From Asaia sp. W19 (GTDB lineage Bacteria > Pseudomonadota > Alphaproteobacteria > Acetobacterales > Acetobacteraceae), in NCBI RefSeq assembly GCF_003994335.1, contig NZ_PNQZ01000019.1, positions 62,002 through 126,001 of the forward strand: 64,000 nucleotides of DNA. The letters are read 5' to 3'. The number at the start of each line of letters is the position of its first letter. Positions within the stretch are counted from its first letter, which is position 1. Below the pieces are notes generated by a model. The model ran no database searches and was not told the DNA's origin. It was given only the letters and a program-made list of their open reading frames with translations. This document shows positions 1-64,000 of the stretch, piece after piece. The translations under genes were made by a program, and so were the position numbers.

Positions 1-228
1 TGCGCCCAGTTCAGTCTGCACCCGCCCCAGTATACGCCACGGCATATGGCCAACATCGATCGCGTGGCGCGCGCCCTGCCCCACACCGGGCAATGCGGCA
101 GCCGAGGGGCGTGCCGAGACACACTCGTAGGGCAAGGGGGTACCCAGAGCGAGCATCATGCCGATCCGCATCAGACGCCGAAGACGGCGCGACGGGGCAG
201 CAGGCGAAAACTCTGATCCCGTTATCAT
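1..228 (-). CDS. Secreted trypsin-like serine protease, N-terminal part (cut by window edge)
   Basis: The frame is open from an ATG at 228-226 to the window edge, so only the first 76 residues are present. A basic N-terminus (RRLRRLMR) and a hydrophobic stretch (IGMMLALGTPLP) look like a signal peptide. The last visible residues, PWRILGRVQTELGA, match the start of a mature trypsin-like S1 domain (the stretch just before the Cys and the AAHC box). The catalytic His, Asp and Ser lie outside the window, so activity cannot be judged. The ATG overlaps the cdd stop as ATGA, which suggests translational coupling to cytidine deaminase. Family assignment rests on a short segment and is moderately sure. 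Confidence 0.55.
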   Translation of the reverse strand, partial: MITGSEFSPAAPSRRLRRLMRIGMMLALGTPLPYECVSARPSAAALPGVGQGARHAIDVGHMPWRILGRVQTELGA

Positions 229-647
229 GCGCCAGGTTCTTCGCCGGTGTTTCCCGCCGAAAGATGGTCCGGCCCGAATGACCAGGGCAAAAGTGCCTCG
301 AGAGTTGTGTCCAGAACCAGCTTCCCCTCCGTATTGATAATCCTGACGGGCAATTCCGGCGCGCCAAACTCCCTCAGGCGCTGACGGCACCCGCCACATG
401 GCGTGCACGGGGCCTCACCCGATCCCACGATCACGATCTCCTCGATGCGGCGCCCACCCGCCATTACCATCGCGGCAATGGCGCTCGCCTCGGCGCAGTT
501 GCCCTGTGGATAGGCGGCGTTCTCGACGTTGCAACCTGCATGGATCACCCCCTCGCAGAGGAGTGCCGCCCCTACCTGAAACCGCGAATAGGGCGCATAG
601 GCGCGCAGCCTGGCAGCGAGGGCCGCCTCGATCAGATCCCCGGTCAT
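225..647 (-). CDS. cdd: Cytidine deaminase
   Basis: 140 residues, the normal size for the tetrameric type. It deaminates cytidine and deoxycytidine to uridine and deoxyuridine in the cytoplasm, for pyrimidine salvage. Visible signature: CNVENAAYPQGNCAEASAI gives zinc ligand C51 with general acid/base E53, and PCTPCGGCRQ gives zinc ligands C81 and C84. The start was placed at MTGDLIEAAL because the 31 codons upstream carry no family similarity. It is divergent from lysA and overlaps the downstream protease start by 4 bases. It supplies uracil-level products, which fits the nucleobase catabolism genes further along. Confidence 0.93.
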   Translation of the reverse strand: MTGDLIEAALAARLRAYAPYSRFQVGAALLCEGVIHAGCNVENAAYPQGNCAEASAIAAMVMAGGRRIEEIVIVGSGEAPCTPCGGCRQRLREFGAPELPVRIINTEGKLVLDTTLEALLPWSFGPDHLSAGNTGEEPGA

Positions 648-738
648 CAAATATCCCTCCTCGCTTCGCAATCCCAGCTTGGAAGCTGCAGATTGCCCTT
701 GTAGTCTGTCCAGCATGACACGCCACGACCCTGATATC

Positions 739-2052
739 ATGAACCTTCTCGCGTCTCGCCCCTCTCTTCACATGGACGGGCAGGACGGACTGCTTTTCGA
801 GGGCGTACCCCTTCAGACCATCGCCAGCGCGGTCGGGACGCCATGCTGGGTAACGGGTGCCGGGACGCTGCGTCGCCGCACGCGTAACCTGCGCAAGGCC
901 TTCACGGAGCGTGGCGTCGACATCGCATTGCACTACGCGATGAAAGCCAATGATCATCAGGCGACCTTGACCGTGTTGCGTCAGGAAGGCTGCGGCGCCG
1001 ATGTGGTGAGCGGAGGCGAATTGCGCCGTGCGCTTCAGGCTGGGATCGATCCGGCGCATATCGTATTCTCGGGCGTGGGCAAGACCGATGCCGAACTGAT
1101 GCTCGCGCTTCAGGAGGAAATCGGCCAGATCAATGTGGAGAGTGTCGAGGAGTTACGGCGCCTGTCTAGGCTTGCTCGCGCCTCGACCCTGACCGCCCGC
1201 GTTGCGCTGCGCGTCAATCCGCATATCGATGCGCAAACCCATGACAAGATCAGCACGGGCCGACTGGGAGACAAATTCGGAATCGACTGGGACGACGCGC
1301 CCCTCCTGTATCGCGAAGCCAGCACCCTGCCAGGAATCGAGATCAGAGGGCTCGCGACTCATATCGGCAGCCAGATCCTGAGCCCCACACCGTTCAAGGC
1401 AGCCTATGCGCGTATCGCCGAGCTCGTGGTCGGGCTGCGCGCCGAAGGTCTGCCTGTTGCCGTGGTCGATTGCGGGGGGGGGCTGGGGGTACGCTATCGT
1501 GACGAGCTGGCGCCCCCGCCTGCGGCTCTGGCGGGCGCCATCGTCGAGACCCTGGGCGCGCTCGATCTCAAACTCGCCATTGAGCCAGGTCGCTGGATCG
1601 CGGCACCGGCAGGCCTTCTCCTCGCCTCGATCATCGACCTCAAGGCGCAACGCGAAGGCGTGTCAGATTTCGTCATCGTCGACGCCGCCATGAACGACCT
1701 GGCCCGCCCCAGCCTTTACGGTGCCTGGCACGGCATCATCCCCCTCGCCCCAGATCTGGCCTATGCGGAAACCGCCCCCCAGACCGTCGTCGGACCTGTA
1801 TGTGAATCGAGCGACGTTCTCGCCAAGGATCGTCTCCTTCCCGCACTGCGCCCGGGTGACCAGATCGCCGTTCTCGATACAGGGGCCTATGGCTCGGTCA
1901 TGAGCTCGACCTATAATAGTCGCCCGCTGGCGGCTCAGGTGATGATCGAAAACGGCAAATGGCAGATCATTCGCAAGAGACAGCCCCTCGAAGCCCTCTG
2001 GAATGACGACGGCGTTCCCGACTGGCTGGATGGCGCCGGGTCGGCCGGTTAA
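739..2052 (+). CDS. lysA: Diaminopimelate decarboxylase
   Basis: 437 residues. PLP-dependent fold III decarboxylase that converts meso-diaminopimelate to L-lysine and CO2, the last step of lysine synthesis. Visible motifs: HYAMKAN with the PLP-binding Lys, THIGSQI, the glycine-rich DCGGGLGV phosphate loop, EPGRWIAA, and CESSDVLAKDR with the active-site Cys at the dimer interface. The start was set at MNLLASRP; an in-frame ATG at 715 is the alternative, and neither has a strong Shine-Dalgarno. It is followed after 3 bases by the DUF4175 gene, so the two are almost certainly co-transcribed. Confidence 0.95.
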   Translation: MNLLASRPSLHMDGQDGLLFEGVPLQTIASAVGTPCWVTGAGTLRRRTRNLRKAFTERGVDIALHYAMKANDHQATLTVLRQEGCGADVVSGGELRRALQAGIDPAHIVFSGVGKTDAELMLALQEEIGQINVESVEELRRLSRLARASTLTARVALRVNPHIDAQTHDKISTGRLGDKFGIDWDDAPLLYREASTLPGIEIRGLATHIGSQILSPTPFKAAYARIAELVVGLRAEGLPVAVVDCGGGLGVRYRDELAPPPAALAGAIVETLGALDLKLAIEPGRWIAAPAGLLLASIIDLKAQREGVSDFVIVDAAMNDLARPSLYGAWHGIIPLAPDLAYAETAPQTVVGPVCESSDVLAKDRLLPALRPGDQIAVLDTGAYGSVMSSTYNSRPLAAQVMIENGKWQIIRKRQPLEALWNDDGVPDWLDGAGSAG

Positions 2053-2055
2053 TCC

Positions 2056-4776
2056 GTGAGCACGGCGCAGCCCGCCCCCGCCAAGGCCGCCTCGCTCTCG
2101 CTCGAGGCGCGGGTCAGCCAGGCACGTCAGCGCGCCAGGCATGTGCTTCGCGTCGAGTCGGCGTGGATTGCGGTGCAGTGGCCACTCGCCCTTATTGGAG
2201 GCTATGCGCTCAGCGGCCTGGTGCGCGTTCCTCAATCGCTGCCAGACACACTTCATGCCTTTCTGCTGGCGGGTGTAGGCGGCGGCGCCCTGGCACTCGC
2301 GGCGCGCAATCTGTCACGGATGAAGCCCCCGCGGCTGCAGGCCATCGACAGACGCCTCGAACAGAAATCGAACCTGCGACACAGACCGCTTGCGGCTCTG
2401 GACGACTTCCCCGCCGATGGCGACGAGACTTTATTCTGGCAGGCCCACATGGAGCGGCTCCGCCAGGCCATCGGTCCCTTGCGTGCGGGATGGCCCGCCC
2501 TGTCCTGGACCCCGAGGCGCATGGCAGGCTGGGCGGGTTTTGGCGTCTGCCTCGCGCTCGCGCTTGTCATGGCGGGCTCGAAGGCCCCCTCCCGGCTCGA
2601 AGCGGCCTTTCTGCCCGGAGTCGATGATGGCGACGTGGCCCTTCCGCAGATCGAAGCCTGGATCGATCTCCCCGCCTATGCTCCGGGGGCTCCCGTCTTC
2701 CTCTCTGCCGCCGCATCACCGCCCCGCATCCCTCAGGACGCAACCCTGACCATCCACGTGACGGGCGCGCGCTCGGGTCCACATCTTCTGGGTGTGGAGA
2801 CGGGTGATGTCACCGTCCGTCAGCTCGACCCCGGAAGCTGGAGCTTCACAACCCATCTGATGCATAGCGGTCGGGTATCGATACGGTCACGCGGCCGCAC
2901 GGTGGGAGAGTGGCAGTTCGAAATCGAGCCTGACCTGCCTCCCGAGATCTCGTGGCAAGCCGCGCCGCACAAAGCCGAAGATGGCACCACCCTCCTCCTG
3001 CCTTATCATGCGTCTCAAGCCCATGGCATTGCCCGCCTCTGGGCCGAGATCACGCTGCCATCGCGCAAGGATCTTCCGGCCCGAACGGTACCGATCCCTC
3101 TCAAAGCCATGCCAACCAAACCGGAAGGCGTGTTCGCCACTGATCTGACCGAATCTCTCTGGGCCGGAGAGAAGGTAACGATACGCCTCCACGCTGCCAG
3201 CCGTGGCGGCAAGGAAAATACGAGCAAGGCCGAGACCGTGACCCTGCCTGCGCGGGTTTTTCACAACCCTACCGCCCGCGCCCTGATCAGCCTGCGTCAT
3301 CGCCTTGGCCTTGGTCAGGACTCTCCTCCTGAAGCGGCAGACGAGCTCAGGGCGCTGGCAGGAACCCTGCCGCAGGACGAAAAGGGCAGCATGCTTGCGC
3401 TGCTCTATGCCGCAGCCCAGCTCGACGATCCGGACGCCGATCAGGCGCAGGGCAACACGCTCGGCCTGTGCTGGGCAGTGGCGTTGTATCTGGAAGATCT
3501 CGCAACGAGCGATCGAGAGACGGCACAGGCCAATCTGGAGATACGCGCTGCCCAGAGAGCAGTGCAGGATCAGATTGCCCACATGCGCGCGCTTGGCGAT
3601 GCCGGACATACGGAAGAGGAACAGCAGGAACTCAGCAACCGGCTCAAACGGCTGAAAGACGCGCTGGACCAGCGCATGCAGGCACTCATGCAGCGCAGCC
3701 TGCAGATGGGTACGGCCATGCCCGATATCGGGGAGACGCCGGATGGCGGAACCGATCCGGCCTCGCGCCTGATGCGCCGCCTGCAATCCGATGCCGCCAA
3801 CGGACAGGCCGATGAGGCCCTCAAGCGTCTTGAGGAACTGTCAAAAATGGCCGAGCGCATGCGCAGCGCCACGCCACAGGACCTCGCCCAGATTGCACAG
3901 CAATTGCAGGCCCGCGCCCGCGCGCAGGCCCAGCGCGCCGCATTGCATGATCTCGTGCGCCGCGAAACCACTCTGCTCGATCATGTGCAGTCCCGGCTCG
4001 GCATTGGACAGCGCGCCGCACGCGAAGCCGAGCAGAACCAGTCGGGCTCCAACGCAGCGGGAGAGGATGTAAGCACCATGCCGACGGCGGAATTACTGCG
4101 TCGCCTGGGCATGACGCCTCCGCCCGACATGGACGTACCGTCGCCCCCACCCGATGCTGCCGCTCCTGCCCCCCTCACGCCGGAAGAACTCACGGCCCAG
4201 CACGAGCAGAGACGCAGCGATCATGCCGCGCAGCGCGCCCTGCAGATGGTGGCGCGCCTGCTCAATGACGACATCAAAGCACTCACGGGCAAGACCATGG
4301 ATGGGCTGACCAAAGCCGATCGCGACATGAAGGCGGCGCGCCAGGCTCTCGCTTCAGCAAAAGACGGCCCAGCCGAAACCGCCATCCGGCAGGTACTCAA
4401 GGATCTGGCCGAGACGGGTCAGCAGATGACCGAAGCGCAAAAGGGCAAGAATCACGGTGGGGGTCCGATTGCGCTCCTGCCGACCATGGGCACAGGACAG
4501 CACGCCCAGGGCGGCGGCAAGAAAGGCGGTCAGAGCCAGGAATCATCAGAAGATGACGACACGCAGGGTGATGGCGGTGACAAGAACGACCGCGATCCGC
4601 TGGGACGCAAGATGGGCAAGGGACATTCGGGCGCCGATACTGACGGCACCGTTCCAGACGCCGATAGCCGCGAGAAGGCGCGCGAAATCGAGCGCGAGCT
4701 ACGCCGACGCGATGCCGATCGTACCCGCCCGCAAAGCGAACTCGATTACTTGGATCGCCTCCTGAAATCCTACTGA
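2056..4776 (+). CDS. DUF4175 / TIGR02302 family membrane protein
   Basis: 906 residues with a GTG start 3 bases after the lysA stop. Three hydrophobic segments near the N-terminus (about residues 36-58, 67-88 and 156-174) precede a large, probably periplasmic region. The centre and C-terminus are rich in Ala, Gln, Arg and Glu with heptad-like helices (about residues 480-800). The tail is Gly/Asp-rich and low in complexity (about 800-870), and ends in charged ERELRRRDADR. This layout is typical of the alphaproteobacterial TIGR02302 family, whose function is unknown to me. The lysA link is common for this family, so the pairing may reflect an envelope role, but that is inference. Confidence 0.85.
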   Translation: MSTAQPAPAKAASLSLEARVSQARQRARHVLRVESAWIAVQWPLALIGGYALSGLVRVPQSLPDTLHAFLLAGVGGGALALAARNLSRMKPPRLQAIDRRLEQKSNLRHRPLAALDDFPADGDETLFWQAHMERLRQAIGPLRAGWPALSWTPRRMAGWAGFGVCLALALVMAGSKAPSRLEAAFLPGVDDGDVALPQIEAWIDLPAYAPGAPVFLSAAASPPRIPQDATLTIHVTGARSGPHLLGVETGDVTVRQLDPGSWSFTTHLMHSGRVSIRSRGRTVGEWQFEIEPDLPPEISWQAAPHKAEDGTTLLLPYHASQAHGIARLWAEITLPSRKDLPARTVPIPLKAMPTKPEGVFATDLTESLWAGEKVTIRLHAASRGGKENTSKAETVTLPARVFHNPTARALISLRHRLGLGQDSPPEAADELRALAGTLPQDEKGSMLALLYAAAQLDDPDADQAQGNTLGLCWAVALYLEDLATSDRETAQANLEIRAAQRAVQDQIAHMRALGDAGHTEEEQQELSNRLKRLKDALDQRMQALMQRSLQMGTAMPDIGETPDGGTDPASRLMRRLQSDAANGQADEALKRLEELSKMAERMRSATPQDLAQIAQQLQARARAQAQRAALHDLVRRETTLLDHVQSRLGIGQRAAREAEQNQSGSNAAGEDVSTMPTAELLRRLGMTPPPDMDVPSPPPDAAAPAPLTPEELTAQHEQRRSDHAAQRALQMVARLLNDDIKALTGKTMDGLTKADRDMKAARQALASAKDGPAETAIRQVLKDLAETGQQMTEAQKGKNHGGGPIALLPTMGTGQHAQGGGKKGGQSQESSEDDDTQGDGGDKNDRDPLGRKMGKGHSGADTDGTVPDADSREKAREIERELRRRDADRTRPQSELDYLDRLLKSY

Positions 4777-4884
4777 GCCGGACTCGACGCGCACAGGTCT
4801 TGCAGGGCGGTAAATGCACGGCGCTGGCCATCAGTCCGAGTGGGATTATCGGTACCTTCCGCGCATCCCCATGCGGGAGGCGGC

Positions 4885-5217
4885 TCAGCTCCCCCGATAG
4901 GTCGAATACCCGTAAGGCGAGACCAGAAGCGGCACGTGGTAATGCCCTTCCTTGCCCATGCCGAAATCGATCTGCACGATATCCAGAAAAGGCGGCTCGG
5001 GAAGGTCCTGCCCCTGTGCCCGAAAATAGGCCGCAACCGCAAATCGCAGCACATAGGCACCCTGCCCGACCGCAATCTCCTTCAGATCCGGACAGCGTCC
5101 GTCAGCATTGGAGACGCCTTCGAATAGCACGCGGTCATCATGCAGCAGCGTTACCTGCATTCCCTCTGCGGGACGGCCGCTGGCCGTGTCGAGTATATGC
5201 GTCGAAAGCGTGGTCAT
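4885..5217 (-). CDS. uraH: 5-hydroxyisourate hydrolase (transthyretin-like)
   Basis: 110 residues, full length for the family. It hydrolyses 5-hydroxyisourate to OHCU, the second step of urate degradation. The diagnostic C-terminus HYHVPLLVSPYGYSTYRGS is intact: the HYHVPLL strand carries the active-site His, and the tetrapeptide YRGS separates hydroxyisourate hydrolases from true transthyretins. The N-terminal HILDTASGRPA supplies another catalytic His. The start overlaps the uraD stop by 4 bases. It is the last gene of the minus-strand purine operon; the next stop downstream belongs to the convergent DUF4175 gene. Confidence 0.95.
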   Translation of the reverse strand: MTTLSTHILDTASGRPAEGMQVTLLHDDRVLFEGVSNADGRCPDLKEIAVGQGAYVLRFAVAAYFRAQGQDLPEPPFLDIVQIDFGMGKEGHYHVPLLVSPYGYSTYRGS

Positions 5218-5708
5218 TGGCCTGTCCTGTCTTTCAGCCGCAGCAGGGCTATCTGATCGATCTGCCTCAGCGCCTCCGCCAGTTCCACCTCGGGCGACTG
5301 ATCGAGGCGACGCTCGATCTCGCGACGCATGAGATCCTTGGTCGCGCGGCGCACACAGATCACGAATGGCATATCGAACCGGGCGCGATAGGCGTCATTG
5401 AGCGCCCGAAAGGCGACGAATTCTTCCTGTGTCAATCGATCCAGCCCGGCTCCCTCCTGCTCCGCTGCGGAGAGCTTGCCCAGATCGGGATCGACCCCGA
5501 ATTTTCTGGCCAGTTCCGGATGCGCCTGCACCAGAGCTTTCTGCCTCGCTTCTCCCGCGTCATGGATGATCCGCGACGTGGCGGCGATCATCGTCTGCGC
5601 GTCTTCGAAGGGAGCCTGAGGCCAGGCTGCCGCCACGATCCAGGGCGTGTGTTCATAGATGTCGCCATAGCGCGCCACAAAGGCATCACGGCTTTCCGCG
5701 CCAATCAT
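5214..5708 (-). CDS. uraD: 2-oxo-4-hydroxy-4-carboxy-5-ureidoimidazoline (OHCU) decarboxylase
   Basis: 164 residues. It decarboxylates OHCU stereospecifically to S-allantoin, directly after UraH. Visible: the AHPELARKFG motif with the catalytic His, followed by the SAAEQEGAGLDRLT segment, and the RFDMPFVICVR strand, all typical of this fold. The start MIGAESRDAF was chosen because its ATG overlaps the puuE stop as ATGA; seven more codons upstream would intrude into puuE. Its own stop overlaps the uraH start, so uraD and uraH should be made in fixed proportion, which suits the unstable intermediates. Confidence 0.93.
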   Translation of the reverse strand: MIGAESRDAFVARYGDIYEHTPWIVAAAWPQAPFEDAQTMIAATSRIIHDAGEARQKALVQAHPELARKFGVDPDLGKLSAAEQEGAGLDRLTQEEFVAFRALNDAYRARFDMPFVICVRRATKDLMRREIERRLDQSPEVELAEALRQIDQIALLRLKDRTGQ

Positions 5709-6601
5709 AGCGGATGTTCCTCCAGCCAATGGCGTGCGATATCGAGCCTCGTCGCCACCCAGACATTCTCATGCTCCTGAATATGGGCGAGGAAGCGCTT
5801 GAGCGCGAGCGCCCGTGCCGGCCGACCCGCCAGACGGCAATGCAGACCGACGGACATCATGCGTCCGCCTTCCTCATAGAGCATGTCGAAACTGTCACGC
5901 AGATAGCGAAAGAACTGCTCGCCCTCGGTAAATCCGTTGAGCGCCACGCATTTCATGTCATTTACATCGAGTGTGTAGGGCACGATCAACTGACCCTTCC
6001 CATAGCGCCGATCATAGTAGGGCAGATCGTCGGCATAGGAATCCGCGTCGTAGATGAAGCATCCTTCCTGAGCGACGAGCCGGGCGGTATTGGGGCTGGT
6101 GCGCCCCTGGTACCAGCCCTGCGGGGCCGCGCCCGTGACCTCACGATGCAGCTTGATCGCCTCGCGTATGTGCTGGCGCTCCACTGATTCCGGCACGTCC
6201 TGGTAATCGATCCAGCGCAGGCCATGAGTCGCAATTTCCCACCCGGCCTCCTTCATAGCGCGCACCACGGCAGGATTGCGCGCCAGTGCCATCGCCACAC
6301 CAAATACCGTGAGCGGCATCTTCGCCCCGGTAAAGAGACGATGCAGACGCCAGAACCCCGCACGCGCGCCGTACTCGTACAGGCTCTCCATCTGCATGCA
6401 GCGCGCGCCCTGAATGGAGCGCGTCCCGACCATCTCAGAGAGAAAGGCCTCTGACCCCGCATCGCCATGGAGCACGTTGTTCTCAGCGCCCTCTTCATAA
6501 TTCAGCACGAATTGTACAGCGATGCGTGCGCTGTTGGGCCAGTTCGCATCAGGGGGGGCTTCCCCGTAGCCCAGCAGATCCCGCGGGTAGTCCTGTGTCA
6601 T
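5705..6601 (-). CDS. puuE: Allantoinase, polysaccharide-deacetylase-fold PuuE type
   Basis: 298 residues. It opens allantoin to allantoate. It belongs to the NodB/polysaccharide deacetylase fold rather than the dihydropyrimidinase-like AllB family. Visible family landmarks are RDLLGYGE near the start, VQFVLNYEEGAE, the WEIATHGLRWIDY strand, WYQGRTSPNTARL and SVGLHCRLAGRPAR near the C-terminus. It sits 20 bases after the stop of the gamma-glutamyltransferase-like gene and overlaps uraD. With uraH and uraD it forms the hydroxyisourate-to-allantoate block. Confidence 0.94.
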   Translation of the reverse strand: MTQDYPRDLLGYGEAPPDANWPNSARIAVQFVLNYEEGAENNVLHGDAGSEAFLSEMVGTRSIQGARCMQMESLYEYGARAGFWRLHRLFTGAKMPLTVFGVAMALARNPAVVRAMKEAGWEIATHGLRWIDYQDVPESVERQHIREAIKLHREVTGAAPQGWYQGRTSPNTARLVAQEGCFIYDADSYADDLPYYDRRYGKGQLIVPYTLDVNDMKCVALNGFTEGEQFFRYLRDSFDMLYEEGGRMMSVGLHCRLAGRPARALALKRFLAHIQEHENVWVATRLDIARHWLEEHPL

Positions 6602-6621
6602 GAATGTCTCTCTCGCACGTG

Positions 6622-8202
6622 TCAGAGGGCGGCCACACCGCCATCGCTCCGGGGATCGGTCGCCCCCTCCATGGTGCCGTCTTCATAGCGTCGAATGGCG
6701 CCTGCATGACCCATTGCGGTCGCGAAAGGCGTCAGGCTCTCGACGTCGTGACCGAGTTCGCGCAACCCGTCGAGGATCGCCGGTTCGAATCGTGTCTCCA
6801 TCTTGAGCGTGGTGGTGGTTTCCCCCCAGGTCCTGCCCAGAAGCCAGCGTGGCGCCGTGATGGCGTCCTGCAGACTCAGCCCTGCAATCACATTGCGGGC
6901 CACGATGGCCGCCTGGGTCTGAGGCTGGCCCTCCCCTCCCATCGTGCCATAGGACAGAAGGCTGCCGTCATTCAGCGTCGCCATTGCCGGATTGAGGGTA
7001 TGGAACGGCTTGCGCCCCGGTACGAGGCTGCGCAGGCGCCCGGGAGCCAGATCGAAGCTGGAGCCACGATTCTGCCAGACCAGGCCGGTTTCAGGCAGGA
7101 CCACCCCGGAGCCGAATTCGAAATACAGGCTCTGGATCATGCTGACCGCCCAACCCTGCTCGTCCATTACACCAAACCACGTGGTGTCACCCTGCTGGAC
7201 CGGATGCGGCCAAGGCGCCGCACGGGATAGATCGATCTCTTCCGCCATGGCATCGAGGCCGGCATCGTCTGAAAGCAGTTCCTGCGGGGAGGTCGCCATG
7301 ATAGCAGGATCGGCAATCACACGGTCGCGCCAGAGGAACGCTGCCTTGGTCGCTTCCACCCAACGGTGAATGTCCTCAACCGTATCGGCCCCCTTTACCC
7401 CCAGCCTCTCGGCCAAGGCCAGAATCAGCAGCGAAGCAGCCCCCTGCGTGGGAGCGGGCATATTATAGAACTGCCCTTGATGCAGCGTGGTCTCGAGCGG
7501 CTTGGAGGCCACGGCCTGATGATGCGCCAGGTCGTCCAGACTGACCGGTGAGCCACAAGCGGTAAGTTCAGCCGCGATCAGATCCGCCAGCTTGCCATGA
7601 TAGAAATCGCCCAATCCGGCATTGGCCAGCCTCCTGAGCGTCCGCGCCAGAGCCGGATTACGATGCACCGCCCCAGCAATCGGCATATCGCCATTCGGCA
7701 GAAACAGCGATTTGAAATTGGGCATGTAGCTCAGCACATCGAGATGCGCCGCCATGAGCCCAGCCATGCTTTCGGTCACCACCATGCCATGCTCGGCGTG
7801 ATGGATGGCATCGTCGAGAATCTGCGTGAGCGGCATCGTCCCTCCGGCATAGGCCAGAGCCCGGCTCCACCCGGCAACCGTGCCTGCAACCGTATTGGCG
7901 GCCAGTCCCCCACGCCAGGGCACGGCATCGAGCCCTGCATAGAGTTCCGGTGTGGCAGACTGGGCAAGACGCCCACAGGCATCGATGGCCATCATCGCCC
8001 CGTCAGGGCGACGGATGATCCAGAACCCGTCACCACCGAGCCCGGTCATGTGGGGATAGACGACAGAAAGCGTGGCGGCGACCGCAACAGCCGCCTCGAC
8101 CGCGTTGCCCCCGGCCTTGAGGATATCCCTGCCCGATTGAGCCGCGAGATGATGGGGGGCCGTGACCATCCCCCTGCGGGAGCGCGCGCTGTAAAGCATC
8201 AA
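6622..8202 (-). CDS. hpxW: Gamma-glutamyltransferase-fold hydrolase, HpxW (oxamate amidohydrolase)-like
   Basis: 526 residues, an Ntn-hydrolase precursor expected to cleave itself before T340 in GDTTWFGVMDEQG, which becomes the catalytic N-terminus of the small subunit. Large-subunit landmarks are GGNAVEAAVAVAATLSVVYPHMTGLGGDGF; the small subunit contains SSFDLAPG and the closing GGEGQPQTQA. No signal peptide is seen, unlike periplasmic glutathione-processing GGT, which supports a cytoplasmic amide hydrolase. In Klebsiella the homologous HpxW of the purine cluster hydrolyses oxamate to oxalate. The pairing with AtzE- and AtzG-like genes is the same, so I infer a late ureide-nitrogen release step. 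Its start overlaps the amidase stop by 4 bases. Confidence 0.75.
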   Translation of the reverse strand: MMLYSARSRRGMVTAPHHLAAQSGRDILKAGGNAVEAAVAVAATLSVVYPHMTGLGGDGFWIIRRPDGAMMAIDACGRLAQSATPELYAGLDAVPWRGGLAANTVAGTVAGWSRALAYAGGTMPLTQILDDAIHHAEHGMVVTESMAGLMAAHLDVLSYMPNFKSLFLPNGDMPIAGAVHRNPALARTLRRLANAGLGDFYHGKLADLIAAELTACGSPVSLDDLAHHQAVASKPLETTLHQGQFYNMPAPTQGAASLLILALAERLGVKGADTVEDIHRWVEATKAAFLWRDRVIADPAIMATSPQELLSDDAGLDAMAEEIDLSRAAPWPHPVQQGDTTWFGVMDEQGWAVSMIQSLYFEFGSGVVLPETGLVWQNRGSSFDLAPGRLRSLVPGRKPFHTLNPAMATLNDGSLLSYGTMGGEGQPQTQAAIVARNVIAGLSLQDAITAPRWLLGRTWGETTTTLKMETRFEPAILDGLRELGHDVESLTPFATAMGHAGAIRRYEDGTMEGATDPRSDGGVAAL

Positions 8203-9524
8203 TCCTCCAGGATTCTGGCACGGGCAAGACCCGCGCGCTCGAGGGTTTCACCAAGGGCGACCAGACGATCCTCGCGTCCCGGCTGGGCGACGAGTTGCAG
8301 ACCCAGAGGGAGGCCCTTAACGGCTAGGGGCACGGTAAGTACTGGAAACCCCGCCAGGGTGAGGGGCTGGGTATAGAGGCCCAGATTGGCCCGTGCAGGC
8401 ACGCTGCGCCCGCTCACCATGATCATGGGCGCGTCGATCGGCGGCGCCTCCCCGACAACGGCGGGAGCCACGAGAATATCGGCCTGCGCAAACGCCTCAT
8501 GCATGGCCGCACGGAACCAGCGTCGCAGCTTGTGCGCCTGAAAGACGTGGGGGGCCGGAACGAGCGCTCCGGCCAGAAGGCGATCGCGCACGGCAGGGTC
8601 ATAGAGCGACGCTTGGCTGCGCAACGTCTGGAGGTGCAGCGCCCCTCCTTCCGAGGCGCTGATCACGAACGCTGCCGCGCGCGCCGCGTCAACGCGCGGC
8701 AGGTCGACCTCCTGCGTGATGGAAAGGGCCCGGCAGAAATTGTTCAGTGCCGCGGCCATGGGAGCTGACAAATCGGTGTCGAACCATCCTCCAAGCCGGG
8801 CCAGCCTGAGGGAACCTGCCTCAACGGCCCTAAGCGCCTGCCCCGACAGGATCTCGGTCACGACCCGCAGATCGGCCGCACTCGAGACGAATGGGCCGAC
8901 CGTATCGAGGCTGGCGACGAAGGGAAACGACCCTTCTGTCGGGAACAGATTCTGGGTGGGACGCAATCCCCAGACGCCGCAGAGCGACGCCGGAACACGG
9001 ATCGAGCCGTTCGTGTCCGAACCAAGTGAGAGCGGAAAATACCCTGCTGCCACGCCCGCTGCCGACCCACCTGATGATCCCCCTGCGAGGCGGGACGGAT
9101 CATGCGGATTGCGGGTCAGCCCGTAATGGGCGTTATCTGTCGCAAAGCCATAGGCGAATTCGTCCATGTTCGTGGTAGCCAGCGGAATTGCACCCGCCTC
9201 GACCAGACGGCTGACGAGCGCCGCGTCACAATCGGCGACGGGCCGATCGGCAAGCACGCGAGACCCTGCCGTGGTAACCACCCCCTCGACATCAAACAGA
9301 TCCTTGATGCCGAAAGGCACCCCGGCCAGCGGTCCCGGATCGATGCCCTCAGCCACGCGCGCATCCACATGACGCGCCTGATCGAGAGCACGCCGGGCAA
9401 GAAGCCGAGTGACCGCATTGATCCCACCATCACGTCGGGTCACCCGATCCAGACAGGTTTCAATCACTCCGACAGCGCGTCGCTCGCCCGTGCGGATGGC
9501 GCGGGCCAGTTCAAGGGCATTCAT
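8199..9524 (-). CDS. AtzE-family amidohydrolase (amidase signature)
   Basis: 441 residues with a complete amidase-signature triad: K74 in GIKDLFDVEG, cis-Ser S150 in AGGSSGGSAAG, and nucleophile S174 in DTNGSIRVPAS, with the 24-residue S-S spacing of the family. AtzE enzymes act with the small AtzG subunit on carboxy-ureide compounds such as 1-carboxybiuret. In purine operons the substrate is probably a related N-carboxy or ureido amide. The start ATG overlaps the stop of the AtzG-like gene and its stop overlaps the HpxW-like start, so the three proteins are tightly coupled. The fold is certain, the substrate is inferred. Confidence 0.88.
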   Translation of the reverse strand: MNALELARAIRTGERRAVGVIETCLDRVTRRDGGINAVTRLLARRALDQARHVDARVAEGIDPGPLAGVPFGIKDLFDVEGVVTTAGSRVLADRPVADCDAALVSRLVEAGAIPLATTNMDEFAYGFATDNAHYGLTRNPHDPSRLAGGSSGGSAAGVAAGYFPLSLGSDTNGSIRVPASLCGVWGLRPTQNLFPTEGSFPFVASLDTVGPFVSSAADLRVVTEILSGQALRAVEAGSLRLARLGGWFDTDLSAPMAAALNNFCRALSITQEVDLPRVDAARAAAFVISASEGGALHLQTLRSQASLYDPAVRDRLLAGALVPAPHVFQAHKLRRWFRAAMHEAFAQADILVAPAVVGEAPPIDAPMIMVSGRSVPARANLGLYTQPLTLAGFPVLTVPLAVKGLPLGLQLVAQPGREDRLVALGETLERAGLARARILED

Positions 9525-9694
9525 GGATGATACTCGAAAGCCGGTTCGAGGCGCTCAGGCAGGTCAAGCGCCATGACGAGCGCCTCATACTGCCCTATCA
9601 GCGCGAGATTGCGCATTACCTCGGAACGATATTCTTCCGGAATAACCAGTCCAAGAGCTGCCGCACGGGCAGCGAGTTCGTCCTCTCCGATCAT
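9521..9694 (-). CDS. AtzG/HpxX-like small amidase subunit (DUF4089)
   Basis: 57 residues, easily missed by length cut-offs. It starts MIGEDELAARAAALGLVIPE and closes with ALDLPERLEPAFEYHP. That layout (short helix pair, then a Leu-Pro-x-x-x-Glu-Pro tail) is the DUF4089/AtzG pattern. AtzG binds AtzE and is needed for its folding and activity in Pseudomonas ADP. Its ATG overlaps the stop of the FAD oxidoreductase and its TGA overlaps the AtzE start, leaving no room for another gene. Context and tail motif make this a confident call despite the size. Confidence 0.85.
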   Translation of the reverse strand: MIGEDELAARAAALGLVIPEEYRSEVMRNLALIGQYEALVMALDLPERLEPAFEYHP

Positions 9695-11133
9695 GCCTGC
9701 TCCTCACCCTCGCGCCCGAGGCTCACCAGTTCCTCGGCATCATACGCCAGGAGGCTCTCGAGATGTTTCTCCCCATCCTGCACGAAAAGGTCACCCGCTA
9801 TGGCGCGTGCGAGTCTGTCTACCCCGTAACGCATACCGCTGATGGATGCGCCGGACAGGCCCATGCTGGGCGTTGCTGCGAAAGTGAAATTATAGATCAT
9901 GCCCAGCATCGCTGAGTCGGGATGCTCGGGTTCACGAGGCAGGAACTGGCTCTGCGGCCCAAGATAGGGATAGGAGTCCAGCACGGCGCTTTCTTCGCCC
10001 TCGGGCGCGGAGAAACGATCCCCCCACAGAGCGATATTCTGCGCGAAAGAGGCTGTTTCCGGACGCTTGGAGAAATCGATCACGAACCCTGTTCCGATGA
10101 TCAGGAAGTCGAATACTTTCTCGCCATGGGGGGTCGTAACCCTGATCGTCTCGCCATCGCGTCGGGCATCGAGCCACGGGGTATCACCGTGAAAGCTGAA
10201 ACCGTCATGGCGGCTGCACCGCCAGAACGTATCCTGCGGCGGGGGCTGATTGAGATCGAAGATACGCCGCATGAAGCGCCAGCGTGTCAGATCCGGCAAA
10301 GCGGGAAAATGGGCCAGGAACCCGGCATTTTCCATCCAGCGATACGGGTTGATCCGCGGCAGGGTCTTGCGCCTGATACAGACGGCAACCGATTGCGCCC
10401 CGGCTTCAAGCGCCGTTGCGGCGTTGTCGAAGGCGGAGGCGCCACCGCCGAGCACTCCGATGCGCTTGCCACGCAGAGCCTCGAAATCGATCGGTTGATG
10501 GGTATGCGCATAAAGATGCCCAGGCACATTATTGCGAACGAATTCCGGCACATGCCAGGACCCGCTGCCCTCGATGCCGGTTGCGAGCACCAGCCGGCGC
10601 GCCCAGACGCTGTGAAGCGATCCCTCCTGGTCCTTGAAGCCCAGATGCAGCAATCCGTCCTGCCAGGTGATCTCGACCAGTTCGCGATCATGCTCGACCG
10701 GCAGGGAGAGAGTGTCACGATACCAGTCCAGATATTCCTGCCAGTCCCGTCGGTCGATTTTGCCCAGTGAGCGCCACGCATCGGCCCCATAGCGCGCCTC
10801 GAACCAGGCGCGTGGGGTTAGAGAGGGTATCCCCAGATCGGGGCCTGTCACATGTTTGGGCGTACGCAGGGTGATCATGCGCGCGAACGTGACCCAAGGG
10901 CCCGCCTGGCCTTTCACCGCGCGCTCGAAAACGCGCACATTATGCACGCCGATGCGACGCAGGGCGAAAGATGTCGCCAGTCCCCCCTGCCCCCCGCCAA
11001 TCACGGCGACATCGAGAACCGGTTCGCCATGATGGGTAAGCACAGAGGAAACCCAGGGTCCCGAGGCATAAGCGATTTTCTCCAGATCCTCGTGAACCTG
11101 GCGGGTGAGATCGTTTAGCGCTTTGTTCGGCAT
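9691..11133 (-). CDS. FAD/NAD(P)-binding monooxygenase-like oxidoreductase in the purine operon
   Basis: 480 residues. Two dinucleotide-binding signatures are visible: the FAD site VIGGGQGGLATSFALRRIG (about residues 44-62) and an NAD(P) site GVLGGGASAFDNAATALEAGA around residue 225. A later strand, DFLIIGTGF, matches the ATG-type motif of flavin-containing monooxygenases. The start MPNKALNDLT was chosen since it begins one base after the phosphatase stop. Upstream in-frame codons lie inside the phosphatase gene. The protein is not of the HpxO (phenol hydroxylase-like) class. Membership in the operon suggests oxidation of a purine-derived ring, but the reaction is unknown. Confidence 0.8.
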   Translation of the reverse strand: MPNKALNDLTRQVHEDLEKIAYASGPWVSSVLTHHGEPVLDVAVIGGGQGGLATSFALRRIGVHNVRVFERAVKGQAGPWVTFARMITLRTPKHVTGPDLGIPSLTPRAWFEARYGADAWRSLGKIDRRDWQEYLDWYRDTLSLPVEHDRELVEITWQDGLLHLGFKDQEGSLHSVWARRLVLATGIEGSGSWHVPEFVRNNVPGHLYAHTHQPIDFEALRGKRIGVLGGGASAFDNAATALEAGAQSVAVCIRRKTLPRINPYRWMENAGFLAHFPALPDLTRWRFMRRIFDLNQPPPQDTFWRCSRHDGFSFHGDTPWLDARRDGETIRVTTPHGEKVFDFLIIGTGFVIDFSKRPETASFAQNIALWGDRFSAPEGEESAVLDSYPYLGPQSQFLPREPEHPDSAMLGMIYNFTFAATPSMGLSGASISGMRYGVDRLARAIAGDLFVQDGEKHLESLLAYDAEELVSLGREGEEQA

Positions 11134-11134
11134 G

Positions 11135-11854
11135 TCAGGGCACCCGATAGAAAGGATTGGGAAGAAGGAAACCGCGTTCGGCATGGCCGCCGGCGAGGTC
11201 CGAAGGCTGGTCACCAATATTGGCGATGATGTGATAGCCCTCCTGCTCGATCCTGGCGCGCTCGGCTGATTTGTAGTCCGAAGCGGAGGGGGTATGGCTG
11301 CCCTCGGGACGCAGGACGAGTTTTACCCAGCCGTGATAGCCAGCGCTCTCAAGGTTGCGTGCCGTGTCGTTGCGCTCCCTTTCATAGCGCCCAGTCACGA
11401 AAAACAGGGATACCCCGTGCTGCTGCGCCATGTTGTAGAGCGAGAGCGTTTCCGGGAAGGCCTCGGCTCGCGCGCTCTGCTCCCAGGCCTCGACCCCGCA
11501 AGGTCCCTTGGGTAGAGAGGCGCACTGACCCTCACGGAAATAGGCGAACTGATTTGCCGCGATCTCGGGCCAGTTCGACAGAGACGTCTCGTCGATATCG
11601 AGGATGACGGCCGGTTTGACCACGTGAGAGGAGCGCAGGCGTATCCAGTCTTCGGCGTCCTGGAGCACGGAATTGAAATCGCGCTCATATGCCCCACTAT
11701 CATGGTAGCGGGTGGCGTTCAGGGCGGCATCCCCCACATTGACAGGCGCGGCCAGGGCGTAGCCGGGTAAAGCCATCGTCATCAGCAGCGGGCCCAGGCA
11801 TCTCAGGCGACCAAGCACCTGCTTCCTGCCCGTATCCTTCCTGTGCAGGGACAT
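11135..11854 (-). CDS. Secreted HAD-superfamily (class B-type) acid phosphatase
   Basis: 239 residues. The start MSLHRKDTGRKQ gives a basic n-region, a hydrophobic segment (LGPLLMTMALPGYALA) and an AxA-like cleavage site, so the product is exported. The HAD motif I is VILDIDETSLSN (nucleophile Asp and acid/base Asp), motif II is the Thr in FFVTGRYERERN, and motif III/IV lies near NIGDQPSDLAGG. Family members dephosphorylate nucleotides and other phosphomonoesters in the periplasm. As first gene of the purine operon it may liberate nucleosides from nucleotides for uptake. A longer in-frame start at 11941 adds 29 residues that do not look like a signal peptide. Confidence 0.85.
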   Translation of the reverse strand: MSLHRKDTGRKQVLGRLRCLGPLLMTMALPGYALAAPVNVGDAALNATRYHDSGAYERDFNSVLQDAEDWIRLRSSHVVKPAVILDIDETSLSNWPEIAANQFAYFREGQCASLPKGPCGVEAWEQSARAEAFPETLSLYNMAQQHGVSLFFVTGRYERERNDTARNLESAGYHGWVKLVLRPEGSHTPSASDYKSAERARIEQEGYHIIANIGDQPSDLAGGHAERGFLLPNPFYRVP

Positions 11855-11946
11855 CACGTTCTCACTCACCTGGTCCGTCTCTCCCTTTTGCCGCCTCACT
11901 CTCCGGGTTGTAACTCCGGTCAATGCATCGCAGCGCAGCATAAATC

Positions 11947-11986
11947 AGCGATCATGCCCATGACATAAATCATGGGCATGATCGCT
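11947..11986. repeat. Near-perfect long palindrome, 17-bp arms with 6-base loop
   Basis: The left arm AGCGATCATGCCCATGA (11947-11963) is exactly complementary to 11970-11986, and the loop is CATAAA. It lies between the divergent phosphatase operon and the TetR gene, about 90 bases upstream of the phosphatase start. No T-run follows on either side, so it is not a classical terminator. It may be a regulatory binding site or an RNA hairpin in the operon leader. Confidence 0.75.
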
Positions 11987-12125
11987 TCGTGTAAGGCGAG
12001 GCGTTCATCCTTCGCGCAGCGCGTTATCACCGCAAGTGAAACAGATCACGAGCGCAACGTCCAGCATCTTGTATACCAGAAAAAGGAGCTCCGCCGGCAG
12101 GGGCAAGGAGACGTGTCTTTACTTT

Positions 12126-12157
12126 TTCAAATACTTGAACATAGTGGCGTGATGTTC
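12126..12157. promoter_or_regulatory. Overlapping inverted repeats upstream of the TetR gene (putative operator)
   Basis: Two dyads overlap here: TTCAA-ATAC-TTGAA (12126-12139) and GAACAT-N9-ATGTTC (12137-12157). They end 40 bases before the TTG start of the TetR gene. A further dyad, TTGTATACCA, is at 12069-12078. Positions suit autorepression by the TetR protein and control of the divergent purine operon. This is a prediction from symmetry only; the E. coli RutR site has a different sequence. Confidence 0.4.
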
Positions 12158-12197
12158 GGGCGTAATCACATCGCGCCGCCCTAGGAGGAATGAAGCG

Positions 12198-12794
12198 TTG
12201 GGTGCTCCTCGCGAAATAGCCGTAGTCACAATTCTGGACGCCGCGCAAAAAGTTTTTGCGGAACACGGATTCAGTGGCGCAAGCATCGCCGAAGTTGCTC
12301 GGGTCGCGGGCATTCCCAAGGCGAATATTCATTATTATTTTTCAACGAAAGAAACTCTGTATCAGGAAGTCCTGCGTCGGACGATGCAGGAATGGCTTGG
12401 GGGCTGCGAAGCCTGGCTCAAGCCCGAGATGCCCGCATCGGAAGCCTTGGAGGGCTATATCGAGGCAAAACTCGCCTTCTCGCGCAGTAATCCCCAGGCC
12501 TCACGCGTATTTGCGCACGAAATTCTTGGGGGCGCGCGCTACCTGCAGGACTATATCTCCAGCACGTTGCGCGAGGCGATCCGTCCATTCGAAGCGACAA
12601 TTGCGGTGTGGATGGACCGGCAGGAAATCCCCAGGGGCGACCCCCTCCACTTCCTGTTCTGTCTTTGGGCGATGACACAGTGGTACGCGGACATGCAGCC
12701 ACAACTCACCGGTCTTCTGGGCCAGAAATCACTGGAGGAGAAGGATTTCAGCGCAGCAGCCAGGACCATCCTCTCCCTCGTCACACGGGCCTGA
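12198..12794 (+). CDS. TetR-family regulator, RutR-like
   Basis: 198 residues. The N-terminal helix-turn-helix spans about residues 10-55 (ILDAAQKVFAEHGFSGASI, then KANIHYYFSTKETLY). The C-terminal domain resembles E. coli RutR in order and wording: NPQASRVFAHEILGGA and LWAMTQWYADMQPQL. RutR senses uracil and controls pyrimidine and purine nitrogen genes, which fits this neighbourhood. The start is a TTG 9 bases after a perfect AGGAGG (12183-12188). An ATG at 12190 is out of frame and stops after nine codons. It is divergent from the purine operon, which it probably regulates; ligand identity is inference. Confidence 0.85.
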   Translation: MGAPREIAVVTILDAAQKVFAEHGFSGASIAEVARVAGIPKANIHYYFSTKETLYQEVLRRTMQEWLGGCEAWLKPEMPASEALEGYIEAKLAFSRSNPQASRVFAHEILGGARYLQDYISSTLREAIRPFEATIAVWMDRQEIPRGDPLHFLFCLWAMTQWYADMQPQLTGLLGQKSLEEKDFSAAARTILSLVTRA

Positions 12795-13114
12795 GCCACA
12801 CTTCTTCCCATGTTCGATGACGAGCCGAGGATACGCCTCATCGCGTTCATCGCTACGGCTGGGGCCGTCGGTCTCCCTATGATCGCGCATCTTCGGACTT
12901 CCACCCCCATTCGCAAGGCAGCGCGCGTCCGTCTCGGTCAGGCCGGATCTACAGGGAAAGACACTCTGGTCAGGGCCCGAACCGTGCCATTGCCAAAGGC
13001 GATCCCACCCGTCATCGTTTCACACGCTCGCCGACATGACGCCTCCCGTTTCGGCGCGTCGGGCCCACGGCCCCTTTCGCGTTCACCATCATGGCGACCA
13101 CAGGAGTTCGGAAC
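12795..13114. other. Gene-free spacer between TetR and M20 genes
   Basis: No convincing gene, tRNA or terminator was seen in these 320 bases. Open frames here lack ribosome sites and family features. The last bases carry the AGGAG that serves the M20 gene at 13115, so a promoter for that gene may lie here. Confidence 0.5.
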
Positions 13115-14389
13115 ATGCCAAATCATCAGCCCATCTTGCCGGAAAACAACGGCATTGACGCCGAGGCTCTCTGGCATGACCTGCTTGAAGCAGCCGAATT
13201 CGGGGCCACTGCCAAGGGCGGCGTGTCTCGTCTCGCCCTGACGCCGGAAGACCGTCAGGTGCGCGACTGGTTTGCGCGTACATGTATCTCGCTAGGGGCG
13301 ACCCTCTCTACCGATGGGATGGGCAACCAGTTCGCCCGCTTCGAGGGGCGTGAGCCTGGCCTCGCCCCCATTGCGATCGGGAGCCATCTCGACAGCCCGC
13401 CCAGCGGCGGGAAATTCGCTGGCGTCGTCGGCGCGGTCGCCGGTATCGCCATCTTGCGGGCGTTGCGCGAGAGCGGGGTCCGGACCCGTCACCCTATCGA
13501 GATCGTGAACTGGACAAACGAAGAAGGCGCGCGCTTCTCCCCGGCCATGCTCGGATCGGGCGTTTTTTCGGGCGTCTTCACGTCGGCGTTCGCATTGAGT
13601 CGCGTGGACGCTTCGGGCACCTTCTTCGAAGAAGCGTTGGGTGCGATAGAGGCCGCAGGGAGCGCGGCCCGCGGTTCTCATGAACTCACCGCCTATCTCG
13701 AACTCGATATCGAACAGGGCCCCGTTCTTGAGGCGGAGCGCTGCGCTATTGGCATAGTGACCGGCGTTCAGGGCATGCGCTGGTACGAAGTCACGGTAAG
13801 CGGTCGGGAGACCCATGCGGGTACCACCCCCATGACGATGCGTGCCGACGCCTTGCAGGCCGCAGCACGACTGATGGCCTCGGTACAGGAGATCGCGCTC
13901 AATCGCGCGCCTCATGCCGTGGGAACAGTGGGCAGGGTTTCCCTCAAGCCCAACAACCCCAACACCGTGCCGGGCGAGGTCTGCTTCAGCGTGGATCTGC
14001 GTGACCCGAATGACGCGGTCGTGCTCGCCATGGAAAACAGCTTCCGCGACCGTGCCGCTGCCCTTGCGCGCGAATATGGGGTGAATATCGGTATCCGAGA
14101 GGTGTGGGACTTGCCTGCCACCCAGTTCGACCAACGCGTGATCGATGCGATCGCCCATGCCACTCGCAGCCTGCACCTCACTGCCAGAGAACTCATTTCA
14201 GGCGCGGGACACGACGCTGTCTATCTGGCGCGTGTCGTGCCGAGCGCCATGATCTTCGTGCCATGTGCCGGTGGCCTCAGCCATAATGAAGCCGAGTCCG
14301 CGACGAAAGAAGACATCGCTGCCGGGGCTGCAGTGTTGATGCAAAGCCTGCTGGCTATCGACGTACGACTGGATCCGCCGACTGCGTGA
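13115..14389 (+). CDS. M20-family Zn-dependent amidohydrolase/carbamoylase (allantoate amidohydrolase or beta-ureidopropionase type)
   Basis: 424 residues. Family members hydrolyse N-carbamoyl amino acids or allantoate with two metal ions. Visible: H91 in GSHLDS, E136-E137 in NWTNEEGARF, the His in GRETHAGTTPM, and the final His ligand in GLSHNEAE. The bridging Asp normally found 11 residues after the first His (GGKFDG) is A102 here (GGKFAG, codon GCT at 13418-13420). Loss of this ligand would be expected to impair or alter metal binding. The start MPNHQPILPE has AGGAG 8 bases upstream. Context supports a ureide or pyrimidine breakdown role. Confidence 0.85.
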   Translation: MPNHQPILPENNGIDAEALWHDLLEAAEFGATAKGGVSRLALTPEDRQVRDWFARTCISLGATLSTDGMGNQFARFEGREPGLAPIAIGSHLDSPPSGGKFAGVVGAVAGIAILRALRESGVRTRHPIEIVNWTNEEGARFSPAMLGSGVFSGVFTSAFALSRVDASGTFFEEALGAIEAAGSAARGSHELTAYLELDIEQGPVLEAERCAIGIVTGVQGMRWYEVTVSGRETHAGTTPMTMRADALQAAARLMASVQEIALNRAPHAVGTVGRVSLKPNNPNTVPGEVCFSVDLRDPNDAVVLAMENSFRDRAAALAREYGVNIGIREVWDLPATQFDQRVIDAIAHATRSLHLTARELISGAGHDAVYLARVVPSAMIFVPCAGGLSHNEAESATKEDIAAGAAVLMQSLLAIDVRLDPPTA

Positions 14390-14401
14390 CGGGGCGCAGT
14401 A

Positions 14402-15571
14402 TCATTCCTGACTAATCACAGGCCCCGCCGCGTTCTTGCGGGCAAGCAGGACGATCACAAACGCGATCCCAGCCAGAGCCGTGCCGCTCATGGAGACCGC
14501 TCCGTAGCCGAGCCCGGCGGAGAGCACGCCGCCCCCCAGCCACGCACCGAGGGCGTTACCAAGGTTGAACGCCCCGATATTGACAGAGGAAGCGAGCGCA
14601 GGCGCCTTTCGGGCGGCCTGCATGGTGCGCATCTGAAGCGCTGGCATGATGGCGAAAGAAGCTGCGCTCCAGACCAGAATACCTGCGATCGCGCCCACAG
14701 AACTAACGGCGAGAAACGGATAGACGAGCATGACCGCGCCGAGCACGGGCAGCATCACCTTGAGCGCGAAGCCCGTGGAGCGATCGGCCAGCCTTCCGCC
14801 AAGAGCCGCGCCGATACTGAACCCGACCCCGATGGTCATCAGGGCCAGCGTCACCAGTGCATCGCTCGCCCGTGTGATGGTGTGCAGGAAGGGCGCAATA
14901 TAGGTGTAGAGAACGAACATGATCCCAGCCCCGAGTGTCGTGACCGTCAGGGCCAGGAGCACCTCCCCGCCCATGAGCACGCGCAACTCGCCCAGAACAT
15001 CCGGTCGCGCCGATCGGCCTCGTGGCGGAAGTGCGACGGAAAGAGCCAATACGGCAAGGGCACCGAGCAGGGCCGTGACCAGAAACGCGCTGCGCCAGCC
15101 CATGGTATCGCCAAGCCAGGTTGCCGCCGGCACGCCAAAGATATTCGCTATGGTCAGGCCCAGAAACATCGAGGCCACTGCCGATGCACGCCGCTCCGGC
15201 GCGACCACACTCGATGCCTCGACCGCGCCGAGACCAAAAAAGGCGCCGTGTGAGAGACTGGTCACCACGCGCCAGAACATGAGCAGGGCGTAGCTGTGGC
15301 TCAATCCGGCCCCAAGATTGCCGATGATATAAAGCGCCATCAACCCGATCAGGGCGGCCTTGCGTGAGACCGCTCCGAGCAGGAGCGTCATGAACGGCGC
15401 GCCGATCATGACGCCGAAGGCATAGGCGCTCACGAGCCCTCCTGCCTTCGGCACGCTGACATGCAGATCCTGCGCAATGACCGGCAACAGCCCCATTGGG
15501 GTGAATTCGGTCGTGCCAATGGCAAAGGCCCCTACTGCCAGAGAAAGCAGCGCGCTGCGAGCAGACGCCAT
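14402..15571 (-). CDS. MFS transporter, DHA1-type drug/arabinose exporter-like
   Basis: 389 residues with about twelve hydrophobic helices in two halves. The opening GAFAIGTTEFTPMGLLPVIAQDL, the VSAYAFGVMIGAPF segment and the SLSHGAFFGLGAV helix are characteristic of the AraJ/YdhP/NepI branch of DHA1 exporters. It pumps small molecules outward using the proton gradient; the substrate (sugar, purine nucleoside or drug) is unknown. The start MASARSALL was chosen because upstream codons are unlike a transporter N-terminus. It converges on the M20 gene and diverges from the aminotransferase. Confidence 0.88.
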   Translation of the reverse strand: MASARSALLSLAVGAFAIGTTEFTPMGLLPVIAQDLHVSVPKAGGLVSAYAFGVMIGAPFMTLLLGAVSRKAALIGLMALYIIGNLGAGLSHSYALLMFWRVVTSLSHGAFFGLGAVEASSVVAPERRASAVASMFLGLTIANIFGVPAATWLGDTMGWRSAFLVTALLGALAVLALSVALPPRGRSARPDVLGELRVLMGGEVLLALTVTTLGAGIMFVLYTYIAPFLHTITRASDALVTLALMTIGVGFSIGAALGGRLADRSTGFALKVMLPVLGAVMLVYPFLAVSSVGAIAGILVWSAASFAIMPALQMRTMQAARKAPALASSVNIGAFNLGNALGAWLGGGVLSAGLGYGAVSMSGTALAGIAFVIVLLARKNAAGPVISQE

Positions 15572-15680
15572 ATTACCCCCCGAAGAATTAAAGCTCACGC
15601 AAGTTCTTCTTACTTTGCAGAACCCGCGCGCCATGCCACCACTTGGACCTGATTTTTCCACAAGGAGCCGGAGCAAGACA

Positions 15681-17000
15681 ATGACCACGCCCTTTGCCGA
15701 TAGCAATCACGACGCCCTGTGGCTGCCTTTCACGGCCAATCGCCAGTTCCGCGATTCACCGCGTATGCTCGTTTCGGCCAAGGGCATGTATTATCGCGAT
15801 GATAAAGGGCGTGAAGTGCTCGATGGTTGCGCAGGGCTATGGTGCGTGAATGCCGGTCACAGCCAGCCCCGCATTGTCGAGGCGGTGCAGAAGACAGTTG
15901 CGACCCTCGATTTCGCCCCGGCCTTCCAGATGGGTCACCCTCTCGCCTTTGAAGCGGCCGATCGCGTGGCGCGACTTGCACCCAACCCGCTCAACCATGT
16001 GTTCTTCTGTAATTCAGGGTCAGAAGCAGGCGATACCGCTCTCAAGATCGCCATTGCCTATCATCGCCTGCGTGGCGAGGGCACGCGTACCCGGCTGATT
16101 GGTCGTGAGCGCGCTTATCATGGCGTCGGATTTGGCGGCATCTCGGTCGGTGGGATCTCGGGCAACCGCAAGCTATACGGCTCGCTTTTGACTGGAGTGG
16201 ATCATCTCCCGCACACGCTCGATCTGCGTCGCAACGCTTTCTCCCGCGGCCTCCCCGAACATGGTGCGGAGCTTGCCGATGATCTGGAGCGCATCGTCGC
16301 TCTCCATGATGCTTCCAACATCGCTGCTGTCATCGTCGAGCCCATGGCGGGATCGACAGGCGTGCTTCCGGCTCCCAAAGGCTATCTGAAGCGTCTGCGC
16401 GAGATCTGCACCAAGCACGGCATCGTGCTGATCTTCGATGAGGTCATTACGGGGTTCGGTCGCCTCGGTGCCGCGTTCGCTGCCGAAAAATACGGCGTCG
16501 TGCCCGACATCATGACGGTCGCCAAGGGCATCACCAACGGGACAATCCCGATGGGCGCGAATATCGTCTCGGACGAAATATTCGAGGCTTTCATGCAAGG
16601 ACCGCGCGAAGCCATCGATCTGCCGCACGGATACACCTACTCGGCCCATCCGATCGCCTGTGCAGCCGCCATCGCGACACTGGATACCTATGCCGAAGAG
16701 CATCTATTCGAGCGCGCCGCCGCCCTCTCTCCTTATTTTGAAGAAGCCGCGCACGCGCTCAAGGGCGCGCGGCATGTGGTCGACATCCGTAATGAGGGCC
16801 TTGTCGCCGGAATCGAACTCGCCCCACGCCAGGCGAAGACGACGCGCGCTTTCGAAGTGTTCGAGAAGGCATTCAATGAAGGGCTCCTGCTTCGCTACAC
16901 CGGCGATATTCTGGCGATCTCGCCGCCCCTGATCATCGAGAAAAACGAGATCGATCGTATCTTCGAAACGATTGGCCGCATTCTCAAATCGGTCGACTAA
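15681..17000 (+). CDS. Omega-amino acid:pyruvate aminotransferase (class III, beta-alanine type)
   Basis: 439 residues, a PLP enzyme of class III. Visible: DGCAGLWCVNAGHSQPRI near the N-terminus, FCNSGSEAGDTALKIA for cofactor phosphate binding, LIFDEVITGFGRLG with the PLP-ring Asp, and TVAKGITNGTIPMGA with the catalytic Lys. This wording is that of beta-alanine--pyruvate transaminases, which make malonate semialdehyde and L-alanine. AAGGAGC lies upstream of MTTPFADSNH at a good distance. With the carbamoylase-like gene nearby it could finish reductive pyrimidine degradation, although the first two enzymes of that route are not in the window. Confidence 0.93.
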   Translation: MTTPFADSNHDALWLPFTANRQFRDSPRMLVSAKGMYYRDDKGREVLDGCAGLWCVNAGHSQPRIVEAVQKTVATLDFAPAFQMGHPLAFEAADRVARLAPNPLNHVFFCNSGSEAGDTALKIAIAYHRLRGEGTRTRLIGRERAYHGVGFGGISVGGISGNRKLYGSLLTGVDHLPHTLDLRRNAFSRGLPEHGAELADDLERIVALHDASNIAAVIVEPMAGSTGVLPAPKGYLKRLREICTKHGIVLIFDEVITGFGRLGAAFAAEKYGVVPDIMTVAKGITNGTIPMGANIVSDEIFEAFMQGPREAIDLPHGYTYSAHPIACAAAIATLDTYAEEHLFERAAALSPYFEEAAHALKGARHVVDIRNEGLVAGIELAPRQAKTTRAFEVFEKAFNEGLLLRYTGDILAISPPLIIEKNEIDRIFETIGRILKSVD

Positions 17001-17716
17001 GAATCAGATCCGGGTCCCACAAACATGGGGCTCGGGTTCCTCCGAAACGCTGGTGAGTTGGACAGAGCTTTCGTGACCTCCTGGTCAAAGCGCATCATCG
17101 ACCCTGATCGCGCCCGCCACCGCCGATACGGGTGCTCATCTCAAAACTAATGCTGCTGAGACGCGGAACAATGTGCCCATCCCCATCGTGGCTTTGAGCG
17201 ACAGGATTCCTGCGGGAGACACCGGACGGGATTTCAAGCGACAACGCAGGATGTCGAACCGCGTGATGAGCTACTTCTCACCGGGAGTCGGCACGCGACT
17301 CAATCGCGTGCGATGATCGTCTAAAGGTCGCTTCCGGCTTGCAGCGCCGCGCAGGAGCGACACCCGGGTGCCGAAGCGCCACTTCGAAGACCGGTTCCGG
17401 TCATGGTGTGCTGGGGCGGCCATAGCGACATTACTGGTCCCTGCGTGAGGCCTGCCGGGAAGGCTCCTCCAGTACGCAAGCCCCTCCTCTATCGAGCTGT
17501 ACCGCGTATCGATCGTATCACCCTTCGCCATGATGGCGATTTGTGAGCCTCGCCCGCTGTCAGCATTCGCGCGTTCGGACAATGCTCATATGGCTCAGGT
17601 ACCTGGCGAAGGCGTGCTGGCCCCGCGCGTCAGAGAGACGAAAACCTCATTTTCCGCTTGCTCCTGACGTAGGGGGAGGATCGCATGGTGTGGGTGGAGA
17701 AGAAGAAAGGGGAGCC
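17001..17716. other. Long stretch without a recognisable gene
   Basis: Over 700 bases between the aminotransferase and the MerR gene. Several short frames are open, including one of 103 codons on the minus strand (17271-17582), but none shows a domain, signal peptide or good ribosome site. No transposase remnant or tRNA was recognised. The final part carries AAAGGGGAG before the MerR start. Confidence 0.5.
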
Positions 17717-18523
17717 ATGACGCGTAATCGATCGATCGGTGAGATGGCAGAACAATGCGGGCTTTCTGTCCGTGCTCTGCGTCATCTCGAAGCGAAGGGC
17801 CTCATCACGCCCCGACGAAGCGAGGCCGGAAGGCGCTTCTACGGTGAACGGGAAGCCAGACTGATCATGAAGATCGTGCTCCTGCGTCAGGCAGGGTATC
17901 GCCTTGCGGAGATCTCGACGGCGATGCTCACCCCAGATCTCGACTCCCGGAGCCTGATCGATAATCAGATTCTGCATTTGAGCGCCAGATATCGGCAGAT
18001 CGATCAGATGTTGCGACGACTTCGTCACACACGGACATTGCTCGAAAAGCGCCCGGCCTCGGACGTGGATACGCTCTGTTCCCTGATCAAGGAGGCACAG
18101 ACAATCATGAACAACCACGACCTCAAAGCCGTTGTACAACGCTACCTGACACCGGGAGAAATGGCGCGATGGGAGGAAGTCGCCCCAAGCCTCTTCCGCG
18201 CTCAGGAGGAAAAGAAGGGCTATACCGCCCAATGGCATTCCCTGATTTCACGATGCGAGGCGGCCATGGCGCGAGGCACGCCCCCGGGCGCACCACTGGC
18301 CCGCGCCTTGCTCGATGAGTGGCGTATTCTTCAGACCCCGATGGTCGACGCGTTGGGTACCGAGCACTGGACCAAGATGGCGCGTATGTATGCGGAAATG
18401 GAGAGCTGGCAGACCGAGACTTTGAAGGGTCCCTTCAGTGCCGAGGTCTATCGCTTCATGTCCGAAACCGCGGAAATCGTCCGACGGGGAAACCAGGATA
18501 GGCAGCGCCCGTATCGAGGTTGA
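17717..18523 (+). CDS. MerR-family transcriptional regulator
   Basis: 268 residues. The N-terminal winged helix-turn-helix is clear: SIGEMAEQCGLSVRALRHLEAKGLITPRRSEAGRRFY, followed by the long dimerisation helix (about residues 75-115). The C-terminal 150 residues are helical with WEEVAPSL and EMESWQTETLKG, resembling ligand-binding TipAS-like domains, but no cysteines suggest metal sensing. A good AAAGGGGAG precedes the ATG. No partner gene lies immediately beside it, so the target is unknown. An inverted repeat downstream (18549-18580) may end its transcript. Confidence 0.88.
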   Translation: MTRNRSIGEMAEQCGLSVRALRHLEAKGLITPRRSEAGRRFYGEREARLIMKIVLLRQAGYRLAEISTAMLTPDLDSRSLIDNQILHLSARYRQIDQMLRRLRHTRTLLEKRPASDVDTLCSLIKEAQTIMNNHDLKAVVQRYLTPGEMARWEEVAPSLFRAQEEKKGYTAQWHSLISRCEAAMARGTPPGAPLARALLDEWRILQTPMVDALGTEHWTKMARMYAEMESWQTETLKGPFSAEVYRFMSETAEIVRRGNQDRQRPYRG

Positions 18524-18548
18524 CCAACCCACCATGCACAAGGCACCC

Positions 18549-18580
18549 GCATGACGCGAAGACATGGCTACGCGTCATGC
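18549..18580 (+). terminator. Inverted repeat after MerR gene
   Basis: GCATGACGCG (18549-18558) pairs exactly with CGCGTCATGC (18571-18580) across a 12-base loop. It lies 25 bases after the MerR stop. There is no T-run, so it may be a weak or factor-dependent end signal, or a binding site. Confidence 0.4.
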
Positions 18581-18696
18581 GTGACGAGTTGGCACGTCAG
18601 CGTTGGGCGAGCGATCGCGGCCGCGCAGGGTTGACCCAATCGGAATGACATTGGGCCCCTGTCGGAGGAAGCGGACGTCTCAAAGGGCCGTTCGCC

Positions 18697-19158
18697 TCAG
18701 GGGACATCTGTCTTCTCAAAGCCCTGCCCATCAATGAGATGGCGCAGACGCGCCCAATCCTCATCGCCGAAGCTCTGCACCTTGAGACGGGATTTGGAGG
18801 AGGCGCGGGTGATGGCGGTGTTGTTCCAGTCAGCACCGCTCACCCCGGTCCATAGCGCCAATTCGAAGGCATCACCCTGGACGCTTCGACCCTTGATAAT
18901 GACGTCACCCGTCGAAGGGGCCGGTGAGGTCAGGGGCGCCCAGCCATGGGTATGGGCCTGCAGCCAGTCATTGAGCTGTGCAATCTCCTGCCCATTCAGT
19001 ATCCGGTTTTGTCCGGATTGCTCAATGGTAAGGCTCGCCTCGGCCAGACGCTCGAATTTGAGCGGTCGCAGCGACGGCAGTGCAAAAAACCAGATCACGG
19101 CGACGGTGGAGAAAACAACCGCCAGAAACCCGACGACAAGCAGGGTCTCCTTTCTCAC
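18697..19158 (-). CDS. Membrane-anchored hypothetical protein in glycan cluster
   Basis: 153 residues with a GTG start that overlaps the DegT stop by 4 bases. One N-terminal transmembrane helix (about residues 7-27, LLVVGFLAVVFSTVAVIWFFA) anchors a soluble domain of about 125 residues, presumably periplasmic. No family is recognised. Tight coupling to the aminotransferase suggests a role in the same surface-sugar pathway, but nothing in the sequence shows a catalytic site. Confidence 0.7.
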   Translation of the reverse strand: MRKETLLVVGFLAVVFSTVAVIWFFALPSLRPLKFERLAEASLTIEQSGQNRILNGQEIAQLNDWLQAHTHGWAPLTSPAPSTGDVIIKGRSVQGDAFELALWTGVSGADWNNTAITRASSKSRLKVQSFGDEDWARLRHLIDGQGFEKTDVP

Positions 19159-20312
19159 GCCACGCTCTCCTGACGGAAAAACGTCTGAACGGCCGCACAG
19201 ACACGTGCCACTTCGTCATCTTTCAGTTCCGGGTGCAGAGGCAGCGCCAGAATGCGGGCGCCGAGCCCCTCCGAGACCGGGAGAGATACCGTCTCATCAT
19301 GATGCTCCGCATAGGCGGGCTGCGCGTGAAGCGGACGCGGATAGTACACCACACTGGGTACACCCTCACGGCCCAGATGGGCCTGGAGTGCATCGCGCGT
19401 GGCAGCGTCGGGCAATAGGATGGAATAGATCGCCCAGGCGCTGCGCGACTGCGCGACACGCATCGGCGTCTGCACCAGATCCGCGAGCGCGTCGTCATAG
19501 GCGGTAGCGATGGCGTCGCGACGCGCAAGTTCCGCCTCGAATACATCGAGCTTGGCGAGCAAGATGGCCGCCTGCAAGGTGTCCAGACGCCCGTTCAGCC
19601 CGATGCGCAGAACCTCATAACGCGTCCGGCCCTCACCATGAGTACGCAGCGAGCGATAGAGTGCCGCGCGTTCGGCATCATCGGTCAGAATGGCTCCGCC
19701 GTCGCCATAGGCGCCGAGCGGCTTGGAGGGGAAGAAAGAAAGCGTGGTCGCGAGCGCCTCGCGCCCGAGCTTGCGCCCGGCCAGGGACGCACCGAAAGCC
19801 TGTGCGCAATCAGCAACCAGGACGAGATCCTGCTCCGAGGCAATACGGCGCAGAACCTCCCAGGGGGCTGGCTGGCCGAAGAGATCCACACCGATGATGA
19901 CACGGGGCTCCAACTCCTCCTGCGCTCGTATGGAGGCGATGCGGGCCTCGAGATTGGCAGGATCGATCTGGAAAGTGGCAGGATCGACATCGACGAAAAC
20001 CGGCGTCGCGCCGAGGAGGAGCACGACTTCGGCCGTGGCCGTATAGGTGAAGGCCGGCAAGAAAACCGCATCGCCCGGGCCGATCTCCTCGGCCATGAGC
20101 ACCATGAGCAGGGCGTCGGTGCCGGAGGAAACACTGACTGCGTGAGCCGCGCCGCTATAGTCGCAGAGACGGGCTTCGAGCTCGTCGACTTCCGGGCCCA
20201 TCACGAATTTGCAGTGTTCGAGCACGGTGTCGATGCGCTTGCGCAGGGGGGCGCCCAGCCGGGCCTGTTGTCTGGGCAGATCCAGAAAGGAAATGGGGGC
20301 GTTGTTGTTCAT
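19155..20312 (-). CDS. DegT/DnrJ/EryC1-family sugar aminotransferase
   Basis: 385 residues. PLP-dependent enzyme that aminates a nucleotide-linked 4-keto sugar. Visible: FLDLPRQQARLGAPLRKRI at the start, SSGTDALLMVLMA for the cofactor, the DCAQAFGA Asp-containing strand, and SFFPSKPLGAYGDGGAI with the PLP-binding Lys. The motif wording matches the WbpE/PglE group that works after UDP-GlcNAc 4,6-dehydratases. The dehydratase is the next gene upstream (20388), 75 bases away. The start MNNNAPISFL was chosen since upstream residues lack similarity. Confidence 0.92.
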   Translation of the reverse strand: MNNNAPISFLDLPRQQARLGAPLRKRIDTVLEHCKFVMGPEVDELEARLCDYSGAAHAVSVSSGTDALLMVLMAEEIGPGDAVFLPAFTYTATAEVVLLLGATPVFVDVDPATFQIDPANLEARIASIRAQEELEPRVIIGVDLFGQPAPWEVLRRIASEQDLVLVADCAQAFGASLAGRKLGREALATTLSFFPSKPLGAYGDGGAILTDDAERAALYRSLRTHGEGRTRYEVLRIGLNGRLDTLQAAILLAKLDVFEAELARRDAIATAYDDALADLVQTPMRVAQSRSAWAIYSILLPDAATRDALQAHLGREGVPSVVYYPRPLHAQPAYAEHHDETVSLPVSEGLGARILALPLHPELKDDEVARVCAAVQTFFRQESVA

Positions 20313-20387
20313 TGCACCTGTTTTTCCGTCTTCAGCCACCGGACGGCGACCCTCTATGGCGCGCGACCATGCCACAAGACGCCTGTT

Positions 20388-22421
20388 TTACGAAGCCGCC
20401 GCGCCAGATGACTGGCGCTCTTCCTCACCCGAGGAAGAAGGATGACGCACCTCCCCCAGCGGGTTATGCGCAAATTCGGGTACCAGCGCCTTGATGATCG
20501 CGAGGGCTTCGTCGACGTCGTCGCGCAGGCTCGCTGCCTCCAGCGTCTGAAGAAGGGCTGTCGCGGCCTGCAGATCGGTCATGCGCGGCGTAGCCATTTT
20601 GAGGCCGGGCGCATCGGTCGGCACGGGGGCCTCACGTCCGTGGAACAGCTCTTCATAGAGCTTTTCACCCGGCCGCAGGCCTGTGAACCGTATGGCGACG
20701 TCCTCATCCGGCCTGAGCCCTGCAAGGCGTACCATCTGGCGGGCCAGGTCCAGAATGCGCACGGGCTCACCCATATCGAGTACGAAGATGCCCCCCTGCT
20801 GCAGGCGCTGATCGGTCTCGTCCGCCTGTCGGCGCGAGGCCGTGCCGCGCACACTGGCTTGCAGGACGAGTCCCACCGCCTCAGGCACGGTCATGAAATA
20901 GCGCGTCATGTCCGGATGGGTCACCGTGAGCGGCCCCCCTTGCTCGAGCTGCCTGCGAAACAGGGGGACGACCGAGCCGGTCGAGCCCAGTACATTGCCA
21001 AAGCGCACCGTCACGCAGCGGAATTTCGACCCCCGGGATTCGGCCTCGACGGCGAGCGCCTGACAATAGATCTCGGCGCAGCGCTTGGTCGCCCCCATGA
21101 TGCTCGATGGATTGACGGCCTTGTCACTCGAAATCAGCACCATGGCAGAGGCGCCATGACGTATGGCCGCGTCAGCCACGATCCGCGTACCGATCAGATT
21201 CGTCAGCACACCCTCACAGGGATTGGCTTCGACAATCGGCACGTGCTTGAGCGCAGCGGCGTGGAAAACCAGAGCGGGCTTGTAGGTCTGGAAAACCTCA
21301 TCCACACGCTGGGCATCGCGTATATTGGCGATGATCACGCGACGGGTGACATCCGGGCAGGACTCCGACAATTCGAGATCGATTTGCCACAGCGCGAATT
21401 CACCATGATCGAGGAGAAGCAATTGCGCTGGCCCGAACTGTGCGACCTGACGGGCAAGTTCTGATCCGATCGTCCCGCCGGCCCCGGTGACGAGCACCAC
21501 CTGGCCCTGAATCAGCCGCGCCATCCCCTCGCGATCGAGGGGCACCTCGGGACGATTGAGCAGATCCTCCAGAGCAATCGGGCGCATCTGGATTTCGTCC
21601 GCAGGCGTCAGACTCGTCATGGAGGGCGCACGCTGCACCGCAATACCATGGGCCTGTCCGGCATCGAGAACCACCGAAAGCTGGGAGCCACGCCACTCGG
21701 GATCGGTTACGATGACACTATCAGGCAGCATGTCATTACGGGTCATGCGATCGAGCACGCTCCCGAGATCTTCCGCAACGCCCAGAATGGGCACACCGTG
21801 CAGGCGTCGGCCCTGCTGCCCGCGCGAACGGGTGACCAGGCCAGTGACGTGATAGGGGCGATCCGAAGCGCGCTCGAGCGCTCGCAGGAACAGGTCGAGA
21901 CTCAGATCGGACCCCGCGAGCAGAACGCGGATCTTCTGCCCCTGCGCCTGGCTGCGCATTGTGCCATAGACCCGCGTCAGAAGCCGTCCGCCCCCCAGAC
22001 CGACAAGCAGGACCAGCGCATAGATCAGGGGAAAGGTAGGCGATGGAAGTGGAAAGCCCGAGAGCCAAAGCGTCAGCGAGAAGAGGGCAGAGCCGCCTAT
22101 CGAAGCAGCCGCGATGCCTCTCAGATCTGCAACGCCCGAGAAGCGCCAGTATTGCTGCGGAATTCTGAAGGGCAAACCGCTGAGCAGCAGGGTAATAGCG
22201 CCTCCCATGATGAACCACAAAGGGTGGAGCAGCCCGTCATGCGGCGCGGCCAGAAAGCGTGCGAGAGGCGCTGCAACAGCCGAAATCAGGCCATCAGCCA
22301 GCACATTGACGGCGATGCGCCCTGAAGATCGGTGGCGTCGCACCATGGATGGAGAGACGGGTGCCGGGTTATGAGAGTGTTGCTTCGTGTTCACACCGCA
22401 CTTATAGCCCCCAAATCCCAT
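20388..22421 (-). CDS. Polysaccharide biosynthesis nucleotide-sugar 4,6-dehydratase (CapD/WbpM/PglF type)
   Basis: 677 residues. Four N-terminal membrane helices (about residues 37-150) precede a degenerate Rossmann domain and then the catalytic SDR domain starting at VVLVTGAGGTIGSELARQ (about residue 310). The active-site motif is of the MxxxK type (SSDKAVNPSSIMGATKR) instead of YxxxK, as in large membrane dehydratases. It probably converts UDP-GlcNAc to the 4-keto-6-deoxy sugar for the neighbouring aminotransferase. A second possible start (MVRRHRSSGR, ATG at 22346) would still include all helices. It diverges from the glycosyltransferase gene at 22477. Confidence 0.92.
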   Translation of the reverse strand: MGFGGYKCGVNTKQHSHNPAPVSPSMVRRHRSSGRIAVNVLADGLISAVAAPLARFLAAPHDGLLHPLWFIMGGAITLLLSGLPFRIPQQYWRFSGVADLRGIAAASIGGSALFSLTLWLSGFPLPSPTFPLIYALVLLVGLGGGRLLTRVYGTMRSQAQGQKIRVLLAGSDLSLDLFLRALERASDRPYHVTGLVTRSRGQQGRRLHGVPILGVAEDLGSVLDRMTRNDMLPDSVIVTDPEWRGSQLSVVLDAGQAHGIAVQRAPSMTSLTPADEIQMRPIALEDLLNRPEVPLDREGMARLIQGQVVLVTGAGGTIGSELARQVAQFGPAQLLLLDHGEFALWQIDLELSESCPDVTRRVIIANIRDAQRVDEVFQTYKPALVFHAAALKHVPIVEANPCEGVLTNLIGTRIVADAAIRHGASAMVLISSDKAVNPSSIMGATKRCAEIYCQALAVEAESRGSKFRCVTVRFGNVLGSTGSVVPLFRRQLEQGGPLTVTHPDMTRYFMTVPEAVGLVLQASVRGTASRRQADETDQRLQQGGIFVLDMGEPVRILDLARQMVRLAGLRPDEDVAIRFTGLRPGEKLYEELFHGREAPVPTDAPGLKMATPRMTDLQAATALLQTLEAASLRDDVDEALAIIKALVPEFAHNPLGEVRHPSSSGEEERQSSGAAAS

Positions 22422-22476
22422 TTTCTGCGATGCCCTCTCATCGGGCTTTTCGCCCGGTCACGAAAAAATATCGGAT

Positions 22477-23487
22477 ATGTCGATGATACCCCTGGTCATT
22501 TGCTGCGCAGGTGCCGCTGCTCTTAGCGCGCTGCTTATCCGTCACATGATCCGCGTGGGCGTCATGGACGTTCCGGGTCATCGCAGTTCCCACACGCGTC
22601 CCACCCCCAAAGGGGGCGGAATCGGAATCGTGATAGCCTTCCTGCTCGTCTTCCCGCTCTCGCAGCTCTGGACCCAGGGCGATCTGCCAGGCCCTTCCCT
22701 GCTGCTGCCCTTGATCGCGGTCGCCCTGCTCGCCCTGTTCTCCTGGCTCGACGATATCCACTCCTACCGGGCGTCATTCAAGCTTGGGGTTCAGGGCCTT
22801 GCCGCCCTCATGGCGCTCGCCGGTTTGAGCGTACAGATTTTCCCGGTCTCGACGGGAGCGCTAGTCGCGCTCGCTGTCATGGGAGGCATCGGCTTCTTCT
22901 GGCTGGTTTATGTCACGAATGCGCTGAACTTCATCGACGGCATCAATGGTCTTGCCGCAGGGGCCATGTGTCTGAGTGCGCTGGTGGTGGCCGTTCTCTT
23001 TCACCTGGCGGGTCGGAGCGGTCTGATGGATGCAGCGCTCATTCTCGCGTGCTGCCTCATGGCGTTCCTGCCCTTCAACTTTCCCAGGGCGCGTATTTTC
23101 ATGGGCGATGTCGGCAGTCAGGGAGCGGGGCTCGCGCTCTCCTGGTTAGGACTCGAGGCCGCTCGGGTGACGGTATGGCCGCTGATCATGCCATTCCTGC
23201 TTTTCGGAATTCTCTATGATGTTGGCTTCACCCTGGTCAGGCGACTTCTCGCGGGCGATCCGCTCGCCCAGGCGCATCGGAGCCACCTCTACCAGCTCGC
23301 GACCCGAAGCGGCGTCTCCCCCATGGCGGTGACCCTGCTCTCCTGGTGTTTCGTTCTTTGGGGAGGGGTGGTGTACCTGCAGCCTTGGCCACTCTGGGCC
23401 CGCGCCTTTCTGGTACTCCTGCCCCAGATCGGCTGGACCTCGCTGGTGATCAGCCGCGCACGCGCCTCGGATCTGGGAAAATGGTGA
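22477..23487 (+). CDS. WecA/MraY-like undecaprenyl-phosphate glycosyl-1-phosphate transferase
   Basis: 336 residues with about ten membrane helices. Catalytic landmarks of the GT4 family: SWLDDIHSYRASFKLGVQGL (paired Asp for magnesium), NALNFIDGINGLAAG, FMGDVGSQGAGL, and the cytoplasmic HRSHLYQL loop. It transfers a sugar-1-phosphate from a UDP-sugar to undecaprenyl phosphate, initiating a lipid-linked glycan. With the dehydratase and DegT aminotransferase alongside, the donor may be a UDP-diamino- or amino-deoxy sugar. This linkage is inference; the family call is secure. Confidence 0.92.
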   Translation: MSMIPLVICCAGAAALSALLIRHMIRVGVMDVPGHRSSHTRPTPKGGGIGIVIAFLLVFPLSQLWTQGDLPGPSLLLPLIAVALLALFSWLDDIHSYRASFKLGVQGLAALMALAGLSVQIFPVSTGALVALAVMGGIGFFWLVYVTNALNFIDGINGLAAGAMCLSALVVAVLFHLAGRSGLMDAALILACCLMAFLPFNFPRARIFMGDVGSQGAGLALSWLGLEAARVTVWPLIMPFLLFGILYDVGFTLVRRLLAGDPLAQAHRSHLYQLATRSGVSPMAVTLLSWCFVLWGGVVYLQPWPLWARAFLVLLPQIGWTSLVISRARASDLGKW

Positions 23488-23495
23488 AGGGCTGA

Positions 23496-24026
23496 TCAGG
23501 GTTTCTGGCGCGCCATGAGCACGACCGGCGTGTCCATATAGGAGGCATCTGTAAAGAACGCATAGCCGTTACGTTGCGCCAGCCGCAAAGAGGCAGCGTT
23601 ATGCTTGTCGATCATGCAGACGCTGCGTTTATGGCGGGTCGCGGAATCGAGCCACGCACAAGCGGCGGAAACTGCTTCGCTGCCGAAACCCTGACCATGA
23701 CACCAGGAGGCGAGCAGCCATCCTGCCTCGGGGAATCCTTCGAAGGCCTCATGAAGCCCGCGCCTGTTCTCTCCAAAGCCCACGGTTCCAACAAAACGCC
23801 CTGTCTCGCGGGATCTGACGACCCAGAACCCGTAGCCAAGGATATCCCAGAAGCCTCGATAGCGTATCAGGCGTTCCCAGCTCTCTCTGGGCGTGGACGG
23901 TATGCCGGTGATGTAGCGTATCACTTCCGGCTCGGCCCGCATGGCAGCGAAATCGTCGAAATCGCATCGTTCAGGCCGAGTTAAAATGAGGCGCTCTGTT
24001 TCAAGCGCGAAGGACGTTACCGTCAT
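23496..24026 (-). CDS. GNAT-family N-acetyltransferase (RimJ/RimL-like)
   Basis: 176 residues. The opening LETERLILTRPERCDFDDFAAM and the central YGFWVVRSRETGRFVGTVGF, plus the acetyl-CoA loop region GQGFGSEAVSAACAWL, define the RimJ/RimL-type GNAT fold. Such enzymes acetylate N-terminal amines of proteins or small molecules. The ATG at 24026 is preferred over a GTG 15 bases upstream because GAGGGAGA precedes it. It is placed beside the glycan genes, so acetylation of the amino sugar is conceivable, but the sequence is closer to protein acetylases. Confidence 0.88.
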   Translation of the reverse strand: MTVTSFALETERLILTRPERCDFDDFAAMRAEPEVIRYITGIPSTPRESWERLIRYRGFWDILGYGFWVVRSRETGRFVGTVGFGENRRGLHEAFEGFPEAGWLLASWCHGQGFGSEAVSAACAWLDSATRHKRSVCMIDKHNAASLRLAQRNGYAFFTDASYMDTPVVLMARQKP

Positions 24027-24093
24027 TGTCTTCTCCCTCACCCGAAAGAGCCTGGATCATAGCGTCCACGCCGGCAAGCGCGAGAAACCAGGT

Positions 24094-24128
24094 AAAAAAA
24101 AACCGCGCTCCCTTACGGGACGCGGTTT
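24094..24128 (-). terminator. Rho-independent terminator of the MarR gene
   Basis: On the minus strand the sequence reads AACCGCG-TCCC, loop GTAA, GGGA-GCGCGGTT, then nine T residues. The stem has a single bulged base. It lies about 63 bases after the MarR stop and faces the GNAT gene. Confidence 0.85.
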
Positions 24129-24190
24129 CCTGTCTAAAGAGGCGTGGAGGCGGAACCAGTCAGCACCCTCGCCCCTGCCTAAGAGGCAGA

Positions 24191-24595
24191 TCAGCCTGCG
24201 ATGCGGCGTACGTTCATACGCTCGACAGAGCCACGGCTGGTCTTGGCGGCCGGCTTGACCACGCCCGAAGCTTCGCTCATCAGCGAACGCATCTCACGCA
24301 GGAAAGCCGAGCCCTTCAGGGTGCGCTGCACGAGCACCGAGCGACGATCAAGCGGGTCAACCTTGCGGCGGGCAAGATCGAGTTCGCCGAGACGGTCAAG
24401 CGCGCGGGTGATGGCGGGCTTCGAAACGTTGAGCTCCTGCGCCAGTCCACGCACCGTATGCGCGCCGTCCTGCAGGTAGCAGGTCAGGAAAACACCGAGC
24501 TGGCGTGCGGAAAGATCGGGACCATCCTTGCGGACGAGTGAGACGATCGTGTCGCGAAGAAGGTTCAGCATCTGGTCGTTCTGTGCCTGGGCCAT
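24191..24595 (-). CDS. MarR-family winged-helix regulator
   Basis: 134 residues. The winged-helix core is clear: LSARQLGVFLTCYLQDGAHTVRGLAQELNVSKPAITRALDRLGELDLARR, followed by the wing DPLDRRSVLVQRT. The C-terminus has a basic tail (SVERMNVRRIAG). The start MAQAQNDQML has CAGGAG 8 bases upstream; an earlier ATG 7 codons before lacks such a site. It forms a single-gene unit with its own terminator. The 260 bases upstream hold an imperfect dyad that may be its operator. The ligand is unknown. Confidence 0.88.
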   Translation of the reverse strand: MAQAQNDQMLNLLRDTIVSLVRKDGPDLSARQLGVFLTCYLQDGAHTVRGLAQELNVSKPAITRALDRLGELDLARRKVDPLDRRSVLVQRTLKGSAFLREMRSLMSEASGVVKPAAKTSRGSVERMNVRRIAG

Positions 24596-24786
24596 CGAAA
24601 AAACTCCTGAATGCATCGCGCAGGGGGCGCGGCTGAAATGGTCTTACCCGTCGCCCAAGTAAGCCACCCCGCGCAGCCACTCTGCTTCCGGGGACGCCAC
24701 GCCTTGGGTGCGTGTCCTGTTGACGCCTGTCGGAGGGAATGGTCCCGGGTTCAATCCCGATGAGCGTTGCATTCCTACAACATCCG

Positions 24787-24820
24787 CCAAACGATACGCA
24801 GTCATATAGGTTCGTTTTGG
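24787..24820. promoter_or_regulatory. Imperfect dyad upstream of MarR gene
   Basis: CCAAACGATAC (24787-24797) is roughly complementary to GGTTCGTTTTGG (24809-24820). It sits in an A/T-rich stretch upstream of marR on the same strand. MarR proteins often bind such sites for autoregulation. The match is imperfect, so this is only a candidate. Confidence 0.25.
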
Positions 24821-24856
24821 TAATCGGTTTAGTATCTTTTTGTTGAAACTCAGTGA

Positions 24857-26299
24857 CTAAGCCTGCGCAAACCCTGCGTTTTCATTAATCATACGTAATG
24901 TAGCGGCCACGAGGGCGCGAAGTGCGAGCGTTTCGCCACCCTCCGGACGGCCTGGCGCCGCACTGTCATTCCAGGCGTAAGTGTCGATATGTGCCCATTT
25001 TACAGTGGGTTCGACGAAGTGCTGCAGGAAGAGCGCTGCCGTAATCGCCCCCGCCATCGGCTTATCGGTCACATTGCCAAGATGGGCATTTTTGCGGCGG
25101 AGCCATGCGTTGTAGCCATGCCAGAGTGGCAATTGCCACATGGCGTCTCCCTCTGCCTCGGCAGCGCTCAAGAGGATTTGAGCCCATTCGGCGTTGTTCG
25201 AGAACAAGGCAGGCAAATCCGGACCCAAGGCGACACGGGCGGCGCCTGTCAGAGTCGCCGCATCAAGCAGCCAGTCCGGCTTCGACTCGCAGGCTTCGGT
25301 GAGCAGGTCAGCGAGAACAAGCCGTCCTTCGGCATCGGTATTGCCGACCTCGACGCTAAGCCCGGCGCGTGTTTCCAGAATATCGCCGGGACGCATGGCA
25401 TGGCCCGAGATGCTGTTCTCGACGCACCCAAGCCGTATCTCCACTCGAATGGGCAGGTCCATGGCCATGATGACATGGGCCAGTGCGAGCATCAGTGCGG
25501 CTCCACCCATATCCTTTTTCATGCGTAGCATGCCGCTTGCGGGCTTGATGTCATACCCGCCCGTATCGAAACAGACCCCCTTCCCAACGAGGGAGAGTAA
25601 AGGGGCGGACTCCCCGGCACAGCTTCCACGCCACTGCGCCAGAACGACATGGGCGGGACGATCCGAACCCGCCCCCACAGCAGCGAGGCACGGATAAGCG
25701 TATTCGAGTGCCTCTCCGGACAGGAGCGTACATGTCGCTCCGTGCGCCCTGAGCGTCTCGGCAGCGCTCTCGGCGAGCTCCTTTGGGCCCAGCAGATTGG
25801 CTGGCTGATTGATCAGATCCCGTCCGAGCCAGAAACCCTGCGCAGTTGGAAGTACACAGGGGCTCAAATGCACCCCCGCTCCAGGCAGAACGAGCTTCGT
25901 GTCGAAGCTGAGCGTGCGACCCACAGCATAACGGTAGGCCCCCATGCAGAATCCCAGCACCACATCAGAGAGGATATCCGGACAATTTTGCGTTGTTGTC
26001 GCGTCGACCATGGGCATCCATGTGCCTTTCGGAAGCCCGGTTGCGAGCGCTCCGAAACAGGCGGCATCTCTGCGGGTGGGATCGAAAACGAAAATCCCAT
26101 GGGCGATGCCGGAGGAACCTGGCACCAGATAGAGCCGTCCGGCCTCTACGGGGCCGACCATTTCAAGAAGCGCTTCGGATTGCGCGCCGAGCAGGGCATT
26201 GATGTCCTGCCCCTCGGGGACGATATGAACTGCTCTGGGCGTTTCCTGTTCCGCCATAGAGGCGTGCTGCACCAGACAGAGTTGTTCCGGATTGCGCAT
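24857..26299 (-). CDS. Leucyl aminopeptidase family (M17) protein
   Basis: 480 residues. Di-zinc exopeptidase that removes N-terminal residues from peptides in the cytoplasm. Catalytic landmarks: VGKGVCFDTGGYDIKPASGM with active-site Lys and metal Asp, MKKDMGGAA, and the family signature NTDAEGRLVLADLL with metal Asp and Glu and the bicarbonate-binding Arg. The N-terminal 150 residues form the less conserved M17 N-domain. The start MRNPEQLCLV is preferred because AAAGGGTG precedes it; a start 9 codons upstream is possible. Confidence 0.93.
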   Translation of the reverse strand: MRNPEQLCLVQHASMAEQETPRAVHIVPEGQDINALLGAQSEALLEMVGPVEAGRLYLVPGSSGIAHGIFVFDPTRRDAACFGALATGLPKGTWMPMVDATTTQNCPDILSDVVLGFCMGAYRYAVGRTLSFDTKLVLPGAGVHLSPCVLPTAQGFWLGRDLINQPANLLGPKELAESAAETLRAHGATCTLLSGEALEYAYPCLAAVGAGSDRPAHVVLAQWRGSCAGESAPLLSLVGKGVCFDTGGYDIKPASGMLRMKKDMGGAALMLALAHVIMAMDLPIRVEIRLGCVENSISGHAMRPGDILETRAGLSVEVGNTDAEGRLVLADLLTEACESKPDWLLDAATLTGAARVALGPDLPALFSNNAEWAQILLSAAEAEGDAMWQLPLWHGYNAWLRRKNAHLGNVTDKPMAGAITAALFLQHFVEPTVKWAHIDTYAWNDSAAPGRPEGGETLALRALVAATLRMINENAGFAQA

Positions 26300-26389
26300 T
26301 TCATTCACCCTTTCGTACAGATCCATCTCGGCCGGACGGGCCTTCTCGAGCTGTGACAGTCACGGCCTCGTCTTGCAATTCCAACCATC

Positions 26390-28954
26390 ATGCACAAGCA
26401 TCATGTCATGAAGTCGCAGCACCATGTCATGCCACGCAGGGTTCGCGCCGTGCTCGGCCCTACCAATACCGGCAAGACCCATTATGCGCTCGAGCGCCTT
26501 CTGGCCCATGACTCGGGAATCATCGGCTTCCCGCTGCGCCTGCTGGCGCGCGAAAACTACGAGCGCATGGTCAGGCTCAAAGGGGTACGCCATGTTGCGC
26601 TGATCACAGGGGAGGAAAAGATCGTTCCTCCCGACGCGAAATGGCTCTCCTGCACGACTGAGGCAATGCCCCTGACCCGCAAGGTCGAATTCGTGGCCGT
26701 GGACGAGATCCAGCTCAGCAGCGATCCCGATCGTGGCCATGTGTTCACGGACAGGCTTCTGAATGCGCGTGGCAATGTCGAAACCCTGTTCCTCGGGGCG
26801 GAAACCATACGTCCCCTTCTGCAGCGGCTGGTCCCGGGAATTGAAATCGATACGCGCCCCCGCCTGTCGAGCCTCATCCACACAGGCCACACCAAGCTTT
26901 CGCGGCTTCCCGCCCGCTCGGCCATCGTGGCGTTCTCGGCGGCTGAGGTCTACGCGATCGCCGAGATCATACGGCGAAGGCGGGGCGGCTGTGCCCTGAT
27001 CATGGGACAGCTCTCTCCACGAACGCGGAACGCGCAGGTCGAGCTCTACCAGAACAAGGATGTCGATTACCTGGTCGCCACCGATGCAATCGGCATGGGG
27101 CTCAACATGGATGTGAACCATGTGGCTCTCGCCTCGCTGACCAAATTTGACGGGGCCTCCCTGCGCCCCCTGACGGCGCAGGAATGTGCCCAGATCGCCG
27201 GGCGCGCCGGGCGTGGCATGAAGGACGGCACGTTCGGTACCACTGGCGAAGCGCGTCCTATGTCAGAGGCGCTTGTGGATGCCATCGAGGCCCATCGTTT
27301 CGACCCGATCGAGCGCGTGAGCTGGCGTAATGCAGACCTGGACTTCGCTACACCTTATGCCCTGCTCGACAGCCTGAACGCGCCCCCCCCGCGACGTGGA
27401 CTCGTGGCCGGGAGACCAGCTTCCGACGTACTCACGCTGGAGAGCCTCGCCGGCGAGGGCGACATCCGCGACGCGGCGCGTGGGCGCAAGGCGACACAGC
27501 TCCTCTGGGAGGTCTGCCAGATCCCGGATTTCCGCAAGCTGGGCGATGACTCGCATGTCCGGCTTTGCCACCGCCTGTTCCTTCACCTGCTCCAGGATGG
27601 CGGCATTCCCGCGTCGTGGTTCGACTCTCATATAGCCGGTTTTTCCCGGCTTGAGGGCGATATCGACACGCTCATGCATCGACTGACAGGGATTCGGATC
27701 TGCGCCTATGTGGCCGCAAGGAGCGAATGGAGCGATCGCGCGCAGCACTGGCAGGATCGGACGCGGGAAGTCGAGGACCTGCTTTCCGATGCCCTGCATG
27801 AGCGGCTGACCGCGCGCTTTGTCGACAGACGGGCCACCTCGCTCTTGCGCCGCCTCGATAGCGAGGGGGCCCGGGATCTGCTTTCGGCCGTCACGCGCGA
27901 AGGCCAGGTGATCGTGGAAGGACACGCAGTGGGGCGGATCGAGGGTTTCACGCTCATGCCCGACCGCGAGGAGGCCCTGCCGGAGAAGAAACTCATGATG
28001 CGCGCAGGTCGCCGCGCATTGCTGCACGAGATCCCACGACGCGTTCAGGCCCTCGTTACCGCGTCGGACGAGGCTTTCTCGCTCGATCCCGCAACGGGTC
28101 GGCTTTCGTGGGAGAATGTCGTGATCGCCCGACTGGTGCGCGGCACGGCGCTCCTCTCACCCGCCATCCAGATTCTCGGGGGGGAATTTGCGGATACGAA
28201 GCAGCGCGACCTCGTTCAGGAGCGCCTGCAGGATTTTGTCAGGGCCCATCTGCGTGCTTCCCTCGCGCCGCTCTATGCCCTGGCGGCCCTACGTCAGCCC
28301 AACCCGGCCCTGCGGGGGCTTACCCATCGTCTCATGGAATATGGCGGTGTCGCGCCTCTCCTTCCTCTGGAGCCAGCGAGCCATGGGGGACAGGCCATCG
28401 CCCATTTTCGCCGGCTCGGCATTCTGTTCACCCCTTACGGTGTCTTTATGCCCGCATTGCTCAAGCCCGCACCCATGACGCTCAGGGCGATCCTGCTCAG
28501 CCTGTGGCATGGTCATGCGCTCCCCTCCTTCGATGCCCGCCAGGTCACGTTCGACGCCCCCGCCATTGCGCCCCTGGCAACACTGGGCTGGGTACATGCC
28601 TGCCGGGTGTGGCTGCGTTTAGACCGTGTCGAGAAGCTTCTCGGTGAGCTTCATCGGGCGACACGCCATGGCCCCTGCCCCTTGCCGGAGGGCCTGGCCG
28701 CCCGCTACGGTCTGCCGCCCAAAACCCTGATGGAAACCCTCAAGGCGCTCACTATCCGTGTGCGCGCGCCCCTGACACTCGCGCCGGATCAGTTTGGTCC
28801 CGAAGCGCCGGCCCTGCTGCTCGGGCCAGTCAAAAACCGTCATCATGCTGCCCCGCACCGAAAAGTGTCGCACGCAGCGCATGCCAACCGTCCATCGCCG
28901 GACAGTCCCTTCGCGGCCCTGTCCGCACTTGATCTAGGGAGGAAACAGCGTTGA
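26390..28954 (+). CDS. Suv3-like ATP-dependent RNA helicase
   Basis: 854 residues. The N-terminal helicase core has Walker A GPTNTGKTHYALERLL (about residues 23-38), the Suv3-typical VAVDEIQL box, and the motif VI region AQIAGRAGRG. The C-terminal 500 residues include repeated helical segments and a basic end. In mitochondria Suv3 unwinds RNA for degradation; alphaproteobacterial homologues are less studied. The stop overlaps the TTG start of the S4 protein gene, so the two are co-translated. Several in-frame ATGs (26390, 26408, 26429) precede the core and none has a clear ribosome site. Confidence 0.9.
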   Translation: MHKHHVMKSQHHVMPRRVRAVLGPTNTGKTHYALERLLAHDSGIIGFPLRLLARENYERMVRLKGVRHVALITGEEKIVPPDAKWLSCTTEAMPLTRKVEFVAVDEIQLSSDPDRGHVFTDRLLNARGNVETLFLGAETIRPLLQRLVPGIEIDTRPRLSSLIHTGHTKLSRLPARSAIVAFSAAEVYAIAEIIRRRRGGCALIMGQLSPRTRNAQVELYQNKDVDYLVATDAIGMGLNMDVNHVALASLTKFDGASLRPLTAQECAQIAGRAGRGMKDGTFGTTGEARPMSEALVDAIEAHRFDPIERVSWRNADLDFATPYALLDSLNAPPPRRGLVAGRPASDVLTLESLAGEGDIRDAARGRKATQLLWEVCQIPDFRKLGDDSHVRLCHRLFLHLLQDGGIPASWFDSHIAGFSRLEGDIDTLMHRLTGIRICAYVAARSEWSDRAQHWQDRTREVEDLLSDALHERLTARFVDRRATSLLRRLDSEGARDLLSAVTREGQVIVEGHAVGRIEGFTLMPDREEALPEKKLMMRAGRRALLHEIPRRVQALVTASDEAFSLDPATGRLSWENVVIARLVRGTALLSPAIQILGGEFADTKQRDLVQERLQDFVRAHLRASLAPLYALAALRQPNPALRGLTHRLMEYGGVAPLLPLEPASHGGQAIAHFRRLGILFTPYGVFMPALLKPAPMTLRAILLSLWHGHALPSFDARQVTFDAPAIAPLATLGWVHACRVWLRLDRVEKLLGELHRATRHGPCPLPEGLAARYGLPPKTLMETLKALTIRVRAPLTLAPDQFGPEAPALLLGPVKNRHHAAPHRKVSHAAHANRPSPDSPFAALSALDLGRKQR

Positions 28955-29247
28955 CGGCCGACAACGACAAGGATTGCCAGCGCCTAGACCTCTGGCTGTG
29001 GCATGCGCGTGTCTGCCGCCAGCGCAGCGACTGCGCCGCCCTGATCACCAAGGGGGCAGTGCGGATCAACCGACAGGTGACAAACAAACCCCATGCCCGC
29101 GTCCGGATTGGCGATGTATTGGGTTTGCCCGGACATCCCTGGCCCGAGATTAGGATCTGGCGTGTACTGGATCTGGCCGAGCGCCGCGGGTCAGCCACCC
29201 AGGCTGCCCTGCTCTATGAAGTCATCAGTGAGAACAGCGCCGCCTGA
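28951..29247 (+). CDS. S4-domain RNA-binding protein (HslR-like)
   Basis: 98 residues. The S4 fold is visible as QRLDLWLWHARVCRQRSDCAALI, then KGAVRINRQVTNKPHARVRIGDVL. HslR-type proteins bind stalled 50S subunits carrying peptidyl-tRNA, or other structured RNA. The TTG start follows GGGAGGAAACAGCG and overlaps the helicase stop by four bases, supporting joint action on RNA. Confidence 0.9.
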   Translation: MTADNDKDCQRLDLWLWHARVCRQRSDCAALITKGAVRINRQVTNKPHARVRIGDVLGLPGHPWPEIRIWRVLDLAERRGSATQAALLYEVISENSAA

Positions 29248-29403
29248 CCGTGCTTTGCCTCATACGAAGTAAACATATGCTTGCCAGAAGCAGGAAGTTC
29301 CGCCTATCTGCGGCATTCCTTTTTGCATAATCCCCTTGGGGTGACTTACCCCAGTCGGGATCATCTCGGGCCGAGTGGCCCCAGCCTAAGATCGGAGACA
29401 CCA

Positions 29404-29736
29404 ATGGCCTATGTGGTCACCGAAAACTGCATACGCTGCAAATATACGGATTGCGTCGAGGTCTGTCCCGTCGATTGCTTCTATGCGGGTGAGAACTTCC
29501 TCGTGATCAATCCCGATGAGTGCATCGATTGCGGCGTTTGTGAGCCGGAATGCCCTGCCGAGGCGATCTTCCCCGATAGCGACGACCGAGCGACGCCGTG
29601 GCTCGAGGTCAACAGCAAATACGCGGCTGTCTGGCCCAACATCACGCGCAAGATCGACTCGATGCCCGATGCTGATGAATGGAAAGACAAACCGGGCAAG
29701 GACGCGATGCTGTCCCCGGAGCCGCACAAGGACTGA
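29404..29736 (+). CDS. fdxA: 7Fe ferredoxin FdxA
   Basis: 110 residues. It carries one 3Fe-4S and one 4Fe-4S cluster. The N-terminal [19 protein letters not shown] supplies the first cluster and part of the second, and [15 protein letters not shown] completes the set. The C-terminal extension (about residues 60-110) is typical of FdxA. It is a small cytoplasmic electron carrier. The start MAYVVTENC has a GGAG upstream. It ends in a shared terminator with the convergent cyo operon. Confidence 0.96.
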
Positions 29737-29871
29737 TCTGGCAGAGGACGCCCGACGCGTTCTGGGCCGACATTGGCCCCGAACGCCCTGGCAGGAGCCC
29801 GGCCCAAGGCGGTGTTTTCACCGGATCATCCGGTGACGGTCTCTGTGACTGAGACGCTTGAGATAAGGAAA

Positions 29872-29903
29872 AAGGCCCCGAGGACATCCTCGGGGCCTTT
29901 TTT
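29872..29903. terminator. Bidirectional rho-independent terminator
   Basis: GGCCCCGAGGA and its complement flank a two-base centre at 29874-29897, with an A-run before and a T-run after. It can stop fdxA on the plus strand and cyoABCD on the minus strand. Confidence 0.92.
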
Positions 29904-29968
29904 CATGACGCGGCATTTTCGCTGCAGGCCCCGGCCCGTTAAGGGGGGCGCCTGCAGACGGGAAAATG

Positions 29969-30304
29969 TCAGCGCGACATCATGTTCATGCTGACATCGT
30001 GAATGATGAAGATTGTTCCACCGACGATGATGAGCACGCAGATGACCGCGAAGGCAAATGCCGTGTTGTTCCAGGACTGGCTCGAACTGCTGTTCATATG
30101 CAGGAAGTAGATCAGATGCACGAAGATCTGAACCACTGCCAGCGCAGCGATGACCCCAAAGGTCATGCCGGGGGACATAAGGTGCATCTCGACGATAGCG
30201 AACGCCGCTACCGTCAGGATGGCCGCAATCACGAAGCCGATGATGTACGAGGCGAAGCTGCCGTGAGACTCGCCTTCGTGTTGATGGGTCGATGCTTGGC
30301 TCAT
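29969..30304 (-). CDS. cyoD: Cytochrome bo3-type ubiquinol oxidase subunit IV
   Basis: 111 residues with three membrane helices and an N-terminal His-containing tail (MSQASTHQHEGESHGS). The YIIGFVIAAILTVAAF and IFVHLIYFLHM segments are typical of CyoD, a small subunit needed for assembly of the oxidase. The ATG overlaps the cyoC stop by one base. It is the last gene of cyoABCD and is followed by the bidirectional terminator. Confidence 0.95.
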   Translation of the reverse strand: MSQASTHQHEGESHGSFASYIIGFVIAAILTVAAFAIVEMHLMSPGMTFGVIAALAVVQIFVHLIYFLHMNSSSSQSWNNTAFAFAVICVLIIVGGTIFIIHDVSMNMMSR

Positions 30305-30921
30305 CAGATCACACTCAACAGATAAACGAAGGTGAACACGCAGATCCAGACGATGTCCAGGAAGTGCCAGAAGAGGCTCAGGCACTGGAGTTTGTCCATG
30401 TAGCGTGTGCTGAACACCTGCGAGCTGAAGCTCTGGACCATCAGAACGGCGATCCAGACCAGACCACAGGTAACGTGAAGCCCGTGTGTCGCCACCAGCG
30501 TGAAGAAGGCGGAAAGGAACGCTGAGCGATCCGGACCGGCACCTTCATGGATGAGGTGAGCGAATTCATTGACCTCGAGGACGAGGAAGCCCAGGCCGAG
30601 CAGGAAGGTGACGGCGAGCCATGCGAGCATGGCGCCCTGCTTGCGGGCATAGGCCGAAAGCATGCCGAAACCGAAGGTGATCGAGCTGAGCAGGAGGAGG
30701 GCCGTTTCCAGCCCCACCCCGTTCAGATCAAACAGCTCCTTGCCCGTCGGGCCACCGGCGAACTGGGTGCGCATGACAGCGAAGGTGGCGAACAGCGTTC
30801 CGAAAAGGAGGCAGTCCGTCATCAGATAGACCCAGAAACCAAACACGTTATTCGTGTGGTGGTGTTCGTGGTCGTCGATGCCGTGTGCGGTGCCGTGCGG
30901 CGTTGCTGAGATATTTGCCAT
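30304..30921 (-). CDS. cyoC: Cytochrome bo3-type ubiquinol oxidase subunit III
   Basis: 205 residues, five membrane helices. Landmarks are NVFGFWVYLMTDCLLFGTLFATF near the start, LVATHGLHVTCGLVWI with the conserved His, and FWHFLDIVWICVFTFVYL at the end. Subunit III supports the catalytic core in the inner membrane. It starts 2 bases after the cyoB stop and shares one base with cyoD. Confidence 0.96.
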   Translation of the reverse strand: MANISATPHGTAHGIDDHEHHHTNNVFGFWVYLMTDCLLFGTLFATFAVMRTQFAGGPTGKELFDLNGVGLETALLLLSSITFGFGMLSAYARKQGAMLAWLAVTFLLGLGFLVLEVNEFAHLIHEGAGPDRSAFLSAFFTLVATHGLHVTCGLVWIAVLMVQSFSSQVFSTRYMDKLQCLSLFWHFLDIVWICVFTFVYLLSVI

Positions 30922-30923
30922 TG

Positions 30924-32912
30924 TTATTCTGCCGCCTGTGCTGTCAGCGAGCGGACATAGTTTTCCTGGTCGCGTTCGATTTCGCTGACCGGGACATAGT
31001 AGTCCACATCATTGTTGAAGCTGCGCAGGATGACCGTTGCGAACACGCCGATAAGGGCGAGCGCTGCGAGCCACCAGATGTACCAGATCGCCGCGAAGCC
31101 AAGCACGAAGCTGAAGGCACCGACGAAGAAACCGGCAGCCGTGTTCTTCGGCATATGGATCGGTGCGAGCACCTTACCTTCATAGCTGCGACGGCCCATC
31201 TGCTTCTCGGTATGGAACGTATCGATACCGTGAATGTCAGGAAGGACGGCGAAGTTATAAGCCGGCGGAGGCGAGGACATCGACCATTCCAGCGTACGCG
31301 CATTCCACGGATCGCCCGTGAAATCACGGCTTTCCGGCAGGTTGCGGTCGCGGATCGACACGTAGATCTGCATCAGCTGGCAGACGACACCCAGAGCGAT
31401 GACGGCAGCGCCGAAGCCTGCGATCAGCATCTGAACATGCCAGTCGGCATTGTCGTAATGGTTCATACGGCGCGTCATGCCTTCGAAGCCCGCGATATAG
31501 AGCGGCACGAATGCAAGATAGAAGCCAACGAACCAGAGCCAGAAGGCGCGCTTGCCCCAGGCCTCGTTCATCTTGAAGCCGAGAACCTTCGGCCACCAGA
31601 AGTTCAGACCGGCAACGTAACCGAAGTAAACGCCACCAATGATCACGTTGTGGAAGTGGGCAACAAGGAACAGCGAGTTATGCAGCACGAAGTCGGCTGC
31701 CGGCATCGCCATCATGACGCCCGTCATGCCACCGATGGAGAAGGTGACCATGAAGCCGATGACCCAGTACATGATGCCGTTGAACTGAATACGACCCTTG
31801 TACATGGTGAACAGCCAGTTGAAGATCTTCACGCCCGTCGGGACGGCGATGATCATCGTGGCGACGCCGAAGAAGGCGTTGACGTTCGGGCCTGCGCCCA
31901 TGGTGAAGAAGTGGTGAGCCCAGACGATGAAGGACAGAACGCCGATCGCAAGCGTGGCGTAAACCATCACGCGATAGCCGAAGAGGGGCTTGCGCGAGAA
32001 TGTCTGGGTGATTTCCGAGAACACACCGAAGGCCGGCAGAACCAGAATGTAAACTTCCGGGTGACCCCACGTCCAGATGAGCGAAAGATACAGCTGAACG
32101 CTGCCGCCGCCATCATTGGTGAAGAAGTGCATACCCAGATAACGGTCGAGCGCGAGCTCCGCGAGAGTAACCGTCAGAACCGGGAAGACCGCCATGATCA
32201 GAACGACCGTGACGAAAGCCGTCCAGGTGAAAACGGGGAGCTGCATCCAGCCCATGCCCGGAGCGCGCATCTTCACGATGGTGACGAAGAAGTTCACGCC
32301 AGTGAGCAAGGTACCGACACCTGCGAGCTGCACCGCCCAGATGTAATAGTCCACACCGACACCGGGGCTGAACTGCTGCTCGGACAGAGGCGGGTAAACC
32401 AGCCAGCCGCACTGAGCGAATTCACCAATGAACAGCGAGACGTTGATCAGAACCGCGCTGATCGTGGTCATCCAGAAGCTCAGCGAGTTCAGGAACGGAA
32501 AGGCCACGTCACGTGCGCCGATCTGCAGCGGCACGATGACGTTGAGCAGACCCGTCATGAACGCCATGGCCATGAAGAAGATCATGATCGTGCCATGGGC
32601 GGAGAAGATCTGGTCGTAATGGTGCGGGGGCAGATAGCCCGGGTTGCCATTATAGGCCAGAGCGAGCTGGCTGCGCATCATGATGGCGTCGGCGAAGCCG
32701 CGGAACAGCATGACGAGGGCAAGCACAATATACATGATGCCCAGACGCTTATGGTCGACCGAGGTCAGCCATTCACGCCACAGATAGCCCCATTTGCCGA
32801 AATAGGTGATGGCACCCAGAACGGCGAGAGCGGCAATAACGACACCGGTGAATGTGCCAACAAGAATAGGCACATCCAACGGTATCGCTGAAAGGGTTAA
32901 CTTACCTAGCAT
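30924..32912 (-). CDS. cyoB: Cytochrome bo3-type ubiquinol oxidase subunit I
   Basis: 662 residues, the heme-copper catalytic subunit, aligned almost without gaps to E. coli CyoB. The quinol-site residues R71, D75, H98 and Q101 and the low-spin heme ligand H106 fall at the same numbers ([23 protein letters not shown]). The copper-tyrosine site [11 protein letters not shown]-equivalent [12 protein letters not shown]-channel region [11 protein letters not shown] and heme ligands [12 protein letters not shown] are all intact. It oxidises ubiquinol and reduces oxygen while pumping protons. In acetic acid bacteria this is the main terminal oxidase during sugar and alcohol oxidation. Confidence 0.98.
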
Positions 32913-32918
32913 GTGTCC

Positions 32919-33848
32919 CTATTCCTTCATCTGCATGTCGGACATGGCGGACTGCATGTGCATCACCTGACCTGTCGACTTGTCGATGACCGTACCGTTA
33001 TTGTACTTGGCCACGATCGTGTCGAAGAGGTTAGGCTGAACATGCGCGAAATACTTGACCGGCGCCGCTTCCTGGGGAGCAGCAACCTGCGGGTAGTCGG
33101 CTGAGTCGAGCGAGTCAGACGCGCCCTTCACCTTGTCGACCCACTGGTTGAAGTCATCATCAGTCATTGCCAGCGTACGGAACTTCATGTCCGAAAAGCC
33201 GCGACCCGTGTAATGCGCTGCTTCACCCAGATAATCGCCCGGCGCGCTGGCCAGAAGATGAAGCTGGGTCTGCATGCCGGCCATTGCATAGACCTGCGTG
33301 CCCAGACGGGGGATGAAGAATGACGTCATGACGGAGTCAGACGTGATGCGGAAGTTGATCGGTGTGTTCACCGGAACCGCAAGCTGGTTAACCGTTGCGA
33401 TACCCTGATCCGGGTAGATGAACAGCCATTTCCAGTCGAGCGCCACAACCTCGACATTCAGGGGCTTGCGCCCTGCCGCCTCAGCCGAGTGAAGGGGGCG
33501 ATACGGGTCGAGTGTATAGCTCGTCCAGATCGCAATCGCACCCAGAATGACGATCACGACCGCCGGAACACCCCAGACGAAGAACTCAATCTTCGTGGAA
33601 TGATCCCAGTTCGGCAGATACTCGGCCGACTGATTACCCTCGCGATACTTCCAGGCAAAGAAAAGCGTCATCAGGATCACCGGAATCACGATGCACAGCA
33701 TCACGCCCAGTTCGATCAGGATAACGTTTCGGTTCTGAATTCCCACCGGCCCACGCGGATCGAGCAGATCGAGCGTACAGCCAGAGAGAAGAAGTGCCGG
33801 CGCTAGCGGCAGGAGCCGCCGCAACTTCGGCAAAAGTCTATTGTTCAT
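32919..33848 (-). CDS. cyoA: Cytochrome bo3-type ubiquinol oxidase subunit II
   Basis: 309 residues. A lipobox LLLSGC puts the acylated Cys at residue 24. Two membrane helices (about 43-68 and 85-110) precede a periplasmic cupredoxin-like domain (NVEVVALDWKWLFIYPDQGIA) that lacks the CuA ligands, as expected for a quinol oxidase. The final 90 residues are an extension ending in a Met-rich MHMQSAMSDMQMKE. First gene of cyoABCD, with 6 bases to cyoB. Confidence 0.96.
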   Translation of the reverse strand: MNNRLLPKLRRLLPLAPALLLSGCTLDLLDPRGPVGIQNRNVILIELGVMLCIVIPVILMTLFFAWKYREGNQSAEYLPNWDHSTKIEFFVWGVPAVVIVILGAIAIWTSYTLDPYRPLHSAEAAGRKPLNVEVVALDWKWLFIYPDQGIATVNQLAVPVNTPINFRITSDSVMTSFFIPRLGTQVYAMAGMQTQLHLLASAPGDYLGEAAHYTGRGFSDMKFRTLAMTDDDFNQWVDKVKGASDSLDSADYPQVAAPQEAAPVKYFAHVQPNLFDTIVAKYNNGTVIDKSTGQVMHMQSAMSDMQMKE

Positions 33849-34381
33849 TGTCTGCCCCGCTCGTTGAACCGACCGTCAAGCTCTTTGGCTGCGCTACGCT
33901 GCCGCTCAACCCGACCACGGCTTGGTCGAACATGGCGACAACACCTTCAGGGGATGTCATCCATCTCTCCTATTCCAGTTGACGACGCATCGGTTGCGCA
34001 ACGTGATACCTGCATCCGGCATTTGTCGAATGAAGATATAACGTTACGTATGCTGATGGCACATCGACCCTCAGCGTTGGTATGCGTCATCCTTGCCTCG
34101 CCTTACTTCAGCATGGAGTATTTCCGATCGGAAATCCCGCATGCCTGCACACCGGGCATCGGCGCCCAGCACTGTTCTGTTGTTTCCGCCCGATTGGCCA
34201 GCAAAGCAAGCACTGATCCTTACTTTTCCGGTGTCTGTTCACAATTTGAACACAGGCTAAAGCGTTGTTTTTCAGGAGGTTAACGCAGAGAGGCACGTTT
34301 TCGCCTCAATTCATTGCGGATTTTTTAGATTCAGTTCAGATAGAAATGACAAGTTAATTAGACCGAAATAGTACGGATAAA
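33849..34381. other. Upstream region of cyoABCD
   Basis: More than 500 bases with no convincing gene. It must hold the cyo promoter on the minus strand; the part nearest 34300-34380 is A/T-rich. A 139-codon plus-strand frame (33864-34283) shows no family feature and was not called. Confidence 0.5.
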
Positions 34382-34412
34382 CAAAAACGGGGCGCATCTG
34401 AGATGCGCCCCG
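34382..34412 (-). terminator. Rho-independent terminator of the BI-1 gene
   Basis: GGGGCGCATCT pairs with AGATGCGCCCC around a GAG-centred turn, followed on the minus strand by a run of T. It lies about 30 bases after the BI-1 stop. Confidence 0.9.
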
Positions 34413-34440
34413 CCAAGTATACAGACAAGCTGGATACTAA

Positions 34441-35223
34441 TTATCCGTTATTGTTATTACGAACGCCCATGAACTGGAGCAGAAAGGTGAAGAGGTTGAT
34501 GAAGTTCAGATAAAGGGAGAGCGCATCATAAACACTGCGCTTGCCCATTTCCTCAGGGCCGACATAGGCCAGGTAGTATTGGTACGTAGCCCGTATACGC
34601 TGAGTATCGAATGCCGTCAGCACGGTGAACAGCGCGACACCGACCACACTGACAACGAACGCCATCATCGCGCTTTGGAGGAAGATATTCACCACCAACG
34701 CAATCACGAGCCCGATCAGACCCATGAACAGGAACGAGCCCAGGGAGCTGAGGTCGCGCTTCGTGGTGTACCCCCAGAGCGACATAGCGGCGAAAGTCGC
34801 TGCAGTGACGAAGAACGTGCTCGCCACCGAGGTGTGCGTATAGACCAGCAGGATGTTCGAAAGGCTTGCCCCCATGACGGCGCAGAACGCCCAGAACAAA
34901 CCCTGCGCCGCCTGGCGCGAAAGGCGATTGACACCAAACGACATGACCATAACGAACGCAAGCGGCGCGAAGATGGTCAGCATCCCGAGCCCTGTCGGGC
35001 GTATCTGCATCCCTGCCGGGGTCAGCACATGATGGAAAAACAGATCGCGCAGCGAAGTCTCGGCCACAGCAAAGGCCACAACGCCGGTGACAACCAGACC
35101 GGCCGTCATCCAGTTATACACGCTGAGCATGTAGGCGCGCAGACCGGCATCGACCGTATCGAAGCTGGCAGCCCCTGCTTTCTGCGACGGGCTGCTAGAA
35201 CGAGGATTTGGAACGAAAGCCAT
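34441..35223 (-). CDS. Bax inhibitor-1/YccA-family membrane protein
   Basis: 260 residues with seven hydrophobic helices after a polar 30-residue N-terminus. Landmarks of the BI-1 family: AYMLSVYNWMTAGLVVTGVVA, the internal ASTFFVTAATFAAMSLWGYTTKRDLSS segment, and a C-terminal LYLNFINLFTFLLQFMG. Family members leak protons or calcium and interact with membrane proteases such as FtsH in bacteria. It is a single-gene unit with its own terminator. Confidence 0.95.
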   Translation of the reverse strand: MAFVPNPRSSSPSQKAGAASFDTVDAGLRAYMLSVYNWMTAGLVVTGVVAFAVAETSLRDLFFHHVLTPAGMQIRPTGLGMLTIFAPLAFVMVMSFGVNRLSRQAAQGLFWAFCAVMGASLSNILLVYTHTSVASTFFVTAATFAAMSLWGYTTKRDLSSLGSFLFMGLIGLVIALVVNIFLQSAMMAFVVSVVGVALFTVLTAFDTQRIRATYQYYLAYVGPEEMGKRSVYDALSLYLNFINLFTFLLQFMGVRNNNNG

Positions 35224-35540
35224 GACACCCTTTCCTGAAATATGGCCGGACCGGCCTTTTATCGTTTCAATGTGGCGTTTTTAACATAGCGGTCAAGTGA
35301 GGCAGGTCATCCGACATGCTAAGATACAGAGGCGACCCGTTCTGAAACCGGAGCGAAGCCGCGCGTTAAGGTTTGTGATGATAATGCAAAACCCTCACCA
35401 CGCGCCATCGAATTGCGCGCCCGAAGCGCCAGGCTCGGGTGCGCTCGCCACTGGCAAACCTCGGTAAGATAGCGCCACGCCAAAGCCTGCCCATCACGCA
35501 TGCCGTTTGGGCCTTCCCCCCTTTGCAGCAGGATCTCTCC
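35224..35540. other. Divergent promoter region between BI-1 and thpR genes
   Basis: 317 bases without a gene. Promoters for both neighbours should be here. No clear repeat or RNA structure was seen. Confidence 0.5.
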
Positions 35541-36104
35541 ATGCGCCTCTTCATCGCTCTCGATCTTGCAAGCGAACATAAGCGCCTTCTTTCCTCTCTT
35601 CGTCGCCCGCTTGCAGGTGTGACTTGGTATCCCCCGGAGAGCTACCATCTCACGCTGCGCTTCATCGGCGACATACGCGCACGTCCCATGATGGAAGAGA
35701 TCGACCACGCTCTGGCAGGAATCACGGCCGAGCCGTTCGACCTGACCCCTTGCGGTGTGGGATTGACCCCGCAAACGGCGCGCACGAGACTTTGGGCCGG
35801 TGTCGCCCCCTCCCCCAGCCTGACCACCCTTCAGTCGCGCGTTGAGAGCGTCCTGCGTCGCTGCGGAGTTGGTGTGGAAAAGAGGCGTTTCGTTCCGCAT
35901 ATCGCCCTTGGGATAGGCCCGGATGAGCCGGGCGCGGATATCATACGCTGGATGCAGCAAAATAATCTGATGCGCGGAAAAGCCCTGAGTGTGGAACATT
36001 TCACTCTCTTCCGCTCTCATCGCACAGCGGACGAGCCACATTACGAAGCTTGCGCCGACTATCCGCTCGGTGCCCATGCTCTGCCGCGGAACGAGGCATG
36101 GTGA
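35541..36104 (+). CDS. thpR: RNA 2',3'-cyclic phosphodiesterase (2H family)
   Basis: 187 residues. The two HxTx-type motifs of the 2H superfamily are HLTLRF and HIALGI, each about where expected in this fold. These enzymes open 2',3'-cyclic phosphates at RNA ends. The start MRLFIALDLA is the usual ThpR opening. Its last 7 bases overlap the start of the uracil-DNA glycosylase family gene, so the two are co-translated. Confidence 0.94.
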   Translation: MRLFIALDLASEHKRLLSSLRRPLAGVTWYPPESYHLTLRFIGDIRARPMMEEIDHALAGITAEPFDLTPCGVGLTPQTARTRLWAGVAPSPSLTTLQSRVESVLRRCGVGVEKRRFVPHIALGIGPDEPGADIIRWMQQNNLMRGKALSVEHFTLFRSHRTADEPHYEACADYPLGAHALPRNEAW

Positions 36105-36766
36105 ACGCTCACGCCCCCGGGGGCGCTGGCGAAACTCTTGCAGATCTGGTCGGTCGTGTCCGGCAATGCCGCCTTTGTACGCCCCATCTTCCCCTTGGCC
36201 CCAAGCCGCTTATCCACGTATCGCCGCATTCGCGGATCCTGATCGCGAGCCAGGCACCCGGGACCATCGCTCATGAGAGCGGCAAATCCTTCTACGACCC
36301 ATCCGGTCGCAGATTGCGCGACTGGATGGGCCTGGATGAGGAAGCGTTTTACGATACGAACAAGGTCGCGATCCTGCCCATGGGGCTTTGCTATCCGGGA
36401 CGCCTCCCCAATGGGGGAGACAAACCACCCAGAGCTGAATGTGCGCCGGCCTGGCGCGATCAGGTTCTTGCGCGTCTGACCGAACTGCGCCTGGTTCTGC
36501 TCGTCGGGTCCTACAGCCAGCATTATACGCTGGGTCGCGGCGCCGTTACGGATCGGGTCCGGGAATTCAGGCGCTATCTGCCGCGGTACTTCCCACTCCC
36601 ACACCCCTCATGGCGCACAGGGGTGTGGGAAAAGCGCGCGCCCTGGTTTCAAGCCGAGGTCATCCATGCCTTGCGCGAGGCCATACAAAAAGCGCTATCG
36701 GACGATAACCCGCCCTCCGGAACTCATCCTGTCTCAATGGCACAAGAACGGAATGGCTCAGCCTAG
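36098..36766 (+). CDS. Uracil-DNA glycosylase family protein, Fe-S type
   Basis: 222 residues. Four Cys are spaced as in family 4/5 UDGs: C24 and C27 in CRLC, then C98 and C115, likely ligating a 4Fe-4S cluster. Motif A is SQAPGTIAHESGKSF (family 4 has GEAPG) and the C-terminal HPS motif appears as PHPSWR. It should remove uracil or a related damaged base from DNA, or cross-link like UdgX, but motif A differs enough to leave the substrate open. The start overlaps the thpR stop. The last 9 bases overlap the convergent marC gene. Confidence 0.85.
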   Translation: MVNAHAPGGAGETLADLVGRVRQCRLCTPHLPLGPKPLIHVSPHSRILIASQAPGTIAHESGKSFYDPSGRRLRDWMGLDEEAFYDTNKVAILPMGLCYPGRLPNGGDKPPRAECAPAWRDQVLARLTELRLVLLVGSYSQHYTLGRGAVTDRVREFRRYLPRYFPLPHPSWRTGVWEKRAPWFQAEVIHALREAIQKALSDDNPPSGTHPVSMAQERNGSA

Positions 36767-37480
36767 CGCGCGTACGTGCTTCAGCGTGGACACGACAAAA
36801 CCCTCCAGCCCCGCGAACAGGATCTGAATGCCGATGCAAAGGAGGATCAGAGCAGCCAGCCGACTGACGATGCGCGCCCCGGTGCGCCCAAGCGAACTGA
36901 CGATCCGCTCGGCATAGCTGTAAAGCACGACCACCGTCAGCGCGATGGCAAGGACTGCAAGCGACAGGCCGATGATATAGCTTGCTGAAGATGCGCCCAA
37001 TGTACGCCCCGAGCTGAGAGCGATCGCCACGGCGATGCTCCCTGGTCCGACAGTGAAGGGCATGGCCAGTGGAAAAAATGCGCGGTCGCCCAGATCATTA
37101 TCCTGGTTGGCCGTATCGTGATCGAAGACCTGCCGTTCCTTGCGCGCTTCGCTCTCCTCTGGTGCAAGGAGCAGCGTCCAAGCGCGGGAAGCCACTACGA
37201 GCCCGCCGGACACGCGCAGGGCGTCGATGGTGATACGGAAAAAACTCAGGATCCAGCCACCCAGCCAGACCGAAACCATGAGGATGATAAAGGAATAGAA
37301 CCCGACCGTACGGGCAAGCTTAACGACCTGAGGACGTGGCCGGCCCAGTGTCGTCTGAGCGAAGATGAGGGAGGCCCCGAGCGGATTCACGATGGAAAAC
37401 AGCGCCGAATACGCCATGAGCCAGATTGCGGTGACATCACTGAAATTGACAGGCTGCGTCAGCACATGCGGCAGATGCAT
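36758..37480 (-). CDS. MarC-family integral membrane protein
   Basis: 240 residues with six helices. Typical wording is ALFSIVNPLGASLIFAQTT, the middle PLAMPFTVGPGSIAVAIALS and a C-terminal ALILLCIGIQILFAGLEGF. Despite the name the family has no proven role in antibiotic resistance. Its ATG overlaps the mprF TAA by one base (TAATG), so it belongs to the lysS-mprF operon. A longer frame upstream lies inside mprF and was rejected. Confidence 0.92.
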   Translation of the reverse strand: MHLPHVLTQPVNFSDVTAIWLMAYSALFSIVNPLGASLIFAQTTLGRPRPQVVKLARTVGFYSFIILMVSVWLGGWILSFFRITIDALRVSGGLVVASRAWTLLLAPEESEARKERQVFDHDTANQDNDLGDRAFFPLAMPFTVGPGSIAVAIALSSGRTLGASSASYIIGLSLAVLAIALTVVVLYSYAERIVSSLGRTGARIVSRLAALILLCIGIQILFAGLEGFVVSTLKHVRALG

Positions 37481-39573
37481 TACCCTGCCCTGTCGTGACG
37501 CGCCTTGACGGACAGAAAATTCCGCGAATGCAGCAAGCGACGCAAGCGCCGATGCTCGCCGTCCAGAACTGCCCGCACGGCCTGCAGATCCTGGGCAAGA
37601 CAGCAGAGCACCCCACTCTCCCCCGGGCCATTGGGACACACGGTCATGCCGATGTCATGATAGACCCCAAGCAGAGCCTGACCCACCTTGATAAAGACAG
37701 GATGGCGCCCTTCCTCCACGGCAAGATCGCGCAGACGCCAGATCGCGGCAATGCATTCGGCCTCCGCGCCCGCCGGATCCCCAACCCCAATAATGAATTG
37801 ACCCGTTCGAAGAAACGGAATACCTGCCCGCCCGTTGTCGTTCAGTATAAGTCCGCTTGGACGCCTAGGGCCCAGCTCCTCAAGAGCATGAGCGAGGTTT
37901 CTATACAAGACCTCGCTCTCACTGTTCCAAGGGCGTACCAAAACATGGCTGCGCCTCAACATCTGGATAACCGCAACAATACCAAAAACAGCAGAAACAC
38001 CCAGCGCCCAGCGTACAACAGACGTATGCGCATCATAGATGAGCGAACGCCACCAGGAATGGCCAAGGTGGTGCCGCAGCGCAAACAGCCCCACACTGGC
38101 GAGACTGACGACCCAGAGAGTTACAGGCGCCATAAGAGTCGGGCTGAGCGGCTCCGCAAACAGCTTTGCCTTGCGGTAATAGCAGGACCGAAATGGCGCG
38201 ATCAGGAACATCACCATCATCAGACAGAGCGGGATGCCGAGCGGACCCTGACGCAGAATCACAAGCGGGATAGCCAGACCGAGCAGGGTCAGTGCGGCAC
38301 GCCATGCGGCCGTAACGCGCTGCGCCAGCCCTGCCGCCACACCCACCAACATCACCCCCGTCAGGCAGAGCAGAAATTCAGCTGCCTGAAGCATGAGATG
38401 GGTAAAGGCGCTGCCGACCAGGGGCGCTGGTACCGCCACCGCATAGAACACGAGCAGAATGCCGGTCCCGGCTACCACACCCGTTGCGACCGTGACCGAA
38501 AAATCCGCTTCTGATTCGCGCACGACCTGGCTGGGGCGGCGTACGGCCAAAGCCCCCGCCACAGCACCGCGACGGCGCGCCCAGGCGGCATCCCCACGCA
38601 GGAACAGCTCATGGGCTGCGAACATGCCGCCCGCGAGGAAAAGCGGGATGATGTAATAGAACAGCCGGAACGTGAGGATGACGCCGAGGATCTGCGGTGT
38701 CGGCAGATAGGGCCCGAGCGCGAGCAACATGGCCCCGTCGAACACCCCCAGACCGCCTGGCACGCTGGCCACGAGGCCTGCCGTGTAGGAGGCGATATAG
38801 ATCGCCAGAAAAGCCGGGAAACCGATCGCCGCCTGGGGAGGCAACAGCACGTAGGCGATCATGGCCGTCATGGCCATGTCCGCAGCACTGACCACGACTT
38901 GGGCCAGCGCCACGCGAAAGCCAGGAACATCAAGTGTGTACCGCCAGATGCGCATCTGGCGGTACCGCAGGGAGACGCCCAGATAGGCGAGCACACCCAG
39001 CCAGGCTACCGCACCGGCCAGTTGCAGCACCATATGGGGAAGATGATCGACCAGCGGTATGTGACCCGGCTCGAACAGGAACACGCCGCCGATAAGCGCC
39101 ATGGCGCCCAGCAGATAGGTCGTGGAGCAGAACGCGATGATCTGGGCGATACCAACGGGTGAGACGCCCCAGTTGCGATAGAGCCGAAAGCGTACCGCAG
39201 CACCCGAAATGGCCGAGCATCCAAGATTATGCGAGAGCACATAGGAGCAGAAAGCGGCGAAGGCGGTCCTCAGAAAGGACTGCTTTGTGCCGATATGATA
39301 GCAGGCCAGCCGGTCGTAGAAGGACAAGATGAAGTAGGAGAGCACCGTGCATCCCACACCGGCAGCGAGCGCCTCGGCCGGAATAGACTGAAATGCTGTC
39401 CTGATGTCAGCCAGAGAGAGCGATTTGAGCTCCTTCTGGATGACATAGATGGCCGCAACGAGAAGAATCAGCCCGAGCAGCGCGGGCAGCCGACAAGCCA
39501 GACGGCGCCACCCACTCGCCGAGCGGGGCTCGCTTTCCTCACAGCTGCTTTTTGTCTGTTCCTGAACGGTCAT
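37480..39573 (-). CDS. mprF: MprF-like phosphatidylglycerol lysyltransferase/flippase with shortened synthase domain
   Basis: 697 residues. The N-terminal flippase domain has about twelve to fourteen helices (residues 30-530), including SHNLGCSAISGAAVRFRLYR and SVPGGLGVFDGAMLLALGPY, both diagnostic. The C-terminal DUF2156 region starts near GRAGIPFLRTGQFIIGVGDPAG but ends after about 120 residues; full MprF proteins continue for roughly 150 to 200 more. No other frame continues the domain, so this is not an obvious frameshift. Full MprF adds lysine from Lys-tRNA to phosphatidylglycerol, giving cationic-peptide resistance. Activity of this version is doubtful. It follows lysS by 44 bases. Confidence 0.88.
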   Translation of the reverse strand: MTVQEQTKSSCEESEPRSASGWRRLACRLPALLGLILLVAAIYVIQKELKSLSLADIRTAFQSIPAEALAAGVGCTVLSYFILSFYDRLACYHIGTKQSFLRTAFAAFCSYVLSHNLGCSAISGAAVRFRLYRNWGVSPVGIAQIIAFCSTTYLLGAMALIGGVFLFEPGHIPLVDHLPHMVLQLAGAVAWLGVLAYLGVSLRYRQMRIWRYTLDVPGFRVALAQVVVSAADMAMTAMIAYVLLPPQAAIGFPAFLAIYIASYTAGLVASVPGGLGVFDGAMLLALGPYLPTPQILGVILTFRLFYYIIPLFLAGGMFAAHELFLRGDAAWARRRGAVAGALAVRRPSQVVRESEADFSVTVATGVVAGTGILLVFYAVAVPAPLVGSAFTHLMLQAAEFLLCLTGVMLVGVAAGLAQRVTAAWRAALTLLGLAIPLVILRQGPLGIPLCLMMVMFLIAPFRSCYYRKAKLFAEPLSPTLMAPVTLWVVSLASVGLFALRHHLGHSWWRSLIYDAHTSVVRWALGVSAVFGIVAVIQMLRRSHVLVRPWNSESEVLYRNLAHALEELGPRRPSGLILNDNGRAGIPFLRTGQFIIGVGDPAGAEAECIAAIWRLRDLAVEEGRHPVFIKVGQALLGVYHDIGMTVCPNGPGESGVLCCLAQDLQAVRAVLDGEHRRLRRLLHSRNFLSVKARHDRAG

Positions 39574-39617
39574 GAACCCTCAACCAAGGAAGCTGATCGT
39601 CTCTGTTGCGGTCACTT

Positions 39618-41237
39618 TCACTCTGCAGCGTCGGAAATGTCACGGGCGAGCGCTGCCTCGATCAGCGAAACCGTTTCCGGCAGGCCGAACAGGGAAGCGA
39701 AGATCCCGAAACGTGGCCCTTCCGTCTGGCCAAGCAGAACCTCATAGAGGCACCCAAACCAGGCACGGAGGGGCTGGATCTGATGCTTTTTGCCGATTTC
39801 GAAGACGATATCCTGAACCTCGACGGGAGATAGGCCGGGATCGGCAGTTTTCAAGGCATCTGCCAGATCCTGAAGCGCGACGCGTTCAAGATCGGTCGGC
39901 GCACGGAATGTCTTGGCCGGTCGCACGAACTCCTTGAAGTAGACCAGGGCGTGCCCGACCAGACGATCCACGTAAGGGTGGGTTTCCGGCGAAAGGCTCG
40001 GATCATAACGGCGCAGGAACTTCCAGAGTGTGTCGCTGGATTCCGCATTGGCCACCGAGGCCAGATTGAGCAGCGCGGTGAAGGAAACCGGGCTGGACAG
40101 ACGCGTATCAAGCGCGCCGCCATGGATAAACCATGCAGGATTGGCGCGCAGCACTGACTCATCCTCGGTCACCACGGCCTTGTCGAGATTGGCCAGATAC
40201 TCGTCCATCGCACGCGGGATCACATCGAAGAACAGACGCTTGGCTCGTGTGGGCTGGTTGAACATGTACTGCGCCAGACTCTCGGGGGGCGCATAGTGCA
40301 GCCATTCTTCTATCGACAGGCCGTTACCCTTGGATTTGCTGATCTTCTGGGCGTTCTGGTCAAGGAAGAGCTCATAGGTGAGCCCAGCCGGGGGCGCCTT
40401 GCCCAGAATACGGCAGATCTTGCTCGAGAGCTTGACGCTGTCGATCAGGTCCTTGCCCGACATTTCATAATCGACGCCCAGCGCATACCAGCGCATGGCC
40501 CAGTCGGCCTTCCACTGCATCTTGGCATGACCGCCGAGCACAGAGGTCTCGAAGGTCTCGCCCGTTTCAGGGTCCTGCCACTGCACGGTCGCGGCAACAG
40601 GATCAACCTTGGTCACCGGCACCTGCATGACCTGACCGGTACGCGGATGGATGGGCAGTACTGGCGAATAGGTCGCGCGGCGCTCGGCGCCGAGTGTCGG
40701 GGCGATGGTTGCCACCACCTCGTCATGCACTTCAAGCATGCGACGCAGGGCCGCATCGAAACGCCCCGAGGTGTAATAATCCGTGGCGGAAGCGAATTCG
40801 TACTGAAACCCGAAACGGTCCAGAAATTCGCAGAGCATGGCATTGTTGTGGGCCGAGAAACTCTCGAAGCGACCAAAAGGATCGGGAATTCGGCTGAGCG
40901 GTAGACCAAGATGCTTGGCGAGCATCTCCTGATTGGGCACATTGGTCGGCACCTTGCGCAGCGCGTCCATATCATCGGAAAACGCGAGAAGACGCGTCTT
41001 GCGACCGGTCAGACGCTCATAGGCAAGACGCACCCAGGTTGTACGTGCCACTTCGCCGAACGTGCCGATATGAGGCAGGCCTGAGGGCCCGTACCCGGTT
41101 TCCAGAAGGGCCGGAGCCTCTCCACCGCGCGCCTCGACATGCGCCGCGATTTTTCGCGCCTCCTCGAACGGCCAGGCTTTTGGCAGGGCGAGAGCATCGG
41201 GAGGGACAGGAGCGGTGTTTTGGACAAGGTCGGACAT
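39618..41237 (-). CDS. lysS: Lysyl-tRNA synthetase, class I
   Basis: 539 residues. Class I Rossmann enzyme: the HIGH box is PHIG in GLPHIGT (residues 53-59) and the KMSKS loop is KISKSKG (298-304). The zinc-free helical C-terminus follows. It charges tRNA-Lys. This class is shared by alphaproteobacteria, spirochaetes and archaea, while most bacteria use class II. The start MSDLVQNTAP replaces an upstream frame of 23 codons without similarity. It heads the lysS-mprF-marC operon, and Lys-tRNA is the substrate MprF would use. Confidence 0.96.
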   Translation of the reverse strand: MSDLVQNTAPVPPDALALPKAWPFEEARKIAAHVEARGGEAPALLETGYGPSGLPHIGTFGEVARTTWVRLAYERLTGRKTRLLAFSDDMDALRKVPTNVPNQEMLAKHLGLPLSRIPDPFGRFESFSAHNNAMLCEFLDRFGFQYEFASATDYYTSGRFDAALRRMLEVHDEVVATIAPTLGAERRATYSPVLPIHPRTGQVMQVPVTKVDPVAATVQWQDPETGETFETSVLGGHAKMQWKADWAMRWYALGVDYEMSGKDLIDSVKLSSKICRILGKAPPAGLTYELFLDQNAQKISKSKGNGLSIEEWLHYAPPESLAQYMFNQPTRAKRLFFDVIPRAMDEYLANLDKAVVTEDESVLRANPAWFIHGGALDTRLSSPVSFTALLNLASVANAESSDTLWKFLRRYDPSLSPETHPYVDRLVGHALVYFKEFVRPAKTFRAPTDLERVALQDLADALKTADPGLSPVEVQDIVFEIGKKHQIQPLRAWFGCLYEVLLGQTEGPRFGIFASLFGLPETVSLIEAALARDISDAAE

Positions 41238-41518
41238 GATTGGATGAAAACTAGAAATAGTTCCGTTCCGGGTCAAGCAACATGGCGTTATGCGCCCCGT
41301 GCGCACCCCCCGAATACCGCATAATAACCCTATCGATCGATTAATTGCGCATCGCTTGCCACGCTGTGATCTCCTCCCTCTTGTGAAACCTGAATACGCA
41401 TCCTGGCCGCCCGATGCGCGAGAAGGATAACGTTCACCCGCAGTTTCGTCCCTGTAAAAGACGTTCAGGCGGACGAAGCGTGAACACGTACTGGCGATCT
41501 GGGTCCGCTGCCTCTATC

Positions 41519-44440
41519 ATGAGGGCGATGCCCACGCCCTCCCGCGCTTCGCCCTATGATGCCCCCGCCCTGATCACGACGCGCGCGCGTGCCTCAATTC
41601 TCACGCCCGATGGCGAGATCCTGTCGCTCGATGCAAGCGAGTCTGCGGCCGTGCTGGCCACCCTGCCCCCTCCGCTGCTCATCCATGGTCCAGCGACCAT
41701 TCGCCGTCTGGGCCTGACCCCGCCCGGACAGGTTGTGCCCTGGTTCGACTTGCTGGAGTTGTTTCTCTTCCTTTTCCCGACGCGCTCAGTGGTACCCACA
41801 CCGCGCGGCATGGGGCTGGCGCTCGGCCTGACGCCTCCCGACCCTTGCGAGGCCGATTTCCTCCTGCTGATCCTTGAGAGCCTCCGCCAGGCGCTCGAGG
41901 CCATGAAGGACAGCCGCGAAGCGGAAACGCTCAGCGCTCTGCTACCCCTCCTGTCACGCGCAGGCTGGGTCTGGTCGGGCTTTGTCGAGTCCGTCCTGCA
42001 GGCCAATCCGGGCCAACATCGCCACCCTTATGAGGCGCTGCGCGTCTGGCGTCGTCTCCCGCGCTGGGAGGAAATGGCCCAGAGACCGCCGCCGGGCAGC
42101 CGTCCGGTCGCCCCTGCCGAAGCCCGTCTGCGCCTGACACGCATTCTTGGTGACGGGGCGGAAACACGCCCCGGCCAGGCCGATTACGCCTCGGCGGTGA
42201 CCCAGGCCCTGGCCCCTCGCGAAGGCGCAGGCATTCCTGAAATTGTGCTGGCCGAGGCCGGGACGGGCACAGGCAAGACCCTGGGTTATATCGCCCCCGC
42301 CAGCGTTTGGGCGGAGCAGAATGACGGGCCCGTCTGGATCTCGACCTATACGCGGCATCTTCAGCGCCAGATCGAGCAGGAGGTAAGGCGTCTCTATCCC
42401 GATGAGTCAGAAAGGCGCAACGCGGTCGTGCTGCGCAAGGGTCGCGAGAATTATCTCTGCCTTCTGAACATGGAAGATGCGGTCAACACGCTTGCCTCGC
42501 GCCCTGCCCCCTCGTTTCCTGCCCTGATCGGTCTTGCCATGCTGGCCCGATGGGCCGAGGCGAGCGAAGACGGGGATCTGATGGGGGGCGATCTGCCTGG
42601 CTGGTTTGGCGATATCTTCGGCGCCGGTACCCTGTTCGGCATGGCCGATCGCCGGGGCGAATGCATCCACGGAGCCTGCCCGCACTACCAGACCTGTTTC
42701 GTCGAGCATTCCATCCGACGCGCACGGGGTGCGAGGCTCGTGATCGCCAATCACGCCCTTGTCCTGTCGCAGGCCAGCTGGTCCAGCCTGGGGCGCGACG
42801 ACGTGCCAGATGAGGACCAACTCCCGACCCGTTATTTCTTCGACGAAGGGCATCATCTTCCCGAGGCTGCCGATAGCGCCTTCTCCCTCGCGCTTTCCGG
42901 GCTTGAAGCGGCGGAATTACGCCGATGGCTGCTTGGGGCCGAGGGGAGCCGCTCCCGGGCGCGCGGGCTTCGTCGCAGGCTGGAGGATCTGGTCGCTGGA
43001 TCGCCGGTGCTCGACGCCCCGCTCGAGGCCATACTGGGTGCAGCCCACGGGCTTCCTGCCCCCGGCTGGCTGGGCCGCCTGAACGGTCAGGACGATGCCC
43101 CGCAGCCTGCGGTGCCGGAACTGATCACCAATCCTTCCGAACAATTCTTTCAGGCCCTAAGGGCTCAGCTTGAGGCACGCCGCATCGGCGCGCAGGGAAA
43201 CGACTCCTCGGAATGCGGCCTGCATCCTGCTGGCGAGGCGCTGCGAGAGGCCACTGCCCCACTCGACACGGCACTGCGCCGCCTGCTGGCACCGCTCAAC
43301 ACACTTGTGGAGCGTCTGAAAGCGCTGCTGAGTGAGCCCGACGATGCGCTCGAGGCGGCGCAGCGCCTGCGCATAGAGGCCATGATCCGCTCCCTGCGTC
43401 GGCGCGCCATCGCGCGGGTCGAGGGCTGGATCGCCATGCTCGATACCGTGCTCGACCCGCAGGACGAAGCCCAGAGCGCCTATATCGACCTCATCCGCGC
43501 CGAGTATATCCCCGGACGCCCCGGTGAGCAGGATATCGGGCTCCATCGCCACTGGCGTGACCCGACCATCCCCTTTGCCTCGGTCATGCAGGGCCCGGCG
43601 CATGGCATGCTCATCACCTCGGCGACGTTGCGCGACCAAACGCCCGCCCGAATGAATGATGGCCCTGATCCGAGACAGGTCGAGCAGAGCTGGCATGCGG
43701 CCGAGATTCGTCTGGGAACCCCGCATTTCATCAAGCCACCCTTCAGGGCCTCCCTGCTCAGCCCGTTCGATTACGCGCGCCAGACGCGCGCGCTCGTCGT
43801 GACCGATATACCGCAGAATGATCTCGATGCGCTGGCCGGCGCCTATCGTCTGCTGTTTCTGGCATCGCACGGCGGCGCGCTGGGACTGTTCACGGCCATC
43901 TCGCGCCTACGCGCCGTCCATCAGCGTATCGCCGCACCACTCGAAGAAGCCGGGTTGCCGCTCTATGCCCAGCATGTCGATACGATGGATAATGCGACCC
44001 TGGTCGACATCTTCCGTACCGAGCTCCATTCCTGCCTGCTAGGCACCGATGCGATGCGAGATGGCGTGGATGTGCCAGGTCAGGCGCTTCGGCTCGTCGT
44101 GTTCGAGCGCACACCATGGCCACGGCCCGACATCCTCCATCGCGAGAGACGCAAGGCTCTCTCCCCCGATGACCCGCGCGATTACGATGACAGGCTGACC
44201 CGCATGAAGCTGCGTCAGGCCTTCGGGCGGCTGATACGCAAGGGCGATGACCGGGGTGTATTTGTCATTCTCGACCGGCGCATGCCCTCGCGGTTGCTTT
44301 CCGCCTTTCCGGAAGGGGTCTCTATCGAACGGGTCAGTCTTGCGGAGGCTGTTCGACAGATCGGCGCGTTCCTGCCCGGCGTCAACACCGGCGACGTCCC
44401 GCATGCAGGGTCTATTCCGAGGATAGAGTTAGACGAATGA
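41519..44440 (+). CDS. DinG-like ATP-dependent DNA helicase with Fe-S cluster
   Basis: 973 residues. Walker A is AEAGTGTGKTLGYIAP at about residue 253. The Fe-S domain has four Cys (one in NYLCLLNM, three in GECIHGACPHYQTC). The DEAH-type box reads FFDEGHHLPEAAD, preceded by ANHALVL. The C-terminal helicase lobe ends with the RLIRKGDDRGVFVILDRR motif VI region. XPD/DinG enzymes unwind 5'-to-3' and resolve R-loops. The N-terminal 200 residues are an extra region without a recognised fold. Start choice among ATGs at 41414, 41519 and 41528 is uncertain. Confidence 0.9.
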   Translation: MRAMPTPSRASPYDAPALITTRARASILTPDGEILSLDASESAAVLATLPPPLLIHGPATIRRLGLTPPGQVVPWFDLLELFLFLFPTRSVVPTPRGMGLALGLTPPDPCEADFLLLILESLRQALEAMKDSREAETLSALLPLLSRAGWVWSGFVESVLQANPGQHRHPYEALRVWRRLPRWEEMAQRPPPGSRPVAPAEARLRLTRILGDGAETRPGQADYASAVTQALAPREGAGIPEIVLAEAGTGTGKTLGYIAPASVWAEQNDGPVWISTYTRHLQRQIEQEVRRLYPDESERRNAVVLRKGRENYLCLLNMEDAVNTLASRPAPSFPALIGLAMLARWAEASEDGDLMGGDLPGWFGDIFGAGTLFGMADRRGECIHGACPHYQTCFVEHSIRRARGARLVIANHALVLSQASWSSLGRDDVPDEDQLPTRYFFDEGHHLPEAADSAFSLALSGLEAAELRRWLLGAEGSRSRARGLRRRLEDLVAGSPVLDAPLEAILGAAHGLPAPGWLGRLNGQDDAPQPAVPELITNPSEQFFQALRAQLEARRIGAQGNDSSECGLHPAGEALREATAPLDTALRRLLAPLNTLVERLKALLSEPDDALEAAQRLRIEAMIRSLRRRAIARVEGWIAMLDTVLDPQDEAQSAYIDLIRAEYIPGRPGEQDIGLHRHWRDPTIPFASVMQGPAHGMLITSATLRDQTPARMNDGPDPRQVEQSWHAAEIRLGTPHFIKPPFRASLLSPFDYARQTRALVVTDIPQNDLDALAGAYRLLFLASHGGALGLFTAISRLRAVHQRIAAPLEEAGLPLYAQHVDTMDNATLVDIFRTELHSCLLGTDAMRDGVDVPGQALRLVVFERTPWPRPDILHRERRKALSPDDPRDYDDRLTRMKLRQAFGRLIRKGDDRGVFVILDRRMPSRLLSAFPEGVSIERVSLAEAVRQIGAFLPGVNTGDVPHAGSIPRIELDE

Positions 44441-44450
44441 GGCACGCCCT

Positions 44451-45506
44451 GTGAACGAGACAGCCCTGATCTCGCTGTTCGGCGATGCGCTTGTGGCAAC
44501 TGGCGACCGGATCGAGGGTACCGTGCTCGATGACCTGTCACGCCCGTTTCTCGGCATCGATCCGGTCAGACAATGCATGATCAATGCGCCAGCCGGGCTG
44601 ACCCTGTATCAGACATCGCCCGCACTCTATCACCTGCGCGATGCAACCGGCAGGATCTGGTCCTGCGCGCCTGACGGAACCCGTGACGAGGCGATGGACC
44701 GTCCGAGCTGGAGCACCCTCTCCTGCCTCGCCCTGAGGCGATTTCCCGCCATCACCCCCGCCTCGGATGCATTCTCGCCCATACCGCGCCGACTGCATTT
44801 CATCTGCAACGACCGAGCGACGCTCGATCCAGCGCTTGTCGCCAATATCGAGCGTACCGCCGCGATCAATCCCGGCTGGGAAGTCACCCTCTGGGACGAA
44901 GCCGCGCGTTTCGAGTTCATCACCGAGCATTATGGCTGGGATGTGCTCAAGCTCTATCTGATGATCGGGCCGGAATATGGCGCAGCCAAGGCCGATCTGT
45001 TCCGCTATTTGCTGATCTACGAGCTAGGCGGCGTGTATCTCGATCTGAAATCCACCACTGCACGCCCTCTCGATGCGATCCTGCGCGAAGACGATACATT
45101 CATCCTCTCGCAATGGAACATGTCAGGGTCCGGCGTGCACAGGAACTGGGGGCTCGGTGCCACCATCGCCCATGTGAAGGGCGGCGAGTATCAGCAATGG
45201 TTTCTGATCGCCCGACCGCTCCACCCCTATCTGCGCCGGGTGATCCAGCTCGTTCTGACAAGGATCGCAATCTATCGCCCCGATCTGCATGGGATCGGCG
45301 CGGTCACGACCTTCAACGTCACCGGACCGCATGCCTTTACCAAAGCCATCTATCCTGTGCGCGACGATCATCCGCACAGGATGATCGATTCCGAAACGGA
45401 AGGACTCGTCTATTCAGTGATGGAAGACCATCGCGCACGCAGCGGCAGTAATTATCGTACCGCTCAGACGGCCCTCGTGACAGGCAATGAAACCTATCGC
45501 CTTTGA
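44451..45506 (+). CDS. DXD-type glycosyltransferase (GT32-like)
   Basis: 351 residues with a GTG start 10 bases after the helicase stop. The C-terminal two thirds carry the sugar-binding fold: IPRRLHFICND, WEVTLWDEAARF, then AKADLFRYLLIYELGGVYLDLKSTTARPL, where LDLK is the DXD-type metal site. The HxW-like region near QWNMSGSG follows. Such enzymes add hexoses from nucleotide sugars to glycans or proteins. The N-terminal 100 residues (up to about SDAFSP) have no recognised fold. The acceptor is unknown, and the link to DinG seems only positional. Confidence 0.8.
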   Translation: MNETALISLFGDALVATGDRIEGTVLDDLSRPFLGIDPVRQCMINAPAGLTLYQTSPALYHLRDATGRIWSCAPDGTRDEAMDRPSWSTLSCLALRRFPAITPASDAFSPIPRRLHFICNDRATLDPALVANIERTAAINPGWEVTLWDEAARFEFITEHYGWDVLKLYLMIGPEYGAAKADLFRYLLIYELGGVYLDLKSTTARPLDAILREDDTFILSQWNMSGSGVHRNWGLGATIAHVKGGEYQQWFLIARPLHPYLRRVIQLVLTRIAIYRPDLHGIGAVTTFNVTGPHAFTKAIYPVRDDHPHRMIDSETEGLVYSVMEDHRARSGSNYRTAQTALVTGNETYRL

Positions 45507-45568
45507 GCGCACGCGCACCCGGCGCGCAGTCTTACGCCTATCCCGTCAGGGCAGCGGAAAATGTGACA

Positions 45569-45588
45569 CCCCGGCATGAATGCCGGGG
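45569..45588 (-). terminator. Hairpin between convergent glycosyltransferase and TonB receptor genes
   Basis: CCCCGGCAT and ATGCCGGGG form a nine-base stem around GA. On the minus strand a T-rich stretch starts about 10 bases later, so it is a weak candidate terminator for the receptor. Confidence 0.5.
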
Positions 45589-45600
45589 CGCGTGGAGGGA

Positions 45601-48573
45601 TCAGAAATTGACCCCGGCCTGCAGGAACACATAGCGCCCGTAATAAAGGTCGCCATAAAGACCGGCGGCGCTGTTGGTCGAGGCATCGGCCACGAAAGGC
45701 GGCTGCTTGTCGAACAGATTGTTTACGCCCGCCTGGAACGTCCATTTGTTCAGGCGATAATCGATCGTCAGATCATGCGAGAACACGCCGGGGGTCTTGT
45801 AGCGGCCATAGCCAAGGGCCGTGCTCAGATCCTGCGATCCGTTATTCCAGACCATGCCACCCGTATATTTCATCATATAGGTGACGCCCCAGTTGCCGTG
45901 CTGCCAGTTGACCGTCGCATAGTCACGCACGCGCGGCTGGCCCGTTCCCGACTGGTACATCAGGCGACCGGCATAGTTGTACCACTGCCCACCCGGCTCG
46001 TTCTGCTGCAGATAGCTGATGAGCTGCTGGAAGTTGTTGCCCAGGGTCACCACGTCCTTGCGCGTCACGCGGATACGATAATCGAGATCGAAATCGATGC
46101 CGCTCGTCCGCAGACCGCCGATATTGGCGTAGTAATCCGTCACCGAGTTCAGCTGATCTGTGCTCGAGACGCGGGTGATGTTGTTGCAGTAATTCGTACT
46201 GGCTCCCGTGTAGCACTGATCGAGAATGTACTGGGAACTCAGATACGAGACCATGTTCTTGATCGTGTAATGCCAGTACTCCACCGAAGCCGAGAGACCC
46301 GGCACCCAGCGCGGGGTGATCACCGTACCAATTGTATAGGTACGACCGGTTTCCGGCTTCAGAGAAGCGTTACCACCGTAAAGCGTCGGCACCTGACCCG
46401 AGTTTGCGGCCACAAAGGTCGAGGTATTGATGCCCTGCTTGGCGCAATTGGCCACGACATTGGCAGAAAGCGAGCCATAGGAACTGGCCTGGGCGCAGGG
46501 ATCGGTTGCCGACGCATAACCAAGGCTGCCGCCCGAATAGAGCTCGTAGACATTCGGCTGACGATAGGAGGTGCCGATCGTGGCGCGGAAGCGAATATCG
46601 CGGATCGGTGCCCAATTGATCGAGGCTTTCCAGTTCTTGGTGCCACCGAATGTGCTGTAGGACGAATAGCGGCCCTGGGCGTCGATGGTGAGATCCTTCG
46701 CGAGGAACACATCACGCAAAAGCGTGGCCTTGCCTTCCAGATAGCCTTCCGTGACGTTGAATCCGCCGCCAGTATAGGAGGCCGAGTTGGTCAGCGTATC
46801 GCCAGAGGCCACGACGGCATCTGGATGATAGGCCAGCTGTTCGCCACGATGTTCCATACCAAGCGCGAAGCCCAGATCGCCACCGCCCTTCCAGGGCATG
46901 GTCGCGACATGGTTATTATGCATACGCAGATTCAGGTCGCGCAGCTGGTAATAATAGTGATCGTGACTGGTATAATTCGAATAAGCCGCGGCAGCCGAAG
47001 AAAGCGGCTTGAACGGATCGGACAGGACGCACCCCGACGACGTCTGACAGACCGAAGGGTTGTACACGAGAGCCGAGCTTGAGTCGGTCGGGTCAACCTG
47101 CTCCAGACCGTATTCCTGCAGAAGCTTCGCATAATTGCCCACGCCGGACATCTGCGAGGTCACCTGATTCCAGCCATAGGTGTAGGACAGATCGTACATC
47201 CAGCCATGGGTGATCTCACCCTTGGCCCCTGCGATGGCAGTATAGGTGTCTGTCGCCGTCTCGGTGCGACGATTGCCCCATTCGCCATAGCGCTTGTACA
47301 TCAGCACATCTTCGCCAAACGTGTTGTAGGGCGCATCGGCCGGAATCACGAGGCTGGATGGCAGGTTGGACGGGTAGATGCTGCCCGTCATCGGCTCCGG
47401 CGCCAGAGTGGTGCTGGAGGTACGGTGGCTGTACTGGAAATTGGCATAGGGCGTGAAATGGCTGTTCACGTCATAATGCGCGTCAAAGGACAGCGTGGAG
47501 TTTTGCAGCGAATTCGTCAGGGATTGCTGCGAACCGTAATTATACCGATCGGCAGAGGTCGCGGTGTGATAGCCTGTCCCGCTGGCATTCGGCACATAAG
47601 TGCCTGAATCCGTGAAGTACTTGCCAGTGGTCGGGATGGACGAGCCAAACAGCAGATCGGACGCATCGGTCGGGTCATTGGTCTGCACATTACGCGACCA
47701 GGCGCGGTTGCGCTGCATGATGCCGCTCTTGGTCATGTACGACCCGAACAGCGTCACATTGCCCTTGCCGTGATCGAAATTCCAGCCCTTGTAGCCGGAG
47801 ATCTGGCCCGTCTGGCCATCGCCCACATCGGTGATACCGCCACGAACGGTGATGTTCGCGTCGTTCAGGTCGTGGCGCATCTTGATATTGATGACGCCCG
47901 CAACCGCATCGGCGCCGTAGAGTTCAGAGCCGCCATCCTTGAGAATTTCAATGCTCTGAACCTGGTAGACGTTGATCGTGTTCAGGTCGACGCAGCTGTT
48001 ATTGCCGTTGAGCGTGGTGCGCTTGCCATCAATAAGCACCAGCGTGCGGTTCTGGCCGAGGTTACGCAGATCGACGCATGACGAGCCGCCTGTGCCGTTG
48101 GTCTGCGAGTTATAGGTGCCCGAGGAACCGACCGAGGGCAGACGCTGCAGATAGTCGCCCACCGTGGTGGCGCCTGTCTGCATAATCTGCTTGGCGGTGA
48201 CGATCTGCACCGGATTGGCATTGACGTTGTTCGACGTGCTGAGCGCCGAACCGGTCACGACGATATTCTCGCTCCCGCTGCGGCCGGTCGAATCATTGAC
48301 CGGCGCGAAGGCATTACGCTGTGCCGTAGCCGTACGCGTGACGGGCATGGCAGACGACGCAGCCGCCGGAGTTGCCGCAATAGATGCCGCGGCCGGGCGG
48401 CGGACGCTGTTCTGCGCGCTTTTGGATGCCGTACGCTTATGAGCCTTGTGAGTCGTTCCTATTGAAGACGACGATGCGGCAGCGGCTTGCGCAGCGTGGA
48501 AATGCCCGAGGGCCAGTCCGGCGCCGAGTGTGGAGACAAGCAGCAGTCTTTGCTTGTTCCTGATGATCTTCAT
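45601..48573 (-). CDS. TonB-dependent outer-membrane receptor
   Basis: 990 residues. A signal peptide (MKIIRNKQRLLLVSTLGAGLALGHFHAAQA) is visible. A Ser/Ala-rich linker leads to the plug (about residues 105-250) with VVTGSALSTSN, VGDYLQRLPSVG, CVDLRNLGQNRTLVLIDGKR and GADAVAGVINIKMR. The beta-barrel fills the rest and ends in aromatic FLQAGVNF, the usual BAM signal. Such proteins import siderophores, cobalamin or carbohydrates; nothing here sets the ligand. GGAGG precedes the start. An upstream LysR gene on the same strand may regulate it. Confidence 0.93.
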   Translation of the reverse strand: MKIIRNKQRLLLVSTLGAGLALGHFHAAQAAAASSSSIGTTHKAHKRTASKSAQNSVRRPAAASIAATPAAASSAMPVTRTATAQRNAFAPVNDSTGRSGSENIVVTGSALSTSNNVNANPVQIVTAKQIMQTGATTVGDYLQRLPSVGSSGTYNSQTNGTGGSSCVDLRNLGQNRTLVLIDGKRTTLNGNNSCVDLNTINVYQVQSIEILKDGGSELYGADAVAGVINIKMRHDLNDANITVRGGITDVGDGQTGQISGYKGWNFDHGKGNVTLFGSYMTKSGIMQRNRAWSRNVQTNDPTDASDLLFGSSIPTTGKYFTDSGTYVPNASGTGYHTATSADRYNYGSQQSLTNSLQNSTLSFDAHYDVNSHFTPYANFQYSHRTSSTTLAPEPMTGSIYPSNLPSSLVIPADAPYNTFGEDVLMYKRYGEWGNRRTETATDTYTAIAGAKGEITHGWMYDLSYTYGWNQVTSQMSGVGNYAKLLQEYGLEQVDPTDSSSALVYNPSVCQTSSGCVLSDPFKPLSSAAAAYSNYTSHDHYYYQLRDLNLRMHNNHVATMPWKGGGDLGFALGMEHRGEQLAYHPDAVVASGDTLTNSASYTGGGFNVTEGYLEGKATLLRDVFLAKDLTIDAQGRYSSYSTFGGTKNWKASINWAPIRDIRFRATIGTSYRQPNVYELYSGGSLGYASATDPCAQASSYGSLSANVVANCAKQGINTSTFVAANSGQVPTLYGGNASLKPETGRTYTIGTVITPRWVPGLSASVEYWHYTIKNMVSYLSSQYILDQCYTGASTNYCNNITRVSSTDQLNSVTDYYANIGGLRTSGIDFDLDYRIRVTRKDVVTLGNNFQQLISYLQQNEPGGQWYNYAGRLMYQSGTGQPRVRDYATVNWQHGNWGVTYMMKYTGGMVWNNGSQDLSTALGYGRYKTPGVFSHDLTIDYRLNKWTFQAGVNNLFDKQPPFVADASTNSAAGLYGDLYYGRYVFLQAGVNF

Positions 48574-48923
48574 GATGCTTTTGACCTCCAGTAAGGCGTT
48601 CTGGAAGCGAAAAGATTTCACAAACGAAATTACGTCCAGAGGGTTATTGCGGATCTGGGCGCGCAGAAGCGAATCATTGTATTTTTATCACAAAGTTACT
48701 TACCTGAGTTGTAAATTGAACTCATATATTACTTTCGGTTATTATAGATACACTTTTGAAATAATCAGAATCACTCAGAAACGTCTCCGGAGATAACGTC
48801 TTTCCGGACGGGGAATGCAGACAGATGGGTAGATGATCACCCCTTGAATATCTCTCATCTATGGGGAAGAGGCGCCGTCCCATGCGGGATTTACGCGCCG
48901 TCCGTGCAATCGAGGTGAATCTC
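48574..48923. other. Upstream region of the TonB receptor
   Basis: 350 bases without a gene. The part at about 48655-48790 is notably A/T-rich compared with the rest of the window and probably holds the receptor promoter. No confident Fur box was identified. Confidence 0.5.
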
Positions 48924-49823
48924 TCAGGCGCTGCGGGTCGAGAAATACGCCGTGAAAGCCCGCAATGCGGAGGGTACGTGTTTGCGGAAGGGATAATAGA
49001 GGTGAAAGCCCTCTCCCACTGACGTCCATTCGGGCAGGACGAGTTCAAGCGCGCCACAATCGAGAGCCGCTCGGGCTCTGTTCTCAAGGCAGTAAAACAA
49101 CCCTCCCCCTGCACAAGCGCAGGCCAGCGATAATTCGCTATCGCCCAGAATGACCTGGCCCGGCACATCGAGCGCGCATTGTCGTTCGCCTCTGCCCAAC
49201 TCCCAGGAATAGAGCCGTCCGGTTCCCGTGCGGATACGAATGCAGCGATGGCGCATCAGATCCTCTGGCTGGCGGGGACGTCCCATGACGTCGAGATAAG
49301 CCGGCGCACCCACAACAACCCAGTTGAGATCGTCGGTCAGACGTCTGGCAATCATGCCTTCAGGGACAGTGCCCCCATAGCGTATGCCCGCATCGAACCC
49401 CTCGGATACTGCATCCACGACGCGATCATCCACCACGATATCGAGCTCGATGGCGGGATAAAGCGCCATGAACGCCGCCAGCCTTGGCGCCAGGAGCAAA
49501 GTCGCTGCATCGCGCAGGGTCGTGATACGCAACCTGCCCGAGGGAAGCCTCCGAAAAGCCTCAAGCTGCGCCAGCGAGGCGTCGATCCGCTCGAAATGCG
49601 GGGCGATCTCCGCAAGAAGCATCTCACCCGCGCCGGTAAGCCTGACCTGTCGTGTCGTCCGATGGAATAGTCGCACGTCCAGTCTGCGCTCGAGCTGCGT
49701 CATGGCGTGGCTCAGTGCCGAACCCGTCACGCCACGTTGCAAGGCTGCACGGGTGAAGCTGCCCGCCCGGGCGATGGCAAGAAAGCTCTCCAGGCTGTCC
49801 TTGCTGATCCCACTCGCGTTCAT
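48924..49823 (-). CDS. LysR-family transcriptional regulator
   Basis: 299 residues. The N-terminal helix-turn-helix is SLESFLAIARAGSFTRAALQRGVTGSALSHAMTQLERRLDVRLFHRTTR. The C-terminal co-inducer-binding domain has the usual LRITTLRDAATLLLAPRLAAF and GFDAGIRYGG. It is divergent from the broken SDR gene at 49936, the usual LysR target arrangement, with 112 bases between. If the SDR was its only target this regulator may be on its way to loss. Confidence 0.93.
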   Translation of the reverse strand: MNASGISKDSLESFLAIARAGSFTRAALQRGVTGSALSHAMTQLERRLDVRLFHRTTRQVRLTGAGEMLLAEIAPHFERIDASLAQLEAFRRLPSGRLRITTLRDAATLLLAPRLAAFMALYPAIELDIVVDDRVVDAVSEGFDAGIRYGGTVPEGMIARRLTDDLNWVVVGAPAYLDVMGRPRQPEDLMRHRCIRIRTGTGRLYSWELGRGERQCALDVPGQVILGDSELSLACACAGGGLFYCLENRARAALDCGALELVLPEWTSVGEGFHLYYPFRKHVPSALRAFTAYFSTRSA

Positions 49824-49935
49824 TCGTGAATTTCTTTCATCGCACCATCAAAATGAGCGCTGTAAACCGGAAATGGCCCGGAATGTTCCCTGTCCCGGCG
49901 ATCAGACGGATCGCTTTCAGGAAAGGACTCACCCC

Positions 49936-50729
49936 GTGACCCATCGCCCCCTCGCTCTCGTGACCGGCGCTTCATCCGGCACCGGCTTTGAACTTGCGCT
50001 CGAATTTGCGCGAAACGGATATGAAACGGATATGATGTCGCCCTCTCCGGATCGAGCGCGCAGATTTTCGATGCCGCGAAACACATTGAGGACCTCGGTG
50101 CGACCGCTTATGCCCATCGGGCCGATGCAGCGACCCATGAGGGGGTGGAAAGCTTCTGGCAATTTACTCTAGGGCTTGGCCGACCTCTTGAGGCTGCGGC
50201 TTTGAATGTCGGGATTGGGCTTGGGGGCGCTTTCATTGATACGGCCCTGGAGGACGACCTGCGCGTGATTGCGATCAACATCACCGGCACTGTCCATATG
50301 GCCAAGAATGTGGCGCGCTTCATGGTCGCACAGGGCCACGGGCGTATTCTCATCACCTCCTCGGTCTCTGCGACGCTCCCCACACCTTTCGAGACCGTCT
50401 ATGGCCCCTCGAAAGCCTTCGGCTTCATGTTTGCGGAATCCCTGCGCGAGGAACTGAGGGGAAGCGGCGTCACCGTCACTGCCCTGCTACCGGGCGCCAC
50501 AGATAGCCGCTTTCACAAAAATGCTGGCATGGCGCGCAGCGCGATCGATCAAGGCCCCAAGAATGACAAGACCCTGGTGGCTCGTCAGGGCTATGAGGCC
50601 CTGATGAAGGATCTCGACCATGTTGTGGGCGGTGATGATGCGACCAGGCGAATGGTGGAGGAAAACAGGCTCACGCCCGAACCGGTCAAGGCGGCGCGCC
50701 ATGCCCGACTGACGCGCCTGAATCCCTGA
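49936..50729 (+). pseudogene. Short-chain dehydrogenase, frameshifted by an 11-bp duplication
   Basis: The first part reads VTHRPLALVTGASSGTGFELALEFARNGY with the NAD-binding GxxxGxG, from a GTG preceded by AGGAAAGGA. After codon 30 the frame shifts. In the other frame the protein resumes as DVALSGSSAQIFDAAKHI and runs on through GHGRILITSS and the catalytic YGPSK to the end, 50729. The shift is explained by a direct 11-base tandem repeat at 50013-50034; removing one copy restores a single frame of about 260 residues. It is therefore a disrupted oxidoreductase gene. A sequencing error is the alternative. Confidence 0.88.
50013..50034 (+). repeat. 11-bp tandem duplication inside the SDR gene
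   Basis: AAACGGATATG occurs twice in direct succession (50013-50023 and 50024-50034). Because 11 is not a multiple of 3 it shifts the reading frame. It looks like a recent replication-slippage event. Confidence 0.92.
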
Positions 50730-50798
50730 GCGACTTTCCTTTGCTCGAGACCTCTCCAATCATGGAGAGACCATAGGCGTCTCCCGAAGACTATTGCT

Positions 50799-51560
50799 TC
50801 AGAGAGACTGCCCGCCCGAAACCTCGATACGCTGCGCGTTCACCCAGCGATTATCCTCCGAAAGGAGCGAAGCGATCATGGGGCCGATATCCTCGGGCAC
50901 GCCCACGCGCCCGAGCGCGGTCAGCCCGGCAATATGGCGGCTGATCTCGGGATTGTCGCGTACCATGCCCCCCGAGAAATCGGTCTGAATGGCACCGGGC
51001 GCGACAACATTGGCCGTTATCCCCCGTACCCCGAGTTCCTTGGCCATATAACGCGTCATAACCTCTACGGCCCCCTTCATCGAGGCGTACACGATCCGGC
51101 CGGGGAAGGTGAAACGGGTCAGACCGCTGCTGATATTGAGAATACGCCCGCCATCCCGGAGCAAGGGCAGAAGCGCCTGCGTCAGGAAGAAAGGCCCCTT
51201 GAGATGCTCGCGATAGATCCGGTCGAACTCATCCTCAGTAGTATCGGCCAGACCGCCATTATGCGCGCTGCCCGCATTGTTGATGAGATAGTCGAAATGG
51301 GTGAGGCCCCATCCCTTCAGGATCTCGTCCACAGAAGTGGCAAATTGCGCAAAGCTGCGTGTATCGCCAACATCGAGTTGCAGGATGGCGGCCTTCACCC
51401 CTGCCGCATGGGCGATGGCCATGACGGTCTCCGCGGCTTCTCGATTGCCCTGATAGGTCAGGATCGCGCCAATACCCCGCTTCGCCAGAGCCTCGACTGT
51501 AGCGCGTCCAAGGCCGCGGCTGCCGCCCGTGATCAGGGCGATAGGCTGATGCTGTGTCAT
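50799..51560 (-). CDS. Short-chain dehydrogenase/reductase
   Basis: 253 residues. Rossmann SDR with the cofactor site ALITGGSRGLGRATV, the NNAG motif (LINNAGSAHNGG), catalytic Ser in ILNISSGLTRFTF and catalytic Tyr-Lys in YASMKGAV, and the substrate-loop start ANVVAPGAIQTDF. A nearby acidic residue after the second beta strand is replaced by QGNREAAE, suggesting NADPH use. The start MTQHQPIALI is divergent from the LysR gene at 51666. The frame extends much further upstream but that part overlaps the LysR gene and was rejected. Confidence 0.94.
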   Translation of the reverse strand: MTQHQPIALITGGSRGLGRATVEALAKRGIGAILTYQGNREAAETVMAIAHAAGVKAAILQLDVGDTRSFAQFATSVDEILKGWGLTHFDYLINNAGSAHNGGLADTTEDEFDRIYREHLKGPFFLTQALLPLLRDGGRILNISSGLTRFTFPGRIVYASMKGAVEVMTRYMAKELGVRGITANVVAPGAIQTDFSGGMVRDNPEISRHIAGLTALGRVGVPEDIGPMIASLLSEDNRWVNAQRIEVSGGQSL

Positions 51561-51643
51561 GATGCTGTTTCCTCTCGCTGGTGATGAGCGCAACATTCCA
51601 TGCGGTGAGGCTTGTGATAAGGCAGGAAGACCTGTCATCATTG

Positions 51644-51658
51644 TTCCGTAATACGGAA
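51644..51658. promoter_or_regulatory. Palindromic LysR-type operator
   Basis: TTCCGTA-A-TACGGAA is a perfect dyad with 7-base arms and holds the T-N11-A pattern that LysR proteins bind. It ends 7 bases before the LysR start and lies 84 bases upstream of the SDR start. Confidence 0.65.
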
Positions 51659-51665
51659 TAATCAG

Positions 51666-52580
51666 ATGGATCGACTGGCGAGTATCGACCTCTTCCTGCG
51701 TATCATCGAGCGCGGCAGTTTCAGCGCGGCAGCCGCATCCTGCGGGATATCCCGACCTGCAGCGACCGCAGCCATACAGGCGCTCGAGCAGCGTCTCGGT
51801 GCGCGATTGCTGCATCGTTCTACGCGCCATGTACAGCCCACCGAGGAAGGCAGACTTTATTACGCCCATTGCCGGTCGATCGTCGCATCGCTGGAAGAAG
51901 CCGACAGATCCATCGGCTCCGCGCTCTCGGGCGTGATCCGCCTCGATACGGTCGGGCATCTGGCACGCACGATCATCCTGCCCGCTCTTCCCGAGTTCCT
52001 CTCCCGCCATCCGGGGCTCACCGTTCATCTGGGCGAAGGCGAGAGGCTTGTGGATCTGTTGCGCGAGGGCGTCGATTGTGTGGTGCGTGGCGGCCCTCTA
52101 CCCGATAGCGACATGATTGCCCGTCCGCTTTGCCTTTTGCCCGAGATCACGGTGGCCAGCCCGGACTATCTGGCCCGCCGTGGCACGCCGCGCAACCCGG
52201 ATGATCTGGACGGGCACTGCATGATCGGTTTTGCGTCTTCCCGCACTAAGCAGATCCTGCCACTGGAATTCAGCCTTGAAGGCCGTCTTGTCGAACGCAT
52301 GCTACCGGCCAGGCTGCTCGTCTCCGGCGCCGAGTCCTCGGCAACCGCGGCTTGTCTGGGGCTGGGCCTTGCACAGGCGCCGCGCTATCGCTTCGAGGCC
52401 GAATTGGCTCGGGGGGCGCTGGTGGAGGTTCTGTCGGACTTCCCACCGGCACCAACCCCATTGACGCTTCTCTACCCCAGCAACAGGCAGCTTCCGCCAC
52501 GCGTGCGGGTTTTCATGGATTGGCTGGTTGAGATCTTTGGGGCTTTCGACAGGGACAGGCAGCAGCACTCCAAAAAATGA
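51666..52580 (+). CDS. LysR-family transcriptional regulator
   Basis: 304 residues. Helix-turn-helix RLASIDLFLRIIERGSFSAAAASCGISRPAATAAIQALEQRLGARLLHRSTR, then a typical effector domain (GVIRLDTVGHLARTIILPALPEFL). It is divergent from the intact SDR gene, with a clear palindrome between, so it most likely controls that SDR and itself. The arrangement mirrors the LysR-SDR pair at 48924-50729. Confidence 0.94.
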   Translation: MDRLASIDLFLRIIERGSFSAAAASCGISRPAATAAIQALEQRLGARLLHRSTRHVQPTEEGRLYYAHCRSIVASLEEADRSIGSALSGVIRLDTVGHLARTIILPALPEFLSRHPGLTVHLGEGERLVDLLREGVDCVVRGGPLPDSDMIARPLCLLPEITVASPDYLARRGTPRNPDDLDGHCMIGFASSRTKQILPLEFSLEGRLVERMLPARLLVSGAESSATAACLGLGLAQAPRYRFEAELARGALVEVLSDFPPAPTPLTLLYPSNRQLPPRVRVFMDWLVEIFGAFDRDRQQHSKK

Positions 52581-52631
52581 AACGCCCGATTTCCGACCTC
52601 ATGATCAGGCCGGAATAGCTAGGATCGCGTC

Positions 52632-53705
52632 ATGCTGTTCGATCTTCCCTCCCATGAGACGCTCTATGAAGCCCTTCTGGCGCGCGATGCCCGCTATGAT
52701 GGGCGGGTTTATGTCTGCGTCGGCACGACGGGCATTTTCTGTCGCCTGACCTGCCCTGCGCGCAAGCCCCTCGCGACCAATTGCAGCTTTCGCGACAGCG
52801 TGAGGGGATGCATCGAGGCCGGTTTTCGCCCGTGCAAGCGGTGCCATCCGCTACAGGGGGGCGCAAGCCATGACCCACTCATCGCCCAGTTGCTTGACAG
52901 TCTCGATGCCGATCCGGGTCGACGCTGGAGCGAGCGCGATCTCGTTGCCCTTGGTCTTGATCCCTCCACGGTGCGGCGCAGTTTCAAGCGGCATTTCGAC
53001 ATGACGTTTCTCGATATGGCGCGGCAGCGGCGCTTGCGTGACGGATTCACCACGCTCTCACAAGGGGAGACCGTGATTGCAGCCCAGATCGATTCAGGGT
53101 TTGAATCACCCAGCGCCTTTCGCGAGGCATTTTCACGCCTGATTGGCTGCGCGCCAGGGGCGCTCAAGCAAGGGGGACTACTTCAGGCAAGCTGGATTGC
53201 GACGCCCCTGGGCGACATGCTTGCCGTCTCATCCGCACGCCATTTGCATCTTCTCGAGTTCATCGATCGCAAGGCCCTCCCCCGCGAATTGACAGTTCTG
53301 CAGGTCGCGCTCAAATCTCCGCTCGGCCTTGGCAGAACCGAGGTTACCGAGCAGGCGCGCGAGGAACTGGACGCCTATTTCAGCGGCAGGTGTGCGCGCT
53401 TTGAAACCCCTCTCGCGCCTCAGGGATCGACCTTCACACGCCGTGTCCATCGCGCCTTGCAGGCAATCCCGGCGGGCGAGACGCGCAGCTATGGCGAGCT
53501 TGCACGAGCGATCGGCCATCCCGGCGCCGTCAGGGCCGTAGCACGCGCCAATGGTGCCAATTGCATTGCGCTCATGATCCCCTGTCACCGCGTGATCGGC
53601 TCAGATGGCAGCCTGACCGGTTATGGTGGCGGCCTGTGGCGCAAGCAGCGGCTGATCGAGATCGAGCAAGAAATATCGATCAGCGGAACATGCTCGCGCT
53701 CCTGA
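52632..53705 (+). CDS. ada: Ada-type DNA repair protein/regulator (AdaA-AraC-MGMT fusion)
   Basis: 357 residues with all three Ada modules. The N-terminal zinc module has C37, C41, C68 and C71 (FCRLTCPARKP; PCKRCHP), the first being the methyl acceptor from phosphotriesters. An AraC-type helix-turn-helix follows (about 85-185; VIAAQIDSGFESPSAFREAF). The C-terminal O6-alkylguanine transferase carries IPCHRV with acceptor C318 and the SLTGYGGGLWRK closing motif. The protein repairs alkylated DNA and, once methylated, activates its own regulon. No alkylation-repair partner lies next to it. Confidence 0.95.
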   Translation: MLFDLPSHETLYEALLARDARYDGRVYVCVGTTGIFCRLTCPARKPLATNCSFRDSVRGCIEAGFRPCKRCHPLQGGASHDPLIAQLLDSLDADPGRRWSERDLVALGLDPSTVRRSFKRHFDMTFLDMARQRRLRDGFTTLSQGETVIAAQIDSGFESPSAFREAFSRLIGCAPGALKQGGLLQASWIATPLGDMLAVSSARHLHLLEFIDRKALPRELTVLQVALKSPLGLGRTEVTEQAREELDAYFSGRCARFETPLAPQGSTFTRRVHRALQAIPAGETRSYGELARAIGHPGAVRAVARANGANCIALMIPCHRVIGSDGSLTGYGGGLWRKQRLIEIEQEISISGTCSRS

Positions 53706-53920
53706 TCCGATCAGTGAAGCTTTGATGCAACGCCTTGCGCGCTTCGTCTCCAGGGCATCCGGAATCTGTTGATAGAGTCAACTTACTGTGACTAAGTTTT
53801 TCCGAATCGTTTCGAAACATGTTCGGACGGTCTCGGCCACGCCCGGATGCGATGGGATACGCAACAGACCAGGCAGGTGGAATGAGACAGGGGAAGCCGT
53901 TGGGCCGGAGGCGCGTAATC

Positions 53921-55600
53921 ATGCGCCTTCGGCTGGTATATGTCGTTGCGATGATGATCTTCTTCGTCATCTACAAGGTTCTTGATCCCCTTGGGCTCGA
54001 GAGCGCAACGAAGCAGACATCTGCGGGATTATTCAATGCGCTCACCGCCCCTTTCTACGGCGCGGGCGACCCTGATTCCCACCGCCATGTCGCAGTGGTC
54101 GAAATCAACGATCAGACGCTCCGACGTTTCGGCACTGCATTTCCACTCTCCTACACGCGCCATGTATCGATCCTGAACCAGATACTCGACGCTCACCCGG
54201 CAGCGATCTTTGTCGACTTCCGCATGATGCGCGAACTGCCCGGAGAGAGTCTCGACAGCTTCACCCCTGTCATCGCACGGGCACGCGTGATGAATGTTCC
54301 GCTTCTCTTCGCCCGTGGGGAAGCAGGAGACGGGCAGGCCGCCCTTCCCCCACAGCTTCGTCCGTCGCAGGTCTACAGCAACGGCCTCGAAAGCACTGGC
54401 ACCTATCCGCTTGTCGATGAGGATGCGGCTTCCGAAGACGGGGACGCCCCCTTCAAGGCAGTCAATCCTGCCTGGGCACTTTATGCGCAGCTTTGCCACC
54501 AAGGCTGGCGCGCAAAGTGCAACGCAATTGATACTCATGACTTCACCCGTCCCATGGTGATTCGCTGGGGTTTGGCCCCCGATCCGGCGCAGGATCAGGT
54601 CAGCGACCTCCGGGAGAGCTGGCAACGCGATTGTGGGGGGTGGCTGTTCCGTTCATGCACCCGACTGTATGCAGCTTCGCGTCTTGCTCTGAACTATCTT
54701 TTCTTCCACTCCAAAGGGAGCGTCAGGCATTTCGCCTTTTATCCCCTGGTGATGGGTGCCGAGCAGCTTGGCCACAGCGCGCGTGATGCCCCCCCCGGTA
54801 GCCCGCCGCTTTCAGCACTCATGACTGGGCGGGCCGTCTTTTACGGTTCGGATATCCGCGACCAGCATGACGATACCATCGTGCCCCTGCTTGGGCGGAT
54901 CCCTGGTGTCGTCACCCATGCCATGGCTTTCGATAATCTCGTAACCTATGGCCCGCGCTACTTCCACGAGCCGCCCGAGATCGCACAACTGGGATGGCTG
55001 AGACTGGACAAGGCCGAGCTGCTCGAGGCCCTGATCTGGCTCGTGTGTAGCGTGGCGCTCGTCATGCGGCTCAAGCCGGCGCGACGGGGCGAGGCAGACG
55101 AAACCTACAGGCAGAGCCCCGAGACCCATCATCATGCCTTGCGCTGGACACAAGGCAGACGGCGACGCAGCGTCGCCTGCGCTCTGGCCGCAGCAGTCAC
55201 TGTTGCGCTTCCGGCTGCCTCCGAACTTTCGCCCGACATGCTTATGGATCTCGTCATCATCTGGCTTTTCGTGACCCTGCTTTTCATCGGGGCATGGGCC
55301 ATGCCCCCACGACGCCCCGCGAGCGAGGCCCCGGGCGAGGAAGAGCGCGGCCTGACATCACAACTCTGCTTTTTGGCCAGTCTGGCCGCGATAGGCTTCG
55401 CTCTGAATGAGGCTGGTCCACGATGGCCGAATGCCGACTGGATCGGCCTGCTCCTGCTCTGGCTCGCCGCCGGGGTGGAAGAGGAACAGGAGCGCAATCG
55501 CTTCGTTCAGCCGCTCTGCCGTTTTCTGAACCGGCTAATCGATCTCCCGCGCGACACGAGCCGGGCAGTTCGGACACGACTTGCACAGTTCAGAGGATAG
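53921..55600 (+). CDS. CHASE2-domain membrane protein without output domain
   Basis: 559 residues. An N-terminal helix (LRLVYVVAMMIFFVIYKVL) is followed by a large periplasmic CHASE2 sensory domain (about 30-365): VAVVEINDQTLRRFG, HPAAIFVDFRMM and GRAVFYGSDIRDQHDD are typical. Four or five membrane helices close the protein (from WLVCSVALVMRL onward). No kinase, cyclase or GGDEF domain follows, so it must signal through a partner. The start MRLRLVYVVAM has GGAGG 9 bases upstream; an ATG 13 codons earlier is the alternative. It heads a plus-strand run with an SH3-like and an M48 protein. Confidence 0.85.
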   Translation: MRLRLVYVVAMMIFFVIYKVLDPLGLESATKQTSAGLFNALTAPFYGAGDPDSHRHVAVVEINDQTLRRFGTAFPLSYTRHVSILNQILDAHPAAIFVDFRMMRELPGESLDSFTPVIARARVMNVPLLFARGEAGDGQAALPPQLRPSQVYSNGLESTGTYPLVDEDAASEDGDAPFKAVNPAWALYAQLCHQGWRAKCNAIDTHDFTRPMVIRWGLAPDPAQDQVSDLRESWQRDCGGWLFRSCTRLYAASRLALNYLFFHSKGSVRHFAFYPLVMGAEQLGHSARDAPPGSPPLSALMTGRAVFYGSDIRDQHDDTIVPLLGRIPGVVTHAMAFDNLVTYGPRYFHEPPEIAQLGWLRLDKAELLEALIWLVCSVALVMRLKPARRGEADETYRQSPETHHHALRWTQGRRRRSVACALAAAVTVALPAASELSPDMLMDLVIIWLFVTLLFIGAWAMPPRRPASEAPGEEERGLTSQLCFLASLAAIGFALNEAGPRWPNADWIGLLLLWLAAGVEEEQERNRFVQPLCRFLNRLIDLPRDTSRAVRTRLAQFRG

Positions 55601-55674
55601 GTCCCCCCCCCCCTGGTTTTACCCCGTGCAATGGCTCTGCCCGGTTCTTTCCCACTGGATGAAAGGAGACCCTC

Positions 55675-56118
55675 ATGACCAAACGCTTTTCCAGTCCGAC
55701 GCCAGGCGCGTCAGACCGCCCGCAATCACAACAGAAATCATGCCGCGTCAGCCTCGCAGGGATTCTATCCGTGATGATTGTCCTGCTAACCCAGCCGGGT
55801 GTTGCTGCAACGGCGCCCGTCATCAAGGGCACTTATAACACCCCCTCCATTCAGGCCTATGACCGCAACGGCCAGCCCACCACCCGGGTCGAGGCGGCTT
55901 CTCTGACCGGCCATCGCGTGATCGCCAAGGATCCATCCACCGATATGCTCGCAGTCGAGACCGACAAGGGTGTCGTTTACGTCACCGAGGATTCCGTCGA
56001 GGCCGAGATTGGAGCTGTCGCGCCCACGCCTACGCAATGCGTGCAGATCGGCGCCGCCTCCACCGACGAAGTCGGCGGCAGCACAAACAACCTCGGCCGC
56101 AACTGTCATGGAAGCTGA
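55675..56118 (+). CDS. Exported small protein with SH3-like beta region
   Basis: 147 residues. A long polar n-region (about 25 residues) and hydrophobic VSLAGILSVMIVLLTQPGVAATA look like a signal peptide with cleavage after AxA. The middle (IQAYDRNGQPTTRVEAASLTGH through VVYVTEDSVEAEI) has the short beta pattern of bacterial SH3-like domains. The C-terminus carries two Cys about 20 residues apart that may form a disulfide. It ends exactly where the M48 gene begins (TGAATG), so the two are co-translated. No family name is known to me. Confidence 0.75.
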   Translation: MTKRFSSPTPGASDRPQSQQKSCRVSLAGILSVMIVLLTQPGVAATAPVIKGTYNTPSIQAYDRNGQPTTRVEAASLTGHRVIAKDPSTDMLAVETDKGVVYVTEDSVEAEIGAVAPTPTQCVQIGAASTDEVGGSTNNLGRNCHGS

Positions 56119-57576
56119 ATGATGTATGCACCATCCCGTCCACTGGCTGCGCTGCTCAGCCTCCTGACCCTCAACGCCTGCGCCGGAGAGGGCGGTAGCG
56201 GGATTCCCACCAGCGGACGCCTGATCGATCAGACGCATCCTCCTCAGGACTACGCGCAGGCTACGACCGTGCAGGGACTGTTGAGCCCAGCAAACACGCT
56301 GGCATCGGGAGTGATCGAGGCCCCTCAGGTGTCGGCCTACCCTCAGGAGATCGTCGACCGATTGCTCAATGGCTGGTCCGGCCCTAAGCCGGATGCGCGC
56401 GTCTGGCTGACGCCTGATATGGCCTTCACATCGGATGTATCGGTCGGAGGCGCCATATTCCTCAATACCGGACTGATCCGCTATTTCCACGATACGCCGG
56501 ATATCCAGAAGGAAGATGCCCTGGCTTTCGTGCTGGCGCATGAATTGTCACACATCCTGTTGGGCCATACGGCTGCGCAACGCGCAAGCAAGGCGCGCAA
56601 GGACTATGCTTTCAGCGCCATGAAATGGGGGTCCGTTATTGGTCGCTTCGCTGCTGGCAGTGGGGCTGCAGGCGATGTCAGCAGGGCCATCGTCTCTTCC
56701 ATGGGCGCCAAGGCCTTTCTTGATACGACCCTGTTCCCCTCATGGTCGCGTGATCAGGAAGAGCAGGCCGACGCGCTCGCTGTCGATCTGATGGCGCGTG
56801 CAGGCTATGCCGTCAGTGCTGCAACAGATGTGATGGACGTCCTGATCAGTTCTGAAGATCAGGAGATGCAACGTCAGGCACAGGACGAGCAGAAGACAGG
56901 CAAGAGCTTTGTCGCAGACTCCGTTACCTTCCAGGCGAAAGCAGGGGACGGACTGGATGGGGCAATTGTGGACGCGCTCAGAGCGGTTGCCCAGCAGCAC
57001 CCTCATGCACGCGAGAGACGTGTCGCCCTGGCGGCCTACCTACGCCAGGCCTATCCGGTACGCGCCCATGTCGCACTCGAACGCAGGCCCTTGCAACAAT
57101 GGGAGTCCAGTCGCCCCGTCGCTGCACTGCTCAAGGGCACGGAACAGCTCAATCAGGCAGCCGTTCAGATCAAATCGGCCCAGTGGGGTCAGGCCCGACA
57201 GACATTGGCCCATGTCGCCCAGCCCGCCAGCGGAAGCGCCTATTACGCGCTCATGGCGTATCAGGTATCCACGCAAACCGGACAGAAGGCCCAGGGGGTC
57301 AAGCTGCTTTCCGCAGCGGCACAGCGCGATGACGTCACGTTCCCGATCGCGACGGAATGGGGCATGGCTCTGACATCTGCCGGCAAGTACAATGAGGCAG
57401 AAACATATATGGCCACCGAACAGACGGCCATGAACAATACGAGCTTCCTCCCTTACCGCATCACAAACGCCCGCAAGGCCAAGGACGAGGTGAACGCCTT
57501 CAAGCTTTCGGCGATCTGTGAGGGACTGGGCGAAGACGCCCTTGCCAAGCAATGTTCTGCCGTCGAAAAGAACTGA
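56119..57576 (+). CDS. M48-family metalloprotease lipoprotein with TPR-like C-terminus
   Basis: 485 residues. Lipobox LTLNAC puts the lipidated Cys at 21. The zinc site is HELSH at 141-145, with the third ligand in RDQEEQADALAV (about 214-218). The C-terminal part (residues 290-480) has repeating helical pairs like tetratricopeptide repeats, as in BepA, which assists outer-membrane protein assembly. It should act in the periplasm, anchored to a membrane. Joint translation with the SH3-like protein suggests a protease and its partner. Confidence 0.9.
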   Translation: MMYAPSRPLAALLSLLTLNACAGEGGSGIPTSGRLIDQTHPPQDYAQATTVQGLLSPANTLASGVIEAPQVSAYPQEIVDRLLNGWSGPKPDARVWLTPDMAFTSDVSVGGAIFLNTGLIRYFHDTPDIQKEDALAFVLAHELSHILLGHTAAQRASKARKDYAFSAMKWGSVIGRFAAGSGAAGDVSRAIVSSMGAKAFLDTTLFPSWSRDQEEQADALAVDLMARAGYAVSAATDVMDVLISSEDQEMQRQAQDEQKTGKSFVADSVTFQAKAGDGLDGAIVDALRAVAQQHPHARERRVALAAYLRQAYPVRAHVALERRPLQQWESSRPVAALLKGTEQLNQAAVQIKSAQWGQARQTLAHVAQPASGSAYYALMAYQVSTQTGQKAQGVKLLSAAAQRDDVTFPIATEWGMALTSAGKYNEAETYMATEQTAMNNTSFLPYRITNARKAKDEVNAFKLSAICEGLGEDALAKQCSAVEKN

Positions 57577-57858
57577 CAGCCCTGCTGCCCGGTGATTTCA
57601 GCCGAAACCTCTGGGCACGCATGCAATAGGGGCACGTTTTGACCATACTCGCTAGTTTCGCCCGCGCCGGCCGGCAGCGCGCCTGACCGTATGGTTGGGC
57701 ATCAGCTGCCCAAAGAATACGGGACAGACTTGATTTGACTTGGATATTGTCGTGCCCATGCTGCACTATGCGTTGCCAATGCCAATACTGCCGCTAAATA
57801 TTCAAAGTCTCGTCTTTGTCCGAGAATAAAAATAGCGGTTAGAAGGACCGATTGCACC

Positions 57859-58773
57859 ATGTCTTTCCCAGAACTCCCGCCCCGCAAGACGCTTCCCATC
57901 CCGCCTCGCCTCCCCTCCGGCGTGATCAAGATCGGTGTCGTTGCTCTGGGCGCCGTTGCCGTGATCGCAATCCTGAATCCGTTCTACCAGATCGCCTCGG
58001 GCTATTGCGGCATTCTGACCAATTTCGGCTCGGTGCAGCCCACTGCGCTCGAGCCCGGTCTGCATATCGCGATACCGGTCTATCAGAAGATCATCTCCGT
58101 CTCCACGCAGCCACAGACCATCACCTCGCATGAACAGGCTGCAACGCATGACCTTCAGGATGTCCGCACCTCCGTATCGGTCACGTTCCATATTGCCTCC
58201 GCCGATGCGCCGGGGTTCTTCCGCGATTTCCGCACACTTGATGTTCTCGCGCGCCGGATCATCGAGCCCACGGTCTCGAACGATGTGAAAGCGATCACCG
58301 CCAATTATAATGCGGAAGAGCTGATCACGAAGCGCGACCTGGTGGATGGTCAGATCAAGGATCTGATCATTCGCTCGCTTCAGCCCTATCATCTGACCAT
58401 TCATTCCGTGAACACGGCCAACTTCGCGTTTTCGACCGCCTACGCGCAGGCCATCGAAGCGAAGCAGGTGGCTCAGCAACAGGCATTGCAGGCCCAGTAC
58501 ACGTTGCAACAGACCCAGATCTCGGCGCAGGCTCAGGTGGTTCAGGCCAAGGCGCAGGCCGATGCCGCCGTCGCAACGGCACAGGGACAGGCCCAGGCGC
58601 TGCTTGTGACGTCTCAGGCGCAGGCTAAGGCGAACAGTCTCGTCTCGCAATCCCTGACACCGGCCCTGTTGCAGCAAAAGGCGCTGGATCGCTGGTCGGG
58701 TACCATGCCGACCTATCTGAGCGCAGGCGCCCCCCTCCCCTTCATCGGCTCGATGGAGTCCGTTCAGAAATAG
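57859..58773 (+). CDS. SPFH/Band 7 (prohibitin-like) membrane protein
   Basis: 304 residues. One N-terminal helix (VIKIGVVALGAVAVIAILNPF) precedes the SPFH domain (about 45-220; GILTNFGSVQPTALEPGLH, DVRTSVSVTFHI). A Gln/Ala-rich coiled-coil follows (about 195-270; VAQQQALQAQYTLQQTQ). Bacterial prohibitin-like proteins form rings that control membrane proteases such as FtsH. The gene is 282 bases after the M48 protease and on the same strand, so a shared envelope quality-control task is plausible. Confidence 0.92.
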   Translation: MSFPELPPRKTLPIPPRLPSGVIKIGVVALGAVAVIAILNPFYQIASGYCGILTNFGSVQPTALEPGLHIAIPVYQKIISVSTQPQTITSHEQAATHDLQDVRTSVSVTFHIASADAPGFFRDFRTLDVLARRIIEPTVSNDVKAITANYNAEELITKRDLVDGQIKDLIIRSLQPYHLTIHSVNTANFAFSTAYAQAIEAKQVAQQQALQAQYTLQQTQISAQAQVVQAKAQADAAVATAQGQAQALLVTSQAQAKANSLVSQSLTPALLQQKALDRWSGTMPTYLSAGAPLPFIGSMESVQK

Positions 58774-59277
58774 AGGCCTCACTTCCTGGCGAGCGTCACG
58801 CCCTGCTCCTGACAAAGCCCTCTTGCCGATCCGGTGCTCTCTCCAAAGCGTGGCACCGGATTTGGGAACGGGAAACGGCTTCAGACACCGCGATTGCGGC
58901 CGGCGTGCGCTTCTCGCCCCATCACCTGCGCATAGGGAAAGCTAGAGGCCGCGCCGAGATAGCGAACGGTTCCTGAGGTATCACGCCCGCTCGTTCACCT
59001 GCGGCCTGGCCCGACAAGGTAAGAGACAAACCGTTTCCGAAACGACCATAGCCGGTTCGCATTCCATTCGCCGTCCAAGGTCGGCATGGGGGTCCTTAAA
59101 CAATCCGCCTCCCATGTCCGTTCCTCATGTCCTCCGAGCCAGGAGTTGCGAGATTCGTACATACGGGCATTCCTGCGCTCATTGCTTCAACAAAAGCTTT
59201 CATAAACGCAGCCGCCTTTTATCGACGCCCCCTCCCGCGCGCACCCGTCAAAGACATAGAACCTGGACGCATTACAT
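58774..59277. other. Gene-free region between SPFH gene and groEL terminator
   Basis: About 500 bases. It contains a hairpin at 58829-58861 and, on the minus strand, two short frames at 58881-59090 that look like decayed coding sequence. No complete gene was found. Confidence 0.5.
58829..58861 (+). terminator. Possible terminator of the SPFH gene
   Basis: ATCCGGTGC (58829-58837) pairs with GCACCGGAT (58853-58861) across a 15-base loop, followed by only three T. It lies 56 bases after the SPFH stop. Weak but well placed. Confidence 0.45.
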
Positions 59278-59308
59278 AAAAAAACCGCCCTGTCTTTCGA
59301 CAGGGCGG
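59278..59308 (-). terminator. Rho-independent terminator of groES-groEL
   Basis: CCGCCCTGTC pairs with GACAGGGCGG around TTTC, with a run of seven T on the minus strand. It lies 33 bases after the groEL stop. Confidence 0.95.
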
Positions 59309-59340
59309 CTCTTTCATAACCTTGATAGAAAGGCGCTGGA

Positions 59341-61005
<1,665 letters not shown>

Positions 61006-61034
61006 TCAGTGTGCGAAGATGGGGAGACTGGAAA

Positions 61035-61325
61035 TCAGCCGATCACACCCATGATGTCGCTTTCCTTCATGATCAGCAGCTCTTCGCCGTTGATCTTCAC
61101 CTCGGTGCCGGACCACTTGCCGAACAGCACACGGTCGCCAGCCTTGACGTCCAGTGCCACGAGCTGACCCTGCTCATTACGGGCGCCCGAACCAACGGAG
61201 ACGACTTCGCCTTCCATCGGCTTTTCCTTGGCGGTGTCCGGAATGATGATACCACCGGCCGTCTTCTGCTCGCCCTCAAGGCGGCGAACGACGACACGGT
61301 CATGCAAAGGCCGAAAATTTGTCAT
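61035..61325 (-). CDS. groS: Co-chaperonin GroES
   Basis: 96 residues. Caps the GroEL ring. Landmarks: [33 protein letters not shown], with the mobile loop, and [30 protein letters not shown]. The start [10 protein letters not shown] has GGAG upstream; five extra codons before it were rejected. A CIRCE element lies about 90 bases upstream. Confidence 0.97.
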
Positions 61326-61410
61326 TATGGATCGCTCCACTTTTCTCTAAGGCGGCGTCCTTGCTCAAAAGCAACGCCGCCGGTTTGCGCGCCCGCTCAG
61401 CCGCAGCGCG

Positions 61411-61437
61411 TTAGCACTCCCGATACGAGAGTGCCAA
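61411..61437 (-). promoter_or_regulatory. CIRCE element (HrcA operator)
   Basis: TTAGCACTC - 9 bases - GAGTGCCAA, one mismatch from the classic TTAGCACTC-N9-GAGTGCTAA. It lies in the leader of groES-groEL, where the HrcA repressor holds the operon down until heat shock. No hrcA gene is in the window. Confidence 0.93.
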
Positions 61438-61463
61438 ACAGGTAAGAGAGCCCTGCCCTATCG

Positions 61464-61715
61464 TCAAGGGTCGTTCCTGTCATCTCCGTCATTTTTCATC
61501 GAGCCTTCATTATTCGCGCCAGCAGGCACGGCGAAGGCTGCGTCCTCCAGCCTGGCGCCATCAAGTTCGCGTGCCCTGATCCCGCGCTCAAGCTCGGTTT
61601 TCAGCCTTTCGGCCCGGGTCCGACCGTGAAGGATCCGGTTTTCCTCCGCAAGGGCCGCATCCTTCTCACGCGCCACACGTTTGCGCACACGACGCAGATT
61701 GATGATTTCTGCCAT
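61464..61715 (-). CDS. DUF4169 family small protein
   Basis: 83 residues. Opens MAEIINLRRVRKRVAREKDAALAEENRILHGRTRAER, the characteristic DUF4169 start. The protein is basic and probably helical, with a polar tail of low complexity. The function of the family is unknown. It is divergent from the dienelactone hydrolase gene and lies upstream of the CIRCE element, on the same strand as groES. Confidence 0.85.
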   Translation of the reverse strand: MAEIINLRRVRKRVAREKDAALAEENRILHGRTRAERLKTELERGIRARELDGARLEDAAFAVPAGANNEGSMKNDGDDRNDP

Positions 61716-61767
61716 GGTGATCGTTGATCTCCCGACGCAATGAACAAGAATGAAGGAGGGTCGTTCC

Positions 61768-62442
61768 GTGGGACACCTGATATCCCTGACCGCCTCGGAT
61801 ACCCACCATTTTAGCGCCTATGAGGCCGGTGAGGCCAGTGCGCCGCGCGCCCTCGTCGTGGTCCAGGAAATCTTCGGCCTGACCGATCATATACGCGCCG
61901 TCTGCGATGAACTCGCTGATCGTCACGGCTATCACGTGATCGCTCCGGCCCTGTTCGATCGCGCCAGGCGTGACGCCGTACTGCCTTACGACCAGAATGG
62001 CATGAGCGAGGGCCTCGCCCTGCGTGAACGGATCAGCCCGGATGAACTTCTATCGGATGTCACGGCCAGCGCCCATGCGCTCAGTCATCATGGCCATGCG
62101 AAGGTTGGAATCCTCGGCTTCTGCTGGGGCGGACTTGTGGCTTGGGAGGCGGCAACACGCACGCGCCTCTTCTCTGCTGCCTGCGCATGGTATGGGGGTG
62201 GTATTGCCTCAGTCAGTCACGAAAAGCCGCATTGCCCCGTGCAGCTCCATTTCGGTGGCGAGGACGATCACATCCCCCATACCGATATCAACACGATCCG
62301 CGAGAACCGCCCGGAGGTCGAAATCTTCGTTTATGACGAGGCCGGTCACGGATTTGGCTGCAATGATCGTCCAGGTTTCAATCGTAACGCTCGCGATCTC
62401 GCCCATGAGCGCAGCATCGCGTTCTTCTCCACTCATCTCTGA
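61768..62442 (+). CDS. Dienelactone hydrolase family protein
   Basis: 224 residues. Alpha/beta hydrolase with a Cys nucleophile: GFCWGG (about residue 120), the Asp in GGEDDHIP and the His in DEAGHGFGC. The N-terminal VVVQEIFGLTDHIRAVCDEL is typical. Substrates range from dienelactones to other esters. The GTG at 61768 is preferred over an ATG 6 codons upstream because GGAGGG lies 7 bases before it. The DUF2934 gene follows after 18 bases, so the two are probably co-transcribed. Confidence 0.92.
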   Translation: MGHLISLTASDTHHFSAYEAGEASAPRALVVVQEIFGLTDHIRAVCDELADRHGYHVIAPALFDRARRDAVLPYDQNGMSEGLALRERISPDELLSDVTASAHALSHHGHAKVGILGFCWGGLVAWEAATRTRLFSAACAWYGGGIASVSHEKPHCPVQLHFGGEDDHIPHTDINTIRENRPEVEIFVYDEAGHGFGCNDRPGFNRNARDLAHERSIAFFSTHL

Positions 62443-62460
62443 TTTTCTGAAAGCCGCATC

Positions 62461-62784
62461 ATGCCCAGCACAGACAGCACCAACCCCCTGATTGACAGCC
62501 CGGAGCGCGATGCGCGCATCACCGCCAAGTCGCGCGAACTCTGGGAAGCCGATGGCAAGCCGGGATGCGGCCCGGAAGCCTATCTCGAAAACGCCTCGGA
62601 AATCATCGGCATGGAGGAGCACCCCCATACGGGCGAAATTCCGGTAAGCAGCCTTCCTGACCCGGCGCTTGCCGATGTGCAGGTCGAAAATGCCGAAATT
62701 CAGGAGAACCTTGGGGAGTTTCCCGAGCGCCAGACCGATCAAGGCGATCGCGACCACTTCCCCGAGAAACAGAACCGGTCCTGA
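62461..62784 (+). CDS. DUF2934-like small protein
   Basis: 107 residues, acidic. The segment RDARITAKSRELWEADGKPG followed by CGPEAYLENASEII resembles the DUF2934 core (an R-x-R-A-Y/K-x-L-W-E pattern). No membrane segment or catalytic motif is seen. It follows the dienelactone hydrolase after 18 bases and ends at a strong hairpin. Confidence 0.75.
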   Translation: MPSTDSTNPLIDSPERDARITAKSRELWEADGKPGCGPEAYLENASEIIGMEEHPHTGEIPVSSLPDPALADVQVENAEIQENLGEFPERQTDQGDRDHFPEKQNRS

Positions 62785-62814
62785 GCAAGCTCACGCTCCG
62801 GCCAACGGAGCATT

Positions 62815-62844
62815 GGGAAAGGGGCCGTTTTCGGCCCCTTTCCC
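62815..62844. terminator. Bidirectional hairpin between DUF2934 and mtnP genes
   Basis: GGGAAAGGGGCCG and its complement form a 13-base stem around TTTT. It lies between two convergent genes, 30 bases from one stop and 9 from the other. The T/A content within the stem ends is low, but the position is right for a shared terminator. Confidence 0.75.
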
Positions 62845-62853
62845 GAAGGCGCG

Positions 62854-63741
62854 TCAGCGCAGAACGCGCCCCGCCACGGCATCGAGCTTCGCGAGCATCT
62901 GTGGATCGCGTGCATTGGGTGCCGTGATGATCGCGTGATCGAGCGCGCGCTCGGCCCCAGAGGGGCACAGCCCACGCGTGCGACCGAGTTCCGGAATGAT
63001 CGCCTTGACGAGGGCCTTGGCCTTGGCCGCGTTCTGGGTCATGACCGCCACGACGGCATCCACGGTCACGGAATCATGGTCGTCATGCCAGCAATCATAA
63101 TCGGTCACCATGGCGATGCTCGCATAGCACATCTCGGCCTCACGGGCGAGTTTGGCCTCGGGCATATTGGTCATGCCGATGACCGAACAGCCCCACTGGC
63201 GATAAAGCTCGCTCTCGGCGCGGGTCGAGAATTGCGGCCCTTCCATCACAAGATACGTGCCGCCGCGGACCAGCTCCACGCCGATCTTTCCGGCCTGCTC
63301 CGCGATCACGTCCCCCATGCGTGCCGATACCGGATCGGCCATGCCCACATGGGCCACACAGCCCCGTCCGAAGAAGCTCTTCTCGCGCGCAAATGAGCGG
63401 TCGATGAACTGGTCGACCAGCAGGAAGACGCCAGGCGGCAGATCCTCACGCAGCGATCCGACCGCCGAGAGCGAGACAATATCCGTCACGCCTGAGCGCT
63501 TGAGTGCGTCGATATTGGCGCGGAAATTGAGCTCCGAGGGAGGAATGGGATGACCGCGGCCGTGGCGTGGCAGGAATACACAACGCACACCATTCAGGCG
63601 CCCGAAGAGCAGTTCGTCCGAGGGCTCGCCCCAGGGCGTCTCGACACGACGCCATTCCTTCTCTTCCAGTCCGTCAATGTCATACAGGCCCGAGCCGCCG
63701 ATAAGGCCGATCACGGGTTCGATGGTCACATCTTCAGTCAT
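62854..63741 (-). CDS. mtnP: S-methyl-5'-thioadenosine phosphorylase
   Basis: 295 residues. It splits methylthioadenosine into adenine and 5-methylthioribose-1-phosphate in the methionine salvage path. Landmarks are the phosphate site GLIGGSGLYDIDGL, LPRHGRGHPIPPSELNFRANI, and the substrate site GPQFSTRAESELYRQWG with VIGMTNMPEAKLAREAEMCY. Released adenine would enter purine salvage. It is divergent from the truncated gene at the window end. Confidence 0.95.
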   Translation of the reverse strand: MTEDVTIEPVIGLIGGSGLYDIDGLEEKEWRRVETPWGEPSDELLFGRLNGVRCVFLPRHGRGHPIPPSELNFRANIDALKRSGVTDIVSLSAVGSLREDLPPGVFLLVDQFIDRSFAREKSFFGRGCVAHVGMADPVSARMGDVIAEQAGKIGVELVRGGTYLVMEGPQFSTRAESELYRQWGCSVIGMTNMPEAKLAREAEMCYASIAMVTDYDCWHDDHDSVTVDAVVAVMTQNAAKAKALVKAIIPELGRTRGLCPSGAERALDHAIITAPNARDPQMLAKLDAVAGRVLR

Positions 63742-63919
63742 CAGGTTTCACCTTTCCGGTCTGACCGCTTTGCAGGGCTTCAGGAACACCAGAATGAGGC
63801 GTTTCGCAACCTGTCAGTGTTTTCATCTCCCCCGTCATGGTTTCAAAAGCCCCGTTTTGCTATAGGCTTGCCCATTCAGGCTGGCGCAAGACCAGCTGAA
63901 ACAGAAAGCGGAGCTTGTG

Positions 63920-64000
63920 ATGAGCGCGACTTTGGATCCGAAAACATTCGGCACCCTCATCCGTGACCATGTCCCCCATGATTCCTTCAAGGAGGCAGCG
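63920..64000 (+). CDS. Unidentified gene, N-terminal 27 codons only
   Basis: An ATG with GGAG upstream opens a frame that is still open at the window edge (MSATLDPKTFGTLIRDHVPH...). It is divergent from mtnP. The visible residues are too few to place in a family; they do not match the usual adenine phosphoribosyltransferase start. Confidence 0.5.
   Translation, partial: MSATLDPKTFGTLIRDHVPHDSFKEAA

Follow-up and report, generated by a model that had tools for sequence, protein, structure and literature searches.

Our data indicate that three adjacent genes of Asaia sp. W19, encoding a CHASE2 protein, a small SH3-like protein and an M48 zinc metalloprotease, almost certainly form one unit, whose constant gene order reaches far beyond the Acetobacteraceae and into distantly related bacteria. 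The genes lie in the window, by which we mean the whole stretch of 64,000 nucleotides analysed from this 3.94 Mb genome, and their coordinates are reported below together with those of the SPFH gene that follows them.

Coordinates of the CHASE2-SH3-M48 genes and of the neighbouring SPFH gene in the window
Feature	Position	Strand	Length and basis
CHASE2 protein gene	53921-55600	+	559 aa; ORF and PF05226
SH3-like protein gene	55675-56118	+	147 aa; ORF and predicted structure
M48 zinc metalloprotease gene	56119-57576	+	485 aa; ORF and PF01435
SPFH/Band_7 protein gene	57859-58773	+	ORF and PF01145; outside the module, in an ada-SPFH-groEL neighbourhood

A preliminary description of this DNA had listed CHASE2, SH3-like, M48 and SPFH genes on the same strand, and the open reading frames, the Pfam searches and a predicted structure bear out these assignments and the common orientation. 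The CHASE2 frame, whose longest ORF reaches back to an in-frame ATG at 53819, is followed after a gap of 74 bp by the SH3-like ORF, the start of which is preceded by AGGAG. The junction of the middle two genes does consist of zero bases, as the same description had stated: the TGA at 56116-56118 abuts the ATG at 56119. The Pfam scan of the genes flanking CHASE2 covered those of Ada, SH3-like, M48 and SPFH. Four promoter-like sites were found at the locus against 1.8 expected, an observation to which we attach little weight.

The conservation of the three genes was assessed at several depths. When 120 genomes of the family were searched with all three proteins, a joint match was obtained in the window genome, in G060 and in G096 (27-38% identity), and a reading of the ORFs added G024, G102 and G112 to the trio-bearing genomes. 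A CHASE2 match in G113 (E=4.3e-5) was dropped, its locus carrying other genes. In addition, a species-genome collection was scanned with the CHASE2 alignment and the best 80 of 85 relatives were taken as named loci, which were picked through a CHASE2 pattern taken from the module and not through M48. These loci belong to Asaia, Komagataeibacter, Acetobacter, Acidiphilium, Roseicella, Novispirillum, many Pseudomonas, Xanthomonas, Luteimonas, Alteromonas, Paraburkholderia, Duganella and others.

Among these best 80 of 85 loci, 76 carry an M48 gene downstream of CHASE2 and on the same strand; at the remaining four (L144, L161, L163 and L165) the contig ends 50-754 bases past CHASE2, before or inside the M48 gene. 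A small ORF with the terminal cysteine pattern was located by script between CHASE2 and M48 in 76 of the same 80 loci, and by eye also in L161; judged by eye, the versions in L144 and L152 apparently lack the last cysteine, and that in L163 is cut. A survey of the class gave a match in 66 genomes, and follow-up covered the window genome and nine of the rest. All nine followed-up loci carry the small protein and M48, the CHASE2 protein of L215 being divergent.

The seventy-nine complete loci (75 of the named loci together with the window's, L053, L055 and L056), with many close Pseudomonas among them, were reduced to 44 at 80% M48 identity and aligned as A4 (small protein), A5 (CHASE2) and A6 (M48). 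Each alignment has 44 rows; A4 and A5 contain L095 and omit L056, and A6 the reverse.

The association was also evident in 398 genomes of the phylum, searched with 1e-20 and 1e-12 as E limits and with up to three or four candidates scored per genome. Specifically, the M48 profile placed seven loci (E<=1.9e-46) ahead of a next match at 3.9e-35, and the CHASE2 profile placed seven (E<=5.8e-55) ahead of a next match at 6.5e-13. The top seven M48s and the top seven CHASE2 proteins are the identical seven adjacent pairs, the window's included, and the module is therefore patchy (7 of 398 genomes) but one-to-one. Tree distances over 43 loci correlate with r=0.868 for CHASE2 and M48, 0.690 for M48 and the small protein and 0.638 for CHASE2 and the small protein, the highest of 999 permutations being 0.20. 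The seven shared pairs and the agreement of the trees rule out chance linkage of the trio. The preliminary description had named unlinked, scattered homologues in related genomes as an outcome that would refute it; those of CHASE2, SH3-like and M48 are found linked and co-inherited, and its view of these three as an envelope unit stands.

A conserved fourth gene was sought by clustering the neighbouring ORFs of at least 90 aa over 83 loci (the 80 named loci, L053, L055 and L056). This candidate was rejected: the large clusters were confined to Pseudomonas synteny, and the wider ones (12, 8, 7 and 7 loci) lay on both strands and at varying distances.

The CHASE2 protein matches PF05226 with 42.7 bits against a curated cut-off of 26.3 (E=6.4e-11, longer ORF). 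The domain covers residues 44-377 according to Pfam, with a hydrophobic N-terminal helix and hydrophobic C-terminal helices (hydropathy segments 1-26, 364-385, 418-463 and 477-495), and the predicted structure has a pLDDT of 83.6. CHASE2 is the sole domain common to all 44 proteins of A5, and matches to two unrelated families are confined to one protein each (E=0.0026 and 0.0048); no output domain such as a kinase, cyclase or GGDEF domain was recognised by Pfam in any of the 44, the window's protein included. Cysteines occupy two positions in 43 and 40 of the 44 rows, respectively, and the second is an alanine in the window, in A. siamensis and in A. astilbis. Fold relatives were sought with the whole 559-residue chain and not with the domain alone, so that the low scores obtained (at best E=0.18 with Foldseek, Z 4.7 with VIA-align and E=0.38 with a sequence profile) do not establish a new fold. 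The protein found no match in the plasmid and phage collections.

The N-terminus of the 147-aa SH3-like protein resembles, by eye, a signal peptide. No Pfam family scored above its cut-off on this protein; among its homologues SH3_4 was matched in 4 of 44 and SH3_3 in 3 of 44, at E up to 0.1. The predicted model shows a confident barrel over residues 46-111, similar to bacterial SH3 domains, with pLDDT >90 in most of residues 51-110. Its best structural match is the SH3 portion of an NlpC enzyme (Z 7.8, thus below 8, with an rmsd of 2.2 over 62 residues), and most of the structure matches are SH3 domains, with no Foldseek match at E 0.001. The C-terminal tail is modelled with low confidence and is flanked by C122 and C144, both of which are present in all 44 rows of A4.

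The protease matches PF01435 with 73.6 bits against a curated cut-off of 20.3 (E=2.3e-20). In the window copy, the HExxH motif maps to residues 141-145 (H141, E142 and H145), followed by E214 and by an HPx4R motif at 294-300 (H294, P295 and R300). The HExxH motif, E214, D218 and R300 are kept in 44 of 44 rows of A6, and H294 in 42. This pattern is that of the plug-regulated type of M48 protease described for BepA, whose protease activity is gated by an HPx4R plug with H246 (PMC7950410).

Two cysteines, C467 and C479, are likewise present in all 44 rows of the M48 alignment. Among the 30 best M48 loci of the phylum, this C-terminal pair is found in 7 of 7 module proteases versus 0 of 23 others, of which two have a single late cysteine and one has four, placed further in; five of the 23 adjoin a match to a CHASE2-cyclase protein. 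By eye, the window copy also carries a lipobox, LNAC. A crude lipobox pattern is absent from 22 of the 80 M48 proteins; four of these (L110, L131, L137 and L150) look lipoprotein-like by eye and others look soluble, and anchoring in the outer membrane is therefore not general. With PADLOC defence models only marginal matches were obtained, of M48 to Lit (E=0.005) and of the SPFH protein to PtuB (E=0.0016).

A sister form of the module was recognised in G834, a genome of a different order, in which CHASE2 is fused to a cyclase domain (PF00211) and followed by an SH3 protein and a shorter M48. In that order, the CHASE2-cyclase protein has a match in 109 of 150 genomes, and the best 30 loci were checked. 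SH3 and M48 adjoin it at 26 of these best 30 and are absent at L225, L249, L251 and L252, as they are at L214. Of the 26 linked loci, 22 match through the cyclase part (20 at full length, L242 in two frames and L245 cut by the contig); at L246, L247, L248 and L250, CHASE2 is the sole Pfam domain at E up to 0.001. Starting from the SH3 side, 45 of 150 genomes gave a match, and both neighbours were found at 28 of the 30 loci checked, L282 and L293 having M48 only. In addition, the same three ORFs recur at four loci of family f194, in agreement with the Pfam results for seven proteins drawn from three of these loci.

The small proteins of the two forms are related at the level of profiles, which align from the barrel into a GVRG-type tail (probability 91.8, E=7.4e-7); the comparison of the single sequence with the sister SH3 reached only 17.9. 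In the five sister-form M48s checked no cysteine follows HExxH, and the CHASE2 frames of the same five loci have 0-2 cysteines in their first 340 residues. Common to both forms are thus CHASE2, the SH3-like protein and M48, and the cytoplasmic enzyme is optional.

These data suggest that CHASE2 may well control a plug-regulated envelope M48 protease through the SH3-like adaptor, a reading that we favour tentatively and in which the complex, its direction, the ligand, the substrate and the location of the protease are what we infer. Specifically, the CHASE2 protein would sit in the inner membrane with its domain in the periplasm and sense a condition of the envelope. The small exported SH3-like protein would serve as adaptor between CHASE2 and M48, the latter, lipoprotein-like in this case, being probably held in the outer membrane. 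Contact through the adaptor would then move the HPx4R active-site plug and switch on or off the cleavage of a substrate in the envelope, and proteolysis itself would be the output of the window's module. This output is suggested by the lack of a recognised cytoplasmic enzyme on the window's CHASE2 protein; with the enzyme optional, since the window's form and four sister loci do without it, proteolysis is the most economical output.

A fuller version, which we consider doubtful as a whole, is a trans-envelope, sensor-gated proteolysis in which CHASE2 without a cytoplasmic signalling domain acts, perhaps by disulfide contacts, through the SH3-like adaptor on M48, with an ancestry shared with the sister form, whose cyclase would report through cAMP. 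The idea of disulfides as a general feature is weakened by the alanine at the second CHASE2 cysteine in the three Asaia sequences. Against the favoured reading also counts that the parts of the sister form can separate, with SH3-M48 pairs lacking CHASE2 (2 of 30) and CHASE2-cyclase genes lacking SH3-M48 (4 of 30 and, in addition, L214).

The main rival to gated proteolysis places the protease upstream: M48 and the SH3-like protein would make or trim a periplasmic signal that is read by CHASE2, the cyclase form passing it on as cAMP and the output-less form through a partner encoded elsewhere. CHASE2 domains are receptor inputs, and the CHASE2 cyclases of Sinorhizobium meliloti, according to the accessible part of PMC13001267, answer a signal perceived via an outer-membrane protein. 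The gene order is moreover the same with a cyclase in 22 of the 26 linked sister loci, and in the cyclase form the signal could indeed run from protease to sensor. For the form in the window, however, all 44 proteins lack a Pfam output domain, as do the four sister loci, and outside Pseudomonas synteny there is no recurrent fourth gene at a fixed position. We regard this explanation as possible but on the unlikely side.

A second alternative, in which the genes serve a BepA-like quality control of outer-membrane proteins and CHASE2 is a passive membrane anchor, appears considerably less probable. The M48 profile does align with BepA (6ait) across the protease and C-terminal parts, the C-terminal half of the window's protein being alignable with the TPR part of BepA, and BepA and YcaL are described as acting on BAM-engaged substrates in the accessible part of PMC7950410. 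However, the preliminary description had called the protease BepA-like, and at the level of the family this label fails: the NCBIfam model of BepA (NF052400) gives 49.4 bits against an equivalog cut-off of 570, and that of LoiP (NF052399) gives 31.5 against 365. In addition, 13 columns of the CHASE2 protein besides the start are invariant across 44 diverse rows, which a passive anchor would hardly need.

The SPFH gene has a different history. Its product matches PF01145 (Band_7, E=6.3e-32) and falls short of the NCBIfam models of hflC (35.1 vs 134.4 bits) and hflK (33.1 vs 159.4 bits). Among nine genomes of the genus, CHASE2 is present in three (G000, G120 and G126), and SPFH orthologues, 88-97% identical, in G121-G126, five of which are without CHASE2. 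G121-G124 show the order ada, SPFH, groEL, where 211-397 bp separate ada from SPFH and contain no CHASE2 or M48 match; in G125 the distance from ada to SPFH is 210 bp, on a contig that stops short of groEL. G120 and G085 have weak SPFH matches only, and G085 is without both CHASE2 and an SPFH orthologue. In A. siamensis the trio is followed by SPFH on the same strand, and in A. astilbis by groEL, with neither SPFH nor ada. The trio has thus been gained or lost as a block in Asaia, in either direction, and SPFH lies outside the module, belonging to the ada-SPFH-groEL neighbourhood. The proposal that all four genes, SPFH included, make up one envelope-stress unit agrees with the shared strand, seen in the window as well as in A. 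siamensis. It is nevertheless highly improbable, given that SPFH occurs without the trio in G121-G125 and the trio lacks SPFH in A. astilbis, that M48 and SPFH are 282 bp apart, and that the family sample has its nearest SPFH homologues (G030, G054, G001, G009 and G053) in genomes where CHASE2 gave no match.

As families, CHASE2 receptors, M48 proteases and the SH3 proteins of bacteria are known. The cassette itself had been put forward as undescribed, and we found no account of it in the open-licence literature, which misses most subscription journals. The environmental factors perceived by CHASE2 were not known according to the accessible part of a 2016 paper (PMC5192318), and the fixed adaptor-like and protease partners make the question of what this domain senses directly testable. 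If gated proteolysis is correct, the output of the receptor would be proteolysis within the envelope rather than a messenger in the cytoplasm, and the sister form with its cyclase would offer a ready read-out.

Several described systems share parts of this arrangement, as far as the accessible parts of their reports go. In the BiofilmReg operon of Burkholderia contaminans (PMC5192318), a CHASE2 gene likewise stands beside that of an exported LysM/FecR protein of the periplasm; in that operon the CHASE2 domain belongs to a histidine kinase accompanied by a response regulator, whereas the window's CHASE2 protein has no kinase domain and is followed by a protease gene. In magnetotactic bacteria MtxA, a non-enzymatic protein, is encoded beside a CHASE2-cyclase receptor gene, an adjacency comparable to the one observed here; MtxA consists of Ig-like and TPR-like domains, and the accessible part of PMC4439547 mentions no M48. 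CyaD1, CyaD2 and CyaK of S. meliloti (PMC13001267) also have a CHASE2 input, with a cyclase as in most sister loci; the window's form differs from them in having no cyclase and in its SH3-like and M48 partners. With E. coli BepA (PMC7950410), the window's protease has in common the HExxH motif, the glutamate as third ligand, the HPx4R plug and the alignable C-terminal half. It is set apart from BepA by a score far under the family cut-off, by its lipobox (by eye), by the C-terminal cysteine pair and by its fixed CHASE2 and SH3-like neighbours.

In the CHASE2 and M48 trees alike, the Novispirillum copy of the module (locus L132) clusters with gammaproteobacterial copies, a grouping that hints that the module was transferred as a unit. 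Within Pseudomonas, two distant lineages of the module were found, represented by L104-type and by L106/L110-type loci. The sole rearranged module seen was that of L215, in which CHASE2 is divergent from the small SH3-like protein and M48.

The sister operon, which joins a CHASE2-cyclase to another SH3 protein, carrying a tail of TTGVRGLSEEDL type, and to a short M48, occurs in a taxonomic order other than the window's, as well as in family f194. At four loci (L246, L247, L248 and L250) the CHASE2 proteins, of 573–635 aa, lack any further Pfam domain and adjoin SH3 and M48 proteins of the sister type. Either the output enzyme was lost at these loci, outside the lineage of the window, or an output is present but unrecognised. 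The parts of the sister form also occur separately, as an SH3–M48 pair without CHASE2 (L282, L293) and as a CHASE2-cyclase without SH3–M48 (L225); metF/ahcY, recognised by eye, seem to adjoin L293 and L225. In addition, a further M48-like reading frame, HtpX-like by eye, was observed upstream of the cyclase-type operon of genome G834.

The listed contamination of the window's own genome is 8.08%. The module locus looks genuine, since its flanks share as much as 98% DNA identity with other Asaia genomes. Elsewhere in the window's genome, a 983-aa frame contains another CHASE2-like match, which is weaker and falls under the Pfam cut-off. The gap between the CHASE2 and SH3-like genes contains a run of 11 C, the longest C run of the window, which might favour slippage or mark a spot where the sequencing is less reliable.

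Locations of the features described in the text
Feature	Location	Remark
ada-SPFH-groEL	57859-58773 and 59341-61340	neighbourhood conserved in Asaia
C run	55603-55613	intergenic
Second CHASE2-like match	G000 (window genome), contig C35, 214153-214311	
Sister operon	L213 5155-8359; L299-L302; L223-L245	CHASE2-cyclase, SH3 protein, short M48
M48-like frame	L213 3336-4286	G834
Rearranged module	L215 6697-10595	

In Asaia, the SPFH gene keeps its place next to the chaperonin genes.
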